Source of the DNA: Candidatus Ruthia sp. Cpac_8_S14
Lineage (GTDB): Bacteria > Pseudomonadota > Gammaproteobacteria > PS1 > Pseudothioglobaceae
DNA length: 64,000 nucleotides
NCBI GenBank assembly: GCA_021730205.1
Contig: CP072533.1
Span: forward strand, 62,001 to 126,000
Reading direction: 5' to 3'
The number at the start of each line of letters is the position of its first letter. Position 1 is the stretch's first letter. Made by a program: the position numbers and the translations under genes. Below the pieces are notes generated by a model. That model saw only the letters and a list, made by a program, of their open reading frames with translations, was not told the DNA's origin and made no database searches. Shown here piece after piece: positions 1-64,000 of the stretch.

Positions 1-20
1 GTAATTTAGGGGAATAAGAC

Positions 21-1496
21 ATGGACGGCAAAGAATTATTTTTAATGGTTGAGGCAATTTCAAACGAGAAAAATATCTCTAAAGAGGAGGTGCTTGAATC
101 ATTAGAAGAGGCATTGGCTATTGCGACAAAAAAACGTAATAATATTGATGCGCATGTTGAAATCGACAGACAAACGGGCAAGTTTTTAACCTTTAGACAG
201 TGGATGGTTGTAGCAGACGGCGAATCATTTGTTGATGATGATGGCACTGAATTTGATTCAGAACTGCATATTTATGCAAAAGAAGTGAGTGGTATAGCAG
301 TTGATGATTACGTGCGTAAGCCAATCGAAACACAAGGGTTTGGTCGTATTGCAGCACAAATTGTTAAGCAAGTGGTTATTCAAAAAGTTCGTGAAGCAGA
401 AAGGGAAGTGATTGTTAATGATTATTCCTCTCGCATTGGCGAAGTAATTATGGTTACGGTTAAGCGGGTTGATAGAGGGAATGCTTATGTGGATATGGGT
501 GGTGTTGATGGCATGATTCCTAAATTTGACCTTATTCCTAATGAATCAGTGCGTAAAAATGACCGTTTAAGGGCCTATATTAAAGAGGTGAAATCTTCTG
601 TTCGTGGTGCGCAAATTTTCCTATCGCGTAGTGTGCCTGAAATGATGATTGAACTGTTTAAAATGGAAGTGCCTGAAATTTCTGAAGGCGTGATTGAAAT
701 CATGGGCGGTAGTAGAGACCCAGGTTTGCGCTCGAAACTAGCAGTCAGAGCCAAAGATAAGCGTATAGATCCTATTGGTTCTTGTATTGGTATGCGTGGT
801 GCGCGCGTTCAGGCGGTATCAAATGAGCTAAATGCTGAGCGTGTTGATATCATTCTTTGGGATGAGAGTCCTGCACAATTTGTGATTAATGCAATGGCAC
901 CTGCACAGGTGAGTTCAATTATTGTTGATGAAGATAAACATTCAATGGACATTGCGGTTGAGGATGACCAGTTAGCATTGACCATTGGTCGTGGTGGCCA
1001 AAACATTAAGCTTGCTTCTCGTTTGACTGGCTGGAAATTAAATGCAATGTCAACAATCCAAGCTGATGAGAAACAAGCACAGGAGACGCTAAAAATTAGC
1101 GATAAACTTGCCGATCAATTAGGTGTTGATTCTGAAGTGGCAGGCGTGTTGATTGAAGAGGGATTTGATAGTGTAGATGAGCTGGTTGATGCAGATGCAC
1201 AGATCTTAGAAAGCATAGAAGAATTTGATGCATCAATGGTTGAAGAGCTTCAAGAGCGCGCATCAGATGCACAATTAGTACAGGCTTTGGGAGATGCTGA
1301 AGCTTCTGAGGTGCTCATGAGCGTTGAAGGTGTTAGTGAGGATTTGGCGAGTGCATTAATTGAAGCAGACATTGTTACTGTTGATGATTTAGCTGAGCTA
1401 TCTATCGATGAATTGCTCGATATTCAAGATATGGATACCAAAATAGTATCCAGTGTTATCATGACCGCAAGAGAAAATGAAGGATGGTTTGATTAA
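21..1496 (+). CDS. nusA: Transcription termination/antitermination factor NusA
   Basis: NusA binds RNA polymerase and nascent RNA and controls pausing, termination and antitermination. The 491-residue product has the family layout: an N-terminal polymerase-binding domain, an S1 domain at about residues 135-200 (VDRGNAYVDMGGVDGMIP), two KH domains at about 235-345 (GSCIGMRGARVQAV and LTIGRGGQNIKLASRLTG), and two acidic helix-hairpin repeats at the C-terminus (from about residue 360), as in enterobacterial NusA. The ATG has a purine-rich ribosome site (AGGGGAA) 8-10 bases upstream. It heads the common nusA-infB-rbfA-truB order; rimP would be expected just before the window. Confidence 0.97.
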   Translation: MDGKELFLMVEAISNEKNISKEEVLESLEEALAIATKKRNNIDAHVEIDRQTGKFLTFRQWMVVADGESFVDDDGTEFDSELHIYAKEVSGIAVDDYVRKPIETQGFGRIAAQIVKQVVIQKVREAEREVIVNDYSSRIGEVIMVTVKRVDRGNAYVDMGGVDGMIPKFDLIPNESVRKNDRLRAYIKEVKSSVRGAQIFLSRSVPEMMIELFKMEVPEISEGVIEIMGGSRDPGLRSKLAVRAKDKRIDPIGSCIGMRGARVQAVSNELNAERVDIILWDESPAQFVINAMAPAQVSSIIVDEDKHSMDIAVEDDQLALTIGRGGQNIKLASRLTGWKLNAMSTIQADEKQAQETLKISDKLADQLGVDSEVAGVLIEEGFDSVDELVDADAQILESIEEFDASMVEELQERASDAQLVQALGDAEASEVLMSVEGVSEDLASALIEADIVTVDDLAELSIDELLDIQDMDTKIVSSVIMTARENEGWFD

Positions 1497-1550
1497 TTTA
1501 GTGTTAGAATTTATTTTAAGTTAATAATTATAAAAAAATATAGACAAGCT

Positions 1551-4004
1551 ATGGCACACACAGTTCAAACACTTTCTAAATTATTGAAAAAGACGCCTGA
1601 TGAGGTAATCACAATTCTGGTTAATGCTGGCGTTGATGGTAAAAATTCAGACTCTGCTATTTCAGCAGAAGAAAGAAAAATTTTGATGAGCAGTCTTTCA
1701 AAACGTTCAAGTAGTAAATCTGGTATGTCTGTCTCTCGTAAGGCAGGCACTAAGTCCAGTATCAGTTCAGCAAGTGGTGTTAAAGTGCAAGTTAAGAAAA
1801 AACGTCTTACAAAGTCAGCCACAACGACTGATGAACAGCCTGAAATCGCTGCTCAAGCTGCTCAAGCTGCTCAAGCTGCTCAAGCTGCCTTGGATGCTGG
1901 TCGTGATGCAGATGAAAAATTATTAGTCCAAGATGCTAAGCGTTTGGAGATGGTGCGTTTGCAAAAAATCCAAGCAGAGGCACTAAAAGCCCAGAAAGAA
2001 ACGGTCAAACAAGCGCCAGTGCAAGAAACTGCAAAAAAAGTTGAGGAACCCAAAACGGCGGATAAACCTAAAGAAGATAAAAAACCTAAACGTTTGCGTA
2101 ATGCACTTGATGGTAATAATATGCGCAGGCAACTTCACGTTGCTAGACATAATCCAAATCGAAAGCTGAAGAAAAAAGACAGAACACGCTTGTCACAAAA
2201 AGTACAAGAAGAGCAGGCGCAACATGCTTTTCAAAAGCCTGTTGAAAAAGTGATTCATGAAATCGTTATTGCTGAGAATATTAAAGTAACCGAACTTGCA
2301 CAAAAAATGGCCACCAAAGCTGGAGAAGTGCTTAAAGTGTTGATGGGCATGGGTGTTATGGTAACACTAAATGATGTGATCGACCAAGATACCGCCATGT
2401 TAGTTGTAGAAGAAATGGGGCATAAAGGCATTGCCAATGTTGAAGAAACCATTGAAGATGTATTAATTGAGCAGTCAAAATCTAGTGGTAATGAAAGTGC
2501 TAGACCACCTGTTGTAACCATTATGGGTCATGTTGACCATGGCAAAACCTCATTGCTTGATTACATTCGTCAAACCAAGGCAGTAAACAGTGAAGCTGGC
2601 GGTATTACGCAACATATTGGTGCTTACCAAGTTCACTCAAACGGCAACACCATTACTTTTATTGACACGCCAGGACATGCGGCATTTTCAAAAATGCGCT
2701 CTCGTGGTGCTAATGCGACTGATATTGTTATTTTGGTGGTGGCCGCTGATGATGGTGTGATGCCACAAACGATTGAGTCCATCAAACACGTACAAACCGC
2801 AGGTGTTCCAATGATTGTTGCTATTAATAAGATAGATAAAGAAGGGGTGGATATTGACAAAATTAAGCAAGCTCTTTCAACGCATAATGTTATCTCTGAA
2901 GATTGGGGTGGCGATGTGATGATGATGCCCGTATCAGCGTATACTGGCGAAGGCATGGATGCTTTATTAGACGCAATCTCACTAACTGCTGAGGTTCTAG
3001 AATTTTCAGCAGTGATTAAGGCGCCAGCACATGGCACTGTGCTAGAAGCACGCCTTGAAAAAGGCCGTGGCAAGGTCACCACGATCTTAGTGCAATCAGG
3101 CACGTTGAACAAGGGCGATATCATGATTGCTGGATTTGAATATGGCAAAGTGAAACAAATTGTGGATGACAAAGGCAAAGTGCTTAAATTAGCCACACCG
3201 TCAATGCCTGTAGAAGTGCTGGGCTTGTCTGGTGTACCTAACTCTGGTGATGAAGTGTTAGTGGTGAATAGTGAGCGTAAGGCTCGTGAGGTAGCTGATT
3301 TTAGAAAAGTCAAAGACCGTGAGGCGCAATTACAAAAACAACAAGCATCGAAGATGGAGAACTTCTTAATGAAAATGGAAGAAGGTGATGTTTCAACTAT
3401 TAATGTATTGCTTAAAGCGGACGTTAGAGGTTCAGCGCAAGCATTGATCGAAGCCTTGGAAGAATTATCAACGGATGAAGTTAGAGTAAAAGTAGTATCA
3501 AGTGGTGTTGGTGGTATTAACAATACTGATATTACACTGGCAGCAACTTCTAATGCTTTGGTGCTTGGCTTTAATGTGCGTGCTGATGCTGTTGCACGTA
3601 AAACGGCCGACAATGAAGGTGTTCGTGTTGAATATTACTCAATTATTTATAACTTAATTGATGATGTGAAGGCGATTATGAGCGGTTTACTCAGCCCTGA
3701 ACTTAGTGAAAATATTATTGGCATTGCCTCTGTTAAGGATGTATTTAGATCTCAGAAGATGGGTGATATTGCAGGGTGTATGGTTGAGGAAGGTGTGGTT
3801 AGACGTGACAGTCCAATTCGAGTATTGCGCGATAGCATGGTTATTTTTGAAGGCGAACTAGAATCACTAAGACGTTTTAAGGACGATGTTAAAGAAGTGA
3901 AATCAGGTACTGAATGTGGTATTGGCGTCCTTAATTACACAAGTGTTCAGCCAGGTGACCAGATAGAAGTTTTTGAACGTGTTGAAAGGGCACGTACACT
4001 TTAG
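1551..4004 (+). CDS. infB: Translation initiation factor IF-2
   Basis: IF-2 is the GTPase that delivers initiator fMet-tRNA to the 30S subunit. The 817-residue product has an IF2-N domain (about 1-50), a long charged Ala/Lys/Gln-rich linker, a second IF2-N domain (about 235-285), and the GTPase domain with G1 GHVDHGKT at residues 326-333, G3 DTPGH and G4 NKID. Domains II, III and the fMet-tRNA-binding C-terminus follow. The linker contains a short tandem repeat giving [14 protein letters not shown]. The gene follows nusA by 54 bases and lies directly before rbfA. Confidence 0.97.
1848..1890 (+). repeat. 9-bp in-frame tandem repeat in infB linker
   Basis: Units of GCTGCTCAA repeat about four to five times and encode Ala-Ala-Gln. 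The array lies in the flexible linker between the N-terminal domain and the GTPase core, where length changes are usually tolerated. Confidence 0.8.
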
Positions 4005-4017
4005 ATTTTTGATAAAA

Positions 4018-4356
4018 GTGCTAGAACGAGCCTCTTATAGAGTTGAAAGAGTTAACGAACTTATTCGTCGTGAGTTGACGCTATTATTGAGAACAATCAC
4101 CAAAGACCCAAGATTAAGTGGCGTGGTGATTACGGATGTATTGACAAGTCGTGACCTAAGCAGTGCTAGGGTTTTTTATACAGTCACTAAAGAAGATAGA
4201 GCAGTGGTTGAACCGTTACTTGGTAAGGCCAGTGGTTTTTTTCGTTCGCGTTTGTCAAAAACGCTAGAACTTCGCCATACACCTGTACTTAGATTTATCT
4301 TTGACCCTACGCCTAATACAGGCGCAAGAATTGAACAACTACTGTCTAAACTTTAA
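4018..4356 (+). CDS. rbfA: Ribosome-binding factor A
   Basis: RbfA is a 16S rRNA maturation and cold-shock factor that binds the 30S subunit. The sequence matches the family: RVERVNELIRRELTLLL at the N-terminus, DPRLSGVVITDVLTSRDLSSARVFYTV in the middle, and RHTPVLRFIFDPT followed by a short helix at the end (KH-like fold). I prefer the GTG at 4018, which gives 112 residues starting MLERASYRVERVNE, similar to other RbfA N-termini. The frame is open back to 3973, inside infB, and a TTG at 4009 is also possible. No strong Shine-Dalgarno is visible, so it may be translationally coupled to infB. Confidence 0.93.
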   Translation: MLERASYRVERVNELIRRELTLLLRTITKDPRLSGVVITDVLTSRDLSSARVFYTVTKEDRAVVEPLLGKASGFFRSRLSKTLELRHTPVLRFIFDPTPNTGARIEQLLSKL

Positions 4357-4380
4357 CAAACTGTTGCACCAACTCATCCC

Positions 4381-5289
4381 ATGTCAAGACACAATCTAAA
4401 AGGTAGAGACATTAATGGTATTGTTTTATTAGATAAAGATGTTGGCTTAAGTTCTAATACTGCCTTACAAGAAGTAAAACGACTTTTCTTTGCCAAAAAA
4501 GCGGGGCATACAGGTGCGCTAGATCCTTTAGCCAGTGGTATTTTGCCAATCTGTTTAGGGCAAGCGACTAAAATTGCACAATTTTTACTAGAGGATAATA
4601 AGCGTTATTTTGTGCGTGGTAAGTTGGGGCAAATGAGCGATACAGGTGATTGCGAAGGCAGTATTATCAAAACCCAGCCTTTTGAGCATTTAAGTGACAG
4701 TGAAATTGCCAAAGCGGCTATAAGTTTTAAGGGTAATATTTTTCAGATTCCGCCTATGTATTCAGCACTCAAAAGAAATGGGCAGCCATTGTATAAACTT
4801 GCCAGACAAGGCATAGAAGTAAAAAGAGAGCCACGCCTAATTACCATTCATAAAATTATTTATCTTGGATATGAAAATGGCATGCTTTCGCTTGAAGTAA
4901 CGTGTTCTAAAGGCACCTATATTCGCACTTTAATAGAAGGTATTGGTAAGAAACTAGATTGTAGTGCGCATGTTGTTGAACTCAGGCGTACAGGTTTTGC
5001 ACATATTGATATCAGCCAAACCTTTAAATTTTCTGACCTTGAGGCGCTGGCATCAGATGATTATCAAGCGTTAGATGAGAAAATTTTTGCCAGTGAAGCT
5101 ATGCTACCAAATCTCGAGGATGTTTACCTGAGTGAGATCCAAAGCGTGGATATCAAGTTTGGCAGAAAAGTTCAAACAGATAAGCAAGGATTGCTCAAAG
5201 TGAAATTATTTGATGATAAAAAACAATTTTTGGGCACTGGGCAGCGTCAAGAAAATGGGATAATTGCACCAAAAAGGTTATTTGTATGA
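4381..5289 (+). CDS. truB: tRNA pseudouridine(55) synthase TruB
   Basis: TruB converts U55 in the T-loop of tRNAs to pseudouridine. The motif GHTGALDPLASGILP contains the catalytic Asp at about residue 48. PPMYSALKRNGQPLYKLAR and CSKGTYIRTL are the other family blocks. At 302 residues it is close to the usual gammaproteobacterial length and includes a C-terminal PUA-like segment. It follows rbfA by 24 bases. Its stop codon overlaps the start of the next, broken reading frame (ATGA), which implies translational coupling. Confidence 0.96.
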   Translation: MSRHNLKGRDINGIVLLDKDVGLSSNTALQEVKRLFFAKKAGHTGALDPLASGILPICLGQATKIAQFLLEDNKRYFVRGKLGQMSDTGDCEGSIIKTQPFEHLSDSEIAKAAISFKGNIFQIPPMYSALKRNGQPLYKLARQGIEVKREPRLITIHKIIYLGYENGMLSLEVTCSKGTYIRTLIEGIGKKLDCSAHVVELRRTGFAHIDISQTFKFSDLEALASDDYQALDEKIFASEAMLPNLEDVYLSEIQSVDIKFGRKVQTDKQGLLKVKLFDDKKQFLGTGQRQENGIIAPKRLFV

Positions 5290-5862
5290 GCAAAAAAGAC
5301 GCACTGGTCGGTTATTATTTTAATAACAATTTAATGCACTCTATCAAGGGTAATAAAAGCCTGCGCGAAAGTGTTTATAACCCCGAACGAGCCTTTAATA
5401 TTGTAGATGACCTTAGACGAGTTGGTTGATGTTTGGCTATTTTTGCTATTTAAAACGGGTGCATATCGTTTGGTGACTGGACTCAATAATGCAGAGGTGT
5501 ATTTAGCAGATGATTTGTTAAAGCCTGACTATGTTGGTTTTCATTTTAATAAGATTAGCCTTAATGAAAAGGACAAACTTATTAAACGCATTTATTTGAT
5601 GCTTGAAAAAGATAAGACCTTTGCCCTACTTTCAAAAGATTGGCAGCAGTCTTTGTTAGATAGAAATCAAAAAATGCAGCAGTTAACTCATGAGGGCGAT
5701 TTGCATTTTATTTTGCAAAATATTCCAGAATTACGCCATCTTGAGGGTTATTATTTACGCTCAATTACCATTAATTTGTTTAATTCAACCGTATCAATGT
5801 CGTTTAATTGTGACGGTATGCAAGTTATATCACATAAAAATTTTATTACGGGGTACTTATGA
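5286..5862 (+). pseudogene. Frameshifted gene of unknown function between truB and purD
   Basis: An ATG at 5286 overlaps the truB stop and opens a frame (MSKKDALVGYYFNNNL...) that ends at a TGA at 5427-5429. From 5407 a second frame continues as MTLDELVDVWLFLLFKTGAYRL to a TGA at 5860-5862, which overlaps the purD ATG. Removing one A near 5415 would join them as ...FNIVDDLDELVDVWLFL..., a protein of about 191 residues with overlaps on both sides, typical of an operon member. I do not recognise the family: the protein is helical and cytosolic, with no signal or membrane segment. It could be a recent pseudogene, a sequencing indel, or two overlapping ORFs. Confidence 0.6.
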
Positions 5863-7130
5863 AGGTTCTAGTTATTGGCAGCGGCGGTCGCGAACATGCT
5901 TTGGCCTGGCAGTGTGCCAAATTTGATACAGTCAGTCAAGTATTTGTCGCCTTTGGTAATGCTGGTACACAGTTAGAAAATAAATTGACCAATGTTGATA
6001 TTGCTATAGAAGATATAGCGGGTTTAATTAATTTTGTAAAAACCAATCAAGTCAATTTAACCATTGTCGGCCCTGAAGCGCCACTGGTAATAGGCGTGGT
6101 TGATCGTTTTCAAGCCGAAGGCTTGGCAATTTTTGGGCCAACTCAAGTCGCCTCACAACTGGAGGGATCTAAAGTATTTTGTAAGGATTTCTTAGAGCGT
6201 AATAACATTCCTACAGCGTATTACGACGTATTTACCGAAGTAAACCCAGCCATTCAATATGTTAAAAATAAAGGCGTGCCTATCGTGATTAAGGCTGATG
6301 GCTTGGCTGAAGGCAAGGGTGTGATTATTGCTCATACGCAAGTTGAAGCCGAGGATGCAGTTATTGATATGTTACAAGGCAATCGTTTTGGTAAGGCAGG
6401 TTCACGCGTGGTGATCGAAGAGTTTTTGAGTGGCGAAGAAGCAAGTTTTATTGTGATGTGTGATGGTAAAAATGTTTTGCCAATGGTAACCTCACAAGAC
6501 CATAAAGCCCGTGATAACAATGATAAAGGCCCAAATACTGGTGGTATGGGTGCTTATTCTCCAGCACCTATTGTTACCGATGAGATTTTTCAGGCAGTGA
6601 TGGATAAAGTTATTTATCCAACTGTTGATGCAATGGCAGCAGAAGGAAATACTTACACAGGGTTTTTATACGCAGGACTGATGATTGACCAAGATAATAA
6701 TTTTAAAGTATTAGAATATAACTGTCGCTTTGGCGATCCTGAAACTCAGCCGATTATGATGCGTCTTAAATCTAATCTGGCAGACTTATGCCTATTGGCA
6801 ACGCAACAAAAATTAGACCAAGCGAATATTGAATGGGACAGGCGCTCATCAATGGGCGTGGTTTTAGCGGCTAACGGCTATCCAGATAATTACCCTTCTG
6901 GTGAAGTGATTGGTTTGCCAAAAAACAGCGCATCGGCAAAAGTATTCCATGCTGGCACCAAGATGGATGGTGATAATATTGTTAGTAACGGTGGGCGTGT
7001 TTTATGTGCCACTGCACTTGGGGTAGACATCAAAGATGCACAAAAAAATGCTTATGCGCTACTTGAAAAAATCAACTGGGAAAACGCTTATTATCGAGAT
7101 GATATTGGTTTTAAAGCGATTGATAGTTAG
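5859..7130 (+). CDS. purD: Phosphoribosylamine-glycine ligase
   Basis: PurD (GAR synthetase) joins glycine to phosphoribosylamine with ATP, the second step of purine synthesis. The start MKVLVIGSGGREHALAW is diagnostic. The ATP-grasp core is visible (IKADGLAEGKGVIIA, VVIEEFLSGEEAS, DHKARDNNDKGPNTGGMGAYSPAP, LEYNCRFGDPETQ). Its 423 residues match the family. The ATG overlaps the upstream stop (ATGA) and is preceded by GGGGT. No purH lies next to it in this window. Confidence 0.97.
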   Translation: MKVLVIGSGGREHALAWQCAKFDTVSQVFVAFGNAGTQLENKLTNVDIAIEDIAGLINFVKTNQVNLTIVGPEAPLVIGVVDRFQAEGLAIFGPTQVASQLEGSKVFCKDFLERNNIPTAYYDVFTEVNPAIQYVKNKGVPIVIKADGLAEGKGVIIAHTQVEAEDAVIDMLQGNRFGKAGSRVVIEEFLSGEEASFIVMCDGKNVLPMVTSQDHKARDNNDKGPNTGGMGAYSPAPIVTDEIFQAVMDKVIYPTVDAMAAEGNTYTGFLYAGLMIDQDNNFKVLEYNCRFGDPETQPIMMRLKSNLADLCLLATQQKLDQANIEWDRRSSMGVVLAANGYPDNYPSGEVIGLPKNSASAKVFHAGTKMDGDNIVSNGGRVLCATALGVDIKDAQKNAYALLEKINWENAYYRDDIGFKAIDS

Positions 7131-7218
7131 CACCATGTTAATTCAAATTAAAGGCTAACTAATAATTCTATGTATTAAGTTAACCTCCGTTAATACTATA
7201 TATTTTTTAAAAAATTAC

Positions 7219-7251
7219 CCAACTATCAATAATTTAAAAATTGATAGTTGG
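7219..7251. promoter_or_regulatory. 12-bp perfect inverted repeat next to an extended -10
   Basis: CCAACTATCAAT and ATTGATAGTTGG form perfect arms around a 9-base AT spacer. TGTTATAAT (7252-7260), an extended -10 element (TGn-TATAAT), begins on the base after the right arm. This looks like an operator over the promoter of the decayed fic gene downstream. A terminator hairpin for purD is the alternative, but no T-tract follows immediately. Confidence 0.5.
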
Positions 7252-7364
7252 TGTTATAATGTGTTTTTTTTATAAAAATTGTATCTCCATCCAAATTTTT
7301 ATGCAGGGTTTGTTAGGATTAGCGGTTGTAAAAATTCAACAAGAAGTAATACCTCGTATAACTG

Positions 7365-8355
7365 ATGAAAAAAAATCGCTATCTGCATTGGGATAAAATA
7401 CGCCATCTAAAAGCGCCTGAATTTTTTGATGGTATTGAGCAATATTGGCACTTTATTAAATTTTCACGGATGCAGTAGCAAAAAAAATCCATGAAATTGA
7501 TTCAAAGATACGTGGCTCGCTTGAGGCTAAAAGTATTGACGATAAATAAGGATAGGTATATTATTCGTTCACTGGTTGATGAGGCAATTAGCTTATCCCA
7601 ACTTGAAGGGGCGGGGCAACTACCAGAAAAGTCGCACGTGATATGTTGAAATATGAAAAAAAACCAAAGACCATTCACAGAGGATGATTTAACCCCGAGT
7701 TTAATTTTAGAATTACACGCTATTGTTGCTAGTGGTACGATGAATATTCAGATGTTGGAAAATTTAGGAAAACAATGAAATTAATGTGGTTGATAATAGC
7801 ATAGGGAGTGCTACATCATCCACCTAATTTTGAAGAGTTGCCTGATAGGTTAGAAGTTTTATGTCATTTTGCTAATGGCAATTTGCCCGATTATTTTATT
7901 CATCCTATTATTCGAGCGATTATTGTACATTTTGTTTTAGCATTTGACCACCCTTTTATAGATGACAATGGGCGTACAACTAGAGCGTTGTTTTATTGGG
8001 TGATTTTGAAAGATAATTATTGGTTGTTCCACAATATGTTATTTTATCAACAGCTAACTCAAATTTATTAATCAAAGCATCAAAGGCTTGTTTGATTATG
8101 TGAACAAGAAGCAAAATCAACAACAGCAAGCATTAAAACTACTTGCTGCATATTTAGCCGATGGAAGGCTAAACCCTCGTCAAGCTATGATTGTTCAACA
8201 CGCTATCCAAATATCCGGGAATGGGTTTATACACCATTGCAGGGCATAAATTATCTCACCATGTTAGTTATGCAACAGTTAAATCAGATTTAGAAAAACT
8301 AGACTTATTACAACAATCCAAACGTGAGACTTTATATGCGTTGATTAGCAATTAA
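7365..8355 (+). pseudogene. Fic-family protein, multiply frameshifted
   Basis: Fic proteins transfer AMP or other nucleotide groups to target proteins. The fragments appear in family order: MKKNRYLHWDKIRHLKAPEF (N-terminal region, ends at a stop at 7476), DRYIIRSLVDEAISLSQLEGA with RKVARDMLKYE (inhibitory-helix region), LHAIVASGTMN, then the catalytic block at about 7940-7990 (HPFIDDNGRTTRALFYW, a variant of HPFxxGNGR in which the first Gly is Asp), and finally a winged-helix tail (LSHHVSYATVKSDLEKLDLLQQ) ending at 8355. At least four frame changes separate these blocks, so no full protein can be made. Confidence 0.85.
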
Positions 8356-8370
8356 TGCCAATGAGCAGTG

Positions 8371-8749
8371 GGTGAGACAAGTGCGACTGAAATTGATAAA
8401 ATTAACATTTTGCAAGCCACTATGTTAGCCATGCATCGTGCTGTTGAGCATTTAAATATGATCAGATATTGGTGGATGGTAATCGCGTTGCCCTGAGCTT
8501 GAAAATTGTACACCAATATTAAAGGCGATTTAACTGAGTCAGTTATATCAGCAGCATCGATTATTGCCAAAGTAACGAGTGATAGAGAGATGATTGAGTT
8601 GGATAAGCTTTACTCAATGTATGGTTTTTTTTACCAAACATAAAGGTTATGACACCAAGGTGCATATTGAAGCTTTAACAAAGTTTGGCGCCATTAATGA
8701 ACACCAGTATTCATTTACTCCGGTGAAAAATCGCTACCTAACAACCTAA
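8371..8749 (+). pseudogene. rnhB: Ribonuclease HII remnant, N-terminally deleted
   Basis: RNase HII removes ribonucleotides from DNA and RNA-DNA hybrids. The remnant reads EIDKINILQATMLAMHRAVEHL, ILVDGNRVALSL, then [28 protein letters not shown] and [31 protein letters not shown], which is the standard RnhB C-terminal two thirds. Frameshifts occur near 8460, 8510 and 8630 (a T7 run). The N-terminal catalytic DEVGRG segment is missing. It abuts the end of the fic remnant. Confidence 0.88.
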
Positions 8750-8811
8750 TTTGACGCTGTAAGTCAGCTTTTTTTTGCCTCAAGCCGGCTCTACGTTTAT
8801 CTCCAAGTGCT

Positions 8812-9429
8812 TTAAAGCCTATCGCGTTCTATTTCAGCCTTGGGACGAATTTTTAGATAATCAAACAACTTAACAATCTTGTAAACACCTTTGGCTTTAG
8901 CAGCAGTTTTGGCGGCCATATCCGCTTCGCGCTTAGTCAAAGCACCCATTAAATAAACTACCTGATCTTCAACCATCACCCGAACACGAGTTGGATGAAA
9001 TACTTCCTGATTTTGAAATAGAAGTTCAACTTGTATGGTGATGGTTGAATCTTTAGCTCGGCTAAGCAGTCCGCTTGAAGGCCCGAGTTTAATTTCATTA
9101 AATATTTGTGAAATTTTTGGCACTTGATGTTGTGCTTGCTTGATGACATAAACGCGTATTTCGGATGTCGGTACTTCTCCAGCAATGAGTACTGTTTTGT
9201 TATAAACCATGAAATTAAGGTGCGCATCATTTAATATTGAATCTTCGCTAGACCAGGTTAATAGCCTTAAGGCAATAATTTTGTCATCTAATATTTCTCC
9301 AACACTACGCCTGTCATTACTTATTGAAATTATTGAACTAACAGTTGAGGCGCCTTGAATGATTGGTGTACAGCTTGTTAGAAATAAAGAGCTTACTATT
9401 AAAAGTATTGATAGAATTATTTTATTCAT
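8812..9429 (-). CDS. dolP: BON-domain outer-membrane lipoprotein, DolP/YraP-like
   Basis: This is a lipoprotein with two BON domains, similar to DolP (YraP), which helps outer-membrane integrity. The start at 9429 (MNKIILSILLIVSSLFLTSC) gives a lipoprotein signal with lipobox LTSC. The first BON domain spans about residues 50-125 (DDKIIALRLL...VLIAGEVPTSEIRVYVI) and the second about 128-195 (VRVMVEDQVVYLMGALTKREADMAA). A longer start at 9462 exists but would place 11 extra residues before the signal. The upstream neighbour is a yraN remnant, matching the usual yraN-(diaA)-yraP order. Confidence 0.88.
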   Translation of the reverse strand: MNKIILSILLIVSSLFLTSCTPIIQGASTVSSIISISNDRRSVGEILDDKIIALRLLTWSSEDSILNDAHLNFMVYNKTVLIAGEVPTSEIRVYVIKQAQHQVPKISQIFNEIKLGPSSGLLSRAKDSTITIQVELLFQNQEVFHPTRVRVMVEDQVVYLMGALTKREADMAAKTAAKAKGVYKIVKLFDYLKIRPKAEIERDRL

Positions 9430-9434
9430 AATGT

Positions 9435-9671
9435 TTAGCTTTCGATAGTGTCTTTTATCCAAAAATTTTTAGGATATCTTAAATCAGATTTAAGCCCGAT
9501 AGCATCAAACTTGCACAGATAATCTTGATATTTCTTGGTGTGTCTGTAAATACAATTCAGCCGTTCGAATTATTATTTTTGCATTTTATGAGTAACCGTT
9601 TCTACTGCAGTGCCAAAACGAATATTAGCCTGATACCGAACTTCAATAAAAACAGATACTTTGTCAAATTT
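9435..9671 (-). pseudogene. yraN: YraN (UPF0102) nuclease-like remnant
   Basis: Reading the minus strand gives VSVFIEVRYQANIRFGTAVETVTHKMQK, then after a frameshift IIRTAELYLQTHQEISRL, and finally a tail ending in FWIKDTIES before a stop 5 bases upstream of the lipoprotein ATG. This is the C-terminal half of the YraN/UPF0102 family, including the FxEVR block. The N-terminal half (GEIDLI region) is absent, so the gene is dead. Confidence 0.78.
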
Positions 9672-9868
9672 GATTGATTATTTACAAGCAGATGATGCAT
9701 ATCAAAAAGGTATTATAGGCGAGAATAAGGTTGGGATTAGCGAGTCACGCTGTTTAGGACGTTGTGAATATGGACCTGTGGCAGCTTGTGTGCCCTGATA
9801 ATGTTTGATATTAGTATATTGATGAAGAGGATATTAACGACAATGTTATTAGAAAGACTACAAATTGA
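9670..9868 (+). pseudogene. 2Fe-2S thioredoxin-like ferredoxin remnant
   Basis: The plus strand reads SRCLGRCEYGPVAACV then a stop, followed in a shifted frame by DEEDINDNVIRK. This matches the C-terminal half of (2Fe-2S) thioredoxin-like ferredoxins, whose cluster cysteines lie in CLGxCxxGP and which end with a D-I-x-x-I helix. The N-terminal CxxxxC half is missing. The remnant overlaps the 3' end of coaE convergently by 11 bases. Confidence 0.65.
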
Positions 9869-10463
9869 TTAGTTTCTTATACAATTGATTAGTTTCTTGA
9901 GTTAAATTGTCAATATCTAGGTTATTTTCAATAATATCAGTAGGCAATTTGTCACACAATTCTAAACGCAGCGAATGGTTAGTCTGCGCAGAAATTATGC
10001 TTTTTGCTTCCTTTAGATTGAGGTTGTCACGAGCAGTTAACCTTTTAAATTGTTGCTTTTCATTGCAATTAACAATAATTACCCTATCAAACAAATGAGC
10101 AAGGTTCTTTTCAGCTAATAAAGGTATTTCAACCACCACTAGTTTGGTTTCTAATTTTTCAATTTCAGTTTGCATGCGTATTAATATTTCTGGATGCAAC
10201 ACCGCTTCAATCAATTGTTGATTAGATTTATTCTTTAATAAAAGCTTACGTAAGGTGTTACGATTGAGGCTTTTATTAGCATTAAGAATATCATTACCAA
10301 AGTATCCTATTAATTTTTTAAGTCCAAGCGTGTCAGGTTTGACCACGTCGCGCGCAAGCTCGTCAAGGCTGATAACATCCACGTTCAAACCACTTAAGAT
10401 TTGACCCACCCTTGATTTGCCATAAGCAATTCCGCCTGTTAGTGCTATTTTAATGATTGACAT
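9858..10463 (-). CDS. coaE: Dephospho-CoA kinase
   Basis: CoaE phosphorylates dephospho-CoA, the last step of coenzyme A synthesis. The P-loop is GGIAYGKS at residues 10-17, where Ala-Tyr replaces the more usual Gly-Ser. DELARDVV, LHPEIL, VVEIPLLAEKNL and the LTARDNL lid-like block follow. At 201 residues the length is normal. The 3' end carries a 20-base tandem duplication (9863-9898), so the last codons repeat a T-N-Q-L/L-I-N-L pattern. Confidence 0.95.
   Translation of the reverse strand: MSIIKIALTGGIAYGKSRVGQILSGLNVDVISLDELARDVVKPDTLGLKKLIGYFGNDILNANKSLNRNTLRKLLLKNKSNQQLIEAVLHPEILIRMQTEIEKLETKLVVVEIPLLAEKNLAHLFDRVIIVNCNEKQQFKRLTARDNLNLKEAKSIISAQTNHSLRLELCDKLPTDIIENNLDIDNLTQETNQLYKKLINL
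9863..9898. repeat. 20-bp tandem duplication at the coaE 3' end
   Basis: AATTGATTAGTTTCTT occurs at 9863-9878 and again at 9883-9898 with a 20-base period. The duplication lies across the last codons and stop of coaE and overlaps the end of the convergent ferredoxin remnant. Confidence 0.8.
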
Positions 10464-10496
10464 AGTTAAGATTTTATCAATACTACACTTTATCTA

Positions 10497-10525
10497 TTGA
10501 CATTTACGTTAAATCTTTCGATAAT
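10497..10525 (+). promoter_or_regulatory. Sigma-70 promoter for tRNA-Met
   Basis: A perfect -35 TTGACA (10497-10502) is followed by a 17-base spacer and GATAAT (10520-10525, 5 of 6 bases). It ends 12 bases before the tRNA, with a C-rich discriminator (ACCCCC) in between, as is typical of stable RNA promoters. Confidence 0.8.
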
Positions 10526-10537
10526 ACCCCCTCTTAT

Positions 10538-10614
10538 GGTTATGTAGCTCAGCTGGTTAGAGCACAGCATTCATAATGCTGGGGTCGGTGGTTCAAGTCC
10601 ACCTATAACCACCA
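10538..10614 (+). tRNA. tRNA-Met (anticodon CAT), elongator type
   Basis: This is a 77-base cloverleaf: acceptor GGTTATG pairs with TATAACC (one G-U pair), followed by discriminator A and an encoded CCA. The D-arm is GCTCAGCTGGTTAGAGC. The anticodon arm CAGCATTCATAATGCTG has loop TTCATAA with anticodon CAT. The T-arm is GGTGGTTCAAGTCCACC. The G1 pair and overall sequence resemble elongator rather than initiator tRNA-Met. A tRNA-Ile2 with a lysidine-modified CAU cannot be strictly excluded. Its 3' 45 bases are duplicated at 16285-16329 as an attachment site. Confidence 0.93.
10570..10614 (+). other. attL: 45-bp core repeat in tRNA-Met 3' end
   Basis: Bases 10570-10614, from the anticodon loop to the CCA end, match 16285-16329 at 44 of 45 positions. 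The only difference is C versus A in GGGGTCGG/GGGGTAGG. This is the classic mark of a tyrosine-recombinase element integrated at a tRNA 3' end. Confidence 0.9.
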
Positions 10615-10625
10615 TATACAATAAG

Positions 10626-10660
10626 GGGTTTAGTGTTTTTTCACTAAGCCCATTTTTATT
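10626..10660 (+). terminator. Intrinsic terminator after tRNA-Met
   Basis: GGGTTTAGTG (10626-10635) pairs with CACTAAGCCC (10642-10651) with one G-U pair around a T6 loop, followed by ATTTTTATT. It is just inside the element, so it came with the element or was retained in its attachment region. Confidence 0.75.
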
Positions 10661-10688
10661 GGGCTACCACTGGGCTACCGTTTGGCAA
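10661..10688. repeat. Left arm-type repeat of the element
   Basis: GGGCTACCACTGGGCTACCG plus TTTGGCAA recurs in the same orientation at 16133-16160 with two differences. Each copy contains GGGCTACC twice with an 11-base period. Position (within about 50 to 150 bases of each att core) and structure suggest integrase arm-binding sites. Confidence 0.7.
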
Positions 10689-10737
10689 GAAATTGCCTTT
10701 ATATTAAATCTCGATTAACCCTTGCTACAGTGCTATT

Positions 10738-10938
10738 TTAAACAAACTCCACTTTAAGATTTTTATTCTCAGTTTCTTCACAGTCTGAAATTAACTTAAT
10801 GCCAGTGATGTTGTTTGAGTTGTGACTAATTTCTTGTTTTTCTATATAGCTTCTTTTCTTTCCCTTGGTTTTTAAAAAAAAGATAGTTGCTGCTGTATTG
10901 CCAGACTCTATTAATTCATATAGTTTGCTTTCTGCAAA
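10738..10938 (-). pseudogene. Phage terminase small-subunit-like remnant
   Basis: The minus strand reads FAESKLYELIESGNTAATI, FFLKTKGKKRSYIEKQEI, then GIKLIS near a stop at 10738-10740. The block ESKLxELIxxGNTxAxIFxLKTKGKxRxYIExQEI is typical of the C-terminal region of small phage terminase-like proteins. The N-terminal helix-turn-helix part is missing, because the frame closes at about 10940. Its presence points to a phage or phage-satellite origin for the island. Confidence 0.6.
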
Positions 10939-11049
10939 TTATTAATACTTTGAATTGTGCGCTTCAACTAACACGTATGATTTTAAGGGTACGTTTGAGT
11001 TGTAAAAGTAATATAATAATATCTTACTGTTTATATTAACTATCAAATT

Positions 11050-11838
11050 ATGAAGCGATATTTTCTAATATTATTATCAATATTTACAGTTTTTTTACTT
11101 TCTGGTTGTGGAAACAGTTATGACAAGTTTTACAAGTCTAATGCTGCAGTTACCCAGAAACTTGGAGACCCTCGAGGAAACTATGAAATCCTTAAGGATG
11201 GTGAAGAGCCCAAGATTGCCTATTCCAGCAAAGAGAATATGGAGGATGATATTGCCAAATTAGTGGCACAAGGCTATGAATTATTAGGTGAAAGTGCATT
11301 TGTAGGGGAAAAAGATACTAAAAAAAATGTTATTGAGCACGCAAAAAAAGTTGGCGCTACCTTGGTTTTGCTTATGGATATTAGTGAGGGTGTAAAAACA
11401 CAAACAAATACTATAATGATGCCACAGATTGCAAACACTTCATATTATGGCTCATATGGTTCTGGCTCTGCCTATACAACATATAGTGCTCCTATGAACT
11501 TTACAACCAGTTATGAGCGTGTACATCAAGAGGCATACTTCCTTATAAAAAATCCAAAAAAACTTAAGTTTGGGCTTTCAGTTGGAAATTTGACCGAGAA
11601 GGTGAAGCGAGAAGTTGAAAGAAATACTGGCGCTTTGGTTGTGGCTGTTTTTAATGATTCCCCAGCATTTTATTCAAATGTTATTAGAGGTGATGTAATT
11701 ATTAAAATTGATGGTATTGACGTTAAGAGTGCCGATGATTCGGTTAAAGTAATGGCTGAAGTTGATGCTAAATCTGGTAGTTCGGTATTGACGGTTATCA
11801 GAAAAGGAAAAATAAAAGAAGTTGTTGTTAAGTTTTAA
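11050..11838 (+). CDS. Lipoprotein with C-terminal PDZ domain
   Basis: A 262-residue exported protein of unknown specific role. The N-terminus MKRYFLILLSIFTVFLLSGC is a lipoprotein signal (lipobox LSGC, Cys about 20). The middle has a Ser/Tyr/Gly-rich stretch (about 130-165). The C-terminal about 75 residues read as a PDZ domain: GALVVAVFNDSPAFYSNVIRG, DVIIKIDGIDVKSADD, then VLTVIRKGKIKEVVVKF. No protease domain is present. It is the first gene of a plus-strand run inside the tRNA-Met element and lies 2 bases before the next gene, so the two are probably co-transcribed. Confidence 0.8.
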   Translation: MKRYFLILLSIFTVFLLSGCGNSYDKFYKSNAAVTQKLGDPRGNYEILKDGEEPKIAYSSKENMEDDIAKLVAQGYELLGESAFVGEKDTKKNVIEHAKKVGATLVLLMDISEGVKTQTNTIMMPQIANTSYYGSYGSGSAYTTYSAPMNFTTSYERVHQEAYFLIKNPKKLKFGLSVGNLTEKVKREVERNTGALVVAVFNDSPAFYSNVIRGDVIIKIDGIDVKSADDSVKVMAEVDAKSGSSVLTVIRKGKIKEVVVKF

Positions 11839-11840
11839 TT

Positions 11841-12383
11841 ATGAAATATAGTCTAATATTCTCTCTCCTTATGGCTGGCAACATATCGGCACTTGCCCTC
11901 ACAACAGAAGAAAAACTAAATATAGCAATTTCAAACATAGCAAGTGCTATTGAGGACGTTTCAGATTTTCAAAATTCTGTTATCAAAATTCCAGTTACAA
12001 GTGAAATGTCCAAAGAGTCAGTTGAAGAGGCTATGGAGTCTGTTGCCACTTCAATGGGAGTTCGCTCTGTTGGAATGCTCCCAACATCTCAAATGTATGA
12101 ACTACAAACCGACAAGAGTCAAAAATTTTACAAAACATATCAATACTCAGATATAAAAGACTCTATTATTTTGATTAATTACAATACTAAGTTGTCCACG
12201 GTTTATCCAATTAGCATACATTTGGTTGAGGGTCTTGGTGGGCAACTGTGGCTAACTACCGCTGATATTCAGTCAACAATAAGCCAACATCAATCATCAC
12301 CAAAATATATACAAGAGATTTTATATCGTGCAAAAGCGACAGCGCAGAAAATAATGAATTCTGGTGCTACTGGGGATTTTTAG
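11841..12383 (+). CDS. Exported protein, possible DUF302-like fold
   Basis: A 180-residue protein with a signal peptide (MKYSLIFSLLMAGNISALA, probable cleavage near residue 20). The later part, with YPISIHLVEGLGGQLWLTTADI, resembles the DUF302 pattern (Pxx-I-x-Val-xx-xxGxx-Trp/hydrophobic-x-T), a weak match. It follows the PDZ lipoprotein by 2 bases and is probably in the same operon. DUF302 proteins are common in sulfur-oxidising bacteria but their function is unknown. Confidence in the gene is good and in the family low. Confidence 0.7.
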   Translation: MKYSLIFSLLMAGNISALALTTEEKLNIAISNIASAIEDVSDFQNSVIKIPVTSEMSKESVEEAMESVATSMGVRSVGMLPTSQMYELQTDKSQKFYKTYQYSDIKDSIILINYNTKLSTVYPISIHLVEGLGGQLWLTTADIQSTISQHQSSPKYIQEILYRAKATAQKIMNSGATGDF

Positions 12384-12409
12384 GTGTTTAATCAATACAA
12401 GGAAGGGTT

Positions 12410-12634
12410 ATGAGATATAGAAATCCACAAGGAACTTTAACAGAGGAGTGTATGTCTTGGTTTGCAGTTCTATTGTTTAATGTTTTAACTTTTGACTTGT
12501 TTATGTTTGTTTACTTGATTTACAAAAAAGTATGGCAACACGCAATTATTTATCTTGTTGTAGCATTTTTTGTAATTCCAGTAATTATTTACCCGTTTTA
12601 TATTTTGGCTCTATTGTTAGAAAGAATTATTTAA
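12410..12634 (+). CDS. Small integral membrane protein
   Basis: A 74-residue protein with two predicted membrane helices (about 15-38, MSWFAVLLFNVLTFDLFMFV, and about 45-70, AIIYLVVAFFVIPVIIYPFY). GGAAGGG a few bases before the ATG (about 12400-12406) is a ribosome site. No family is recognised. A shifted frame continues downstream with another membrane segment (12635-12774), so the original protein may have been longer. Confidence 0.55.
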   Translation: MRYRNPQGTLTEECMSWFAVLLFNVLTFDLFMFVYLIYKKVWQHAIIYLVVAFFVIPVIIYPFYILALLLERII

Positions 12635-12774
12635 CTAATGGCTGGATAGAAGTGTCAGATACTGCAGATCAGTTGAGCGGCAATATTAAAGTCAAAAGCA
12701 AGATTGGTGATTATGCTATTCTTGCAATAATAGTCGCCCTTTCACTTACTATTGCTATTCAATTGCTGTCTTGA
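12635..12774 (+). pseudogene. Frame-shifted tail with one membrane helix
   Basis: Directly after the stop of the 74-residue membrane protein another frame reads LTNGWIEVSDTADQLSG, KVKSKIGDYAILAIIVALS and LTIAIQLLS before a TGA at 12772-12774. It has a membrane helix but no start codon of its own close by. It could be the lost C-terminus of the upstream protein (about 120 residues in total) after a one-base change, or an independent ORF beginning at 12532. Confidence 0.4.
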
Positions 12775-12800
12775 TTAAAACCTACTATATAAAAAATATT

Positions 12801-13106
12801 ATGAAAAAAAATACCACACCTTTAATAACAATAGTTTTATTTGCACTATCTGGTTGCGCCACACTACCAGATACATCTACAACAAAGAACGTTATGAAAA
12901 TTCATCAAGGAATGGACTCAGCTGAAATAATTAAAATATTTGGATACCCTAAAAACATTGATATAAGTGTTTGTGGAAAAATTCCAAATCAGTGGAATTG
13001 TACGACTTGGGAGTATGGCGATAGGGCGTATGAAAATGCAAAGTTTGTATTTCAAGGCGATAAAGGTAATTTAGTGGTAAATAATTTTAGAGTTGATAGG
13101 GATTAA
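12801..13106 (+). CDS. Small lipoprotein, SmpA/OmlA (BamE)-like
   Basis: A 101-residue lipoprotein starting at the ATG at 12801 (MKKNTTPLITIVLFALSGC, lipobox LSGC). After the lipid anchor, KIHQGMDSAEIIKIFGYPKN resembles the beta-alpha signature of SmpA/OmlA proteins (xxGMsxxeVxxxlGxP). A conserved-looking Trp-Glu-Tyr and a final beta strand follow. Two further Cys residues may form a disulfide. An upstream in-frame start at 12771 would hide the signal and is unlikely. Chromosomal bamE is elsewhere, so this is element cargo. Confidence 0.65.
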   Translation: MKKNTTPLITIVLFALSGCATLPDTSTTKNVMKIHQGMDSAEIIKIFGYPKNIDISVCGKIPNQWNCTTWEYGDRAYENAKFVFQGDKGNLVVNNFRVDRD

Positions 13107-13113
13107 GGCGCAT

Positions 13114-13380
13114 ATGATGAAAATATTAACAATCGTAATATCTATAGTTGTATCATTCACATCAAGTGCTAATTGGGTGGAAACAAATAAAGGTTTATAT
13201 AAGATTTTAGAACTTGAGGGTGCGAAAATTATTAGTGTTAATTCGGCACATAAGGATTCAACTTACACCCTAACAACCATAACAACAAATTCTGGACTTT
13301 ATAGGTGTTTTGAAACTGTATATATGGATGATAGATATATTGACGATCGAAATTCTTGCTATGTTTTGAGGGCAGACTAA
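13114..13380 (+). CDS. Small secreted protein of unknown function
   Basis: About 88 residues starting at tandem ATGs (13114/13117), with signal peptide MKILTIVISIVVSFTSSA followed by NWVETNKGLYK. The mature part is about 70 residues, mostly beta, with two Cys (YRCFE and NSCYV) that could form a disulfide. It slightly resembles the small uncharacterised periplasmic proteins found next to BamE-like lipoproteins. It is the last gene of the plus-strand cargo run. Confidence 0.55.
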   Translation: MMKILTIVISIVVSFTSSANWVETNKGLYKILELEGAKIISVNSAHKDSTYTLTTITTNSGLYRCFETVYMDDRYIDDRNSCYVLRAD

Positions 13381-13767
13381 AACTACACAAATTAATAACT
13401 TTAACATTGCTTAGCCCACAACTATTAACCACAACTAATCATTAGTACAACTCACTCCCCGAACTTCACCTAAAGGGTTCAGTCCGTGAGTTATATCCAA
13501 TGGTCGTGGATAAAGTTATGGATAAGCCTTAAGCACCCCTAATGCACATACAGAAATCACCATAGGTATGGCTAACTATATAAAGGTGTTTGAAAACTAC
13601 ACTGAGAGAAGTATAGAATAAGTCTTTAAATCAAACCTATTTAGCCTATAGTTGATATGCTTCAATGGTCGATAGGTATGAAAAGCATACCGAGTAAGTA
13701 TGAATATCAGCACGGGCGATTTAATTTATTCACGTTTGATATTTGCCCTTTTTACGTTTTTTTTATA
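13381..13767. other. 387-bp non-coding stretch inside the element
   Basis: No convincing gene was found on either strand. It holds an inverted repeat GGTATG-AAAAG-CATACC (13675-13691), several other GTATG words, and GGGCGAT...TATTTGCCC before a T-run near 13712-13770 that could terminate the minus-strand winged-helix gene. Position and repeats make it a candidate for a replication origin or regulatory region of the element, but no clear iteron array is seen. Confidence 0.35.
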
Positions 13768-14505
13768 TTACGTCTTCTTTTGCTCGGTATTTTTGTATTT
13801 TAGATTTTTACCTTCAATAAAACACTTTGATGGCTTTTTGTTTGTTGCCAAGTGACTATATAGGTACGTGTTTTTTTCTAAGTCTATAAAGTCATTAACT
13901 TTTTCCCAAGTTATGGCGTAGAGCGTCGGTGCTTTATATCCTCCATAACTCATACCCCCATAAACATTGATAGCAATAAAACCCTTCTGTTCAAGTTCAT
14001 CTCTTGCTCTGTACATTGTTTGGTTTGATTTGAAGTAATCTTTTAATAAGGAGTGCGTTATTTGAAGGTCGCCATTATTCTTGCCTTTATATTGATAGGC
14101 AAGATGTATTAACAACTTAACAGCATTTCCACTTAATGATTTGAAGGCGTCACAGCGTATTACATAGCGAGGAATTTCAGCAAAGTTTGGCTTGTTGTTT
14201 TTTCTTTTTTTCATATCTTTGTCTATTGTTGATTGTCTTTTAATTCTTGTCGCTTTTGAATCTTGATTCTGTGGCTTGGTTTTAGTAAAAAAGTTATTAT
14301 CGTTTTCAGATGTCAGTTTCCAGAGGTTGTCACTGGTAATTTTTCCATCAATTACAAAACTACTACCTTTTAGCGCTTGGTTTTGTGGCGTTCTCCAAAA
14401 CTCCATTTCAATAGGCTGAGCAATAGGTTCATCGCCATCAAGTGTTGGGAAATCTTTTATATTTCTACCCAATTCGTGAGCATTCAAGCCCAAAAGCAAA
14501 AACAA
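13768..14505 (-). CDS. Winged-helix replication/regulatory-like protein of the element
   Basis: The frame is open from about 14505. An internal ATG at 14214 would give a 148-residue protein beginning MKKRKNNKPNFAEIPRYVIR. That part resembles helix-turn-helix proteins of integrative elements and plasmids: AFKSLSGNAVKLLIHLAYQY, NNGDLQITHSLLKDYF, then TMYRARDELEQKGFI and a wing (GGMSYGGYKAPTLYAITW). The upstream ~97 codons (FPTLDGDEPIAQPIEMEFW...) look coding too and probably belong to the broken gene before it. Function is inferred only as DNA binding. Confidence 0.55.
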   Translation of the reverse strand: MFLLLGLNAHELGRNIKDFPTLDGDEPIAQPIEMEFWRTPQNQALKGSSFVIDGKITSDNLWKLTSENDNNFFTKTKPQNQDSKATRIKRQSTIDKDMKKRKNNKPNFAEIPRYVIRCDAFKSLSGNAVKLLIHLAYQYKGKNNGDLQITHSLLKDYFKSNQTMYRARDELEQKGFIAINVYGGMSYGGYKAPTLYAITWEKVNDFIDLEKNTYLYSHLATNKKPSKCFIEGKNLKYKNTEQKKT

Positions 14506-14530
14506 TGCTTGGTTATAAGTTAGTGACTTA

Positions 14531-14807
14531 TTAAGTGCTAAGTTTGTAATTTAATTCTACAAAGTCTTGTCCTTCCTTGATATTTGGATTGATACCATCT
14601 GCTATTAAATGAAAACTTAGTACTGAATTCCATTTTTGGAAATATTCACCTTTGTTTTTTGAAAGAAAATCAAGCCACTTCTTAATTTTACAAAATAAGA
14701 GTTCCAGTAGTTTCAATGCTTACTATTCTATTGTCATCAATATATTCAAATATGTGTTCATAATCTATTTCGGGACATTTGTATGGAACTACTTTCCTCA
14801 TAGTCAT
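14531..14807 (-). pseudogene. Broken gene coupled to the integrase
   Basis: An ATG at 14807 overlaps the integrase stop (ATGA) and reads MTMRKVVPYKCPEIDYEHIF, then EYIDDNRIVSIETTG, to a stop at 14688. A second frame on the same strand continues KIKKWLDFLSKNKGEYFQKW and IADGINPNIKEGQDFVELNY to 14531. A third frame (13768-14505) begins just after with LTYNQALFLLLGLNAHELGR. Co-orientation and lack of other starts suggest one ancestral gene with two frameshifts. The family is unknown. Confidence 0.5.
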
Positions 14808-16037
14808 TTAACTTGCTCCAGTATGAATTCACTTATCCTTTCCATTGGCTGTCTTAGACTTTCCACTTCTTTAATGATATAGCCAACAGTTACATCTCTT
14901 GTATTCTTATGATTCATAAGGCGTTTGAGTGTGTACTCCCTAATGCTTAGACCTTCAGCGATGGTGATAAAGGTTCGTCTTAAGTCGTGAATGCTAAAAT
15001 AAATTCCACTAATAGTCCTTGCTTTGACTACTTGTTTTTGAGGAGTATTAATTGGCTTGTTAGGGTCGTTTACCCTCAAATACAAAAAGACCGCTTGTAT
15101 TGGTCTTGCGTTGGCTTAATAAGTCCATTAAATAGTCAGTTAACGGCAATGAGTGTGTTTCGTGGTTTTTGGTGTCTTCAATGGTGAGGCTTCTATTTTT
15201 AAAATCAATATTTGCCCACATCAAAGTTGAGGCTTCACTCTTTCTAAGTCCAGTCATTAAAACAAATATGAAAAAGTCTTTTGCTATTTGGCTATTATTT
15301 GGCTGTTTTTTGTTCGTGCCATATATATTTTTTGTATTGAGTTTGTGAGTTGGTAGTTCTTGTATGGCATTCCACCACGTTTTTAGTTCGTGATTTTTAA
15401 TAATAGTTTGCTTGCGTGTTTCTCTATTCCACGCTTTAATGTGGCTTAGTCTTGATACTGGGTTATGCAAGATAATCGGATTGCTTTTTGCATCCTCATA
15501 TTCACCTATCGCATAATTAAACAAAGCCCTTAATAAGCGCATTGTGGTGTTTGCCCGTGTGGGTGATTGCTTGGTAATTTTGCGGTGACGTTTTTCCACC
15601 ATATCACGGTTAATGCTTAATAGTTCTTTATTGCCCCAGTCTTTAAGATAGCCGTTAAATGTGTATAAATAATTTGTAGTGGTGTTTGCCTTTAGATTTG
15701 TGCCACGTGAAGTTATATAGTCTTCTAATACTTGATTGAGGGTGATTTTTTTTAACTTATCTTCTTTGGCTTTGCTGTTTGGGTTTATGCCGTCACTAAT
15801 AATATTTAATACAGTCCTCGCTTGTTTTCTCGCCTGTGGAATGGTCATATCGGGAAAGTGCCCCAGTGTAGTAAAAACCTTTTTTCCGTTTACCCGTTTA
15901 ATGGTTAAAAATGTTTTTGTTTCCGTACTGGTTAGTCTTAATGCCAGATCCTTGACGTCACTATCATAATAAATTGATCGCTTGCCTTTGCTTGGTAGCG
16001 GCAAAACATCTATCTGTTTAACTGTAAAGTTATTCAT
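14804..16037 (-). pseudogene. Tyrosine integrase (P4-type), frameshifted
   Basis: The N-terminal part (15060-16037) has an arm-binding domain (VKDLALRLTSTETKTFL, LGHFPDMTIPQARKQA), a core-binding domain, and the first catalytic Arg in FVLMTGLRKSEASTLMW. The C-terminal part (14804-15085) has HDLRRTF with the His and second Arg, LMNHKNTRDVTVGYI with the third His and the Tyr nucleophile. The parts overlap in different frames near 15060-15085 (...GLFVFEG / RVNDPNKP...), so one base change restores about 410 residues. All catalytic residues are kept. It lies next to attR and reads inward. Confidence 0.88.
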
Positions 16038-16063
16038 AAATCACCAGCCCTATGAAAAACCAG

Positions 16064-16078
16064 TGCTGGGGTCGGTGG
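16064..16078. repeat. Partial att-core match between int and attR
   Basis: TGCTGGGGTCGGTGG is identical to 15 bases of the tRNA-Met att core (T-arm side of the anticodon stem) and carries the tRNA version (C) of the base that differs in attR. It may be a scar of a second integration or an integrase site. Confidence 0.5.
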
Positions 16079-16132
16079 CATAGTGAAATACTGCTCTATC
16101 AACATTCTTATTATTTATCCTTAAAAATTTAC

Positions 16133-16160
16133 GGGCTACCACTGGGCTACCATTTGGTAG
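16133..16160. repeat. Right arm-type repeat of the element
   Basis: GGGCTACCACTGGGCTACCA plus TTTGGTAG is the direct-repeat partner of 10661-10688. It lies between the integrase start and attR. Confidence 0.7.
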
Positions 16161-16284
16161 GTAAATATTCAGTTTTAAAAATATCTACAAGAAAAATTGA
16201 CACCCGTATAAATCCATTTAAATAGGGGTTTAATAGATTATAATAGAGTTGTTGGGAAGTGTGAGGATAATGTATTAAAACATT

Positions 16285-16329
16285 TTCATAATGCTGGGGT
16301 AGGTGGTTCAAGTCCACCTATAACCACCA
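16285..16329 (+). other. attR: duplicated 3' part of tRNA-Met
   Basis: Forty-five bases match the tRNA-Met 3' part with one mismatch. The preceding bases do not complete an acceptor or D-arm, so this is not a functional tRNA. It marks the distal end of the element. Confidence 0.9.
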
Positions 16330-16461
16330 CGTAATATCAATGTATTTTATATATAATGCACATCTTTTTTTATTTATTAAAAAATCAGCCCTATAATTTA
16401 GTCAGTTGTTTCTATTGTATGATTACTTTATTTGTTATAAAACAATCATTTGGGTGTGGCC

Positions 16462-16490
16462 TTGATTGAAGGGTAGTTTTTACGTATAAT
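16462..16490 (+). promoter_or_regulatory. Sigma-70 promoter upstream of tktA
   Basis: TTGATT (-35, 16462-16467), a 17-base spacer, and a perfect TATAAT (-10, 16485-16490). It lies 27 bases before the tktA ATG, giving a short leader with the AAGGGG ribosome site. It is just outside attR, so the element did not disturb it. Confidence 0.75.
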
Positions 16491-16517
16491 AATTCAGTTT
16501 TACTCAAGGGGTTTTAT

Positions 16518-18503
16518 ATGCCATCACGCAGAGATTTAGCAAATGCCGTTCGCGCTTTAAGCATGGATGCAGTTCAAAAGGCAAATTCAGGCCACCCGGG
16601 TGCACCAATGGGTATGGCAGATATTGCACAGGTACTTTGGAATGATCATTTGAAGTATAACCCAGCACACGCTAAGTGGGCTAATCGTGACCGTTTTGTG
16701 TTATCAAACGGACATGCCTCAATGCTGATTTATTCATTGCTACATTTATCAGGTTATGATCTTAGCATGGATGATATTAAAGAGTTTCGTCAATTACATG
16801 CCAAAACCGCAGGTCATCCTGAATATGGTTATGCAGATGGTATTGAGACAACAACAGGCCCATTGGGACAAGGCATTACTAATGCGGTTGGTATGGCAAT
16901 TGCCGAGCGCACGCTAGAGGCACAATTTAACAAGCCAGGTCATGATATTGTTGACCACAACACCTATGTATTTATGGGTGATGGCTGTTTAATGGAGGGC
17001 TTGTCTCATGAGTCTTGCGCTATGGCAGGCACGTTAGGGCTTGGCAAATTGGTTGCATTTTGGGATGATAATGACATCTCTATTGATGGTCATATTTCTG
17101 ACTGGATGGAAAAAGATGTAGCGGGTCGTTTTGAGTCTTATGGTTGGCATGTTGCTTGTGATGTTGATGGTCATGATGCTGATGCAATTAATGCGGCAAT
17201 TATTGCTGCTAAAGCTGAAACTACCAAACCTTCACTTATTTGTACACGTACAACTATTGGCTTTGGTTCGCCTAATTTATGTGGCACGCACAATTGTCAT
17301 GGTGCGCCACTGGGTGATGATGAAATTGCAGCAACTCGTAAAGAGTTGGGTTGGGATTTTGCGCCATTTGAAATTCCTGAAAATATTTATGCAGGTTGGG
17401 ATCATAAAGAAAAAGGCGCTACTGATGAATCAGTTTGGGATGTTAAATTTGCAGCCTATAAAGCTGAGTTTCCAGCAGATGCGGCTGAGTTTGAGCGTCG
17501 TATGTCAGGTGATTTGCCTGCTGATTTTTCAGTTAAAATGGATAAATTTATTGCTAAAACACAAGAAGAAATGCCAAATATTGCTTCCCGTCAGGCCTCT
17601 CAACGTGCGATTGAGGCCATGGGTCCTTTATTGCCAGAAATGTTTGGTGGCTCTGCTGATTTGACCGGTTCTAACCTAACTAATTGGTCAGGCACTGTTA
17701 AAGTGAATGCACAAAACGCGAATGGTAATTACCTTTCATGGGGTGTGCGTGAATTTGGCATGGCACATATGATGAATGGCATGGTGCTTCATGGTGGTTT
17801 TAAGGTTTATGGGGCAACCTTCTTTATGTTTATGGAATTTATGCATAATGCATTACGCATGTCAGCACTGATGAAAATTGGCACAATTTATGTTTATACT
17901 CATGATTCTATCGGTTTGGGTGAAGACGGCCCTACGCATCAACCAGTTGAGCAGTTAGCAACCATGCGTATGATTCCTAATTTCCAGTCTTGGAGAGGGT
18001 GCGATGCCGTTGAATCAGCGGTATCTTGGAAAATGGCGATGCTTAGAGGTGATGTACCAACAGGATTGGTCTTTTCACGTCAAACTTTAACAGCCATGGC
18101 GCGAACTTCTGAGCAAGTGGCAAATATTGAAAAAGGCGGCTATGTCCTTAAAGATTGTGAAGGTACAGCTGATATTATCTTTATTGCAACGGGTTCTGAG
18201 GTGGGCTTAGCAATTGAAGCAGCGACGGCAATGGATGCCAAGGTGCGTGTCGTTTCAATGCCTTGTACAAATGCTTATGACAATCAAGACCAAGCTTATA
18301 AAGATTCAGTTTTAACACCAGATGTTAAGCGTCTTGCGATTGAGGCAGGTGTTGGTGATGGGTGGTATAAATACGTAGGTCTAGATGGTGATGTGGTTTG
18401 TATGACAACCTTTGGTGAGTCTGCACCAGCGAATCAATTATTTAAAGCATTCGGCTTTACAACAGATAACGTTATTGCAAAAGCAAAAGCTGTTATTAGC
18501 TAG
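16518..18503 (+). CDS. tktA: Transketolase
   Basis: Transketolase moves two-carbon units between sugar phosphates in the Calvin cycle and pentose phosphate pathway, using thiamine diphosphate. The product has 661 residues: [18 protein letters not shown] near the start, the ThDP/Mg motif [13 protein letters not shown] (about residue 154), [19 protein letters not shown], and the pyrimidine-binding domain with [12 protein letters not shown] and [18 protein letters not shown]. It is the first gene of the carbon-metabolism block tktA-gapA-DUF302-pgk-pyk-fba. Confidence 0.97.
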
Positions 18504-18561
18504 ATAATAAATTTAAACACGGCAAAAGTTACTAATAATTTTTTTAGTGTTTTAATGAGAT

Positions 18562-18580
18562 TTATGCCCAAACGGCATAA
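18562..18580 (+). terminator. Short hairpin between tktA and gapA
   Basis: TTATGCC and GGCATAA form perfect 7-bp arms around CAAAC. No T-tract follows, so it may be an mRNA processing or attenuation structure in the gapA leader rather than a full terminator. Confidence 0.35.
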
Positions 18581-18612
18581 TGTAATGAAGTAAAAAAAAA
18601 AGGAGTAAGAAA

Positions 18613-19608
18613 ATGGCAATAAAAGTAGGTATTAATGGTTTTGGTCGTATTGGTCGCATGGTATTTCGTGCAATTGCAAAGGATTTTCCAGAACTAGAAG
18701 TAGTTGGTATTAACGACTTATTAGATAATGATTACTTAGCATATATGCTTAAATACGATACAGCTCACGGTCGTTTTGACGGTGATATTGCAGTCGATGG
18801 TGATAATTTTGTCATCAATTGCAGAAAAATTCGCTTGTCAGCTGAACGCAATCCTGCTAATCTTGCATGGGGCGATATTGATGTAGATGTGGCGATTGAT
18901 TGTACTGGTTTTTTCTTAACTGAAGAATCTTGTCAAGCACACATTGATGCAGGTGCAAAAAAAGTGGTTCAGTCAGCGCCCTCTAAAGACGGTACACCAA
19001 TGTTTGTCTATGGTGTAAACCACACTGAATATGCAGGTCAAGCCATTATTTCAGCGGCGTCTTGTACCACGAATTGTCTTGCGCCAATCGCTAAAGTGAT
19101 TAATGATAATTGGGGCTTAAAGCGCGGTCTAATGACAACAATTCATGCATCAACATCAACACAAAAAACGGTTGATGGCCCTTCAATGAAAGATTGGAGG
19201 GGTGGTCGTGCGGTGTTTGAAAATATCATTCCTTCATCAACAGGTGCTGCTAAAGCAGTTGGTGTTGTATTGCCAGAACTTAATGGCAAATTAACAGGCA
19301 TGGCATTTCGCATTCCATCGGTTGATGTTTCAGTGGTTGATTTAACTTGTGAATTAAACAAAAGTGCAACTTATAAGCAAATTTTTGACGCTATGAAAGA
19401 GGCCTCAAAAGGTTCAATGAAAGGCACATTGGCCTATACTGAAGACTCAGTTGTATCAAGTGATTTCCGTGGTTCTAGCGCTTCTTCAATTTTTGACTCT
19501 GGCGCAGGTATTGCACTGGATGATACATTTGTTAAAGTTGTGTCTTGGTATGACAACGAGTATGGTTATACTTGTAATATGCTTCGTTTAGTTGAGCACG
19601 TTGCTTAA
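18613..19608 (+). CDS. gapA: Glyceraldehyde-3-phosphate dehydrogenase
   Basis: The enzyme interconverts glyceraldehyde-3-phosphate and 1,3-bisphosphoglycerate, reductive in the Calvin cycle. The product has 331 residues with Rossmann start [16 protein letters not shown], catalytic Cys151 in [12 protein letters not shown], and [14 protein letters not shown] near the end. [20 protein letters not shown] is normal for type I enzymes. AAGGAG lies 6-11 bases before the ATG. Confidence 0.97.
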
Positions 19609-19623
19609 ACTATTAAAAATACG

Positions 19624-19644
19624 GTTCGTGTCATGAGCCGTGCT
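19624..19644 (+). terminator. Hairpin after gapA
   Basis: ACGGTTC and GAGCCGT can pair (one G-T wobble) around GTGTCAT, followed by GCTTTTA. It overlaps an alternative upstream start (19633) of the next ORF, which supports the start at 19648. It may partly terminate gapA transcription. Confidence 0.5.
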
Positions 19645-19647
19645 TTT

Positions 19648-20040
19648 ATGTCAGATTTGTATATTAAAAACTCACAACTTAGTGTTAGTGAAGTAATTGA
19701 AAAACTCAAGCAGGCCGTCACAGACAATCAGTTTGGAATTTTACATGTTTTTGATATTAAACAAACATTGGCTGATAAGGGCCAAGAATTGGCAGAGGAA
19801 TGCCACATATTCGAAGTTTGTAATCCAAAAGTCGCAAAAGATATTCTTGAAAAGAATGTTAATTTAGCCATAATGTTGCCGTGTCGAATTTCGGTATACA
19901 CTCAAGATAATGTTACCAAAGTTGGATTGGCATTGCCCTCTAGGCAAATTGTCCAACTGTCAAATATTAATGGGCTGTTGCCATTAGTTGAGCCTGTTGA
20001 AAAAAGTCTGATTAAAATTGTTGATCAGTCTATTGCATAA
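19648..20040 (+). CDS. DUF302 domain protein
   Basis: A 130-residue cytosolic protein of the DUF302 family, whose function is unknown. Family features: FGILHVFDIKQTLADKGQEL, EVCNPKVAKDILEKN, LAIMLPCRISVYTQDNVTKV. The start at 19648 (MSDLYIKNSQ) is preferred because the in-frame ATG at 19633 lies in a hairpin. It has no signal peptide. It sits between gapA and pgk on the same strand, 18 bases before pgk, so it is probably co-transcribed with the Calvin/glycolysis genes. This placement suggests, but does not show, a link to carbon flux or redox state. Confidence 0.85.
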   Translation: MSDLYIKNSQLSVSEVIEKLKQAVTDNQFGILHVFDIKQTLADKGQELAEECHIFEVCNPKVAKDILEKNVNLAIMLPCRISVYTQDNVTKVGLALPSRQIVQLSNINGLLPLVEPVEKSLIKIVDQSIA

Positions 20041-20058
20041 ATAAGTAGGAGAATTATT

Positions 20059-21234
20059 ATGTTAGTTATTAATCTATCAGATTTGGATTTAAGTTCAAAA
20101 CGAGTGTTAATTCGTCAAGACCTTAACGTACCAATTTCTAACGGGGTTGTTACTAGTGATAAGCGCATCAAGGCTTCACTACCAACCATTGAAATGGCAA
20201 TGAAACAAGGTGCTAAAGTCATGCTAATGTCACACCGTGGTCGTCCAACTGAGGGTGAGCCAAGTGATGAATTTAGTCTGCAACCTGTTTCTGATCGTTT
20301 GAGTGAATTATTAAACACCACAGTGCGTTTAGAAAAGGACTGGCTGGACGGTGTTCAGATGAATGATGGTGAAGCGGTACTTTGTGAAAACGTACGCTTT
20401 AATGCTGGTGAAATGGCTAATGACGATAGCCTATCTAAGCGCATGGCTTTGATGTGTGATATTTTTGCGATGGATGCATTTGGTACCGCGCACCGTGCTC
20501 AAGCCTCTACTCATGGTGTTGCTAAATATGCACCCATTGCTTGTTCAGGTCCATTATTATCGGGTGAACTTGATGCGCTTGGTAAGGCATTAGATAACCC
20601 TAAGCGTCCAATGGTTGCGATTGTTGGTGGTTCTAAAGTTTCAACAAAGTTGACCGTACTTGAGTCTTTATCCAAAATAGTGGATCAGCTGGTTGTAGGT
20701 GGTGGTATCGCCAATACTTTTATTGCGGTTCAGGGTTTTAATGTGGGCAAATCTTTGTGTGAACATGGTTTAATTCCAACGGCTAAAAAACTCATGGAAG
20801 ATTGTGAAATTCCAATACCAACAGATGTAGTTTGTGGCAAGGAGTTTTCAGAAACTGCTGAGGCGCAGATCAAAGCATCTACTGATGTTGCTGATGATGA
20901 TATGATTTTTGATATTGGACCTGAGTCTGCTAAGCAGTTAGCAGAAATTATGAAAGATGCAGGCACGATTGTATGGAATGGCCCAGTTGGTGTGTTTGAA
21001 TTTGATCAATTTGCTGGTGGTACTAAGACACTGGGTAAGGCAATTGCTGAATCTGATGCATTTTCAATTGCTGGTGGTGGCGATACATTGGCAGCTGTTG
21101 ATAAATACGGTATTGAAGACAAAATAAGCTATATTTCAACAGGTGGCGGTGCATTTTTAGAGTTTCTAGAGGGTAAAACATTGCCAGCAGTAGAAATTTT
21201 AGAACAAAGGGCTGCGGGTGTAGATTTTGCCTAG
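20059..21234 (+). CDS. pgk: Phosphoglycerate kinase
   Basis: Pgk transfers phosphate between ATP and 3-phosphoglycerate. The 391-residue product shows [61 protein letters not shown], and the nucleotide-binding tail ([45 protein letters not shown]). GTAGGAGAA precedes the ATG. Its last codons overlap the start of pyk by 8 bases. Confidence 0.97.
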
Positions 21235-22669
21235 AAGAACCAAAATATTAGCTACACTTGGTCCTGCAACAGATAAAGAGGGTGTATTAGCCCGTATTCT
21301 TGGAGCAGGTGTTAATATTGTGCGCATTAGTTTCTCACACGGTTCAGAACAAGAACATTTAAACAGAGTGAAGGCAGTAGGCGCTTGGGCGCAAGCCAAC
21401 CAGACTTATGTGGGTGTTTTGATGGATCTTCAGGGCCCTAAAATCCGCATTGCTGCTTTCAAAGATGGCATGAAAATCCAATTGAATAATGGCGACGCCT
21501 TTGCACTTGATGCTGATTTGGATGAGAATTCAGGCAATCAACATTCGGTGGGTATTGCGTATAAAAAGCTACCACAAGAGGTGCAGATTGGTAACGTCTT
21601 ATTATTGGACGACGGAAAAATAGTACTAGAGGTTACTAGCATTAAAGACAATAAAATTAATACCATTGTGGCACAAGGCGGTATTTTGTCAGATAAAAAA
21701 GGCATCAACCTTCGTGGCGGTGGCTTGTCTGCTAATGCATTGACTGAAAAAGATAAAAAAGATATCCTAATTGCAGCAAAAGCTAAAGCAGACTATGTGG
21801 CCTTGTCATTTCCAGTTAGTGGTGATGATGTGCGCGAAACTAAGCAATTATTAAAACAAGCGGGTTGTAATGCCGGTGTAATTTCAAAAATTGAGCGTGT
21901 TGAGTCTTTGGTAGAGGATGTTGTTTTAGATATTATTAAAGAGTCGGCAGGCATTATGGTAGCACGTGGTGATTTAGGTGTTGAAATTGGTGATGCACAA
22001 TTACCTGCACAACAAAAACGCTTAATTAAGTTGGCTAGATCAAACAATCGAATTGTTATTACTGCAACACAAATGTTGGAATCAATGATTATCAGTCCAA
22101 TCCCAACTCGTGCTGAGGTTTTTGATGTTGCTAATGCAGTATTAGATGGCACTGATGCAGTGATGCTTTCAGCTGAAACAGCGGTGGGTGATTTTCCTGA
22201 AAATGCTGTTAGAACTATGCACGATGTTTGTATTGAAGCTGAAAAAAACCCCATTGCTAAAATATCTCATCATCGTCTTGATGAAACCTTTACTTATATT
22301 GATGAAACCATTGCTATGAGTGCAATGTATGCTGCTAATCATATCGGTGCTAGGGTGATTGCAACCTTAACAGAAAGTGGTAAAACCGCCATATGGATGT
22401 CAAGAATTAGTTCAGGTATTCCTATTGTAGCGATGTCTGATAAAGTATCGACTTTGCAAAAAGCTACACTTTACAGGGGGGTTCATCCTTGTTTTTTGTC
22501 AACTAGAAGAGATTGGATAGAGATAAACAAGGCTGTCATCAAGCGTTTACAAGTTGGCGATTTTGTTTATGATGGCGATATTGTTATATTAACTAAGGGT
22601 ATGTATAACAATAAGTCTGGCGGTACAAACCTGATGAAAATTTTGACAGTGGGTGATTCAGAGTATTAA
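21227..22669 (+). CDS. pyk: Pyruvate kinase
   Basis: Pyruvate kinase makes ATP and pyruvate from phosphoenolpyruvate. The start is a TTG at 21227 overlapping the pgk end. It gives [19 protein letters not shown], the normal N-terminus. The next ATG would remove the first active-site strand. [20 protein letters not shown] (catalytic Lys), [25 protein letters not shown] and [12 protein letters not shown] are visible, and a C-terminal allosteric domain follows. At 480 residues the length is normal. Confidence 0.96.
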
Positions 22670-22757
22670 AATAAGAGTAAAAACAAACAGTCATAATTAT
22701 TAAATAATAAAGCACTAAATCTTAACCATCAAGAAAGAACTTAAAAAGGAGAAAAAT

Positions 22758-23819
22758 ATGTTAATTTCATTAAGAGAATTATTAGACCACGCGGCAGCCA
22801 ACAACTATGGCATGCCAGCATTCAATGTTAATAATATGGAGCAAGTCCATGCTATTATGCAGGCTGCAGATAAAACCAACAGTCCTGTTATTATGCAAGG
22901 TTCTGCTGGTGCAAGAGGCTACGCAGGCGAGCCGTTTTTACGCCATTTAATTTTAGCAGCAACTGAAATGTACCCACACATTCCAGTGGTTATGCATCAA
23001 GATCATGGTTCTGAACCATCTGTCTGTCTGCGCTCAATTCAATCGGGTTTTTCATCAGTGATGATGGATGGCTCATTAGAAGCAGACATGAAAACACCGA
23101 CTTCATTTGAATATAATGTTAATGTGACTGCTGAAGTTGTGAAAATGGCACACGCAGGTGGCGTTTCCGTTGAAGGTGAGTTAGGTTGTTTAGGCTCACT
23201 AGAAACTGGCATGATGGGCGAAGAAGATGGCCATGGCGCTGAAGGCAAGTTAGATTTAGATATGTTACTAACTTCAGTTGAAGAAGCCGCTGATTTTGTT
23301 AAGGCAACTAATGTTGATGCATTGGCCATTGCTATTGGCACCTCGCATGGTGCTTATAAGTTTACCCAAGAGCCAACAGGCGATGTGTTGCGCATTGACA
23401 GAATTAAAGAAATCCATGCACGTATTCCAGATACGCATCTAGTGATGCACGGTTCTTCTTCAGTACCACAAGACTGGTTAGAAATTATTAACGATTTTGG
23501 TGGTGACATGGGTCAAACTTATGGCGTTCCTGTAGAAGAGGTTCAAGAAGGCATAAAACACGGTGTACGTAAAGTTAATATTGATACCGATTTACGCATG
23601 GCGTCAACAGGGGCAGTTCGCAGACACTTGATTGAAAATACATCAAATTTTGATCCGCGTAAATTTTTAAAAGAAGCGACCAATGCAATGAGTGATATTT
23701 GTGCAGCACGTTTTGAAGCGTTTGGCTCAGCGGGTAATGCAGATAAAATCAAAGTTTCTTCATTAGACGCTATGGGTCAAAGATACCTCTCTGGTGAATT
23801 GGACGCTCAAGTGAAGTAG
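22758..23819 (+). CDS. fba: Class II fructose-bisphosphate aldolase
   Basis: This zinc aldolase joins dihydroxyacetone phosphate with glyceraldehyde-3-phosphate, and probably also with erythrose-4-phosphate in the Calvin cycle. The 353 residues match the Calvin-type class II family: [27 protein letters not shown] (catalytic Asp and Zn His), [27 protein letters not shown] (Zn His), [11 protein letters not shown] (Zn His) and [21 protein letters not shown] precedes the ATG. An intrinsic terminator follows. Confidence 0.96.
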
Positions 23820-23840
23820 GCGCTTAGCAATTAAGAATCA

Positions 23841-23870
23841 AAAAAGGCTCGTTCTAACGGGTCTTTTTTA
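23841..23870 (+). terminator. Intrinsic terminator after fba
   Basis: AAAAAGGCTCGT pairs with ACGGGTCTTTTT around a TCTA loop, using two G-U pairs and ending in a T6 tract. It closes the tktA-fba block and separates it from mnmG. Confidence 0.8.
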
Positions 23871-23885
23871 TTTTGAGTCACGAAC

Positions 23886-25754
23886 ATGGGACAAACTAAA
23901 CACTATTCAGTGATTGTCATTGGTGGCGGTCATGCTGGCACAGAGGCGGCACTTGCGAGTGCTCGTATGGGTGTTAGTACGTTGCTTATTTCCCATAATA
24001 TTGAAACGTTTGGACAAATGAGTTGCAATCCTGCAATTGGCGGGATTGGCAAGGGGCATTTGGTTAAGGAAATTGATGCAATGGGTGGTATTATGGCGCG
24101 TGCGATTGACAAATCTGGAATACAGTTTCGCACACTGAATGCTTCAAAAGGTCCTGCGGTACGTGCGACTCGTGCGCAGGCTGATCGTATTTTGTATAAG
24201 GCACAAATTCGTTATGCTTTAGAAAATCAAGACAACCTGTCTTTGTTTCAACAGGCAGTTGATGATTTAATTATTGAGCATTATCAAATTAAAGGTGTAG
24301 TGACTCAGATGGGGCTTGCCTTTATGGCAAGTAAAGTCATTCTAACATCGGGTACTTTTTTGGGCGGTGTTATCCATATTGGGCAAAGCAATTTTCAAGG
24401 TGGTCGCGCGGGTGATGCATCATCAAACGCTTTATCAAGAAAATTGCGTTCTTACGATTTAGGTGTTAGTCGACTAAAAACGGGCACACCACCAAGACTA
24501 GATGGTAGAACGTTAGACTATTCTCTCATGCAAATACAACCAGAGGATACGCCACTGCCAGCGTTTTCATTCATGGGTGTTAAAGAAGACCATCCAAGGC
24601 AAATTCCTTGCTATATCACGTATACCAACGAAAAAACCCATGACTTTATTCGCACTGGATTAAAAGATTCACCCATGTTTACTGGCAATATCGAAGGCAT
24701 TGGCCCTAGATATTGCCCATCAATTGAAGATAAGGTGGTGCGTTTTGGTGAGCGTGACTCACATCAAATTTTTGTTGAGCCTGAAGGGCTGACCACCAAT
24801 GAGATTTATCCAAATGGGGTATCTACATCGTTGCCTTATGAGGCGCAACTAGACTTTATTCATTCAATCAAGGGCTTTGAAAATGCACATATCATACGCC
24901 CAGGTTATGCGATTGAATATGATTTTTTTAATCCCAAGGGATTAAAACAAACGCTAGAAGTTAAGAAGATCTCAGGACTGTATTTTGCTGGGCAAATTAA
25001 TGGCACTACGGGCTATGAAGAAGCAGCAGTCCAAGGGTTATTAGCAGGTGTTAATGCGGCATGTGCCACACTAGAAAAAGATGCTTGGTTACCAAAACGC
25101 GATGAATCCTATATTGGTGTTATGGTGGATGATTTAATTACCAAAGGCACGAATGAGCCTTATCGAATGTTTACCTCGCGTGCTGAATATCGTTTATTAT
25201 TAAGAGAGGATAATGCAGATGAGCGTCTTACACCTAAGGCTAAAGAACTTGGGTTGATTAGTGAGGCGCGTTGGCAGTCTTTTCAAGTCAAATATGAGAC
25301 TGTTGCTCAAGAAAAAAATCGTCTTAAAAATACTTGGGTACAGGCGAGTGACACCCAAGTTAGCGCGGTTTTAAATCAAAGTTTAAACCATGAATATTCT
25401 TTGTTTGAATTGCTTAAACGACCTAAAGTTGATTATCAAATATTAAGCCAAATCGAATCTGGCAAGCCATTTTTAACGGATACTACTTTAATTAATTCAG
25501 TTGAAAATCAAATTAAATATGCCGGTTACATTAAGCGTCAATTAGAGGAAATTGAAAAATACCGCAAAAATGAAAATACAGCATTATCTGCAGATATAGA
25601 TTATGACTCAATTAAAGCGCTTTCTGCTGAGGTCAGACAAAAACTTGAACTGCACAAGCCAGAGACCATTGGCCAAGCAAGTCGGATTCAAGGTGTTACC
25701 CCTGCCTCTATTTCTATTTTATTGGTGTATTTAAAAACGTATCAGTCAAAATGA
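23886..25754 (+). CDS. mnmG: tRNA uridine-34 carboxymethylaminomethyl enzyme MnmG
   Basis: MnmG (GidA) with MnmE installs the cmnm5 group on U34 of several tRNAs using FAD. The product has 622 residues: the FAD-binding start [83 protein letters not shown] (seen as [16 protein letters not shown]), and the C-terminal helical domain. It overlaps rsmG by 4 bases. Confidence 0.97.
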
Positions 25755-26362
25755 ATTCTGAAGCGTTGTTAATAGAAGGTGCCAGTTTGATGGATATTAA
25801 ACTTGAAAGCGGGCAAGTCAGTAAGTTGATGAACTATCTTGAGTTGATTATTAAGTGGAATAAGACTTACAACCTAAGCGCCATCAGGACCATGGAACAA
25901 GGCATTTACAAACATTTGTTAGACAGTCTATCAATCATTGTGCACATTAAAGATAAGCCCTTATTAGATGTCGGTTCTGGCGCGGGTCTGCCAGGCATTG
26001 TGATTAGCATTATGAAGCCCGATCTTTCAGTTACTGTGCTTGATACAGTTGGTAAAAAATGTCGTTTTATGCAATTTACCAAAACCCAATTACAATTAGA
26101 AAACCTTAGTATAATTAATCATAGAGTAGAAAACTATCAGATTGAATTTTGTTTTGGACAGATTATTTCGAGAGCCTTTTCAAAGGTTGAAAAAATATTG
26201 AAATTGACACAACATTTATTATGCGATAATGGCGAATACTTGCTGATGAAAGGAGCGGGCTTTCAACAAGAGACATTGCCTCATGGTATAGATGTTCGGC
26301 CGTTATGCGTTCCAGAAGTTTTGGGCAAGCGATATTTATTAATTCTTAAGAGGGAAAAATGA
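25751..26362 (+). CDS. rsmG: 16S rRNA (guanine-527-N7)-methyltransferase
   Basis: RsmG (GidB) methylates G527 of 16S rRNA with S-adenosylmethionine. The product has 203 residues. [25 protein letters not shown] is the family N-terminal block, [16 protein letters not shown] the SAM-binding motif, and [16 protein letters not shown] the next strand. It overlaps mnmG and the following gene by 4 bases each (ATGA-type). Confidence 0.95.
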
Positions 26363-27138
26363 AAAAAATAGGGTATTTTTTATTAGGTTTAATTATTGTT
26401 TTAATTCTTATTGTGATGTTTGTATTTGACCCAATGGGTAAAAAATATGCACAACAATACGCACAAAATTTACTCAAAACGCCAGTAACCATTAGCCAAT
26501 TTAGCAGCAGTTTTCTAGATAAGGATTTAAATATTGATTTTATTGGGGTGCAGAACCCGCCAAATTTTAACAATAAAGATGCCTTTTCTTTGGACCATTT
26601 TGTATTAAAAATAAGCGATGAAACTACCTTGGATTTGATTGTTATTGATGAGTTGTTTTTTGATGGTATGCATTTTGTTTTGGAACAAAATAAGGCCAAT
26701 GTGAATTTAGTTACATTGATTGACAACTTAGATAAAAATAGTAGTAATGCCACTTCATCTTCATCTTCATCTGAAAAAACCCAAAGTACTGGCAATAAAA
26801 GAATAAAGATTAATCAATTTAATGTCACTAACACCACATTAGAAATTGACACAAAGTGGCTTAAAGAAACCATCAAAGTGCCTAATATTAGCCTTGAAAA
26901 ATTCGGTGGTGGCAGTGGCATTGCACTTAATCAAGTGGGTCAAGAATTGATGACGGTTGTGCTTAAGAATCTAAAAGGCGCTTTAGAGAAAAAAGGCATT
27001 GAATTGGGCAAGAAAGAAATTAAAGGAACCCTAATGCGTAAATTGGGGGTTGGTAATATTAAAGACTCGCTAGATTTTGGTGGAACGGAAGAACTACAAA
27101 ACAAAGCCAAAGATTTATTTAAGCAACTTGGTTTTTAA
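26359..27138 (+). CDS. AsmA-like envelope protein
   Basis: A 259-residue protein with one N-terminal membrane helix (IGYFLLGLIIVLILIVMFVF) and the rest in the periplasm. The region after the helix (YAQNLLKTPVTISQFSSSF, LNIDFIGVQNPPNF, ALDHFVLKI-like strands) has the AsmA pattern of beta strands (bridge-like lipid transport superfamily). It has a low-complexity Ser-rich linker (about residues 130-145). It overlaps rsmG by 4 bases. The specific role is unknown. Confidence 0.65.
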   Translation: MKKIGYFLLGLIIVLILIVMFVFDPMGKKYAQQYAQNLLKTPVTISQFSSSFLDKDLNIDFIGVQNPPNFNNKDAFSLDHFVLKISDETTLDLIVIDELFFDGMHFVLEQNKANVNLVTLIDNLDKNSSNATSSSSSSEKTQSTGNKRIKINQFNVTNTTLEIDTKWLKETIKVPNISLEKFGGGSGIALNQVGQELMTVVLKNLKGALEKKGIELGKKEIKGTLMRKLGVGNIKDSLDFGGTEELQNKAKDLFKQLGF

Positions 27139-27144
27139 TTAATT

Positions 27145-27915
27145 GTGCAAATAGTTGACTCGCATTGTCATCTTGATAGGATAGATTTATCCGCTTTTGG
27201 TGGCAGTGTTGAACGTATGCTTGTTCATGCCAAAGAACTATCGGTAACTCAATTTTTATGTGTGTGTATTGATTTAGAGCATTTTGATGAGGTGTTTTCT
27301 TTGGCGAAAAAGCATCCACAAATTTACGCCTCAATTGGCGTGCATCCTTGTGAATTGGATGGTAAAGACCCAAGCGTTGAAGAGTTATTGACTCTGGCAA
27401 AACATGACAAAATTATTGCTATTGGTGAAACTGGCTTGGATTATTTCCATGTTGAAAAAGACACCGCTGACTGGCAAAGAGATCGTTTTAGACGGCATAT
27501 TAAAGCTTCAAACCAATCAGGTAAGCCGATGATTATTCACACACGTAATGCCAAAAAAGACACTATTGCAATTATGCAAGCCGAAAAAGCTGAACGAGGT
27601 GTCATGCATTGTTTTTCTGAAGATTGGGAAACTGCTAAGGCGGCATTGGATTTAGGTTTTTATATCTCTTTTTCTGGCATTATTACCTTTAAAAACGCTC
27701 AAGATTTGCGTGAAGTGGCAAAAAAAGTATCTAGCGATAGATTGTTAGTTGAGACTGATTCGCCCTATTTAACGCCTGCACCTTGCAGAGGCGAGCCTAA
27801 TTCACCAGCTTATAGCTATTATGTTGCTGAAAAGTTAGCTGAAATTCGCGGTGTGAGTATTAATGATATTGCCAGCACAACCACAAATAATTTTGAACAA
27901 CTTTTTCTAGCATGA
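27145..27915 (+). CDS. TatD-family hydrolase (YcfH-like)
   Basis: A metal-dependent TIM-barrel hydrolase of the TatD/YcfH family, associated with DNase activity and D-aminoacyl or RNA quality control. The product has 256 residues. VDSHCHLDRID is the metal-binding start, IGVHPCELD, AIGETGLDYF, PMIIHTRNA, GVMHCFSEDWETA and LVETDSPYLTPAPCRGEPN are all present. The start is a GTG at 27145; later ATGs would cut the catalytic HCH. It overlaps rluC by 4 bases. Confidence 0.92.
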   Translation: MQIVDSHCHLDRIDLSAFGGSVERMLVHAKELSVTQFLCVCIDLEHFDEVFSLAKKHPQIYASIGVHPCELDGKDPSVEELLTLAKHDKIIAIGETGLDYFHVEKDTADWQRDRFRRHIKASNQSGKPMIIHTRNAKKDTIAIMQAEKAERGVMHCFSEDWETAKAALDLGFYISFSGIITFKNAQDLREVAKKVSSDRLLVETDSPYLTPAPCRGEPNSPAYSYYVAEKLAEIRGVSINDIASTTTNNFEQLFLA

Positions 27916-28823
27916 GTGTGAGTTTTAAAACCGTTGATGAATCCTCAGAAGGTCAACGCCTGGACAATTATTTACTTAAAGCACTTAAAGGCGTTCCCAA
28001 ATCACACATCTATCGAGTCATTCGCAAAGGCGAGGTGCGTGTCAATAAAGGCAGAAAAAAAGCAGACTATAAATTAAACTTAGACGATATAGTTCGCATT
28101 CCACCTATTAAAGTATCTGCTACTAAGCCTGTATATACCTCAGATAGCTTAAAAAAACTATTAACTGACGCTAAGTTGTATGAGGATAAAGGTCTGCTTA
28201 TTATCACCAAACCAAGTGGTTTGGCAGTGCATAGTGGTTCTGGGGTTGATGTTGGTGTTATTGAAGTGCTTAGGCAAATATATAAAGAGCCCATTGAATT
28301 GGTGCACCGATTAGATTGCGCCACTTCTGGAGTGCTTTTAATTGCCAAGAAGCGTAATGTACTAAAAAACTTGCACGAACAGCTAAGTCAGCACACCGTT
28401 GAAAAACGCTATACAGCTCTGACTAAAGGCGTTTGGTCAAAAAAGCGTCATACTATTGATGCGCCACTTTATCAAAACTCAAGATATGTCGTGGTAGATG
28501 CTAAGGGCAAATATGCAGTTAGTCATTTCCAACCGCTTAAAAATTTTTCCGCTGGGGATTTTTCCGCTTCATTGGTTGAAATTAGTATTGAAACTGGACG
28601 CACTCACCAAATTCGTGCACACGCAAAGTATGTTGGACATGCACTGGCTTGTGATGACAAATATGGGGATAAAGAATTTGACAGGCAAGTTAAATTCAAA
28701 GGTTTAAAAAGATTATTTTTGCATGCACATCAGCTTATTTTTACCAACCCATTAACCAATGATATTCAGAAAGTGAATGCACCTTTGCCAGTCGAACTGG
28801 AAGAATTTTTAGCCAAACTATGA
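27912..28823 (+). CDS. rluC: 23S rRNA pseudouridine synthase RluC
   Basis: RluC makes pseudouridines in 23S rRNA helices. The product has 303 residues: an N-terminal S4 domain (RLDNYLLKALKGVPKSHIYRVIRKGEVRVN) and the RluA-type catalytic domain with HRLDCATSGVLLIAK (catalytic Asp) and ETGRTHQIRAHAKYVGHAL. RluD is the close alternative; the S4 motif and context fit RluC. It overlaps tatD and ubiA by 4 bases each. Confidence 0.88.
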   Translation: MSVSFKTVDESSEGQRLDNYLLKALKGVPKSHIYRVIRKGEVRVNKGRKKADYKLNLDDIVRIPPIKVSATKPVYTSDSLKKLLTDAKLYEDKGLLIITKPSGLAVHSGSGVDVGVIEVLRQIYKEPIELVHRLDCATSGVLLIAKKRNVLKNLHEQLSQHTVEKRYTALTKGVWSKKRHTIDAPLYQNSRYVVVDAKGKYAVSHFQPLKNFSAGDFSASLVEISIETGRTHQIRAHAKYVGHALACDDKYGDKEFDRQVKFKGLKRLFLHAHQLIFTNPLTNDIQKVNAPLPVELEEFLAKL

Positions 28824-29689
28824 GTTTGCAGTCCAAGACCACGTCCTTTAGGACGTATTTTCGCCTAATGCGTTTGGACAAGCCAATTGGTATTTATTTA
28901 TTATTATGGCCAACATTATGGGCGTTGTTCTTGGCAGCAGAAGGTGTGCCTGACCTAAAATTGTTGTTGATTTTTGTTTTAGGCGTTACCTTAATGCGAT
29001 CAGCAGGTTGTGTGATTAATGACTATGCAGACAGACACATTGATAAACTTATAGAACGCACCAAATATAGACCTATTACCTCAGGTGAAATTAATCATAA
29101 ATCTGCGCTTAAATTATTTGTATTATTAGTCGTGTTAGCATTTGTATTAGTGCTATTAACCAACTACTTAACAATTCAACTTGCGATGATTGCAGCACTA
29201 TTGGCAATTTTGTATCCATTTGCTAAGCGTTGGACTCACTTGCCACAGCTTGTGCTAGGTTTGGCATTTGCCATGAGCGTGCCAATGGCTTTTTCAGCAA
29301 CCCTTAACACTATGCCAGCTACTGTTTGGTATGTATTTGTAGCAACGGTAATTTGGACGGTAATTTATGACACGATGTACGCCATGGTTGACCGAGAAGA
29401 AGATTTAAAAATTGGAGTCAAATCAACTGCCATTTTGTTTGCTAAATTTGACCGATTAATCATTGGAATTTTGCAAATTGGATTGTTGTTAACTTTAATA
29501 AAAATATCAGACGTTTTTAATCTAACTATCATTTATGATATTTCATTAGTTCTGGTTGCGTTGTTAATGATTTATCACCAACATCTCATTAGAAATCGCA
29601 AGAAGGACGCCTGTTTTAAGGGATTTTTACATAATCATTACGTGGGTATGGTTATTTTTGCAGGCATTGTATTATCTGTTACTTTATAA
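28820..29689 (+). CDS. ubiA: 4-hydroxybenzoate polyprenyltransferase
   Basis: UbiA attaches the polyprenyl chain to 4-hydroxybenzoate in ubiquinone synthesis. It is an integral membrane protein of 289 residues with about 8-9 helices. The two Asp motifs are NDYADRHID and DREEDLKIG (both Mg-prenyl diphosphate binding). MRLDKPIGIYLLLWPTLWAL is the family N-terminus. It is the last gene of the run starting at mnmG. No ubiC is adjacent. Confidence 0.95.
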   Translation: MSLQSKTTSFRTYFRLMRLDKPIGIYLLLWPTLWALFLAAEGVPDLKLLLIFVLGVTLMRSAGCVINDYADRHIDKLIERTKYRPITSGEINHKSALKLFVLLVVLAFVLVLLTNYLTIQLAMIAALLAILYPFAKRWTHLPQLVLGLAFAMSVPMAFSATLNTMPATVWYVFVATVIWTVIYDTMYAMVDREEDLKIGVKSTAILFAKFDRLIIGILQIGLLLTLIKISDVFNLTIIYDISLVLVALLMIYHQHLIRNRKKDACFKGFLHNHYVGMVIFAGIVLSVTL

Positions 29690-29696
29690 GTATTTT

Positions 29697-29730
29697 GGCA
29701 TTATCTTCTTTTAATGAATTAGATAATGCC
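29697..29730. repeat. 10-bp perfect inverted repeat after ubiA
   Basis: GGCATTATCT (29697-29706) and AGATAATGCC (29721-29730) flank a 14-base loop. It begins 7 bases after the ubiA stop. No T-tract follows on either strand, so it may stabilise the ubiA mRNA 3' end or terminate weakly. Confidence 0.6.
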
Positions 29731-30071
29731 CGGCAATGCCTAAGAACTCGTGAATGGCAATTTTTGCATTGATTATGAGATTGCCTGTGAAAAACCCTGC
29801 ATAGCCAGTAGAAATCATCTTAGGATTTAGGATTGTTGGTGGCCTTAAGGATGCGAGTACCTTCTATGGTTCTTTTTTAAACTGGCGTTACCAATTTGGC
29901 TAGACAATAGTCAGCATCCAAAACATGGATATATCCAATGTTGTTATTGTTAATATTGTATTTTTGGTAAGTGTTCTCTAGTGGTATTATTAAGTTATTA
30001 GCAACTGATAGGTAGCTAAAAAATAGCAACAAAAAGACAGAGGCGCCTAGAAGCACCCCCCTAGCCTTCAT
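29711..30071 (-). pseudogene. Remnant of an unrecognised exported protein
   Basis: The minus strand has a frame with an N-terminal signal (MKARGVLLGASVFLLLFFSY) and a short mature part (IGYIHVLDADYCLAKLVTPV) ending at 29877. Downstream, other frames on the same strand read TRILKATNNPK and MISTGYAGFFTGN, NAKIAIHEFLGIAGHYLIH, ending at 29711. This suggests a longer gene with frame breaks. I do not recognise the family, and the first ORF could also be a stand-alone small protein. Confidence 0.35.
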
Positions 30072-30130
30072 ATAACTAGACCGATATAAGAAATATAAAC
30101 CAACAAGTGTTAAATCCCTAATAACTCAAT

Positions 30131-30174
30131 AAAAAAAGTAATGAGCTTTTTTTGCTAAGAAAAGAAAGCTCATT
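30131..30174 (-). terminator. Intrinsic terminator of dapD
   Basis: On the minus strand AATGAGCTTT and AAAGCTCATT form 10-bp arms (30165-30174 and 30140-30149), followed by ACTTTTTTT. It lies 6 bases after the dapD stop. Confidence 0.85.
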
Positions 30175-30180
30175 TGTTAT

Positions 30181-30996
30181 TCAAATGCTTCGTAAAAGCT
30201 CGTTGATACCAACTTTAGAGCGTGTCTTAGTGTCAACTTGTTTGACAATCACCGCACAATAAAGCGAATAAGTACCATTCTTGCTTGGTAAGTTACCAGG
30301 TACGACTACTGAACCAGCAGGAATACGTCCATACGTGATTTCACCTGTTTCACGATTGAAAATTTTGGTGGATTGTCCAATATAAACACCCATTGAGATA
30401 ACCGCGCCTTGTTCAACAATAACGCCTTCCACAACTTCTGATCTAGCACCAATAAAGCAGTTGTCTTCAATAATCGTTGGACTGGCCTGTAATGGCTCTA
30501 GTACGCCGCCGATGCCAACACCACCTGATAGATGAACATTTTTACCGATTTGTGCGCATGAGCCAACTGTCGCCCAAGTATCTACCATCGTGCCTGAGTC
30601 CACATAAGCGCCAATATTGACATAACTGGGCATCAGTACTGTGTCTTTAGCAATAAAAGAGCCACGACGCGCACTTGCTGGCGGCACCACGCGAACACCT
30701 GCTGCATTAAATTCATCTGCTGAAATATCAGAAAATTTAGAAGGTACTTTGTCAAAATATTGAGTAAAACCACCTTGCATAACGACATTGTCTTCTAACC
30801 TAAAAGACAGCAGAACTGCTTTTTTCAACCATTTATTAACAACCCAATCGCCCACACCTTTTTGCTGTGCAACACGTGTTTGGCCTGAATCAAGCAAACG
30901 GATAGCCTCAGCAACGGCTTGTTTGATTTCCATGCTGGCTGATTGTGGGTTGATATTGGCTCTATCTTCAAAGGCTTGCTCAATAATATCTTTCAT
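30181..30996 (-). CDS. dapD: Tetrahydrodipicolinate N-succinyltransferase
   Basis: DapD succinylates tetrahydrodipicolinate in the lysine/diaminopimelate pathway. The product has 271 residues: helical N-terminus ([24 protein letters not shown], read in parts), then left-handed beta-helix hexapeptide repeats ([79 protein letters not shown]). It is divergent from ccoG. Confidence 0.96.
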
Positions 30997-31078
30997 GTTA
31001 AATTCTGTCCAAAAAATTAGGCATTATATCAGCAAGCGCGTTTTGTTGATAAGTGGTGGGTTTAAATTGTTGTATTTT

Positions 31079-31092
31079 TTGATGTAAATCAA
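31079..31092 (+). promoter_or_regulatory. FNR box upstream of ccoG
   Basis: TTGAT-GTAA-ATCAA is a perfect FNR/ANR consensus (TTGATnnnnATCAA). A -10 like TATGAT lies at 31115-31120, which puts the box at about -41.5 from the predicted start, the position of a class II FNR-activated promoter. It implies that ccoG-fixH are induced at low oxygen. Confidence 0.8.
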
Positions 31093-31163
31093 GAGAAAAA
31101 AATATGATTGATGATATGATACGCAAGATATAAAATATCTCTCATTAAGAGTAAGAGGCAAGC

Positions 31164-32558
31164 ATGACAGACAAAAAATCTCAAGTAAAAAGCTTATATG
31201 AAGAGGGTGAGCAATGGGTACAAAACCTAGGAGATGAAACCATTCATGCAAAACACATGAAGGGAAAATTTCGTAACTTCAAATGGTTGGCCATTATTGT
31301 TTGGTCGCCATTTTTTATTGGCCCATACCTTACTTGGAATGATAAACAAGCTATTTTGTTTGATATAGATAAAAGACAGTATCACTTATTTGATATTACC
31401 ATTTTCCCGCAAGATATTTGGATGCTTACTATGGTATTACTATTTTTAGCGATTTTACTAGCGGCAATGACCACTGTTCTGGGTCGAGTGTTTTGTGGTT
31501 ATTTTTGTTTTCAAACGATTTGGACGGATATCTTTACCAAAATAGAACAATGGATTGAGGGAACGCCAGCCCAACGCCGAAAGCTAGATAAGGCACCAAT
31601 GAGTTCTAATAAACTTAAACTTAAACTGGCCAAGCACTCTATTTGGATAGCAATTGCACTTCTTTCTGGCATTACTTGGATGCTGTATTTTGGGGTGACT
31701 TGGGCTGATTATTTTAAGGGTGACATTACTTCTACAACGATAGTCATCACCGCCGCTATTGCACTTGGTGCTTACGTATTTGCTGGGTTTATGAGAGAGC
31801 AAACTTGCTTGTGGATTTGCCCATATGCACGTATTCAAGGAGCAATGGTTGATGATCAAAGTATTTTGCCAACTTATGACCATTATCGTGGCGAGCAACG
31901 TGGTAGACTTAAAAGAGGTGAGTTTGTTGAAGGATTTGGTGATTGTATTGATTGCCATCAATGCGTTGCTGTTTGCCCAACAGGTGTTGATATTCGCAAA
32001 GGTCAAGAGTATGGCTGTATTACTTGCGGGCTATGCATTGATGCTTGTGACTCAGTGATGGAGAAAGTTGGCAAACTTAAAGGCTTAATCCGTTATACCT
32101 CCTTAGCTGAGATGAAATTTAACAAACCAGTTAAGGCGCTTTATAAGCGCCCAAGGGTTGTTGTTTACGCGTCAATATTATTAGCGGCATTATCAGTATT
32201 GACTTATGGAATTCTAAATCTTGCACAAATGGACTTAAAAGTACTGCATGACAGACAGCCACTATTTGTACAGCTTTCTGATGGCTCAATTCGCAATAAA
32301 TACGAACTCAAAGTCATGAATAAGACAGATAAAGTCATGCCAATTAGTATTAGTTTTAGCAGTAAAATTAAAAACCTAAAATCTAAAAAAGCGTTCAAAA
32401 CAGTGATGACTCCAAGTGGCAATGTTAAATCTATTTATGTTTATTTAACCGCCTTTGAAAGTGATGTAGGTGCCGATAACGATGTTACATTTGTGGTTAA
32501 AAGCGAACAAGCTACTTTAGAATATGAAACTTCATTTTTCACACCTAAGAGCATGTAA
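31164..32558 (+). CDS. ccoG: cbb3 oxidase assembly protein CcoG (FixG/RdxA)
   Basis: CcoG is a membrane-bound iron-sulfur protein for copper delivery during cbb3-type cytochrome oxidase assembly. The product has 464 residues. Membrane helices occur at about 45-65, 85-110, 160-185 and 190-215, with a further one near 335-355. GRVFCGYFCFQTIWTD and EQTCLWICPYARIQG are family motifs. Two 4Fe-4S motifs read CIDCHQCVAVCPTGVDI and CITCGLCIDACDSVM. The C-terminal Ig-like periplasmic domain is present. The stop overlaps the next start. Confidence 0.95.
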   Translation: MTDKKSQVKSLYEEGEQWVQNLGDETIHAKHMKGKFRNFKWLAIIVWSPFFIGPYLTWNDKQAILFDIDKRQYHLFDITIFPQDIWMLTMVLLFLAILLAAMTTVLGRVFCGYFCFQTIWTDIFTKIEQWIEGTPAQRRKLDKAPMSSNKLKLKLAKHSIWIAIALLSGITWMLYFGVTWADYFKGDITSTTIVITAAIALGAYVFAGFMREQTCLWICPYARIQGAMVDDQSILPTYDHYRGEQRGRLKRGEFVEGFGDCIDCHQCVAVCPTGVDIRKGQEYGCITCGLCIDACDSVMEKVGKLKGLIRYTSLAEMKFNKPVKALYKRPRVVVYASILLAALSVLTYGILNLAQMDLKVLHDRQPLFVQLSDGSIRNKYELKVMNKTDKVMPISISFSSKIKNLKSKKAFKTVMTPSGNVKSIYVYLTAFESDVGADNDVTFVVKSEQATLEYETSFFTPKSM

Positions 32559-33037
32559 TGAGTATTCACAAAAGTCCAATAATGATGTCTATGTTAGTAC
32601 TGTTTATCATTTTAGTGGGCGCGACTGTTTATCGAATTATTACCGCACTTGAAACTCACCCAGGATTGGTGGTTGAAGATGCGTATTCGAGTGGCAAACG
32701 CTACGCAGAAATACTCAACCACAAGAACCAATTAGCACAGCTTGGCTGGACATTAAACCTTGTCACTCCTAAGATTGTGACTCATAATATTAAACAAACC
32801 TACACGATTAATAGTGCACAGCGCGGTAAGGCTCTAACAGATGCTTTGGTTACAGTATATTTTTATCGTCCTTTAGAAAAAGCATACGATTTTTCTATCA
32901 ATATGGTATTTCACAAAGAAATAAATCAATATCAGGCGCAAGTAATACTCCCCTTAAAAGGACGCTGGGATATGGTGATTGAAGTGGTTAAAGGGGAGTT
33001 TGTACAAAGAACTTCTAGAAAACTATTTGCTCAATAG
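32558..33037 (+). CDS. FixH family protein
   Basis: FixH proteins accompany cbb3 oxidase assembly and copper handling. The product has 159 residues, one N-terminal helix (PIMMSMLVLFIILVGATVY), then a periplasmic domain with VVEDAYSSGKRYAEILN, ALTDALVTVYFYRPLEKAYD and a final LPLKGRWDMVIEVVKGEF. It starts at the last base of ccoG (ATGA-type overlap). ccoS/ccoI are not next to it. Confidence 0.85.
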   Translation: MSIHKSPIMMSMLVLFIILVGATVYRIITALETHPGLVVEDAYSSGKRYAEILNHKNQLAQLGWTLNLVTPKIVTHNIKQTYTINSAQRGKALTDALVTVYFYRPLEKAYDFSINMVFHKEINQYQAQVILPLKGRWDMVIEVVKGEFVQRTSRKLFAQ

Positions 33038-33062
33038 CTATTAGTTTCTTATAGAAGCTATC

Positions 33063-33080
33063 ACAAGGCTTTCCGCCTTT
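33063..33080 (+). terminator. Weak hairpin after fixH
   Basis: AAGGC and GCCTT flank TTTCC, followed by TTAAT. The stem is only 5 bp. Confidence 0.35.
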
Positions 33081-33123
33081 TAATAACACAATAATGAATT
33101 GAATATGGTTATATTGTTAGTCG

Positions 33124-33216
33124 TTATTTAGTAACGACTGAGGCTGTGCCAGCAAGACCAACGGCTGAAATTAAGATAAAATATGTTATTTTTTTAATAT
33201 TCTTAAGCAAATTCAT
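33124..33216 (-). CDS. Possible 30-residue membrane peptide
   Basis: A short frame reads MNLLKNIKKITYFILISAVG then LAGTASVVTK, with a positively charged start and one hydrophobic helix. It lies between fixH and the XRE remnant. No ribosome site is clear. It may be a real small membrane protein or chance. Confidence 0.25.
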   Translation of the reverse strand: MNLLKNIKKITYFILISAVGLAGTASVVTK

Positions 33217-33237
33217 TTATTTTTTTTGTTAAATTAG

Positions 33238-33417
33238 AAAGCAAGCAGGTATTACGCAATTAAATTTTACTGTTGGAATAGGCATCAACCTCATCAGACT
33301 CTTATTCAGATTATGAGAGCAATAAGAATAATAAAAAATTTAATCTAGACTATTTATATAAAATCGCAAAAGTTTTAGAGGTTGATATCCGTGTATTTTT
33401 TTATTTAAGGGCCTATA
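33238..33417 (+). pseudogene. XRE-type regulator remnant
   Basis: Fragments read KQAGITQL, and in another frame NLDYLYKIAKVLEVDIRVFF, the usual ending of a Cro/CI-type helix-turn-helix domain (LxxLxKIAxxLxVxxxxFF). Stops and frame changes lie between them. The start is lost. Confidence 0.55.
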
Positions 33418-34137
33418 TTAATGCTTGTGGTCATGATTATGACGGTGTTCATAAGTGGCCATAAGTTCATCCATTTGGTCAGCAAATAAATCATTAAATT
33501 GAGCGTCTTTTAAAATGGCTTCTGGTTGTCCCATACAACAAATATGATGGTATAAGCATAAGACTTGGGTTGATCCCTTCATTACTCTATGAAGGTCGTG
33601 TGATACCATGAACACAGCACAATTTTGTTGCTTATGAATATCCTGAATGAGTTTATATAGGTGCATTTGACCATTTACATCAAGGTTTTGGGTGGGCTCA
33701 TCAAGGATTAAGACATTGGGTTTTGCAAGTAAGGCGCGAGTCAGTAATACACGCTGTATTTCACCACCAGATAAATTTTTTAATGATAAATGTAGCAATG
33801 TTTCAATGCCTGTGAGCGCAGTGGTGGTTGTTAAAAACTGGGTATCAATTTTTTGATTAAGTTTAAGAAAATCAATCACTGAAATAGGAATAAACTCATT
33901 GGGAATAAATTTTTGTGGTGTGTAGCCCGGCCTAATATACTTAGATTTTTTAATCTTGCCATCGTCAGGGGTAATAAGCCCAAGCAGAATTTTAATTAAT
34001 GAACTCTTTCCAGCACCATTTGGGCCAATTAAGGTAATGAATTCACCCGTTTTTAATTCAAAGCTAACATCATCAAGCACCTTCTTGCCATGATGGCTAA
34101 GACTAACATGATTTGCACTAATAAGGACTTCTGACAT
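33418..34137 (-). CDS. znuC: Zinc ABC transporter ATP-binding protein
   Basis: ZnuC drives zinc import with ZnuA and ZnuB. The product has 239 residues: Walker A GPNGAGKSS, Q-loop (YTPQKF), signature LSGGEIQRVLLTRALL, Walker B VLILDEPTQNLD and H-loop MVSHDLHRVM. The C-terminus is His-rich (HRHNHDHKH), and CLYHHICCMGQP is typical of ZnuC, both supporting zinc over other metals. znuA and znuB are not in this window: znuC stands alone between unrelated genes. Confidence 0.88.
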   Translation of the reverse strand: MSEVLISANHVSLSHHGKKVLDDVSFELKTGEFITLIGPNGAGKSSLIKILLGLITPDDGKIKKSKYIRPGYTPQKFIPNEFIPISVIDFLKLNQKIDTQFLTTTTALTGIETLLHLSLKNLSGGEIQRVLLTRALLAKPNVLILDEPTQNLDVNGQMHLYKLIQDIHKQQNCAVFMVSHDLHRVMKGSTQVLCLYHHICCMGQPEAILKDAQFNDLFADQMDELMATYEHRHNHDHKH

Positions 34138-34243
34138 GGGCTAACAATGATGAATGACCAGCTTGTATTTTATACGTACAATTTATATATCTTGCTTTAT
34201 CTTGTACTCGTGTGGACATTCAAAAATTGGTAAAATTTAGTTC

Positions 34244-36973
34244 ATGCCACATAAACTAATTTTAATGGATGGCTCGGCTTTTTTGTTCCGGGCTTATTTT
34301 TCTACACTAAAGCAAAACTTAACCAATCAAGATGGTTTTCCAACAGGTGCTATGTTTGGTGTTATCAATGCTATTAAACGCCTTCAGAAGCAGTACCCAG
34401 GGGCTAAAATAATCACCATATTTGATGCCAAAGGTGAAAATTTTAGACACGATATTTATCCGCAATACAAGGCACATAGAAAGCCAGTTTATAGCGAACT
34501 GGTGATGCAAATTGAGCCTTTGTATGAGATTATCAAAGCCATGGGGTTTCATTTTATGTGTGTGCCTGAGGTTGAAGCGGATGATGTGATTGCTACCTTG
34601 AGTTGTTGTGCAAATCAAAATAATATCAAAACCATTATTGCTAGCAGTGACAAGGACTTAATGCAATTAGTGAATGTTAATATTTCTCAATTAGATATGA
34701 AAGGTACTGTGTATGATTACCAAGGTGTGGTTGAAAAAATGGGTGTTGCACCAGAGCAAATTTTAGACCTTTTAGCTTTAACTGGTGATAGTGCAGATAA
34801 CATTCCTGGTGTGCCTAGTGTTGGTCCTAAAACAGCCATTAAATGGTTGCAAACTTATAACGACATTGCGGGTGTTAAGGAAAATGCAACACAAATTAAG
34901 GGTAAAGTGGGCGAAAAGTTACGTGATAATTTTGATTTGTTGGATTTATCTCACCGGTTAGTTAAGCTTAAATTTGATGTTGCTTTGCCTTGTAATATTT
35001 TGGATGACGAATCAGGACAAGATGTTGCTAAACTGGCTGATTTGTATCAACAGTATGGCTTTTCTATGTGGTTAAAACAGTTGGGTAATATGCCTATGTT
35101 AGAGCAAGAGGATATCCAAGCTATTAAAACAGCTAAAAGTACTAGCAATACGGTTGATGTTCTTGAGGACTATTCGCAGACACTGGTACTAGATTCGGAT
35201 GTATTCAATACAATAGTTCATCGGCTTAAAACCTCAAAGACATTTGTATTTGACTTAGAAACTACGTCGCTAGATTATATGAATGCCACCATTGTTGGTT
35301 GGGTATTTTTAGTTGATAAGGATAGTTTTTATGTGCCTGTTGGTCATGATTATTTAGATGCGCCAAAACAGTTGGATTTTAAGGGCGTGCTTAATCAACT
35401 AAAACCAATTTTAGAGGACACCTCTATTGGGAAAGTCGGACAAAATATAAAATATGATGCACATATCTTAGCCAATTACCAAATTGATTTGCAAGGCATT
35501 AGTGATGACACTATGGTGAAATCTTATTGCTTAAATTCAGTTGCCACAAGGCACAATATGGATGATTTGAGCGAACATTACTTGAACCATCAAACCATTC
35601 ATTTTGCTGATGTGACAGGCAAAGGTAAAAAGCAAATTACTTTTAATCAAGTAGATTTAGAAACAGCCTTTCCTTACGCTTGTGAAGATGTGATAGTGAC
35701 GGATTTGTTAAATCATGTATTGAACGGGGAAATTGCTCAATATCCCAAGTTGGTTAAGTTGTATCAAAACCTAGAATTGCCACTAATCAAGGTGCTATTG
35801 CGTATGGAACGTAACGGTGTGGAGTTAGATGTGAATGCGCTAAGCACTCAGCAATTAGATATTGTTCAGCAAATGAAGAATATTCAGGCTCAAGCGTTTG
35901 AATTAGCGGATGGTGTATTTAATCTTGAGTCGCCCAAACAAATCCAGCAAATTCTATTTGAGCCTGAAGGTTTAGGACTAACACCTTTGAAAAAAACCCC
36001 CAAAGGTGCACCTTCTACTAACGAAGAAGCACTAAAACTTTTAGATCATCCACTGGTTGATTTAATATTAAGTTATCGCACATTAACCAAGCTTAACTCC
36101 ACTTATCTTGAAGCACTACCTAAGCAAATTGATTTAAATACACACAGACTTCACACTTCTTATCATCAAGCAGTAACTGCCACAGGGCGTCTTTCATCAA
36201 GCAACCCAAATTTGCAAAATATCCCTATTCGTTCTGAACAAGGCGCACGTATTCGTGGTGCATTTGTTGCTGGCAAAGGCAACGTTATCATTGCTGCTGA
36301 TTACTCACAAATTGAGCTGCGAATTATGGCTCAATTATCCCAAGATAAAAGTCTATTAGATGCTTTTAATCATAATAAAGACGTGCATAGTGCAACGGCA
36401 TCAACTATGTTTAATGTATCAATTGATGAAGTAACAAAAGACCATCGTAGGCGCGCTAAAGCGATCAATTTTGGCTTGATTTATGGCATGAGCGCATTCG
36501 GATTGGCAAAACAAATTGATGTTTCTAGAACTGAAGCAAAACAATATATTGATGCTTACTTTGATAATTATCCCGGTGTGCTCAACTACATGAACAACAT
36601 CAAAGAAAGCGCAAAAGTACAAGGCTATGTTGAAACCATCATGGGCAGACGCCTGTATTTGCCACAAATTAATGCCAAGAATAAAATGCGACAACAACAC
36701 GCGCTTAGAATTGCTATTAATGCACCCATGCAAGGCTCTTCAGCAGACATCATTAAAAGAGCCATGCTTGATATTCACACGTGGATTGGGCAAGATAATT
36801 CAGACATTAGAATGATTATGCAAGTACACGATGAATTAGTACTTGAAGTAAGTGCATCAAAGGCTGACGAATTTGCCCATAAAACACAAGACTTAATGGT
36901 AAGTGCTTATCCACTGGACATTCCTCTTAAAGTGGATGTTGGCATCGGCAACTCTTGGCAAGAAACGCATTAA
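34244..36973 (+). CDS. polA: DNA polymerase I
   Basis: Pol I fills gaps and removes RNA primers. The product has 909 residues: a 5' nuclease domain (about 1-290, LILMDGSAFLFRAYF, EADDVIATL, SSDKDLMQL, GDSADNIPGVPSVGPKTA), a 3'-5' exonuclease domain (about 310-500) that keeps its DxE (FVFDLETTSLD), and the polymerase domain with motif A DYSQIELRIMAQL, motif B RRRAKAINFGLIYGMSAFGL and motif C QVHDELVLE. With rnhB broken in this window, Pol I 5' nuclease may carry more of the RNA removal. Confidence 0.97.
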   Translation: MPHKLILMDGSAFLFRAYFSTLKQNLTNQDGFPTGAMFGVINAIKRLQKQYPGAKIITIFDAKGENFRHDIYPQYKAHRKPVYSELVMQIEPLYEIIKAMGFHFMCVPEVEADDVIATLSCCANQNNIKTIIASSDKDLMQLVNVNISQLDMKGTVYDYQGVVEKMGVAPEQILDLLALTGDSADNIPGVPSVGPKTAIKWLQTYNDIAGVKENATQIKGKVGEKLRDNFDLLDLSHRLVKLKFDVALPCNILDDESGQDVAKLADLYQQYGFSMWLKQLGNMPMLEQEDIQAIKTAKSTSNTVDVLEDYSQTLVLDSDVFNTIVHRLKTSKTFVFDLETTSLDYMNATIVGWVFLVDKDSFYVPVGHDYLDAPKQLDFKGVLNQLKPILEDTSIGKVGQNIKYDAHILANYQIDLQGISDDTMVKSYCLNSVATRHNMDDLSEHYLNHQTIHFADVTGKGKKQITFNQVDLETAFPYACEDVIVTDLLNHVLNGEIAQYPKLVKLYQNLELPLIKVLLRMERNGVELDVNALSTQQLDIVQQMKNIQAQAFELADGVFNLESPKQIQQILFEPEGLGLTPLKKTPKGAPSTNEEALKLLDHPLVDLILSYRTLTKLNSTYLEALPKQIDLNTHRLHTSYHQAVTATGRLSSSNPNLQNIPIRSEQGARIRGAFVAGKGNVIIAADYSQIELRIMAQLSQDKSLLDAFNHNKDVHSATASTMFNVSIDEVTKDHRRRAKAINFGLIYGMSAFGLAKQIDVSRTEAKQYIDAYFDNYPGVLNYMNNIKESAKVQGYVETIMGRRLYLPQINAKNKMRQQHALRIAINAPMQGSSADIIKRAMLDIHTWIGQDNSDIRMIMQVHDELVLEVSASKADEFAHKTQDLMVSAYPLDIPLKVDVGIGNSWQETH

Positions 36974-36979
36974 ATTATT

Positions 36980-38677
36980 ATGAAAAAACAATTACAAAAA
37001 ATATTAAAGCAAGCTTTAAATTCATTAGTGAATGAGGGCGTACTTGAGAGTATGCCTGAGAATATTCGTATCGATCATTCTAAAGATAAAACTCAAGGAG
37101 ATTTTGCCTCAAACATTGCCATGGTTCTGGCAAAGCGAGCAGGGCTGATTCCAAAAGTATTAGCACAAAAAATTGTTGATAACTTGGGTGATAACACGCA
37201 GATTGATAAAGTGCAAATTGCAGCTCCTGGGTTTATTAACTTTTTTATTTCCCAAGGTGAAAGCATACAAATAATTGAGCAGATTATTAATCAAGCAGAG
37301 CATTATGGAAAGGCGGACATAGGCAAAGGTCAGCGTATATTGTTGGAGTTTGTGTCTGCCAATCCAACTGGTCCACTCCATGTAGGGCACGGTCGTGGGG
37401 CGGCATATGGGGCAACGGTTGCTAATCTTTTACGCGGGATTGGATTTGAGGTAGATTGTGAATATTATGTGAATGATGCAGGTCGGCAGATGGATATTTT
37501 GGCGACTTCGGTTTATTTACGTTATGTTGAAACTGAGCAATTTCCAGATAACGGCTACAAAGGTGATTACATCTTTGACATTGCTAAAAAGATTAGTGGT
37601 GTAAAAAAGTTTAATATTTTTGACGGCGCTTGTAAAGATGAGAAAAACGGCGGCAACAAGGAAAAGCATATTGATGGTTTAATTGCTAATTGCAAGTCTC
37701 AATTGGGGCATGATTACAAAAAAATCTTTGATTTGGCGATTAATCATATTTTGAGTGGTATTAAAATCGATTTGGCTGAGTTTGGTGTTGAATACCAGCA
37801 ATGGTTTTCTGAACAGTCTTTGGTGGACAGTGGATTGAACGAAAAAATCGTAAAAAAATTACAAGACTCAGGATACATTTATGAAAAGGAAGGGGCGCTT
37901 TGGTTTAAAACCACCGATTTTGGCGATGATTTAGACCGTGTTGTGGTGCGTGATAATGGCATGCACACTTATTTTGCCTCTGATATTGCCTATCATCTTG
38001 AAAAGTTTGAATGGGGCTATGACAAAATTATTAACATTTGGGGTGCTGATCACCACGGTTATATCGCAAGAGTTAAAGCGTCAATTAAGGCACTTGGTCA
38101 CAATCCTGACAAATTGGAAATCTTACTGGTGCAGTTTGTTAACCTAATCAGAAAGGGTGAAAAAGTTTCTATGTCCACTCGCAGCGGCTCGTTTATTACT
38201 TTGGAAGAATTGTGTAAGGAAGTTAGCAATGATGCAGCGCGTTTTTTCTATATTTTTCGTAAGCCTGAGCAACATATGGATTTTGACTTGGATTTAGCCA
38301 AATCCAAGAGCAATGAAAATCCTGTGTTTTACATCCAATACGCTCACGCTCGAATTTGCTCCGTGCTGAACAAAGCGCAGAGCAGTCAAATACCAGATTT
38401 GGCATTGCTTAATAATGAGCACGAGCAAATACTCATTAAGCAACTTAGTCGTTATGCCGATACAGTTAAGAACGCCGCCATCAATTACGAGCCACATGTT
38501 TTAGCCTATTATTTGTGTGATTTGGCTGGCGATTTCCACAGTTATTACAACAACAGCGAGTTTTTGATTGAGGATAAAATTCTGCAAGCCTCTCGCTTGA
38601 AACTTGTCATTGCCACAAAGCAAATACTTCGCAATGGATTGGGCTTATTGGGTATGTCTGCACCTGATAAAATGTAA
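36980..38677 (+). CDS. argS: Arginyl-tRNA synthetase
   Basis: ArgS charges tRNA-Arg. It is a class I synthetase of 565 residues. The HIGH signature is in [17 protein letters not shown] and the KMSKS-like loop is [44 protein letters not shown] and the C-terminal anticodon-binding domain (DALSP-type helices) are present. It follows polA by 6 bases. Confidence 0.96.
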
Positions 38678-38680
38678 ATT

Positions 38681-39074
38681 ATGGATAATTTATCGCACGT
38701 TAAAATCAAAGGCTTTAAGCCTATTAAAGAGCTAGATTTAGAAATGAAACCAATTAATGTCTTGATTGGTGCGAATGATCCTGGCAAGAGCAATTTCATT
38801 TCTGTTTTTTTTAGACTATTAGATGTTCTTTATCAGAGAAAGCTACAAACTTACTTTACTAAAAATGGAAAAACAGAGGAATTCTTGTATTTTAGCAATA
38901 TTAATAATTGATGTATCATTATCTTTAAATAAATCTTCTGAGAGCCCAATAGTTGTTAAATCTAGAGACTACTTCCTAAAACAATGTAAGTTATATCATT
39001 CTCATGATAGATCAAAAGAATGGCTTGAAAATTATCAGATGGGTACAACTTGGGAAGAAAACTTACTCGGCGGT
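38681..39074 (+). pseudogene. AAA (RecF/OLD-like) ATPase, truncated remnant
   Basis: The ORF starts MDNLSHVKIKGFKPIKELDL with EMKPINVLIGANDPGKSNFI, the N-terminal ABC/RecF-type ATPase strand and Walker A. The Walker A reads GANDPGKSN instead of GxNGSGKSN. It stops at 38909. A later frame has FLKQCKLYHSHDRS, matching the YHFHDTS region of AAA_21-type ATPases, and ends just before the next gene. The signature and Walker B regions are deleted. It was probably paired with the DUF4276 gene that follows. Confidence 0.7.
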
Positions 39075-39591
39075 ATGCCAAAATAACAAGACTTCTCATT
39101 CCTGTTAAGGGTAAATCAGAAAGAAAATTTGTCGACTAGAGTCAGTGAAAAGTTAAATAGCCTTATACATAATTATGATTTCGTAACAACCCTGTATGAT
39201 TTTTATGGATTTAAAGGAGTATCATTAGGCGAAACTAAAAAAAGCCTAGAATTAAAAATAGCATTAAGGGGAAGCAACGACATAAAATTATTCCTTATAT
39301 CCATAATGTATGAATTTGGAGCGTTGCTTTTTTAGTGACGTTGAAATTATGGCAAATAATCTTAATGCTTCACAAAGTTGGATTGATAATATTTTGAATG
39401 AATTTAACGATTTAGAGGGGATCAGTAATTCTAAAGAAACCACACCATCCAAGCGTATTGAAAAGAATACAAAGCACATCAAAACTCAGCATGCGCCAAA
39501 GATCTTACAAGAGATTAGGTTGCTAAAAATACGAGAAAAATGCCAAGGTTTTAACGCTTGGCTAACGCAATTAGAAAGTCTGAATGAATGA
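39075..39591 (+). pseudogene. DUF4276 protein, frameshifted
   Basis: Starting at ATG 39075, four frame segments give MPK-ITRLLIPVKGKSERKFVD (the N-terminal VEGxTExxFV block), VSEKLNSLIHNYDFVTTLYD with FYGFKGVSLGETKK, then (MYEFGALLF)-SDVEIMANN (family HEFEALLFSD), and ISNSKETTPSKRIEK, LKIREKCQGFNAWLTQLE (family ETAPSKRI and IRxKCPHFNxWLxxLE). This is DUF4276, a TOPRIM-like family encoded beside AAA ATPases. The last frame overlaps the helicase start by 8 bases. Confidence 0.72.
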
Positions 39592-42500
39592 CCAAGCTCA
39601 ACGCCAACAGGCCTTAGATACTAGCCGGTCTTTTATCGTTCAAGCACCTGCGGGCTCGGGCAAAACGGAATTATTGACTCAGCGTTATTTAAAATTGTTA
39701 TCAGTTGGCGCCTCACCTGAGAGTGTAATTGTAATGACCTTTACTAAAAAGGCAGTAAGTGAGTTGACCACTCGAGTGATTGAGTCTTTAAAATCGGCTC
39801 AAGGCAATCGACCAAACGAGCCACATAAGCAAATTACTTACGATTTGGCTAAAGTATTAAAAAAATTTAAGGCATTTGATTGGCAATTATTAAACACGCC
39901 TGAGCGACTTAAAATTTCAACGATTGATGGTTTGTCAAGTTTGATTACCAGTCGTTATCCAAGTAAGAATCAATTAGTGCCCAAGCAAGTCATAGCGCAA
40001 AATTGGGCAAGAAATGATATTTATCTTCAAGCTGCCAAGCAGACATTATTGGCAATTGATGAGTCTGAATATCAAAATAGTATTGAGTCGGTGCTTCTAT
40101 ATTTGGATAATAATGTTAATAAGTTTTATCGGTTGATTACAGATATGCTGGCTAAGCGTGATCAGTGGCTTTTGAAATTGTATCAACATGGTGTACTTAA
40201 TATTGAAACCTTGCAGTTGAGTTCTGAAAGGGTTATCATTCAACACTTATTGTTGTTAAAAAATGAGGCAGACTGTTATTTTGATGCTACTTTTTTTGAA
40301 CTGTTAAAAGATAATACTAAGCCAGAGCTTATGAAAATTCAAGGTGTGCCAGATGCCACTATTGAATCGCTAGAGGCTTGGAAAAGCTTGTGTCAGCTGT
40401 GTTTAACCACTCAGGGCAAGTGGCGTACATCGTTGAATAAAAATAACGGCTTTCCCACAGAGTTAAAAACGCAAAAACAATCCATTATTAAAATTTTTCA
40501 AGATTTGTCTAGCCAACAGCAATTAAAGGAATTATTAGCAGGGGTTGAACAATTGCCTGATGTTGATTTTTCAACTAATCAAATTAATGTCCTTCAAGAC
40601 ATTGCACAAGTATTAAAGTTAGCTGTTGCTCAATTAAATATTTTGTTTGATGTTAATCAAACGCATGATTTTATCCAAGTTGCTTTGGATGCAGACCAAG
40701 CGTTAGATGAACATCAAGTCAGTGATATTGCACTATTTTTAGATAATAAAGTTCAGCATATTTTAATTGATGAGTTTCAAGATACGTCAACCACTCAGTT
40801 TGCTTTATTGGAAAAATTGCTTACTAGTTGGCAAATAGGTGACGGTAAAACACTGTTTTTAGTGGGTGATCCCATGCAATCTATTTACTTGTTTAGGCAA
40901 TCTCAGGTGGGTTTGTTTTTGCAGGTTCGGGCACGAGGTATTGCTAATATTAAACCTGAATTTTTACAACTGAGTACCAATTTTCGCTCCTCTAAATCTG
41001 TGGTCGAGGGTAATAATAAAATATTTTCAAAAATATTTCCTCAACATGAAGATGCTTATAAAGGCGCGATTAAGTATGAATATTCACAGGCTAATTCCGT
41101 TGATGAAGATGAAAACGCCATTAACTTTTATCCATTTGCGCATAAACGTTATGATTTTGAGGCACAAAAAGTGCTTGAAATTATTCAAAATAATCCAACA
41201 AGAGAGATTGTTATTTTGGTGAGAAACCGTTCGCATTTAGGTGATATTGTGCCCGTTTTGAAGTGTGCTAATATTGAGTTTGAAGCATTAAAAACGACCC
41301 CATTGAGGGAAGATTTATTTACTCGTGATTTGCTTAGTTTGACTCGAGCACTTAAACATTTAGGCGATAAACTTGCTTGGTTGGCCATCTTGAGAGCGCC
41401 TTGGTGTGGGTTATTATTAGAAGATTTACTTGTATTGTCACAACAAGACGGGCGTGTTATTTTTGATTTAATTCAAGATAAGCAAACTTTACAAAATTTA
41501 AGCAAAGATGGACAATCGCGCATGCGAAATTTTGTCCATGCTGTACGTGATATTATCAATCAGAAATCTAGGTTTAGCTTCATGAGGGTGCTTGAATTTG
41601 CCATTAATCAGTTAGCACCTCAGAATTCCTTATCCGTTAAGCAGTCTATGATTAAAACCCAATTCTTGCAAATTATTCATGATTGTGAGTCTGCGCAACA
41701 GCTTGACATTGGAACCATTAATCAAATGTTAGATGAGTTGTATGCACCCAGTGTAGACGCACGAATTAAGCTAATGACCATCCATGAAGCTAAAGGTTTG
41801 GAGTTTGAGTTGGTTGTTATTCTTGGGTTGGGCAGAGTGCCACAAAATAATAAACTGCCCATCATTCACTTGCAAGAGTTTAGCAATCGGTCGTTATTAT
41901 TAGCCCCGATAAGACTTTATACGCAACTAGATGACAGCCGTACTTATACCTATTTAAAGCATGTTGAATCACAGCAAAATAAGTTTGAAACGATGCGTTT
42001 ATTGTACGTGGCAATGACACGTGCTAAGTATGAAATCCATTTATTAGGAACGCTAAACCAAAGCAATCAAGCTAGTAGCAATACTTTTTTAAAACTATTA
42101 GCACCTATATTTCAGCATCAATTTGACAAACTTACACTATCAACCATTGAGGATAATCAGCTACCCATTCGAGCACCAGAGTTGGTGCGTTATGTTAAGC
42201 CTTTAGAATATGGTAATTTGCTTGATGAAAGTATGGAGGAAATGGATTTTCAGTTGGGTATTGATTTACAATACAAAAGCCTGCTTGACACTTTGTTGTA
42301 TCAATATTATGAAAACGGATTGTTCTCGCCAGACAAACAAAGTATAAGAGTAAGATTGGTGGAATACGGTGTTGGCAATATGGATATTGACACTTATATC
42401 GATTTTATTGTCAACATGCTTAATTTAACGAAACAAGACAAACATTTTTCTTGGCTGTTTAAACAAAGAACATCAACCCAAGTTGAGGCAGAATTTATAA

Positions 42501-42742
42501 GTGACAAGCGTAGCATTATTATTGATCGATTATTTATTGATGAAGATATTTTGTGGATTATTGATTTTAAAACCACAAGACAAGCGAATGATGAATCAAT
42601 AGCACAATTTATACAAAGACAAAAAGCCAAATACACTCAACAATTATTATCCTATAAAGTGGTTTTATCAGCGTGTTATTCAATGGAAATAAAGTGTGTT
42701 CTATATTGTCCAGCAGTACAAGAATTGATTGAAATTGCCTAA
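39584..42742 (+). CDS. UvrD/Rep-type helicase-exonuclease, AddA/RecB-like
   Basis: This is a double-strand break processing helicase-nuclease of 1052 residues. SF1 motifs: Q-motif plus Walker A (FIVQAPAGSGKTELLTQRYL), motif Ia (VIVMTFTKKAVSEL), Walker B with DEFQD (HILIDEFQDTSTTQFALLEK), QSIYLFR, and motifs V/VI (LMTIHEAKGLEFELVVI, LLYVAMTRAK). The C-terminal PD-(D/E)XK nuclease is shown by SIIIDRLFIDED and WIIDFKTTRQ. It resembles AddA more than RecB in length. Its usual AddB-type partner is not adjacent. Confidence 0.88.
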   Translation: MNDQAQRQQALDTSRSFIVQAPAGSGKTELLTQRYLKLLSVGASPESVIVMTFTKKAVSELTTRVIESLKSAQGNRPNEPHKQITYDLAKVLKKFKAFDWQLLNTPERLKISTIDGLSSLITSRYPSKNQLVPKQVIAQNWARNDIYLQAAKQTLLAIDESEYQNSIESVLLYLDNNVNKFYRLITDMLAKRDQWLLKLYQHGVLNIETLQLSSERVIIQHLLLLKNEADCYFDATFFELLKDNTKPELMKIQGVPDATIESLEAWKSLCQLCLTTQGKWRTSLNKNNGFPTELKTQKQSIIKIFQDLSSQQQLKELLAGVEQLPDVDFSTNQINVLQDIAQVLKLAVAQLNILFDVNQTHDFIQVALDADQALDEHQVSDIALFLDNKVQHILIDEFQDTSTTQFALLEKLLTSWQIGDGKTLFLVGDPMQSIYLFRQSQVGLFLQVRARGIANIKPEFLQLSTNFRSSKSVVEGNNKIFSKIFPQHEDAYKGAIKYEYSQANSVDEDENAINFYPFAHKRYDFEAQKVLEIIQNNPTREIVILVRNRSHLGDIVPVLKCANIEFEALKTTPLREDLFTRDLLSLTRALKHLGDKLAWLAILRAPWCGLLLEDLLVLSQQDGRVIFDLIQDKQTLQNLSKDGQSRMRNFVHAVRDIINQKSRFSFMRVLEFAINQLAPQNSLSVKQSMIKTQFLQIIHDCESAQQLDIGTINQMLDELYAPSVDARIKLMTIHEAKGLEFELVVILGLGRVPQNNKLPIIHLQEFSNRSLLLAPIRLYTQLDDSRTYTYLKHVESQQNKFETMRLLYVAMTRAKYEIHLLGTLNQSNQASSNTFLKLLAPIFQHQFDKLTLSTIEDNQLPIRAPELVRYVKPLEYGNLLDESMEEMDFQLGIDLQYKSLLDTLLYQYYENGLFSPDKQSIRVRLVEYGVGNMDIDTYIDFIVNMLNLTKQDKHFSWLFKQRTSTQVEAEFISDKRSIIIDRLFIDEDILWIIDFKTTRQANDESIAQFIQRQKAKYTQQLLSYKVVLSACYSMEIKCVLYCPAVQELIEIA

Positions 42743-42756
42743 ATATTAAACTCATT

Positions 42757-43655
42757 TTATGTTGGTCGATTAAATCCAATGTAAGCGTACTACCACGAGT
42801 AACGCAATTTAATGATTCTTGCGCAATACGTTGATTTGGTCTTTAATGAGTTTATCTAGTCCTTTTCTAGTAGTGGCGCTTCACACCACCTGTGAGCATA
42901 ACACCATTTTTTGCAATATCAGCAGATAATTCTGGCAGTGTTTTTATCTAATGCGCCCCTGAAGGGCTCTCTTTTAATACTGATAAAACTTGAGCACTAG
43001 TCATTGTGAATTCGACTGGCAATCCCTGAGGTGATATCACGACCTGTATAAATTTTTCAACTGTTGTTTCTTCGATGGTAACTTTGTGTTTATGGCGTAC
43101 ATATTTAATAATGCTGTTATTAAGAGCATCGCCAGCAATGCGTAATGGATCTGCATAAACAATGTCATTCAAAGACATAATTGCAACCTTGGTTGTGGCC
43201 CCGCGCCAATATCAATAACCATATATCCAGGTGGTTGCTCAATTTCCATACCAGCACCAAGCGCTGCTGCGATAGGCTCTTCAATTAAAAATACATTTTT
43301 TGCACCAGCTTTCAACAGCGCTTTCTTTAATTGTGTGACGTTCTACTTGGGTAGCACCACAAGGCAGACAAATTAAAACATTAGGATTGAGCGAGAAAGT
43401 CTTAGCGTCTAATACTTGATGAATAAAACCTTGCAACATTTTCTTGGTAATGGTGAAATCAGCAATCACACCGTCTCTCATTGAGTGAATAGCATGAATA
43501 GAACTAGGCATTTGGCTTTTCTGCCAACAACAATCACTTTTGTTTCTGACGACCCTTTGTCATCACGAATTGCTATGACCGATGGCTTATTTTAAATAAA
43601 TAAGTGCATTAACTACGCCCAAGTCAATTGAAAGATTCTTTTGTTTGTAAATGCT
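42757..43655 (-). pseudogene. mreB: Rod-shape protein MreB, multiply broken
   Basis: MreB is the actin-like cell-shape protein. Minus-strand fragments appear in order: LSIDLGVVNALIYLK, VIAIRDDKGS, then [121 protein letters not shown]. They span at least six frames, and part of the region after IEETTVEK (GSAYPG/RNLAEG) is missing. No mreC or mreD is adjacent. Confidence 0.88.
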
Positions 43656-43747
43656 TATTTAAGGAAGTGAGACAGCATAAAAATTAAATCAAACCTCAAG
43701 TTTGAGTATTATATACCAACCTAGGCATACGAGAGAAGTAGTAATTT

Positions 43748-44308
43748 CTAATGATGTTTTTTAAACAAGGTGTTAATCATTGCCACTGCATCGCAACCAG
43801 CATCAAATGCTCGTTGTTGGTTGTGAAAGTCAATGCCACCAATGCCAACAATGGGTATGTGTAATATTTGTTTGGCTTTTGTGATTAAACTAAGCGGGCA
43901 ATGTGGCGCATTGGGTTTAGTATTGGAATTAAATAGCGAGCCAAAGGCTACATAATTAGCACCTTGATTTTGGGCTTGAAGTGCTAGATCGATATCATCA
44001 TAGCAAGATATGCCAATGATAGCGGCGTTGCCTAATTGCTGCCTTGCTTGTTGTATTGAGCCATCATTCTTGCCCAAATGCACACCATTAGCATGGATTC
44101 TTTCTGCTAGGTTAATATCGTCATTAATGATAAATAAAATATTATGCTTCAAGCACAAAAGACGCAATGCATATGCTTCCTTGAGTTTAACGTTGTCGTC
44201 GTTAATTTTACGTCGATATTGGAGTATACTGACCTGGTGTTCGATAATGACCCGTTCTAAAGTAGGATTAAGAGAGGTATTGGGTGTTATGGTATAAATA
44301 TTTGACAT
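43748..44308 (-). CDS. thiE: Thiamine-phosphate synthase
   Basis: ThiE joins HMP diphosphate with the thiazole phosphate to form thiamine phosphate. The product has 186 residues from the ATG at 44308 (MSNIYTITPNTS). VSILQYRRK, LFIINDDINLAERIHANGVH, LGKNDGSIQQARQQLG, IIGISCYDDIDLALQAQNQG, YVAFGSLFNSNTKP and IPIVGIGGI are family features, the last being phosphate binding. An ATG at 44326 is also possible but overlaps the divergent lptC start. Confidence 0.92.
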   Translation of the reverse strand: MSNIYTITPNTSLNPTLERVIIEHQVSILQYRRKINDDNVKLKEAYALRLLCLKHNILFIINDDINLAERIHANGVHLGKNDGSIQQARQQLGNAAIIGISCYDDIDLALQAQNQGANYVAFGSLFNSNTKPNAPHCPLSLITKAKQILHIPIVGIGGIDFHNQQRAFDAGCDAVAMINTLFKKHH

Positions 44309-44324
44309 TTTTTTATTAAACACC

Positions 44325-45284
44325 ATGGCTAGTTCTCAGTTAAGGCATAATTTATTAAGTACAATTTCTATTATAGTGATTATTGGTGTTATATGGCTTT
44401 TGATGGTGTTATTATTGTCTTCATTTTCCACGTCGGAGGATAAAAAACAAACACCATTAATGCAAAATAAAGTCACTTCCAAAGGGGCGACTTACCTTGA
44501 AAAAATTGATAATTTTTCTTTGCAAGAATTTGATATTAAAGCGCAATTGTCACATTCTGTTAAAGCCAAAAGCTATTTTAGTTTTAAAAATGCTCCAGCA
44601 TTGTTAATCGAGCCAAAAGTAACATTTTATGACGAAAAAGGTCTTAAAGATTATGTGTTAAATTCTAAGCGCGCTTATTATACCGACAGTGGTGAAATTA
44701 AGTTTAAAGGCGAAGTGGGTCTTCAATTTAACAATGGACTTAGTCATAAAATAAACACGGAAGAGTTACTAGTCGGCATTAAAACTAGTGACTTGATGAG
44801 CAAAAAACCAGTGACTTATTTGGGTGGAAATATCAAAATTATTTCCCAAGGAATACGTATGCATGCTAAGGATGATACAATGAAACTGACAGGTTATACC
44901 AAAATCAACCAAGACAGTGGGCAACAAATTTTAACCAAAGATTTGTACATCAATCAATCCAAAGGTCAAAAATATTATTATTCAAACAATAAAACCACTT
45001 ATTTAACCAAGAAAAATAAAATCTATGCCAGTGGTGTTGATATGGATAGACAAAAACAAGTGATACAACTACTAGGCAAGGTGAAAATTGTACAAGATTC
45101 TGGTTCTAAGATTAATACTAAAAACCTAACCATTGATCAGTCTAATGGTTTAGAAGTGTACCGAACTAAGGAGAAAATACATTATCAATCTAATATTGCT
45201 GATATTCATGCTTTTGGCATGAGTTATGATGTAACTGAGCAAAAAATTAAGTTGACGGGTGGCGTGGTGGGACGCTATGAATAA
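44325..45284 (+). CDS. lptC: LPS export protein LptC, long form
   Basis: LptC links the inner-membrane LPS exporter to the periplasmic LptA bridge. The product has 319 residues, longer than the usual about 190. One N-terminal helix (STISIIVIIGVIWLLMVLLL) is followed by LptC-type strands (KIDNFSLQEFDIKAQLSHSV, YDEKGLKDYVLNSKRAYYTD, GEIKFKGEVGLQF). The C-terminal half has additional OstA-like repeats (EEQILTKDLYI/INTKNLTID-type). It overlaps lptA by 8 bases from the ATG at 45277. lptB is absent. Confidence 0.82.
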   Translation: MASSQLRHNLLSTISIIVIIGVIWLLMVLLLSSFSTSEDKKQTPLMQNKVTSKGATYLEKIDNFSLQEFDIKAQLSHSVKAKSYFSFKNAPALLIEPKVTFYDEKGLKDYVLNSKRAYYTDSGEIKFKGEVGLQFNNGLSHKINTEELLVGIKTSDLMSKKPVTYLGGNIKIISQGIRMHAKDDTMKLTGYTKINQDSGQQILTKDLYINQSKGQKYYYSNNKTTYLTKKNKIYASGVDMDRQKQVIQLLGKVKIVQDSGSKINTKNLTIDQSNGLEVYRTKEKIHYQSNIADIHAFGMSYDVTEQKIKLTGGVVGRYE

Positions 45285-45762
45285 AGCCCTTCTAATATGT
45301 TTATTGATATTATCTAGCCATGCAATCGCTTTAGTGATTGACAGCTCTAAGCCTATAGAAATTAGCGCCAATATGGTTGTGATTGATGAGAGAAAAAATA
45401 TAAGCACTTACATAGGCAAGGCCAGTATTACCCAAGGTTCTCTTATTTTAAACGCCGAAACCATACAATTGTTTAGTAATCAACAAAGTGTTATTAAAAT
45501 TATTGCCAAAGGCACCCACAAACAACTTGCGCATTACCAACAAAATCAGCCAAACCAGTCTCGCTTTATAAAGGCGCGAGCACTTAATATAACTTATTTA
45601 ATCGAACAAGAACTCGTACATCTTAAGGGTAAGGCGCATCTAGTACAAGGGTTTGATTCTTTTAGTGGCGGTACACTTGATTATGACATTAAGAATGACA
45701 AGATAATCACCAGTATGTCAAAAGATGGCACACAAAGAGTTCGATTTAAGATCAAACTTTAA
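45277..45762 (+). CDS. lptA: LPS transport periplasmic protein LptA
   Basis: LptA forms the periplasmic bridge for lipopolysaccharide transport. From the ATG at 45277 the product is 161 residues with a signal peptide (MNKALLICLLILSSHAIALV). IEISANMVVIDERKNISTYI and GSLILNAETIQLFSN are the OstA-family strands, and LDYDIKNDKIITSM is the final repeat. It directly follows lptC (8-base overlap). lptB and rpoN, common next, are not here. Confidence 0.88.
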   Translation: MNKALLICLLILSSHAIALVIDSSKPIEISANMVVIDERKNISTYIGKASITQGSLILNAETIQLFSNQQSVIKIIAKGTHKQLAHYQQNQPNQSRFIKARALNITYLIEQELVHLKGKAHLVQGFDSFSGGTLDYDIKNDKIITSMSKDGTQRVRFKIKL

Positions 45763-46081
45763 GAGACCTTTACTATTATACGAATAACCATCAAAACACC
45801 ACCTTTCACCAATTTGGTAACTTTTTAAAAACACACCCTTTAGCCCTAGCCCTGTTAGGTGCGGATTTAAGAAATTCCCAAGTTAATAAAATCTGTCATT
45901 TTGTTAATCATCTCTATTTATGCAAAGCTCTCTTCAAACGTGGTTATTCTTCATTACTTCTACATAGATATTTTTAACCCATATATCTATGGGGATATAT
46001 GGGGATATCCCCATAGAGCAACATAGTCAAAAATGACAGTGTGTATAATTTTTGGTTTTATATTTAAGATAGGATTGTAAC
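45763..46081. other. lptA-sat intergenic region with a palindrome
   Basis: Here I see a frame open from 45750 to 45977 (75 codons, DLYYYTNNHQNTTFHQFGNF...), without a start codon and with no family recognised, plus the palindrome at 45987-46016 and a TATAAT at 46044-46049. The frame may be a remnant or chance. Confidence 0.35.
45987..46016. promoter_or_regulatory. Perfect 12-bp inverted repeat upstream of sat
   Basis: CTATGGGGATAT and ATATCCCCATAG flank ATGGGG. Inside it GGGGATATCCCC is itself a perfect palindrome, and GGGGATAT is also directly repeated. It ends 65 bases before the sat ATG and lies 28 bases upstream of TATAAT (46044-46049), the position of an operator or activator site. A T-tract is lacking, so a terminator of lptA is less likely. 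Confidence 0.5.
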
Positions 46082-47290
46082 ATGTCAAAATTGGTCCCAC
46101 CGCATGGCAGTGACACGCTAAAGCCATTAGCACTAAAAGGTAGCGCTTTAACAGCTGAGTTAGAAAAAGCAAAATCACTACCAAAAGTTAACTGTTCTTC
46201 AAGAGAGGTAGGCGACATCATTATGATGGGCATTGGCGGTTTCACGCCGTTAAAAGGCTTTATGGGTAAGGCAGATTGGCAAGGTGTTTGTGATAATATG
46301 GCCATAGAAAGTGGTTTATTTTGGCCAATTCCTATTACCTTATCTACTAATAGTGAAGATGTTAACCAAGGTGATGAAGTTGCTTTGGTCAATGGTGAGA
46401 CGGATGAAATTATTGCAACCATGGTTATCAGTGAAAAGTATTCAATTGATAAAACCCATGAGTGTAATACCGTTTATAAAACAACTGAAATGAAACATCC
46501 GGGGGTTGTCATGGTAATGGCTCAAGGTAAATACAATCTTGCTGGCCCTATTAAGGTATTGTCAGACGGTTGTTTTCCTGAAAAGTATAGTAATTTATAT
46601 ATGACTCCAATGGAAACTCGTGCTTATTTTGATGATAAAGACTGGAAAACAGTTGCAGCATTCCAAACACGCAATCCAATGCACCGTTCACATGAATACT
46701 TAGCTAAGATTGCAGTAGAGATTTGTGATGGCGTTATGATTCATTCAGTATTAGGCGGTCTTAAGGCTGGTGATATTCCTGCTGATGTGCGTTCAGAAGC
46801 AATTTCGGTATTAATCAAAAACTATTTTTTAGATAATACAATCCTACAATCTGGTTACCCACTAGACATGCGTTATGCAGGTCCTCGTGAGGCATTATTA
46901 CACGCATTATTTAGACAAAATTATGGTTGTTCGCACCTGATTGTTGGTCGTGATCATGCTGGTGTTGATGATTATTACGGCCCATTTGATGCACATAATA
47001 TTTTTGATGAAATTGCTGATGACGCATTGGTGACAAAAGCGTTAAAGATTGACTGGACATTTTGGTGTCATAAATGTGGCGGTATGTCTTCAATGAAAAC
47101 CTGTCCTCATAATGCAGAAGATCGTGTATTACTTTCAGGCAGCAAAGTTCGTAAGATGCTTTCTGAGGGTGAAGATTTGCCAGAGACTTTTTCTCGTCCT
47201 GAAGTAGCCAAAGTTTTACAAGCTTATTATGCAGGTATTAAGGATGAAGACAAAGTAGAAATTAAGTTGAGTGGACATTCAGCAGAATAA
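46082..47290 (+). CDS. sat: Sulfate adenylyltransferase (dissimilatory ATP sulfurylase)
   Basis: Sat converts APS and PPi to ATP and sulfate in sulfur oxidation. The product has 402 residues. [17 protein letters not shown] is the family N-terminus, [20 protein letters not shown] is the QxRNPxHxxH active site, [17 protein letters not shown] another active-site block, and [14 protein letters not shown] a zinc-binding motif with Cys residues. [12 protein letters not shown]-type end follows. It is the homo-oligomeric type, not CysDN. It lies upstream of aprMBA, matching the SUP05 order. Confidence 0.96.
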
Positions 47291-47295
47291 TAAAC

Positions 47296-47316
47296 GATGT
47301 CCATAATCAAGACATC
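47296..47316 (+). terminator. Weak hairpin after sat
   Basis: GATGTC and GACATC form 6-bp arms around CATAATCAA, with a T8 run only 15 bases later. It may attenuate read-through into aprM. Confidence 0.35.
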
Positions 47317-47341
47317 TTGAGAAATTAAAGGTTTTTTTTGA

Positions 47342-47370
47342 TTGTAACAAAAGTTTTATATAAGTATAAT
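47342..47370 (+). promoter_or_regulatory. Sigma-70 promoter for aprMBA
   Basis: TTGTAA (-35, 47342-47347), a 17-base spacer, and a perfect TATAAT (-10, 47365-47370). The aprM ATG is 131 bases downstream, so the transcript would have a leader of about 120 bases. Confidence 0.7.
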
Positions 47371-47500
47371 GGATCGGATTTTGACAAAATGTCATTGAAC
47401 GTTAAGAGGAAAAAAAGACCAAATAAGAGCAAGAGCGCTGATTGAAAAAGAATTGGCAAAATTTAGAATGAGAGTGATTTAACTTTAAGGAGAAAAACCA

Positions 47501-48370
47501 ATGATTGATATCAATTCAACACCAATTGCTAGTCTATTAGCAGAGGGTATTTCATACGCAGACATGCAAATGTACGTAGTCATTATGATTGCCCTAGTGG
47601 TTGTTATGACAGTGCTAGATTTGTTACATAAGAAAAGTGCAATTTACTTTTTTAATGCAGCGGTAAGAGCTGAAAAAGATTTAGCTGCAGGTGATGCACC
47701 ATGTTCATTGGGCAAAGAAGAAGGTAGACTTAAAGTATTAAGCGCTGGCGATAAAGTAAATATATTAGCAAGTACAATTGCAGTAGATGTTGCAACAGCT
47801 GGTGAATTTAGCAATGGACTTCGTAGGTTGGTACATATCCTAACCATGTGGGGCTTTATTCTCTTTAACAGCGCAACTGCCATTATTATTTTTGGTGCTC
47901 AAGAGACTCAGATATTAGCACAAGTATGGAATATTGGTGCAATCATGTTATTTATTGGTACATTTTGGTATTGGTTTGGCTTTAAAGTAGACACTCAAGC
48001 AGAAGGTCATTCATGGACAAGAATTGTTATTAAAAGAGACATGTTTAGTTTGTCACTAATGGCAACTTCAGTAACCGCACTAGGTTGGAACATCTACGGC
48101 GGCGGTACTGGCATATGGTTCATCTTAGTTCTTTTTGCGACTGCATCACTATTTGGTGGTGTATATTGGTCTAAATTTTCTCATATGTTCTTTAAGCCTG
48201 CTGCTGCATATAATAAGCGCATCATCAAAGCTAATGGCACAAACGAGAACTTGCCTCACGAGACAAGAGACGATGTGTGGCAACAAAACAGACATTCAAT
48301 GGAGCTTTTAAAAGACGCACCAATGAATATGGGCCTTGGTATTAAGCGTGAAGCGCCTAAGCACTACTAA
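47501..48370 (+). CDS. aprM: APS reductase membrane anchor AprM
   Basis: AprM is an integral membrane protein thought to pass electrons from APS reductase AprAB into the quinone pool in sulfur-oxidising bacteria that lack QmoABC. The product has 289 residues with about 5-6 helices (MYVVIMIALVVVMTVLDLL, LVHILTMWGFILFNSATAII, IGAIMLFIGTFWYWFGF, others). His residues within helices (RRLVHILTMWG) could bind heme. ATAAGGAG-like TTAAGGAGAAA precedes the ATG. aprB follows by 31 bases. Confidence 0.85.
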   Translation: MIDINSTPIASLLAEGISYADMQMYVVIMIALVVVMTVLDLLHKKSAIYFFNAAVRAEKDLAAGDAPCSLGKEEGRLKVLSAGDKVNILASTIAVDVATAGEFSNGLRRLVHILTMWGFILFNSATAIIIFGAQETQILAQVWNIGAIMLFIGTFWYWFGFKVDTQAEGHSWTRIVIKRDMFSLSLMATSVTALGWNIYGGGTGIWFILVLFATASLFGGVYWSKFSHMFFKPAAAYNKRIIKANGTNENLPHETRDDVWQQNRHSMELLKDAPMNMGLGIKREAPKHY

Positions 48371-48401
48371 TATTAATTAAATAAGAAGAGAGGAAAATAA
48401 T

Positions 48402-48881
48402 ATGCCAACTTTTGTATATATGACTCGTTGTGATGGTTGTGGACATTGTGTAGATATCTGCCCATCTAACATTATGCACATTGATGATAAATATCGTCGT
48501 GCTTATAACATTGAACCAAACATGTGTTGGGAGTGTTATTCATGTGTTAAAGCATGCCCACACCAAGCAATTGATGTGCGTGGTTATGCAGACTTTGCAC
48601 CACTAGGGCACAGTGTTCGCGTTATTCGTGACGAAGAGAAAGGCACTATTGCATGGAGAATTAAATTCCGTGACGGCCGTGTAAAGAACTTCTTATCACC
48701 AATTACAACTCAACCATGGGGAACTAAAATTCCTGATTTCAGAAATGAGCCTGAGCCTAGTGATGAAATGCGTAACTCGCAGTTATTAGCATTTGAGCCT
48801 AAATATATTCGTATGGATGATAGCGATATTCACACGTTAGAATCTAATGGTTTGAAATTTAAAGAAGGAGTGTACTACTAA
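48402..48881 (+). CDS. aprB: Adenylylsulfate reductase beta subunit AprB
   Basis: AprB carries two 4Fe-4S clusters that shuttle electrons to or from AprA's FAD. The product has 159 residues: MTRCDGCGHCVDICPSNIM and CWECYSCVKACPHQAI are the cluster motifs, the second with an inserted Trp-Glu as in AprB. DVRGYADFAPLGHSVRVIRD and the tail are typical. The stop overlaps the aprA ATG. Confidence 0.97.
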   Translation: MPTFVYMTRCDGCGHCVDICPSNIMHIDDKYRRAYNIEPNMCWECYSCVKACPHQAIDVRGYADFAPLGHSVRVIRDEEKGTIAWRIKFRDGRVKNFLSPITTQPWGTKIPDFRNEPEPSDEMRNSQLLAFEPKYIRMDDSDIHTLESNGLKFKEGVYY

Positions 48882-50764
48882 TGGATATTAAAACAATTGT
48901 AGAAGACAACATTGATATTTTAGTTGTTGGTGCTGGTTTAGGCGGTACAGGTGCTGCTTATGAGGCTAGATATTGGGGTCGTAATAAAAAGATCATCATT
49001 GCAGAAAAGGCAAACATTAACCGTTCAGGCGCTGTTGCTCAAGGTTTATATGCGATTAACTGTTATATGGGAACTCGTTTTGGTGAGAACAATCCTGAAG
49101 ACCACGTGCGTTATGCACGTATGGATTTAATGGGTATGGTTCGTGAGGACTTGCTGTTTGACATGGCTCGTCATGTTGACTCTGCAGTGCATAAGTTTGA
49201 AGAATGGGGCCTTCCATTAATGAAGGATCCTAAAAGAGAAGACATTGGTGCTTACATGCGCGAAGGTCGTTGGCAGATTATGATTCACGGTGAATCATAT
49301 AAGCCTATCGTTGCTGAAGCTGCAACTAAGCAAGTTGACAAAGTTTACAATCGTATTATGGTTACCCATTTGCTAATGGATGACGCACAAGAAAATCGTG
49401 TTGCTGGCGCTGTCGGTTTTAACGTACGTACTGGTAATTATCATGTGTTTAAGTCTAAGTCTACTATTGTTGGTGCTGGTGGTGCGTCTAATATCTTTAA
49501 GCCTCGTTCAGTGGGTGAAGGCATGGGTCGTGTATGGTACGCACCATGGTCTTCTGGCTCTGCATATGGCTTACTAATTGAAGCTGGTGCGAAGATGACA
49601 CAAATGGAAAATCGTATCGTTCTTGCTAGGTTTAAAGATGGTTATGGTCCTGTTGGCGCATACTTCTTACATCTTAAAACCTACACTCAAAATGGTTATG
49701 GTGACGAGTATGAATCTAAGTGGTTCCCAGCACTGTCGAAAATGGTAGGTAAAGAATATCTAGATACAGAAGGTCAACATTTGTCTCATAAGCCAATTCC
49801 AACTTGTTTGCGTAATCATGCATTTATCAGCGAGGTAAATGCCGGTCGTGGTCCAATTCACATGGTAACAATGGAAGCATTCCAAGACCCTCATTTAGAA
49901 GAAGTTGGTTGGGAAAACTTCTTAGGAATGACAGTTAGTCAAGCAGTACTTTGGGCGGCAACAGACGTTGATCCTAAATACGAAAATCCTGAATTAACAA
50001 CGTCTGAGCCATATGTAATGGGTTCACATGCTACTGGTTGTGGCGCATGGTGTTCAGGTCCTGAGGACATCTCTCCTGATGAATACTTCTGGGGTTATAA
50101 TCGCATGACGACAGTAGATGGTTTGTTTGGTGCGGGTGATACTGTTGGCGGTACACCACATGCATTCTCATCAGGCTCATTTACCGAAGGTCGTTTAGCT
50201 GCTAAGGCAGCATGTAAGTACATTGATGATGGTAAGGGAGAAGGGATTAAAGTGTCTGATAAGCAAATTGCTGATCGTAAAACGCAAATCTTTAAACCTT
50301 TAGAGAATTATACAATTGGTCGTAATGAAATTGTTGCTGGTACAGTATCGCCAAGTTACATTTTGCCGATGAGTGGATTGCAACGTTTGCAAAAGCTTAT
50401 GGACGAGTATTGTGGTGGTGTTACTGTTTCTTATGTAACCAACGACAAGTTGCTAAATATAGGTTTGAAGAAGCTAGCCATTTTAGAAGAAGATTTAGAG
50501 CACATTGGTGCAGAAGATCTTCATCAGTTGATGCGTGGGTGGGAGTTAAGACACCGTCACCGTACTTCTGAATGTGTGACTCAGCATACTTTGTTCCGTA
50601 AAGAAACTCGCTGGCCTGGTTACTATTATCGTGGTGATGCTATGAAATTAGATGATAAAAATTGGCATGTACTGACAGTTTCTCATCGCGATTGTGTTAC
50701 TGGTGAATACACACTAGAGAAGGCACCTTGTTATCATTTAGTTGGCGAGGAAGGTGAAAAATAG
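48881..50764 (+). CDS. aprA: Adenylylsulfate reductase alpha subunit AprA
   Basis: AprA is the FAD subunit that oxidises sulfite with AMP to APS in sulfur oxidation (reverse of sulfate reduction). The product has 627 residues: DILVVGAGLGGTGAAYEARYWG is the FAD motif, NRSGAVAQGLYAINCYMG and MREGRWQIMIHGESYKPIVA are AprA-specific blocks, and GSHATGCGAWCSGPEDISPDEYFWGYNRM occurs late, near active-site loops. It sits at the end of aprMBA. Confidence 0.97.
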   Translation: MDIKTIVEDNIDILVVGAGLGGTGAAYEARYWGRNKKIIIAEKANINRSGAVAQGLYAINCYMGTRFGENNPEDHVRYARMDLMGMVREDLLFDMARHVDSAVHKFEEWGLPLMKDPKREDIGAYMREGRWQIMIHGESYKPIVAEAATKQVDKVYNRIMVTHLLMDDAQENRVAGAVGFNVRTGNYHVFKSKSTIVGAGGASNIFKPRSVGEGMGRVWYAPWSSGSAYGLLIEAGAKMTQMENRIVLARFKDGYGPVGAYFLHLKTYTQNGYGDEYESKWFPALSKMVGKEYLDTEGQHLSHKPIPTCLRNHAFISEVNAGRGPIHMVTMEAFQDPHLEEVGWENFLGMTVSQAVLWAATDVDPKYENPELTTSEPYVMGSHATGCGAWCSGPEDISPDEYFWGYNRMTTVDGLFGAGDTVGGTPHAFSSGSFTEGRLAAKAACKYIDDGKGEGIKVSDKQIADRKTQIFKPLENYTIGRNEIVAGTVSPSYILPMSGLQRLQKLMDEYCGGVTVSYVTNDKLLNIGLKKLAILEEDLEHIGAEDLHQLMRGWELRHRHRTSECVTQHTLFRKETRWPGYYYRGDAMKLDDKNWHVLTVSHRDCVTGEYTLEKAPCYHLVGEEGEK

Positions 50765-50835
50765 AGGCTTAGTTTAAATTTTTTATCTACTGTATATTTT
50801 AAAAAAAACGTTTTGTTGGGTGGAGTATTGGATAA

Positions 50836-51186
50836 ATGAACATTATTGATAAAACAGATGAGGAAATTTTAGCGATTGCAAATCCAATGTGGGATGACTT
50901 GGTTAAATATTCTAATAATAGTAATTATGGTGCTTTTAGTCGTCACTTTTCAGAGGATTTTTTGCGTGGCGCCAATGAAATTGAAATGGGTAAACAGTTT
51001 GCCCGTAGCGAGCTAACCAAAGGTCTTGAAAAAGGTGCAGGGTATTTGGGTATGATTCGTCGTGGTCAACATGTAACCGTGTTATATAAACAAACTCATT
51101 CTAAAAAAGAGGGTGAGTACTTAGGCAGACTCGTGCTTGGTTATGAAGATGATACGGTTAAGATTTTTGGCACAACAATCTTTTAA
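50836..51186 (+). CDS. Conserved protein of unknown function downstream of aprA
   Basis: A 116-residue cytosolic protein (MNIIDKTDEEILAIANPMWD, YNSNYGAFSRHFSEDFLRGA, LVLGYEDDTVKIFGTTIF). The mix of an N-terminal helix block followed by strands (YLGMIRRGQHVTVLYKQ) suggests an NTF2-like fold (fold inference only). It follows aprA by 71 bases and precedes the SlyD-like gene by 5 bases. Its place in the sulfur cluster is the only functional clue. Confidence 0.75.
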   Translation: MNIIDKTDEEILAIANPMWDDLVKYSNNSNYGAFSRHFSEDFLRGANEIEMGKQFARSELTKGLEKGAGYLGMIRRGQHVTVLYKQTHSKKEGEYLGRLVLGYEDDTVKIFGTTIF

Positions 51187-51191
51187 AAGCT

Positions 51192-51698
51192 GTGAATAAT
51201 ACTATTCAAGATTCTAAATATGTTGAACTTATCTACAAGATTTTTGATAAAAAAACCGGTAACATCTTTTCAGAAATTGAACATCCAGTCGGCTATGTGC
51301 ATGGTGTTAACGATACATTAGACAAAGAGGTTATTGCTGAATTAGAAGGCAGAAAGCAGGGCGATATCATTGAGATTAACATTGATGTAGAGAAAATCTA
51401 CGGATTTCGTGACGAATCTTTAGTTTTTATTGATAAAATTGAAAATGTTCCACCAGAATATCAAAAAGTTGGTACTAAGGTTGTTATGAAAAATTCCAAA
51501 GGAGATCCTAAGGAGTTTTTGGTCACTAAAGCCGATGATAAGACAGTCACCATTGATGGCAATAATCCACTTTGTGGCCGTGAAGTTAAATTTGCGCTCG
51601 AAATTCTTTTAGTACGTGATGCAACGGATGAAGAAACGGAAGCAGGTGGTATGATAGATGAACAACCAAATATGGAGCAATTATTAACAATGCATTAA
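51192..51698 (+). CDS. FKBP-type peptidyl-prolyl isomerase, SlyD-like
   Basis: A 168-residue prolyl isomerase/chaperone of the SlyD type. IDKKTGNIFSEIEHPVGYVH, GVNDTLDKEVIAELEGRKQG and VEKIYGFRDESLVF are the FKBP and IF-domain features, and GNNPLCGREVKFALEILLVR corresponds to SlyD NHPLAGxxLxFxVxV. The His-rich metal-binding tail of SlyD is missing. The start is GTG at 51192; no ATG fits. A role in AprAB/AprM folding is possible from context only. Confidence 0.85.
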   Translation: MNNTIQDSKYVELIYKIFDKKTGNIFSEIEHPVGYVHGVNDTLDKEVIAELEGRKQGDIIEINIDVEKIYGFRDESLVFIDKIENVPPEYQKVGTKVVMKNSKGDPKEFLVTKADDKTVTIDGNNPLCGREVKFALEILLVRDATDEETEAGGMIDEQPNMEQLLTMH

Positions 51699-51700
51699 TT

Positions 51701-52060
51701 ATGGATATTGACTTTACAGAATCAGAAATAAAGATCATTCAAAGTGCGGTTGATCATCGTTGGAGAAAAGAAAAGATTGAAGTTAATTTGGCTGATATTG
51801 AAATTACAAAAGAAGGTGAAGATGAACCAACGCTTTTTCCGGCAGCTGTTTGGGAGGATAAGAATTCAACTTTCATTATTTTAAAAATAGGCGCATTTTC
51901 TTATAAAAGTTTCTTTTATTGTTTGTCTGATGAACGCTTTGATACCGGTGTTCCTGAGTATAACGATTTGTATGAGTGTGCAGATAAGTTGTTAAAAGCG
52001 CAAGCGGATTTTATTCTGAGTAAAAACATGAAAGACTTAGATCTACATATGCAAAAATAA
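51701..52060 (+). CDS. Small conserved protein of unknown function
   Basis: A 119-residue cytosolic acidic protein (MDIDFTESEIKIIQSAVDHR, LADIEITKEGEDEPTLFPAA, AFSYKSFFYCLSDERFDTGV). No domain is recognised. It follows the SlyD-like gene by 2 bases, so the three genes 50836-52060 form one transcription unit downstream of aprA. A bidirectional terminator lies after it. Confidence 0.75.
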   Translation: MDIDFTESEIKIIQSAVDHRWRKEKIEVNLADIEITKEGEDEPTLFPAAVWEDKNSTFIILKIGAFSYKSFFYCLSDERFDTGVPEYNDLYECADKLLKAQADFILSKNMKDLDLHMQK

Positions 52061-52085
52061 CCCTTGTTTTAAGATTTAAGTTTTT

Positions 52086-52116
52086 AAAAAAAGATATGCT
52101 ATGTATGTCTTTTTTT
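52086..52116 (+). terminator. AT-rich bidirectional terminator
   Basis: AAAAAAAGA and TCTTTTTTT form 9-bp arms. The T-runs occur on both strands, so it can end the apr-side operon from the left and hppA from the right. Confidence 0.6.
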
Positions 52117-52198
52117 GTTTTTAACAATATGAAGTTGTTCTTATATATAAGTGTAATAGTTTTTACCTTTTGATTGTTTGTATTGTTTTAGATATAAA

Positions 52199-52228
52199 AA
52201 AAAGGGTGAACTTATCAATCCCCTTTTT
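52199..52228 (-). terminator. Intrinsic terminator of hppA
   Basis: On the minus strand AAAAAGGG and CCCTTTTT form the arms (52221-52228 and 52199-52206), followed by further Ts. It lies 18 bases downstream of the hppA stop. Confidence 0.7.
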
Positions 52229-52245
52229 AATGAATCGATTAATGA

Positions 52246-54246
52246 TTACAAAAGAGGAATAATCATAATTGCAACAATGTTAATAATCTTAATTAGTGGA
52301 TTAATAGCAGGCCCTGCTGTATCTTTGTATGGATCGCCCACTGTATCACCAGTAACAGCAGCCTTATGAGCATCTGAGCCTTTACCACCAAAGTGACCAT
52401 CTTCGATATATTTTTTAGCGTTATCCCATGCACCACCACCTGTGGTCATTGAGATTGCAACAAAAATACCCGTTGCGATAGAGCCGATTAGTAGCCCGCC
52501 TAGCGCCTCGGCGCCTAATAGCAAACCAACGATAACTGGAAATGCAATTGGCAAAATAGAAGGTAATATCATTTCTTTAATGGCAGATTTAGTGAGCATG
52601 TCAACTGCTTTAGAATAATCAGGCTTTTGCGTGTAATCCATAATGCCTGGCATTTCTCTAAACTGGCGACGTACTTCATTGACAATACCACCTGCAGCAC
52701 GACCAACAGCCTCCATTGCCATTGCTCCAAATAAATAAGGCACTAAGCCACCTAAGAATAAACCAATGATTACCTTATGGTTAGACAAGTCAAACGCAAT
52801 GCCTTTAAATTGTTCAATAGTGCGTAGTTCATTAGTAAAGTCGGCAAATAATACCAGTGCTGCCAAACCAGCAGAGCCAATTGCATAGCCTTTAGTTACC
52901 GCTTTGGTTGTATTACCAACGGCATCTAGAGGATCGGTAATGTTGCGAATTTTTTCTGGAAGTTCAGCCATTTCTGCGATGCCACCTGCATTGTCCGTAA
53001 TTGGACCGTAGGCATCAAGTGCGACAATAACGCCTGTCATTGATAACATAGCTGTTGCTGCAATTGCAATGGCGTATAAGCCACCCAATTCATGCGCACC
53101 CCAAATACTCGCGCATACTGCAAGTACAGGAAAAGCAGTAGATTTCATGCTCAAGCCAATACCGGCAATAACGTTAGTACCATCACCTGTGAGTGATGCC
53201 TCGGCAACATGTTGCACAGGGCTGTGCTCAGTTGAGGTGTAATACTCTGTTACCACGACCATAACAGCTGTTAGCGCTAAGCCAATCAGTGATGCGTAGA
53301 ATAAATTCATCCCCATATTCATGTCATTGGTAATAAAATAAAAAGCAGTTGCAGCCAATCCCGCTGAAACGATTAAGCCTTTATATAGAGCACCCATGAT
53401 AGAACCACCATCAGAGACTTTAACAAAAAAAGTACCTATAATAGAGGCAATAATTGAGGCTGAGCCTAAAGCCAAGGGATATAAAATAGCATTATCGCCT
53501 AAATCTAAAACACCCGCAAGCATCATGGTTGCAACAATAGTAACTGCATAAGTTTCAAATAAGTCAGCAGCCATACCTGCACAATCACCAACATTATCAC
53601 CAACATTATCAGCAATCACTGCAGGATTGCGTGGGTCGTCTTCTGGAATGCCAGCCTCAACTTTACCAACAATGTCAGCACCAACGTCAGCACCTTTGGT
53701 GAAGATGCCACCGCCTAAACGTGCAAAAATTGAAATAAGCGAGCCACCAAATGCAAGACCAATAAGCGCGTGCAATGCGTCTTTTTGTGCAACGCCATAT
53801 TCAATCATACCGGCGTAGTAACCAGAAACACCTAATAGTGCCAAGCCAACAACCAATATACCTGTAACAGCACCACCTTTAAAAGCAACTTGGAAAGCGG
53901 CATTCATGCCGTTATTAGCCGCTTGTGCTGTGCGAGAATTAGACTTAACTGACACATTCATACCAATGTAGCCTGTTGCGCCTGACAATACTGCACCAAC
54001 TAAAAAGCCGAAACCAATGGTGATACCTAAAAAATAAGTAATGATGACAAGCAAAACAACACCCACCATAGCAATGGTTGAGTATTGACGATTTAGGTAA
54101 GCATTTGCGCCTTGTGCAATTGCATTTGAAATTTCTTTCATCTTGTCATTACCTGTAGGCTGTTTGTTAATCCAGGTAATTGTAAATAGACCATATAAAA
54201 CAGCGATAATTGATGCCGAAATGGCAAGGGTAAGAATTGTATCCAT
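52246..54246 (-). CDS. hppA: Membrane H+-pumping pyrophosphatase, K+-independent type
   Basis: HppA uses PPi hydrolysis to pump protons, or runs in reverse to make PPi. The product has 666 residues and about 16 helices. Active-site blocks: [40 protein letters not shown] and [18 protein letters not shown]. At the K+-dependence site it reads [10 protein letters not shown]: Lys where K+-dependent enzymes have Ala, so it should be K+-independent. AAGGAGAAAA precedes the ATG. It converges on the sat/apr operon. Confidence 0.95.
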
Positions 54247-54249
54247 TAC

Positions 54250-54519
54250 TTTATTTTCTCCTTTTTGGTTGTATGCAAATTTTCTTCAGGATTGATTATA
54301 GTTAATAATTGCCTATATAGTAAGACGATAATCTAATAATTTAATAGAGCTAACTTATGTTAACTATTGATAGAAGTATTAATTTTCGTTCCAATATTTT
54401 TTAAACTTTCAGTACCACTTTGAATTTTTCAACTAGGCAATTAAAAATTCAGTATAAACACCCTGCATATAAGCGGTAAATAAGAAAGGTTAACCATCGT
54501 CTGTTAGGTTAGGGGGTTA
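54250..54519. other. Intergenic region upstream of hppA
   Basis: AT-rich with no gene seen on either strand. It should carry the hppA promoter (minus strand), but I could not single out a convincing -35/-10 pair. Confidence 0.5.
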
Positions 54520-54871
54520 TTAGTGTCGGCTAGTTTTGCGTGTGTAAGCCGCTTCTTTGTCAAAGACGATAAAATGATTATGCATCTCTAATGCTGGATA
54601 CGCCTGCATTAGTCATTGGTCAAGTGGCATCAAATGATGCCTCATCAGCAAGAATGAAATATTTGTCTAGATCTGGGTAATGTTCTAACATAAAGCCAAT
54701 AATAATTTGGTTCATGCGATTCCATACATTTTTCAATAAGCCGTTATTTTGGATTAAATATTGAAGATTTTCAGGCGAGTTAGAAGACTCCGTTAGGTTT
54801 CACTCCCTGCGGCACATCCAAAGGGGGGGGTGAAAGGGAATGTTAATTTCTCTTGGACCAAATTTAGTCAT
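54520..54871 (-). pseudogene. Remnant of an unrecognised gene
   Basis: The minus strand starts at ATG 54871 (MTKFGPREINIPFHPP), passes a C8 run (G8 on plus, 54822-54830 region) and a stop, then continues in frame with NLQYLIQNNGLLKNVWNRMN, IIIGFMLEHYPDLDKYFILA, DEASFDAT and a stop, then TNAGVSSIRDA, and after a frameshift MHNHFIVFDKEAAYTRKTSR, to a stop at 54520. The length of consistent coding-like text (about 115 codons) supports a former gene. I do not recognise the family. Confidence 0.5.
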
Positions 54872-54886
54872 AAGAGATTAAATCGC

Positions 54887-55567
<681 letters not shown>

Positions 55568-55591
55568 TTACTAAAAAACCAGAAAGTTTTG

Positions 55592-55623
55592 CCATTTGAA
55601 GGTAATACTTAAACTTCAAATGG
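55592..55623 (-). terminator. Hairpin at the end of the phosphofructokinase gene
   Basis: CCATTTGAAG and CTTCAAATGG form perfect 10-bp arms and include the last codons of the gene. On the minus strand CAAAACTTTCTGGTTTTTT follows. It may reduce read-through into adk. Confidence 0.55.
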
Positions 55624-56853
55624 GACTAATTTTTTATCTGCCATTACCTTCTTCATCACCACATAATCAGGCAAGCCGTTCTTGTATGGTGGATAATCTT
55701 CACCTTCAATAAGTGGTTGTAAATATTCATGACAAGTGTCAGTAATACCAAAACCATCGTCGGAAATGTAGTTTGTAGGCATCATCTTTTCAACATTAGC
55801 GATATCTTTTAACTCGCCTGAGCCAATCTTCCAAGTGTAGGGGTTATTTGAGGTGCGAATAATGGCAGGCATGACTGAATTTTTACCTTCAAGCGCCATA
55901 TTAACAGCCGCCTCACCTAATGCATAAGCTTGTTCAACATCGGATTTTGAAGCTAAGTGACGAGCAGCACGTTGCAGGTAATCTGCAACTGCCCAGTGGT
56001 ATTTATAACCCAAGGTATCTTTGATTAAGTTAGCAACCACAGGTGCTGCACCACCAAGTTGTGCATGGCCAAAGTCATCGCGAGCGCCTTGTTCTGCCAA
56101 GAAGCGACCATCTGGCCATTTTGTACCTTCGGATACAACGATTGTGCAATAGCCAAATTCTTTGACGTTTTTGTCAACTTTAGCTAAAAATTTCTTTTCA
56201 TCAAAATCAACCTCTGGGAATAAAATTACCACAGGGATTGAATCATCAACCAAGCCACCTGCTGCTGCAATCCAACCTGCATGACGACCCATTACTTCAA
56301 GGACGAAAATTTTAGTTGAGGTTGCCGCCATTGAGGCCACGTCAAAACTGGCTTCCATAGTAGAAACAGCAATATATTTAGCAACTGAGCCGAAACCTGG
56401 ACAGTTGTCTGTAATTGGTAAGTCGTTATCCACTGTTTTAGGCACATGAATAGCTTGAATTGGGTAGCCCATTGATTCAGATAATTGAGAGACCTTTAGG
56501 CAGGTATCTGCTGAATCGCCACCGCCATTGTAGAAAAAATAAGCAATATCATGCGCTTTGAATACTTCAATTAGTCTTTCATATTCTGCTTTGTTAGTCT
56601 CTAAAGATTTCATTTTATAACGACAAGAGCCAAAGCCACCAGAAGGCGTATGTTTTAAGGCCTTAATATCAGCACTAGATTCTTTTGATGTGTCAATTAA
56701 ATTTTCAGTGAGTGCGCCGATAATACCGTTTTGACCTGCATATATCGTGCCGATCTTATCTGGATGTTTGCGCGTTGTTTCAATCACGCCACAAGCTGAT
56801 GCATTAATCACAGCAGTCACACCACCTGATTGGGCATAAAAAGCATTTTTCAT
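55609..56853 (-). CDS. pfp: PPi-dependent 6-phosphofructokinase
   Basis: The enzyme converts fructose-6-phosphate and PPi to fructose-1,6-bisphosphate, or the reverse. In Calvin-cycle chemolithotrophs of this type it can replace fructose-1,6-bisphosphatase (and sedoheptulose bisphosphatase) and recover PPi. The product has 414 residues. FYNGGGDSADTCLKVS carries Asp at the position that blocks ATP, and VPKTVDNDLPITDNCPGFGS carries Lys in PKTxDND (ATP-type enzymes have PGTxDND). Both indicate PPi use. MGRHAGWIAAAGGL is present. Confidence 0.93.
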   Translation of the reverse strand: MKNAFYAQSGGVTAVINASACGVIETTRKHPDKIGTIYAGQNGIIGALTENLIDTSKESSADIKALKHTPSGGFGSCRYKMKSLETNKAEYERLIEVFKAHDIAYFFYNGGGDSADTCLKVSQLSESMGYPIQAIHVPKTVDNDLPITDNCPGFGSVAKYIAVSTMEASFDVASMAATSTKIFVLEVMGRHAGWIAAAGGLVDDSIPVVILFPEVDFDEKKFLAKVDKNVKEFGYCTIVVSEGTKWPDGRFLAEQGARDDFGHAQLGGAAPVVANLIKDTLGYKYHWAVADYLQRAARHLASKSDVEQAYALGEAAVNMALEGKNSVMPAIIRTSNNPYTWKIGSGELKDIANVEKMMPTNYISDDGFGITDTCHEYLQPLIEGEDYPPYKNGLPDYVVMKKVMADKKLVPFEV

Positions 56854-56901
56854 AATTAGTTTCCTAAAATAACAAGCTAATAATTATACTTTATAAACCA
56901 A

Positions 56902-57345
56902 TTATGATTTTCCTAGAATGTGTTCAAGATTTGTAAAACCTTGGCTTAGCTCAAAGGAAATTTTTTTAGCCAACAACAAGTGTTTAAGTAATTGCATGGT
57001 GTCATCTGCATATTCGTGTACCAGTTTATTATGTAATAGACGCATATCTACCCAATTGTCAGCATTATTAATAATGTTAAGCTGCTCTAATCGATTTAAA
57101 TTATCAATCGCCGTTTTTGGGATTCCGCCAGACTAATTTGAAGAAAAGTGGTAATAATTTATCCACAAACATGTCTTGCATACGTGAAAATTTAGATACA
57201 AAGGATTCTAACCTGTCAATGTCTTCAGACGCTTGTAAGGTGTTTTCTAACCACTTGGTATTTAAATTATCTTCAGAGAATAAGCGCCCAACTACGTCTT
57301 TTACCAACAGATCCTCTTTGTCAAGAATAATTATAATTTAGTTAA
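56902..57345 (-). pseudogene. HEPN-like protein, frameshifted
   Basis: The minus strand starts with KEDLLVKDVVGRLFSEDN, WLENTLQASEDIDRLES, SRMQDMFVDKLLPLFFKL, then after a frameshift near 57115 continues PKTAIDNLNRLEQLNI, WVDMRLLHNKLVHEYADDTM, LLLANKISFELSQGFTNLEH and stops at 56902. The RLLHNKLVHEY block and helical pattern resemble HEPN (DUF86/HI0074-type) proteins. IIILDKEDLL before it resembles the end of a Pol-beta-type nucleotidyltransferase, the usual HEPN partner, but this is weak. Confidence 0.5.
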
Positions 57346-57353
57346 TTCTATCC

Positions 57354-57684
57354 CTATTTTAAGCGCTTACTGCTGAATGGTATTTGGTATTTGGTATTTG
57401 GTATTTGGTATTTGGTATTTGATGTGGCACCTGTGCCACTGATTAAAGTTGTACCATTTGTGGCGTTGGAGATAAGCGTCCAAGTTAGCGTGTCATCATC
57501 AGCAGCATTAAAACACACCATCGCCATCTAAATTGGCATTTGCTAAGGCTCCCTTTAACGCCACCGCCACTAATTGTGAACCATCAACTGCCACTGCTAC
57601 CGCCACAACTGCTTAACCCTAAATACATTGAGAACAGCAATGCCATTTTAATATCTTTAACAAAATATTAAGCTGATTCATCAT
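57354..57684 (-). pseudogene. Lipoprotein/repeat-protein remnant
   Basis: The minus strand begins MMNQLNILLK and in another frame MALLFSMYLGLSSCGGSSGS, a lipobox (LSSC). Fragments then read SGGGVKGSLSK or VKGALANAN, and DDDTLTWTLISNATNGTTLI with SGTGATS. Such text matches the Ig/cadherin-like repeats of bacterial surface proteins. Several frame changes separate the blocks. A heptanucleotide array follows at its end. It was probably a surface lipoprotein, now reduced to its head and one repeat. Confidence 0.5.
57379..57420. repeat. Heptanucleotide tandem repeat (GGTATTT)6
   Basis: Six perfect tandem copies of GGTATTT. A 7-base unit shifts the reading frame with each gain or loss. It lies in the tail of the lipoprotein remnant, where it reads as repeats of K-Y-Q-I-P-N-T on the minus strand. 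Confidence 0.95.
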
Positions 57685-57823
57685 TCTTTCTATCCTTAAT
57701 TTATCTTTAAACTACAAAAAGTAAAACTATTTTTTTCAAAAAAAATTGCTTTGGGGTTGTATTTCTGTCTGCGTAAGGTCAAATCTAATTACAAAGGCTT
57801 ATAATGCTATTATAATTTAATTT

Positions 57824-58137
57824 ATGCATAAACGCATTAAAAGCGCATGATTAGAGGAAAATTAACAGATTTATTAAACGTTAGCCGTAGTGCGGTTAGT
57901 CAATGGGAGTCGGTCGAAGGTTCATCGCCTAGCACTCAGCATTTATTGCAAATTGCTAGCTTATTAAAGGTGAGTTTTGAATGACCGACAACGGGTAGCA
58001 ATACTAACCAAGATAAAATTATGAATATTGTTAACGAGCCTGAATTTAGTGCTGAAGAGTTAGAAACTTTGCAAATTATAAAAAAAGGTGCTTGTCGGAA
58101 AAAAATGTGTATTATTAGCAATCAAGCAAACGTGTAA
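57824..58137 (+). pseudogene. XRE-family regulator, frameshifted
   Basis: From ATG 57824: MHKRIKSA, then after a shift MIRGKLTDLLNVSRSAVSQW with ESVEGSSPSTQHLLQIASLL, KVSFE, then a stop, and in a shifted frame NTNQDKIMNIVNEPEFSAEE and LQIIKKGACRK, ending at 58135-58137. The helix-turn-helix matches Cro/CI-type regulators (LLNVSRSAVSQWE), but part of the first helix is deleted. TATAAT lies just upstream (57811-57816). Confidence 0.7.
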
Positions 58138-58601
58138 GGGATGATTTTCCATTCTTGAGGGTGATTAACCTCAAGAACAAAGCACTTTGCAGCACCATGA
58201 TTACGTACTTGTCCAGCAGCACCTGGATTGATAACCCAAGGTGTTTTTTCTTGATCGATAATTTGTTTGTGAGTGTGCCCATAAATGATAATTTTTGCAT
58301 TTGGATAGGCAGCTCTTAGTGAGTCATGAGAAGGCTGATGAACGTCATGTTCGTGCCCATGCTCAATGACGATTTCTCCATTTGGGAGGTTTAGTTTTTC
58401 TACTAAATTTAGATGAGTTATGTGTACGTCGTTATTGCCTTGAATGGCAACTAATTTTTGCTTGGGTTTGAGTGCTTGAAGGGTTTGTGTATCAATAATG
58501 TCACCAGCATGGATGATAATATCGCATTGATTCATTAACTTAATAATTCCTAGATGAATAAAGCCATGCGTGTCTGAAAGAATGCCAATTTTTGTATTCA
58601 T
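58122..58601 (-). CDS. Metallophosphoesterase, YfcE/MJ0936-like
   Basis: A 159-residue metallophosphoesterase of the YfcE/MJ0936 family, members of which have phosphodiesterase activity. GILSDTHG, HAGDIID, GNNDV, GHEHDVHQPS (GH motif) and IYGHTHK are the metal-binding motifs in order, and WVINPGAAGQVRN closes the site. The 3' end overlaps the convergent XRE remnant by 16 bases. The cellular substrate is not known. Confidence 0.88.
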   Translation of the reverse strand: MNTKIGILSDTHGFIHLGIIKLMNQCDIIIHAGDIIDTQTLQALKPKQKLVAIQGNNDVHITHLNLVEKLNLPNGEIVIEHGHEHDVHQPSHDSLRAAYPNAKIIIYGHTHKQIIDQEKTPWVINPGAAGQVRNHGAAKCFVLEVNHPQEWKIIPYTFA

Positions 58602-58634
58602 TTTTATAAATGCACTCTGATGGGTAGCGTGTGT

Positions 58635-59301
58635 TCAAAGGTTTCGATATTGATTAAATCCTTTTATTGATTTCATGTCCATGTTAGAGCTGGGTTTATT
58701 AATGGCAACAATGGTAGCAATTCCGTATTGTTTGGCGGCATTTAGCACCGATAAAGAATCGTCAAAGAAGATGCTTTTTTGCTTGTTCAAATGAATAGCT
58801 TTGTTTAACTGGTGCCAAAAATCTTGCTCTTCTTTAGCTATGCTGTAGTCATGCGATGAAATAATGGCATTAAAATACTGTGATAAAATTAGCGATTCGT
58901 ATTTTTAATTGAACGATTTTTCTATGGGCGTTAGTGACTAAATAAATGCGCTTTTTGTGCTGTTTGGCTTGTGCTAAAAAATCCAATACTAATGGGTGTA
59001 TTTGGATTAAATGAGCCACGCCTTCTTTGAGTTCAGCAATGTTTAGTTTGAACACTTTTTGCCAATAATCCAGACAATACCAATGTAGTTTTCCTTCTTG
59101 TGCTCGAAGAATGAGATAGATTTTATCTTTTGATTGTTGGTGTGTCAGGTTGTGCTTATTGGCAAAGATCAAAGGCATATGCTCCATCCAAAAATGTAAA
59201 TCAAAATGCAGGTCTAGCAGGGTGCCATCCATGTCTAATAAAACGGTGTGTATTGAAGACCAATCAATGTTATTTTCTACGCCAAGTTGTGCCATTGGCA
59301 T
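58635..59301 (-). pseudogene. HAD-family phosphatase (YrfG-like), frameshifted
   Basis: HAD motif I is VLLDMDGTLLDLHFD and motif II LVTNAHRK. The frame from 59301 closes at 58870. Another frame continues SQYFNAIISSHDYSIAKEEQ, FWHQLNKAIHLNKQKSIFFD (motif IV DDS), DDSLSVLNAAKQYGIATIVA, to a stop at 58635. One base change near 58905 rejoins about 220 residues matching the GMP/IMP nucleotidase YrfG type. The start overlaps cysS by 32 bases. Confidence 0.75.
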
Positions 59302-60658
59302 TATCCTCTAGTACAATGCCAAGCTCGGCTAACTTGCCTCTGATTTGATCACTGAGTGTAAAATCTTTATTAGCTCTAGCCTCATTTCTATTGGTAATTT
59401 TTGCATCAACTTCGCTGTCCGATAAGGAAACACCTTGTTTTAAAAATTTATCTGCATCCATCTGCAAAATACCAATATAACCACCGAGTTCTTTGAGTAA
59501 TTGTGCCAAGGTATTAGCTTGGTCAATGTCCTCTTCACGTTGTGAATTGATTGTCTTTGCTAATTCAAATAAAACACTCAAAGCGATGGGTGTATTAAAG
59601 TCATCATCAAGTGCTTTGTTAAATCGTACTGAATAATCAAAACGCATGGATATTTTCTCAGTTGCTGCGCTAGAAGCATTGAGACCACGAATAGCAGTAT
59701 ACAAACGAGATAGTGACGACTTGGCTTTATTAAGATTATCATCTGAAAAATTAAGTGGACTGCGGTAATGAGAACTCATGATGAAATAACGCAAAGTTTC
59801 GCCATCATAGCTTTCTAATACGCCACGAATGGTGAAAAAATTATTCAGTGATTTACTCATTTTTTCATTATCAATATTGACAAAACCTACGTGCATCCAA
59901 GTGTTAACAAAAGTGTAATCATTCGCACCTTCAGATTGGGCGATTTCGTTTTCATGATGTGGAAAGGTCAAATCCATACCACCACCATGAATGTCAAAGT
60001 GATTGCCCAGATAATGTGTGGACATGGCAGAGCATTCAATATGCCAACCAGGGCGACCTTGCCCCCAAGGAGAGTCCCAGTTTGGTTCGCCGGGTTTGGA
60101 CATTTTCCAAAGAATAAAATCCAGCGGGTCTTTTTTGGAACTTTCTATCTCAATTCGAGCACCTGCCTCAAGTTCATCAAGGTTTTTCCTTGAGAGTTTT
60201 CCATAATTTTTAAAACGGCGCACTGAATAATAAACATCGCCATTATGAGCTTGATAAGCAAAGCCTTTTTCAATCAGCGACTTTATCATATAAAATATTT
60301 GATTCATCGCATTAGTTGCACGCGGTTCAACATCAGGCGGTAACATGCCAAGAGAGAGCTCATCTTCGTGCATGGCATCAATAAAACGATTAGTTAATGT
60401 ATATATATCTTCTTTATTTTCAACAGCGCGTTTGATAATTTTGTCGTCAATGTCGGTAATATTACGCACATATTCAACATTTGGGAAATAGCGTCTAAGA
60501 TGGCGAGTGATAACATCAAACATCACTAATACTCGTGCATGGCCCATATGGCAATAATCATAAACCGTCATGCCACAAACGTATATGCCCACTTTATCGG
60601 CATTAATTGGGCGAAAAACTTCTTTTTGTCTACTTAGCGTGTTGTAAATTTTAAGCAT
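59270..60658 (-). CDS. cysS: Cysteinyl-tRNA synthetase
   Basis: CysS charges tRNA-Cys. It is a class I synthetase of 462 residues. The zinc/HIGH region is [30 protein letters not shown] is a zinc and active-site block, [20 protein letters not shown] another zinc block, and KMSKSLNN the KMSKS loop. The 3' end overlaps the HAD gene start. Confidence 0.97.
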
Positions 60659-60788
60659 AAGCGATATTTTACGTGAGTATTTATCTGATTTTGTCTTGTC
60701 AATAACAAACCTTGCTTTCTATATGATTTATCGGCATAAACAGTTGTATAATTGACGGGTTTTATTAATTATATACAGGAGAAGATGT

Positions 60789-61388
60789 ATGAGCGTTTTA
60801 GTCACACAACAAGCCCCAGATTTTACGGCTGCTGCTGTTTTAGCAGATGGTACGATTGTTGATAATTTTCAACTTTCTAACCTTAAAGGTAAAAAAATTA
60901 TGTTGTTCTTTTATCCACTAGACTTTACTTTTGTTTGCCCTTCAGAGATTTTAGCGTATCACCACAGAATGACGCAGTTTAATGACAAAGATGTTGAAGT
61001 GGTTGGTGTTTCAATAGATTCAGAGTTCACGCATAATGCATGGCGTAACACGCAACCAGCAGAGGGTGGTTTGGGTGTTATTGACTTCCCATTAGTGGCT
61101 GATACTGATCATTCTATTATGGAGGCTTATGGTATTGTGCATCCAGCAGGTATTGCACTGCGTGCATCGTTTCTAATTGATAAGAATTTTGAGGTACGTC
61201 ATCAAGTGGTGAATGATTTGCCATTGGGCAGAAATGTTGATGAAATGTTGCGTATGGTTGATGCACTTGATTTTCACACCAAGCATGGCGAAGTTTGTCC
61301 TGCGGGTTGGAACAAAGGTGATGAGGGTATGAAAGAAACGCCTGCAGGTGTGGCTGATTATTTGTCAAAACATGCCGATGAATTGTAA
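60789..61388 (+). CDS. Typical 2-Cys peroxiredoxin
   Basis: A thiol peroxidase of the AhpC/Prx1 family that reduces hydrogen peroxide and organic peroxides. The product has 199 residues with peroxidatic Cys50 (FYPLDFTFVCPSEI) and resolving Cys170 (HGEVCPAGW). GVSIDSEFTHNAW and GIALRASFLID are family blocks. AGGAGA precedes the ATG. A rubredoxin remnant lies just downstream, and an AhpF-type reductase is not here, so it probably uses thioredoxin. Confidence 0.95.
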   Translation: MSVLVTQQAPDFTAAAVLADGTIVDNFQLSNLKGKKIMLFFYPLDFTFVCPSEILAYHHRMTQFNDKDVEVVGVSIDSEFTHNAWRNTQPAEGGLGVIDFPLVADTDHSIMEAYGIVHPAGIALRASFLIDKNFEVRHQVVNDLPLGRNVDEMLRMVDALDFHTKHGEVCPAGWNKGDEGMKETPAGVADYLSKHADEL

Positions 61389-61395
61389 TTAAACT

Positions 61396-61421
61396 AAAAG
61401 GGGAGTTTAGGTTCCCTTTTT
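61396..61421 (+). terminator. Intrinsic terminator after the peroxiredoxin gene
   Basis: AAAAGGGGA pairs with TTCCCTTTT (one G-U pair) around GTTTAGG, followed by TAT. It lies 8 bases after the stop. Confidence 0.7.
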
Positions 61422-61446
61422 ATGGCTTATATGGGGAGAATTAGCA

Positions 61447-61623
61447 ATGGAAATGAAAAAACTATAGATGTGTTGTGTGCGACTGGGTGTATGATTAATA
61501 CTTAAGAGTGCACATAAAGAGGGGATTGAGCCAGGCAAAAAAATGAGAAGATATTCCTGAGGATTGGGAATGTCTGGGTTGTGGTGCTAGTAAAAAGCTG
61601 AGTTTGAAATGGTTGAAATCTAG
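61447..61623 (+). pseudogene. Rubredoxin remnant
   Basis: Fragments in different frames read MKKL/YRCVVCDWVYD (first CxxC), EGIEPGKK, EDIPEDWECLGCGASKK (second CxxC), then FEMVEI-like ending. This is rubredoxin, an iron protein for one-electron transfer, often tied to peroxide reduction. At least four frame changes prevent expression. Confidence 0.78.
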
Positions 61624-61662
61624 TAAAATAGCCTTTTTTTGAATTGACGCAAAGGAAGAACA

Positions 61663-62733
61663 ATGTCAAAAGTATTAATATTACCAGGCGATGGCATTGG
61701 CCGAGAAATTATAACACAAGCACTTAAAGTGATTAACTGCTTGAATGCAGATTTTAATCTTGGTATGACATTTGAACATGACCTGATTGGTGGTAGTGCT
61801 TATGATGGAACCGGCTCACCTTTGCCACAAGCTACATTAGACGCTGCACGTCAGTGCGATTCTATTTTATTAGGTGCTGTGGGTGGCTATCAGTGGGCAT
61901 CTTTAGAACGTAATTTACGACCAGAGCGAGGATTGTTAGAACTGCGTACAGAAATGGATTTATTTTCTAACTTACGTCCTGCGATTTTATATCCACAACT
62001 TGCTAGCGCTTCAACGCTTAAAGAAGAAGCGGTGTCAGGGCTTGATTTGATGATTGTTCGTGAGTTGGTTGCGGGTATTTATTTTGGCAAGCCACGAGGT
62101 GTTGAAGTGCGTGATGGACAAAAATATGGGTTTAATACAGCCACTTATTGTGAGTCAGAAATCAGGCGTATTGGGCACTCAGCCTTTGAGATTGCACAAC
62201 TGCGTAACAAGCGTGTTTGCTCGGTAGATAAGGCAAATGTGTTAGAAGTATGTGAATTATGGCGTGAAGTGATGACGGATGTGGCTAAAGATTATCCAGA
62301 TGTTGAGCTTACCCATATGTATGTGGACAATGCTGCAATGCAATTAGTCAGAGCACCTAAACAATTTGATGTGATAGTGACTTCAAATTTATTTGGCGAT
62401 GTGTTAAGTGATTGTGCAGCAATGTTGACTGGTTCAATTGGTATGCTGCCATCAGCTTCGCTTAATCAAGATGGGTTTGGTATGTATGAGCCTATTCATG
62501 GTTCAGCACCTGATATTGCAGGCAAAGATATTGCCAATCCTTTGGCAACTATTTTATCGGTTGCTATGATGTTGCGCTATTCGCTTAATCAGGCGGGCTT
62601 GGCACGTAAAATTGAAACGGCAGTTAATACTGTATTAGACAAAGGTTATCGTACGCAAGACATTGCAACAGAAAGTGATACGCTTGTTGGTACAAATAAA
62701 ATGGGTGATTTGGTGGTAGAGGTATTAGTATAA
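61663..62733 (+). CDS. leuB: 3-isopropylmalate dehydrogenase
   Basis: LeuB oxidises 3-isopropylmalate in leucine synthesis with NAD. The product has 356 residues. [19 protein letters not shown] is the start, [92 protein letters not shown] and [20 protein letters not shown] are diagnostic. CAAAGGAAG precedes the ATG. leuCD are not adjacent. Confidence 0.96.
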
Positions 62734-62975
62734 AAATTGTGGTTTATTCAACCAACACTTGTCCAATTTGTGTCAAGACTAAGAAATTGTTAAACAAGTG
62801 GAATCTACCATTTGAACAAAAAAATGATTGATGAAGATCTGTACTTATGGCGGAGTTTTCAAAAGTGACTAACGGCGCTAGAATGGTGCCACAAATTGTC
62901 ATTGATGATGAGCATATCGGTGGATTTAGCGATTTAACTGAGTTGCATATGGGGGGATGGGATTCTTTTGGCTAA
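62734..62975 (+). pseudogene. Glutaredoxin-like remnant
   Basis: Just after the leuB stop the sequence reads [30 protein letters not shown], then after shifts IDEDL, FSKVTNGARMVPQIVIDDEH and IGGFSDLTELHMGG to a stop at 62973-62975. The CPxC active site and TxPQIVIDxxHIGGFxD block are glutaredoxin. No start codon is visible before the first segment and two frame changes follow. Confidence 0.8.
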
Positions 62976-63036
62976 AATGTGCGCTTGTTTAAGAAAAAAA
63001 CCATAATATTCTAGGTCTTTAATTTTAGGGATAGGA

Positions 63037-63129
63037 ATGTATCTTGCAGTGCATTTTAAAAATGCAGCACGAGATGCTTATGATTTTGTTGAGGAAAATC
63101 ATAAATTGAAATATAGAAGAAATTTATAA
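63037..63129 (+). CDS. Possible 30-residue ORF
   Basis: A short frame from ATG 63037 reads MYLAVHFKNAARDAYDFVEE, then NHKLKYRRNL. AGGG lies 9 bases upstream. It overlaps the 3' end of the convergent metallo-hydrolase remnant. It could be the end of a decayed gene. The family is unknown. Confidence 0.25.
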   Translation: MYLAVHFKNAARDAYDFVEENHKLKYRRNL

Positions 63130-63986
63130 ATCCCTAGCTTCAATCTCAAGTAACATTTTGCTAAATTGCTCATCAGACCCATGCCAATTTTTATAAGCAG
63201 TCAGCTGTTTATGGGCTTAATTTCATAGTCAGCCAAATCTTAGTCATAACCTTTTTTTAGTTTCATCTTGAATAATGAGCAGGTAATTTAAAAATGGCGT
63301 AACAGCATGGTTTGCATTGCCTGATGAGCCATGTCCAGGTACGTAATAATCTAGATTCAGATCTGTTGCATATTGCAATACTTTAATGTTGCCATGCATA
63401 CTAGAACTGTTGTCAAAATGACCCATGCGATTAACAAAGCCATTGCTGGATGGCGTCAGTTGGGTAAGTGCCAATTGTGTCTTTTGTTAAACTGTCAGTT
63501 AGGATTATCATTAAATTAATCCAGTTATCGCCTCCGCCGTTTTTAGCCTCAATAATCATTTGTGGGTGGACATAAATCTTGGCATTGGTGGGGTATTTTT
63601 CGATAATCGCTTGATTGTTGCCTAGCCAGTGGTTCGCTATGAGCGTGTGTATTTAAAGACGGCAATAATAGGTTTTGGTAATTTTTTCAACTTCTTTAAT
63701 CACTTTTTTTACCCACACTATAAGCACTACTTGAGTCAACAATAATAACACCTTTTTTGCCAATAATAATGCCAGGGTTGTTCATAAATCCTTGATTCTG
63801 TATACTTGACTCACCAGATGGGCCATGAATGATCAGTAGGTTATTGGCTAAGCTTTTCAGGCGGAAATTCGCCCATGCCTTCAATTGTCCAGGCATTTGA
63901 TAGGCTTGATAAAGGGTTAAAGCAAATAAAAGATAAATTGTTTTCAATGTATTAACAAGGCTTGTGTTGGTCGCCATTAATAGCAA
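63124..63986 (-). pseudogene. Metallo-beta-lactamase-fold hydrolase, decayed
   Basis: N-terminus with signal-like helix (LVNTLKTIYLLFALTLYQAY), NLLIIHGPSGESSIQNQGFM, NNPGIIIGKKGVIIVDSSSA, a broken HxHxxH region (NTHAHSE), NNQAIIEKYPTNAKIYVHPQ, then SSMHGNIKVLQYATDLNLDY, YVPGHGSSGNANHAVTPFLN, and a tail ending EEQFSKMLLEIEARDL-like at 63124. PGHG supplies a metal His. At least four frame changes separate these blocks. The HGPSG...QGFMNNPG start resembles exported metallo-hydrolases of sulfur oxidisers (SoxH/quinoprotein-relay type). Confidence 0.75.
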
Positions 63987-64000
63987 GCTAGATTTAGTGC

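Follow-up and report, generated by a model that had tools for sequence, protein, structure and literature searches.

Five envelope-type genes in a small tRNA-Met integrative island of a clam-symbiont-type bacterium

Introduction

Among the small satellites of bacteria, PICMI elements are about 6 kb long, encode a tyrosine integrase and end in direct repeats, and have a hotspot of defence genes between the replication gene and the distal end (PMC10803314). Islands integrated into tRNA genes by means of P4-type integrases are likewise recognised by a few traits: an Arm-DNA-bind_3 domain in the integrase, a repeat of the tRNA 3′ end at the far end of the island, and a hotspot cargo that varies. 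The locus described here lies in a stretch of 64,000 nucleotides of Candidatus Ruthia sp. Cpac_8_S14 (contig CP072533.1, positions 62,001 to 126,000; hereafter the window, in which all coordinates are counted). Its size, tyrosine integrase and direct-repeat ends are common to it and PICMI, and its layout is also PICMI-like, with a gene overlapping the integrase gene by ATGA, then a replication gene, then accessory genes up to the far end. The traits listed for tRNA-integrated islands are found in it as well. We report on the accessory genes, here called P1 to P5.

Results

The P1-P5 region is an island integrated in tRNA-Met

The region containing P1 to P5 is a site-specific integrative island inserted in a tRNA-Met gene of a clam-symbiont-type bacterium. 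The target, tRNA-Met (CAT), was located with ARAGORN and Rfam at 10538..10614 on the plus strand, and the copy standing at the island start is intact. Its last 45 nt (attL, 10570-10614) are repeated directly, with one mismatch (98% identity), at 16285..16329 on the same strand (attR), which gives an insertion length of 5,715 bp between the two tRNA-Met 3′-end copies. We consider the region to be a 5,715-bp insertion because, in four genomes of the same genus (G002, G009, G010 and G011), the site is empty: tRNA-Met directly adjoins the transketolase flank, itself about 90-97% identical to that of the window. The term cargo, used for these genes, with no element ends given, in an earlier note made from the letters of this DNA, was therefore well chosen, as the genes lie between tRNA-Met repeats, in an island for which relatives offer clean empty sites. 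Paired GGGCTACC repeats are found near both ends, at 10661..10692 on the attL side (a direct repeat with tandem copies) and as a matching set at 16133..16164 on the attR side. The two sets are 88% identical over 32 nt in a direct-repeat search, and are presumed to be arm-type sites. The GC content is 0.339 for the cargo, 0.341 for the island and 0.376 for the window.

Two other genes of the window were noted in passing. At 7800-8355, a Fic-like motif (HPFIDDNGR) is found in a gene that is fragmented, contains in-frame stops and is probably a pseudogene, and a BON-domain lipoprotein is encoded on the minus strand at 8812-9462, a similar gene being present near coaE in G030.

Integration and replication genes, and signs of decay

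The P4-type tyrosine integrase gene (14804..16037, minus strand) is frameshifted, its N-terminal part being encoded at 15060-16037 and its C-terminal part at 14804-15085. The product matches Arm-DNA-bind_3 and Phage_integrase in Pfam, as well as phrog_1 (7e-35), and is 56% identical to an integrase of G053. The G053 gene was considered as an intact copy and rejected, since it consists of two ORFs separated by a stop. Overlapping the integrase stop by ATGA is a further minus-strand gene (14531..14806), which from its translation is apparently frameshifted too; the same ATGA overlap is found in G053 (L117). A third minus-strand gene (13768..14214) encodes a replication-initiator-like HTH protein of 148 aa, counted from its ATG (Rep; phrog_270, 3.7e-6). 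Proteins encoded in G048 and G052, both from the same bacterial family, share 45-48% identity with it. In one of these two genomes the relative adjoins an integrase gene and a tmRNA. Weak, imperfect DnaA-box-like motifs (scan with one mismatch allowed) are scattered over the non-coding stretch 13420..13740, which is a possible replication origin. A promoter and terminator scan gave no signal above shuffled sequence.

Among the island proteins scanned, none matched a Pfam primase, the satellite type (DUF3987/DUF5906) included, Rep being matched by phrog_270. We recognised no regulator gene among those of the island, and in particular none of AlpA type; AlpA-like genes, called by mutual similarity and by reading, are present in or near the islands of G030, G052, G053 and G076.

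In the assembly, three genes are thus frameshifted within 5.7 kb, namely the integrase gene, the ORF overlapping it and the DUF2628-type cargo gene P3 (see below), so that the island looks defective, as it probably is. Alternatively, the frameshifts could be assembly errors.

A same-strand run of envelope-type genes

The cargo consists of five ORFs on one strand (11050-11838, 11841-12383, 12410-12634, 12801-13106 and 13114-13380), placed between the Rep gene and the tRNA-side end of the island, and oriented opposite to int and rep. The run of five genes that had been pointed out is therefore real as to strand, but its third ORF is half of a frameshifted gene. The close spacing seen between the first two genes amounts to 2 nt, and the P2-P3 and P4-P5 gaps are each below 30 nt. 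An N-terminal hydrophobic segment above a simple cut-off was found in 4 of the 5 cargo ORFs (P2 falling just under it), versus 8 of 43 neighbouring core genes (Fisher p about 0.01), which means that such an envelope-directed run exceeds what chance would give for random genes. P1, P2, P4 and P5 are open and have signal sequences, in a reduced genome. No known anti-phage defence was matched in PADLOC by P1, P2, the P3 fragment, P4 or P5.

P1 (11050..11838, plus strand) had been described as a PDZ lipoprotein, and it is one: it has the lipobox LLSGC, an un-named N-terminal domain and a C-terminal PDZ domain (Pfam PDZ_2, 38.7 bits for a cut-off of 27; 1.2e-9). This PDZ is closest to PDZ1 of DegQ/DegP. 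In the predicted structure, which is moderately confident (mean pLDDT 67.5), the PDZ part compares with DegQ at Z 15.6 and 2.1 A over 90 aligned residues. The match is restricted to that part, and the trypsin-like protease domain of HtrA/Deg proteins is absent. P1 has in common with DegP/DegQ-type proteins the C-terminal PDZ; unlike them, it is a lipoprotein with an un-named N-terminal domain, and it has no serine-protease domain. The PDZ of P1 could dock the C-terminal tails of envelope proteins.

The N-terminal domain of P1 is covered by no Pfam or NCBIfam model. Searches of 145 relatives and of a 369-genome sample of the class gave no match to it, the sample yielding PDZ parts only. A profile search of PDB sequences with this domain returned nothing significant, and a fold search was filled by PDZ matches; an RcsF- or YbjQ-like fold is a possible lead. 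The query alignments for P1 included hand-made sequences modelled on a protein family, which served only to choose search patterns. With such sequences as queries, a first scan found no relatives, and a whole-genome search with one of them gave, outside the window genome, PDZ-part matches only. A degenerate scan of the genome collection led to seven real relatives (L119-L125), 26-33% identical to P1, all of them confirmed in tblastn with P1 itself as query. Their hosts are Verrucomicrobia, Acidobacteria, Dyella, Pseudomonas and an uncultured proteobacterium. Two of the seven have no PDZ, so the un-named lipoprotein domain occurs with or without PDZ in several phyla. The neighbours of the seven genes, read by eye, showed no likeness to P2-P5, and none was shared among the loci.

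P2 (11841..12383, plus strand) encodes an exported and diverged relative of the DUF302 family, 35-39% identical to proteins of that family (alignment A3). P2 itself does not match DUF302 (PF03625), whereas its 17 companions in the 18-protein alignment all do; its earlier designation as an exported DUF302-like protein thus holds by way of its relatives, but not by a domain match of its own. The C-terminal GDF ending is common to P2 and the DUF302 proteins of the same bacterial family, from which P2 differs by a Sec signal replacing the membrane anchor, and by the loss of the two near-invariant cysteines and of the PRTAM stretch. These relatives are a core chromosomal DUF302 protein in most of the bacterial family. 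The window genome also has a chromosomal paralogue, with neighbours read as a DUF1538 transporter pair, a PII-like protein and a CBS protein, names that come from reading only. The structure model of P2 (pLDDT 50) was set aside.

P3 (12410..12774, plus strand) is the gene of a DUF2628-type membrane protein; a frameshift splits it into two overlapping ORFs, 12410-12634 and 12532-12774. Because both align to one intact protein of G030 (115 aa, L095:8013-8360), of which they cover the N- and C-terminal parts, we conclude that the 74-aa model of P3 is a fragment and that the gene is frameshifted: the membrane protein announced by the earlier note is there in kind, but was given incomplete. Against DUF2628 (PF10947; cut-off 23 bits), the window fragment scores 17.9 bits and the intact G030 homologue 25 bits. 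This homologue belongs to a tRNA-Met island of another genus, within a run of five exported or membrane genes, and P3 is the only cargo gene with a relative found inside another tRNA-Met insertion. None of its four companions in G030 is homologous to P1, P2, P4 or P5, and relatives of two G030 cargo genes are single chromosomal genes elsewhere.

P4 (12801..13106, plus strand) is a small lipoprotein (lipobox ALSGC) with a weak BamE/OsmE likeness. Calling it BamE-like, as had been done, went too far: the OsmE model gives E=0.013 and 15.3 bits where 65 are required, and there is no SmpA/OmlA match. P4 matches phrog_3135 at 7.5e-6. The superinfection exclusion protein Cor was considered for P4 and rejected, as the similarity (E=0.012) is limited to residues 1-48, mostly signal peptide. 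P5 (13114..13380, plus strand) is a small exported protein whose N-terminal hydrophobic segment passes the cut-off, in agreement with its description as a small secreted protein. No convincing relatives of P4 or P5 were found in 115 relatives or in the 369-genome class sample.

The five genes are found together nowhere else

The P1-P5 combination was found nowhere else in the genome, phage and plasmid collections searched; single-sequence searches such as these can miss relatives under about 25% identity. As a conserved five-gene system, it did not turn up in 145 relatives (searched for P1 and P2), in 115 relatives (P3, P4, P5 and Rep) or in the 369-genome class samples (P1, and P4 with P5). 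Scans of IMG/VR with P1, P2 and P4, with Rep (as a single sequence and as an alignment) and with the G030 DUF2628 protein gave no matches. In the phage and plasmid collections there were zero protein matches for P1, P4 or P5, and the sole match of the island DNA was to an integrase stretch of a Legionella fallonii plasmid, none being to a phage.

The earlier note had taken the run as a candidate for an undescribed system, an idea that recurrence of the gene order would support, and that homologues found only as unrelated single genes would speak against. Homologues of P1 (seven loci with no shared neighbours) and of P2 (a chromosomal core protein) occur apart, which argues against a system. 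The set as such does not recur, the one exception to the picture of single genes being the P3 homologue, present without the others in the G030 tRNA-Met island. The suggested ties of P1-P5 to stress sensing or superinfection exclusion came down to the signal-peptide-region match of P4 with Cor.

The tRNA-Met gene is a hotspot in relatives

The same tRNA-Met is occupied by other islands in G001, G003, G004, G005 and G008. In four of these genomes (all except G003) the islands are decayed, about 3 to 5 kb long, and contain remnants of related integrases, while G003 has a restriction-system remnant with transposases. In G007, an att repeat of this tRNA-Met is located on another contig, together with a larger gene set. 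Other genera of the family also have tRNA-Met insertions or att repeats (G030, G068, G053 and G023), and in G076 many consecutive exported genes come after tRNA-Met, along with an AlpA-like gene. The cargo varies among these loci: exported or membrane genes, or genes with an N-terminal hydrophobic segment, make up 5 of 5 in G030 and 6 of the 6 tested in G076, and 1 of 13 in G007. The recurring pattern is thus a tRNA-Met hotspot, with islands that sometimes carry runs of envelope genes. Such runs at one tRNA in three genomes, which are small counts, could reflect a joint envelope function or chance accumulation.

Several genes at these loci deserve a brief description. An exported SNase-type nuclease is encoded in four Vesicomyosocius-clade genomes, within their decayed tRNA-Met islands (L063 2750-3172, L060 466-891, L061 and L062). 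The att-linked stretch of G007 (L058 874-8128), read by eye, includes TIR-like, ParA-like, OLD-like ATPase and ArdC-like genes. In G076 (L110 516-9570), large exported proteins are encoded after tRNA-Met, several of them sharing an N-terminal motif similar to GGCPDGSEPVKSISADGTYFVY; one, by reading, looks like a glycoside hydrolase, and FG-GAP-like repeats occur in others. Finally, a gene for a small protein of GGRKKG(T/S)PNK type directly follows tRNA-Met in three genomes (loci of this type: L056 337-597, L102 9923-10222, L103 about 414-700 and L097 8907-9200); the PHROG families that it matches have no assigned function.

Discussion

P1 to P5 are, in all likelihood, the accessory cargo of a small (5.7 kb) tRNA-Met integrative island. 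That the five envelope genes lie side by side is explained by their being the cargo of one mobile island, now partly broken, and as they were found together nowhere else in our searches, we regard them as an ordinary accessory collection and not as a new conserved system. Separately acquired envelope genes are most likely, in preference to one co-evolved machine. The cargo would be read as one transcription unit, and its products, predicted from sequence to be exported, would reach the envelope via Sec: P1 and P4 would be lipoproteins, P3 an inner-membrane protein, and P2 and P5 periplasmic or secreted. Genes acquired separately in this way might alter the surface or periplasm of the carrier in the style of lysogenic conversion, for instance by hindering phage entry. 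We hold this surface-changing role as tentative and rather doubtful. It is made plausible by the fact that small satellites place defence genes in a comparable stretch (PMC10803314), and a role in phage exclusion is, by this analogy, possible.

A stronger version would have P1-P5 serve a phage satellite as a module dedicated to superinfection exclusion or envelope defence, blocking adsorption or DNA injection by competitors. The anatomy of the island is indeed satellite-like (small size, integrase, replication gene, ATGA-overlapping gene after int), its cargo occupies a stretch comparable to the PICMI defence hotspot (PMC10803314), and other tRNA-Met loci have exported-gene runs or an exported nuclease. 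However, with no PADLOC match for any of the five, a Cor similarity confined to the signal-peptide region of P4 as the sole exclusion-family match, and a five-gene set absent elsewhere in our searches, such a module is unlikely. Broader still, and quite improbable in our eyes, is the idea that the tRNA-Met islands of this family are satellite-like elements specialised in swapped envelope operons against competing phages, of which P1-P5 would be one exclusion cassette. Very unlikely, finally, is an envelope-stress or assembly module, in which the PDZ and BamE-like lipoproteins would monitor or assist the folding of outer-membrane proteins: the kinship of the P1 PDZ with PDZ1 of DegQ/DegP and the faint OsmE likeness of P4 would fit, but P1 has no protease domain, P4 stays under every BamE/OsmE threshold, the P1-P4 pair does not recur, and the island has no gene that we recognise as a regulator.

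The cargo set is probably a relic under decay in this lineage. That it is a relic only, in the same island but functionless now and too recently so for full decay, is a serious contender, if short of probable, given three frameshifted genes in 5.7 kb and the decayed remains of related integrases that several relatives have at this site. Against this, P1, P2, P4 and P5 are open with their signal sequences, and the PDZ of P1 is complete; in a reduced genome, these four genes could have been kept by selection.

Taking the genes as cargo of a mobile island, what emerges is a tRNA-Met hotspot in the reduced genomes of a clam-symbiont-type lineage, repeatedly invaded by mobile islands, some of them with envelope-gene runs, together with an un-named lipoprotein domain, that of the P1 N terminus, thinly spread over several phyla. 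The question raised is a modest one, namely why some tRNA-Met insertions carry envelope genes in runs. Should the envelope genes of these islands prove to influence the entry of phages, the search for exclusion genes would gain a new hunting ground.

With respect to described elements, PICMI integrate next to fis in Vibrionaceae, whereas the present island uses tRNA-Met in a host of Thioglobaceae type, and no helper phage is known for it. Because neither a satellite primase nor AlpA was found, and because the site is tRNA-Met, we did not file the island as a PICMI or a PICI. Compared with tRNA-integrated islands that have P4-type integrases, the sole difference is the uniform, envelope-type cargo found in some of the islands.
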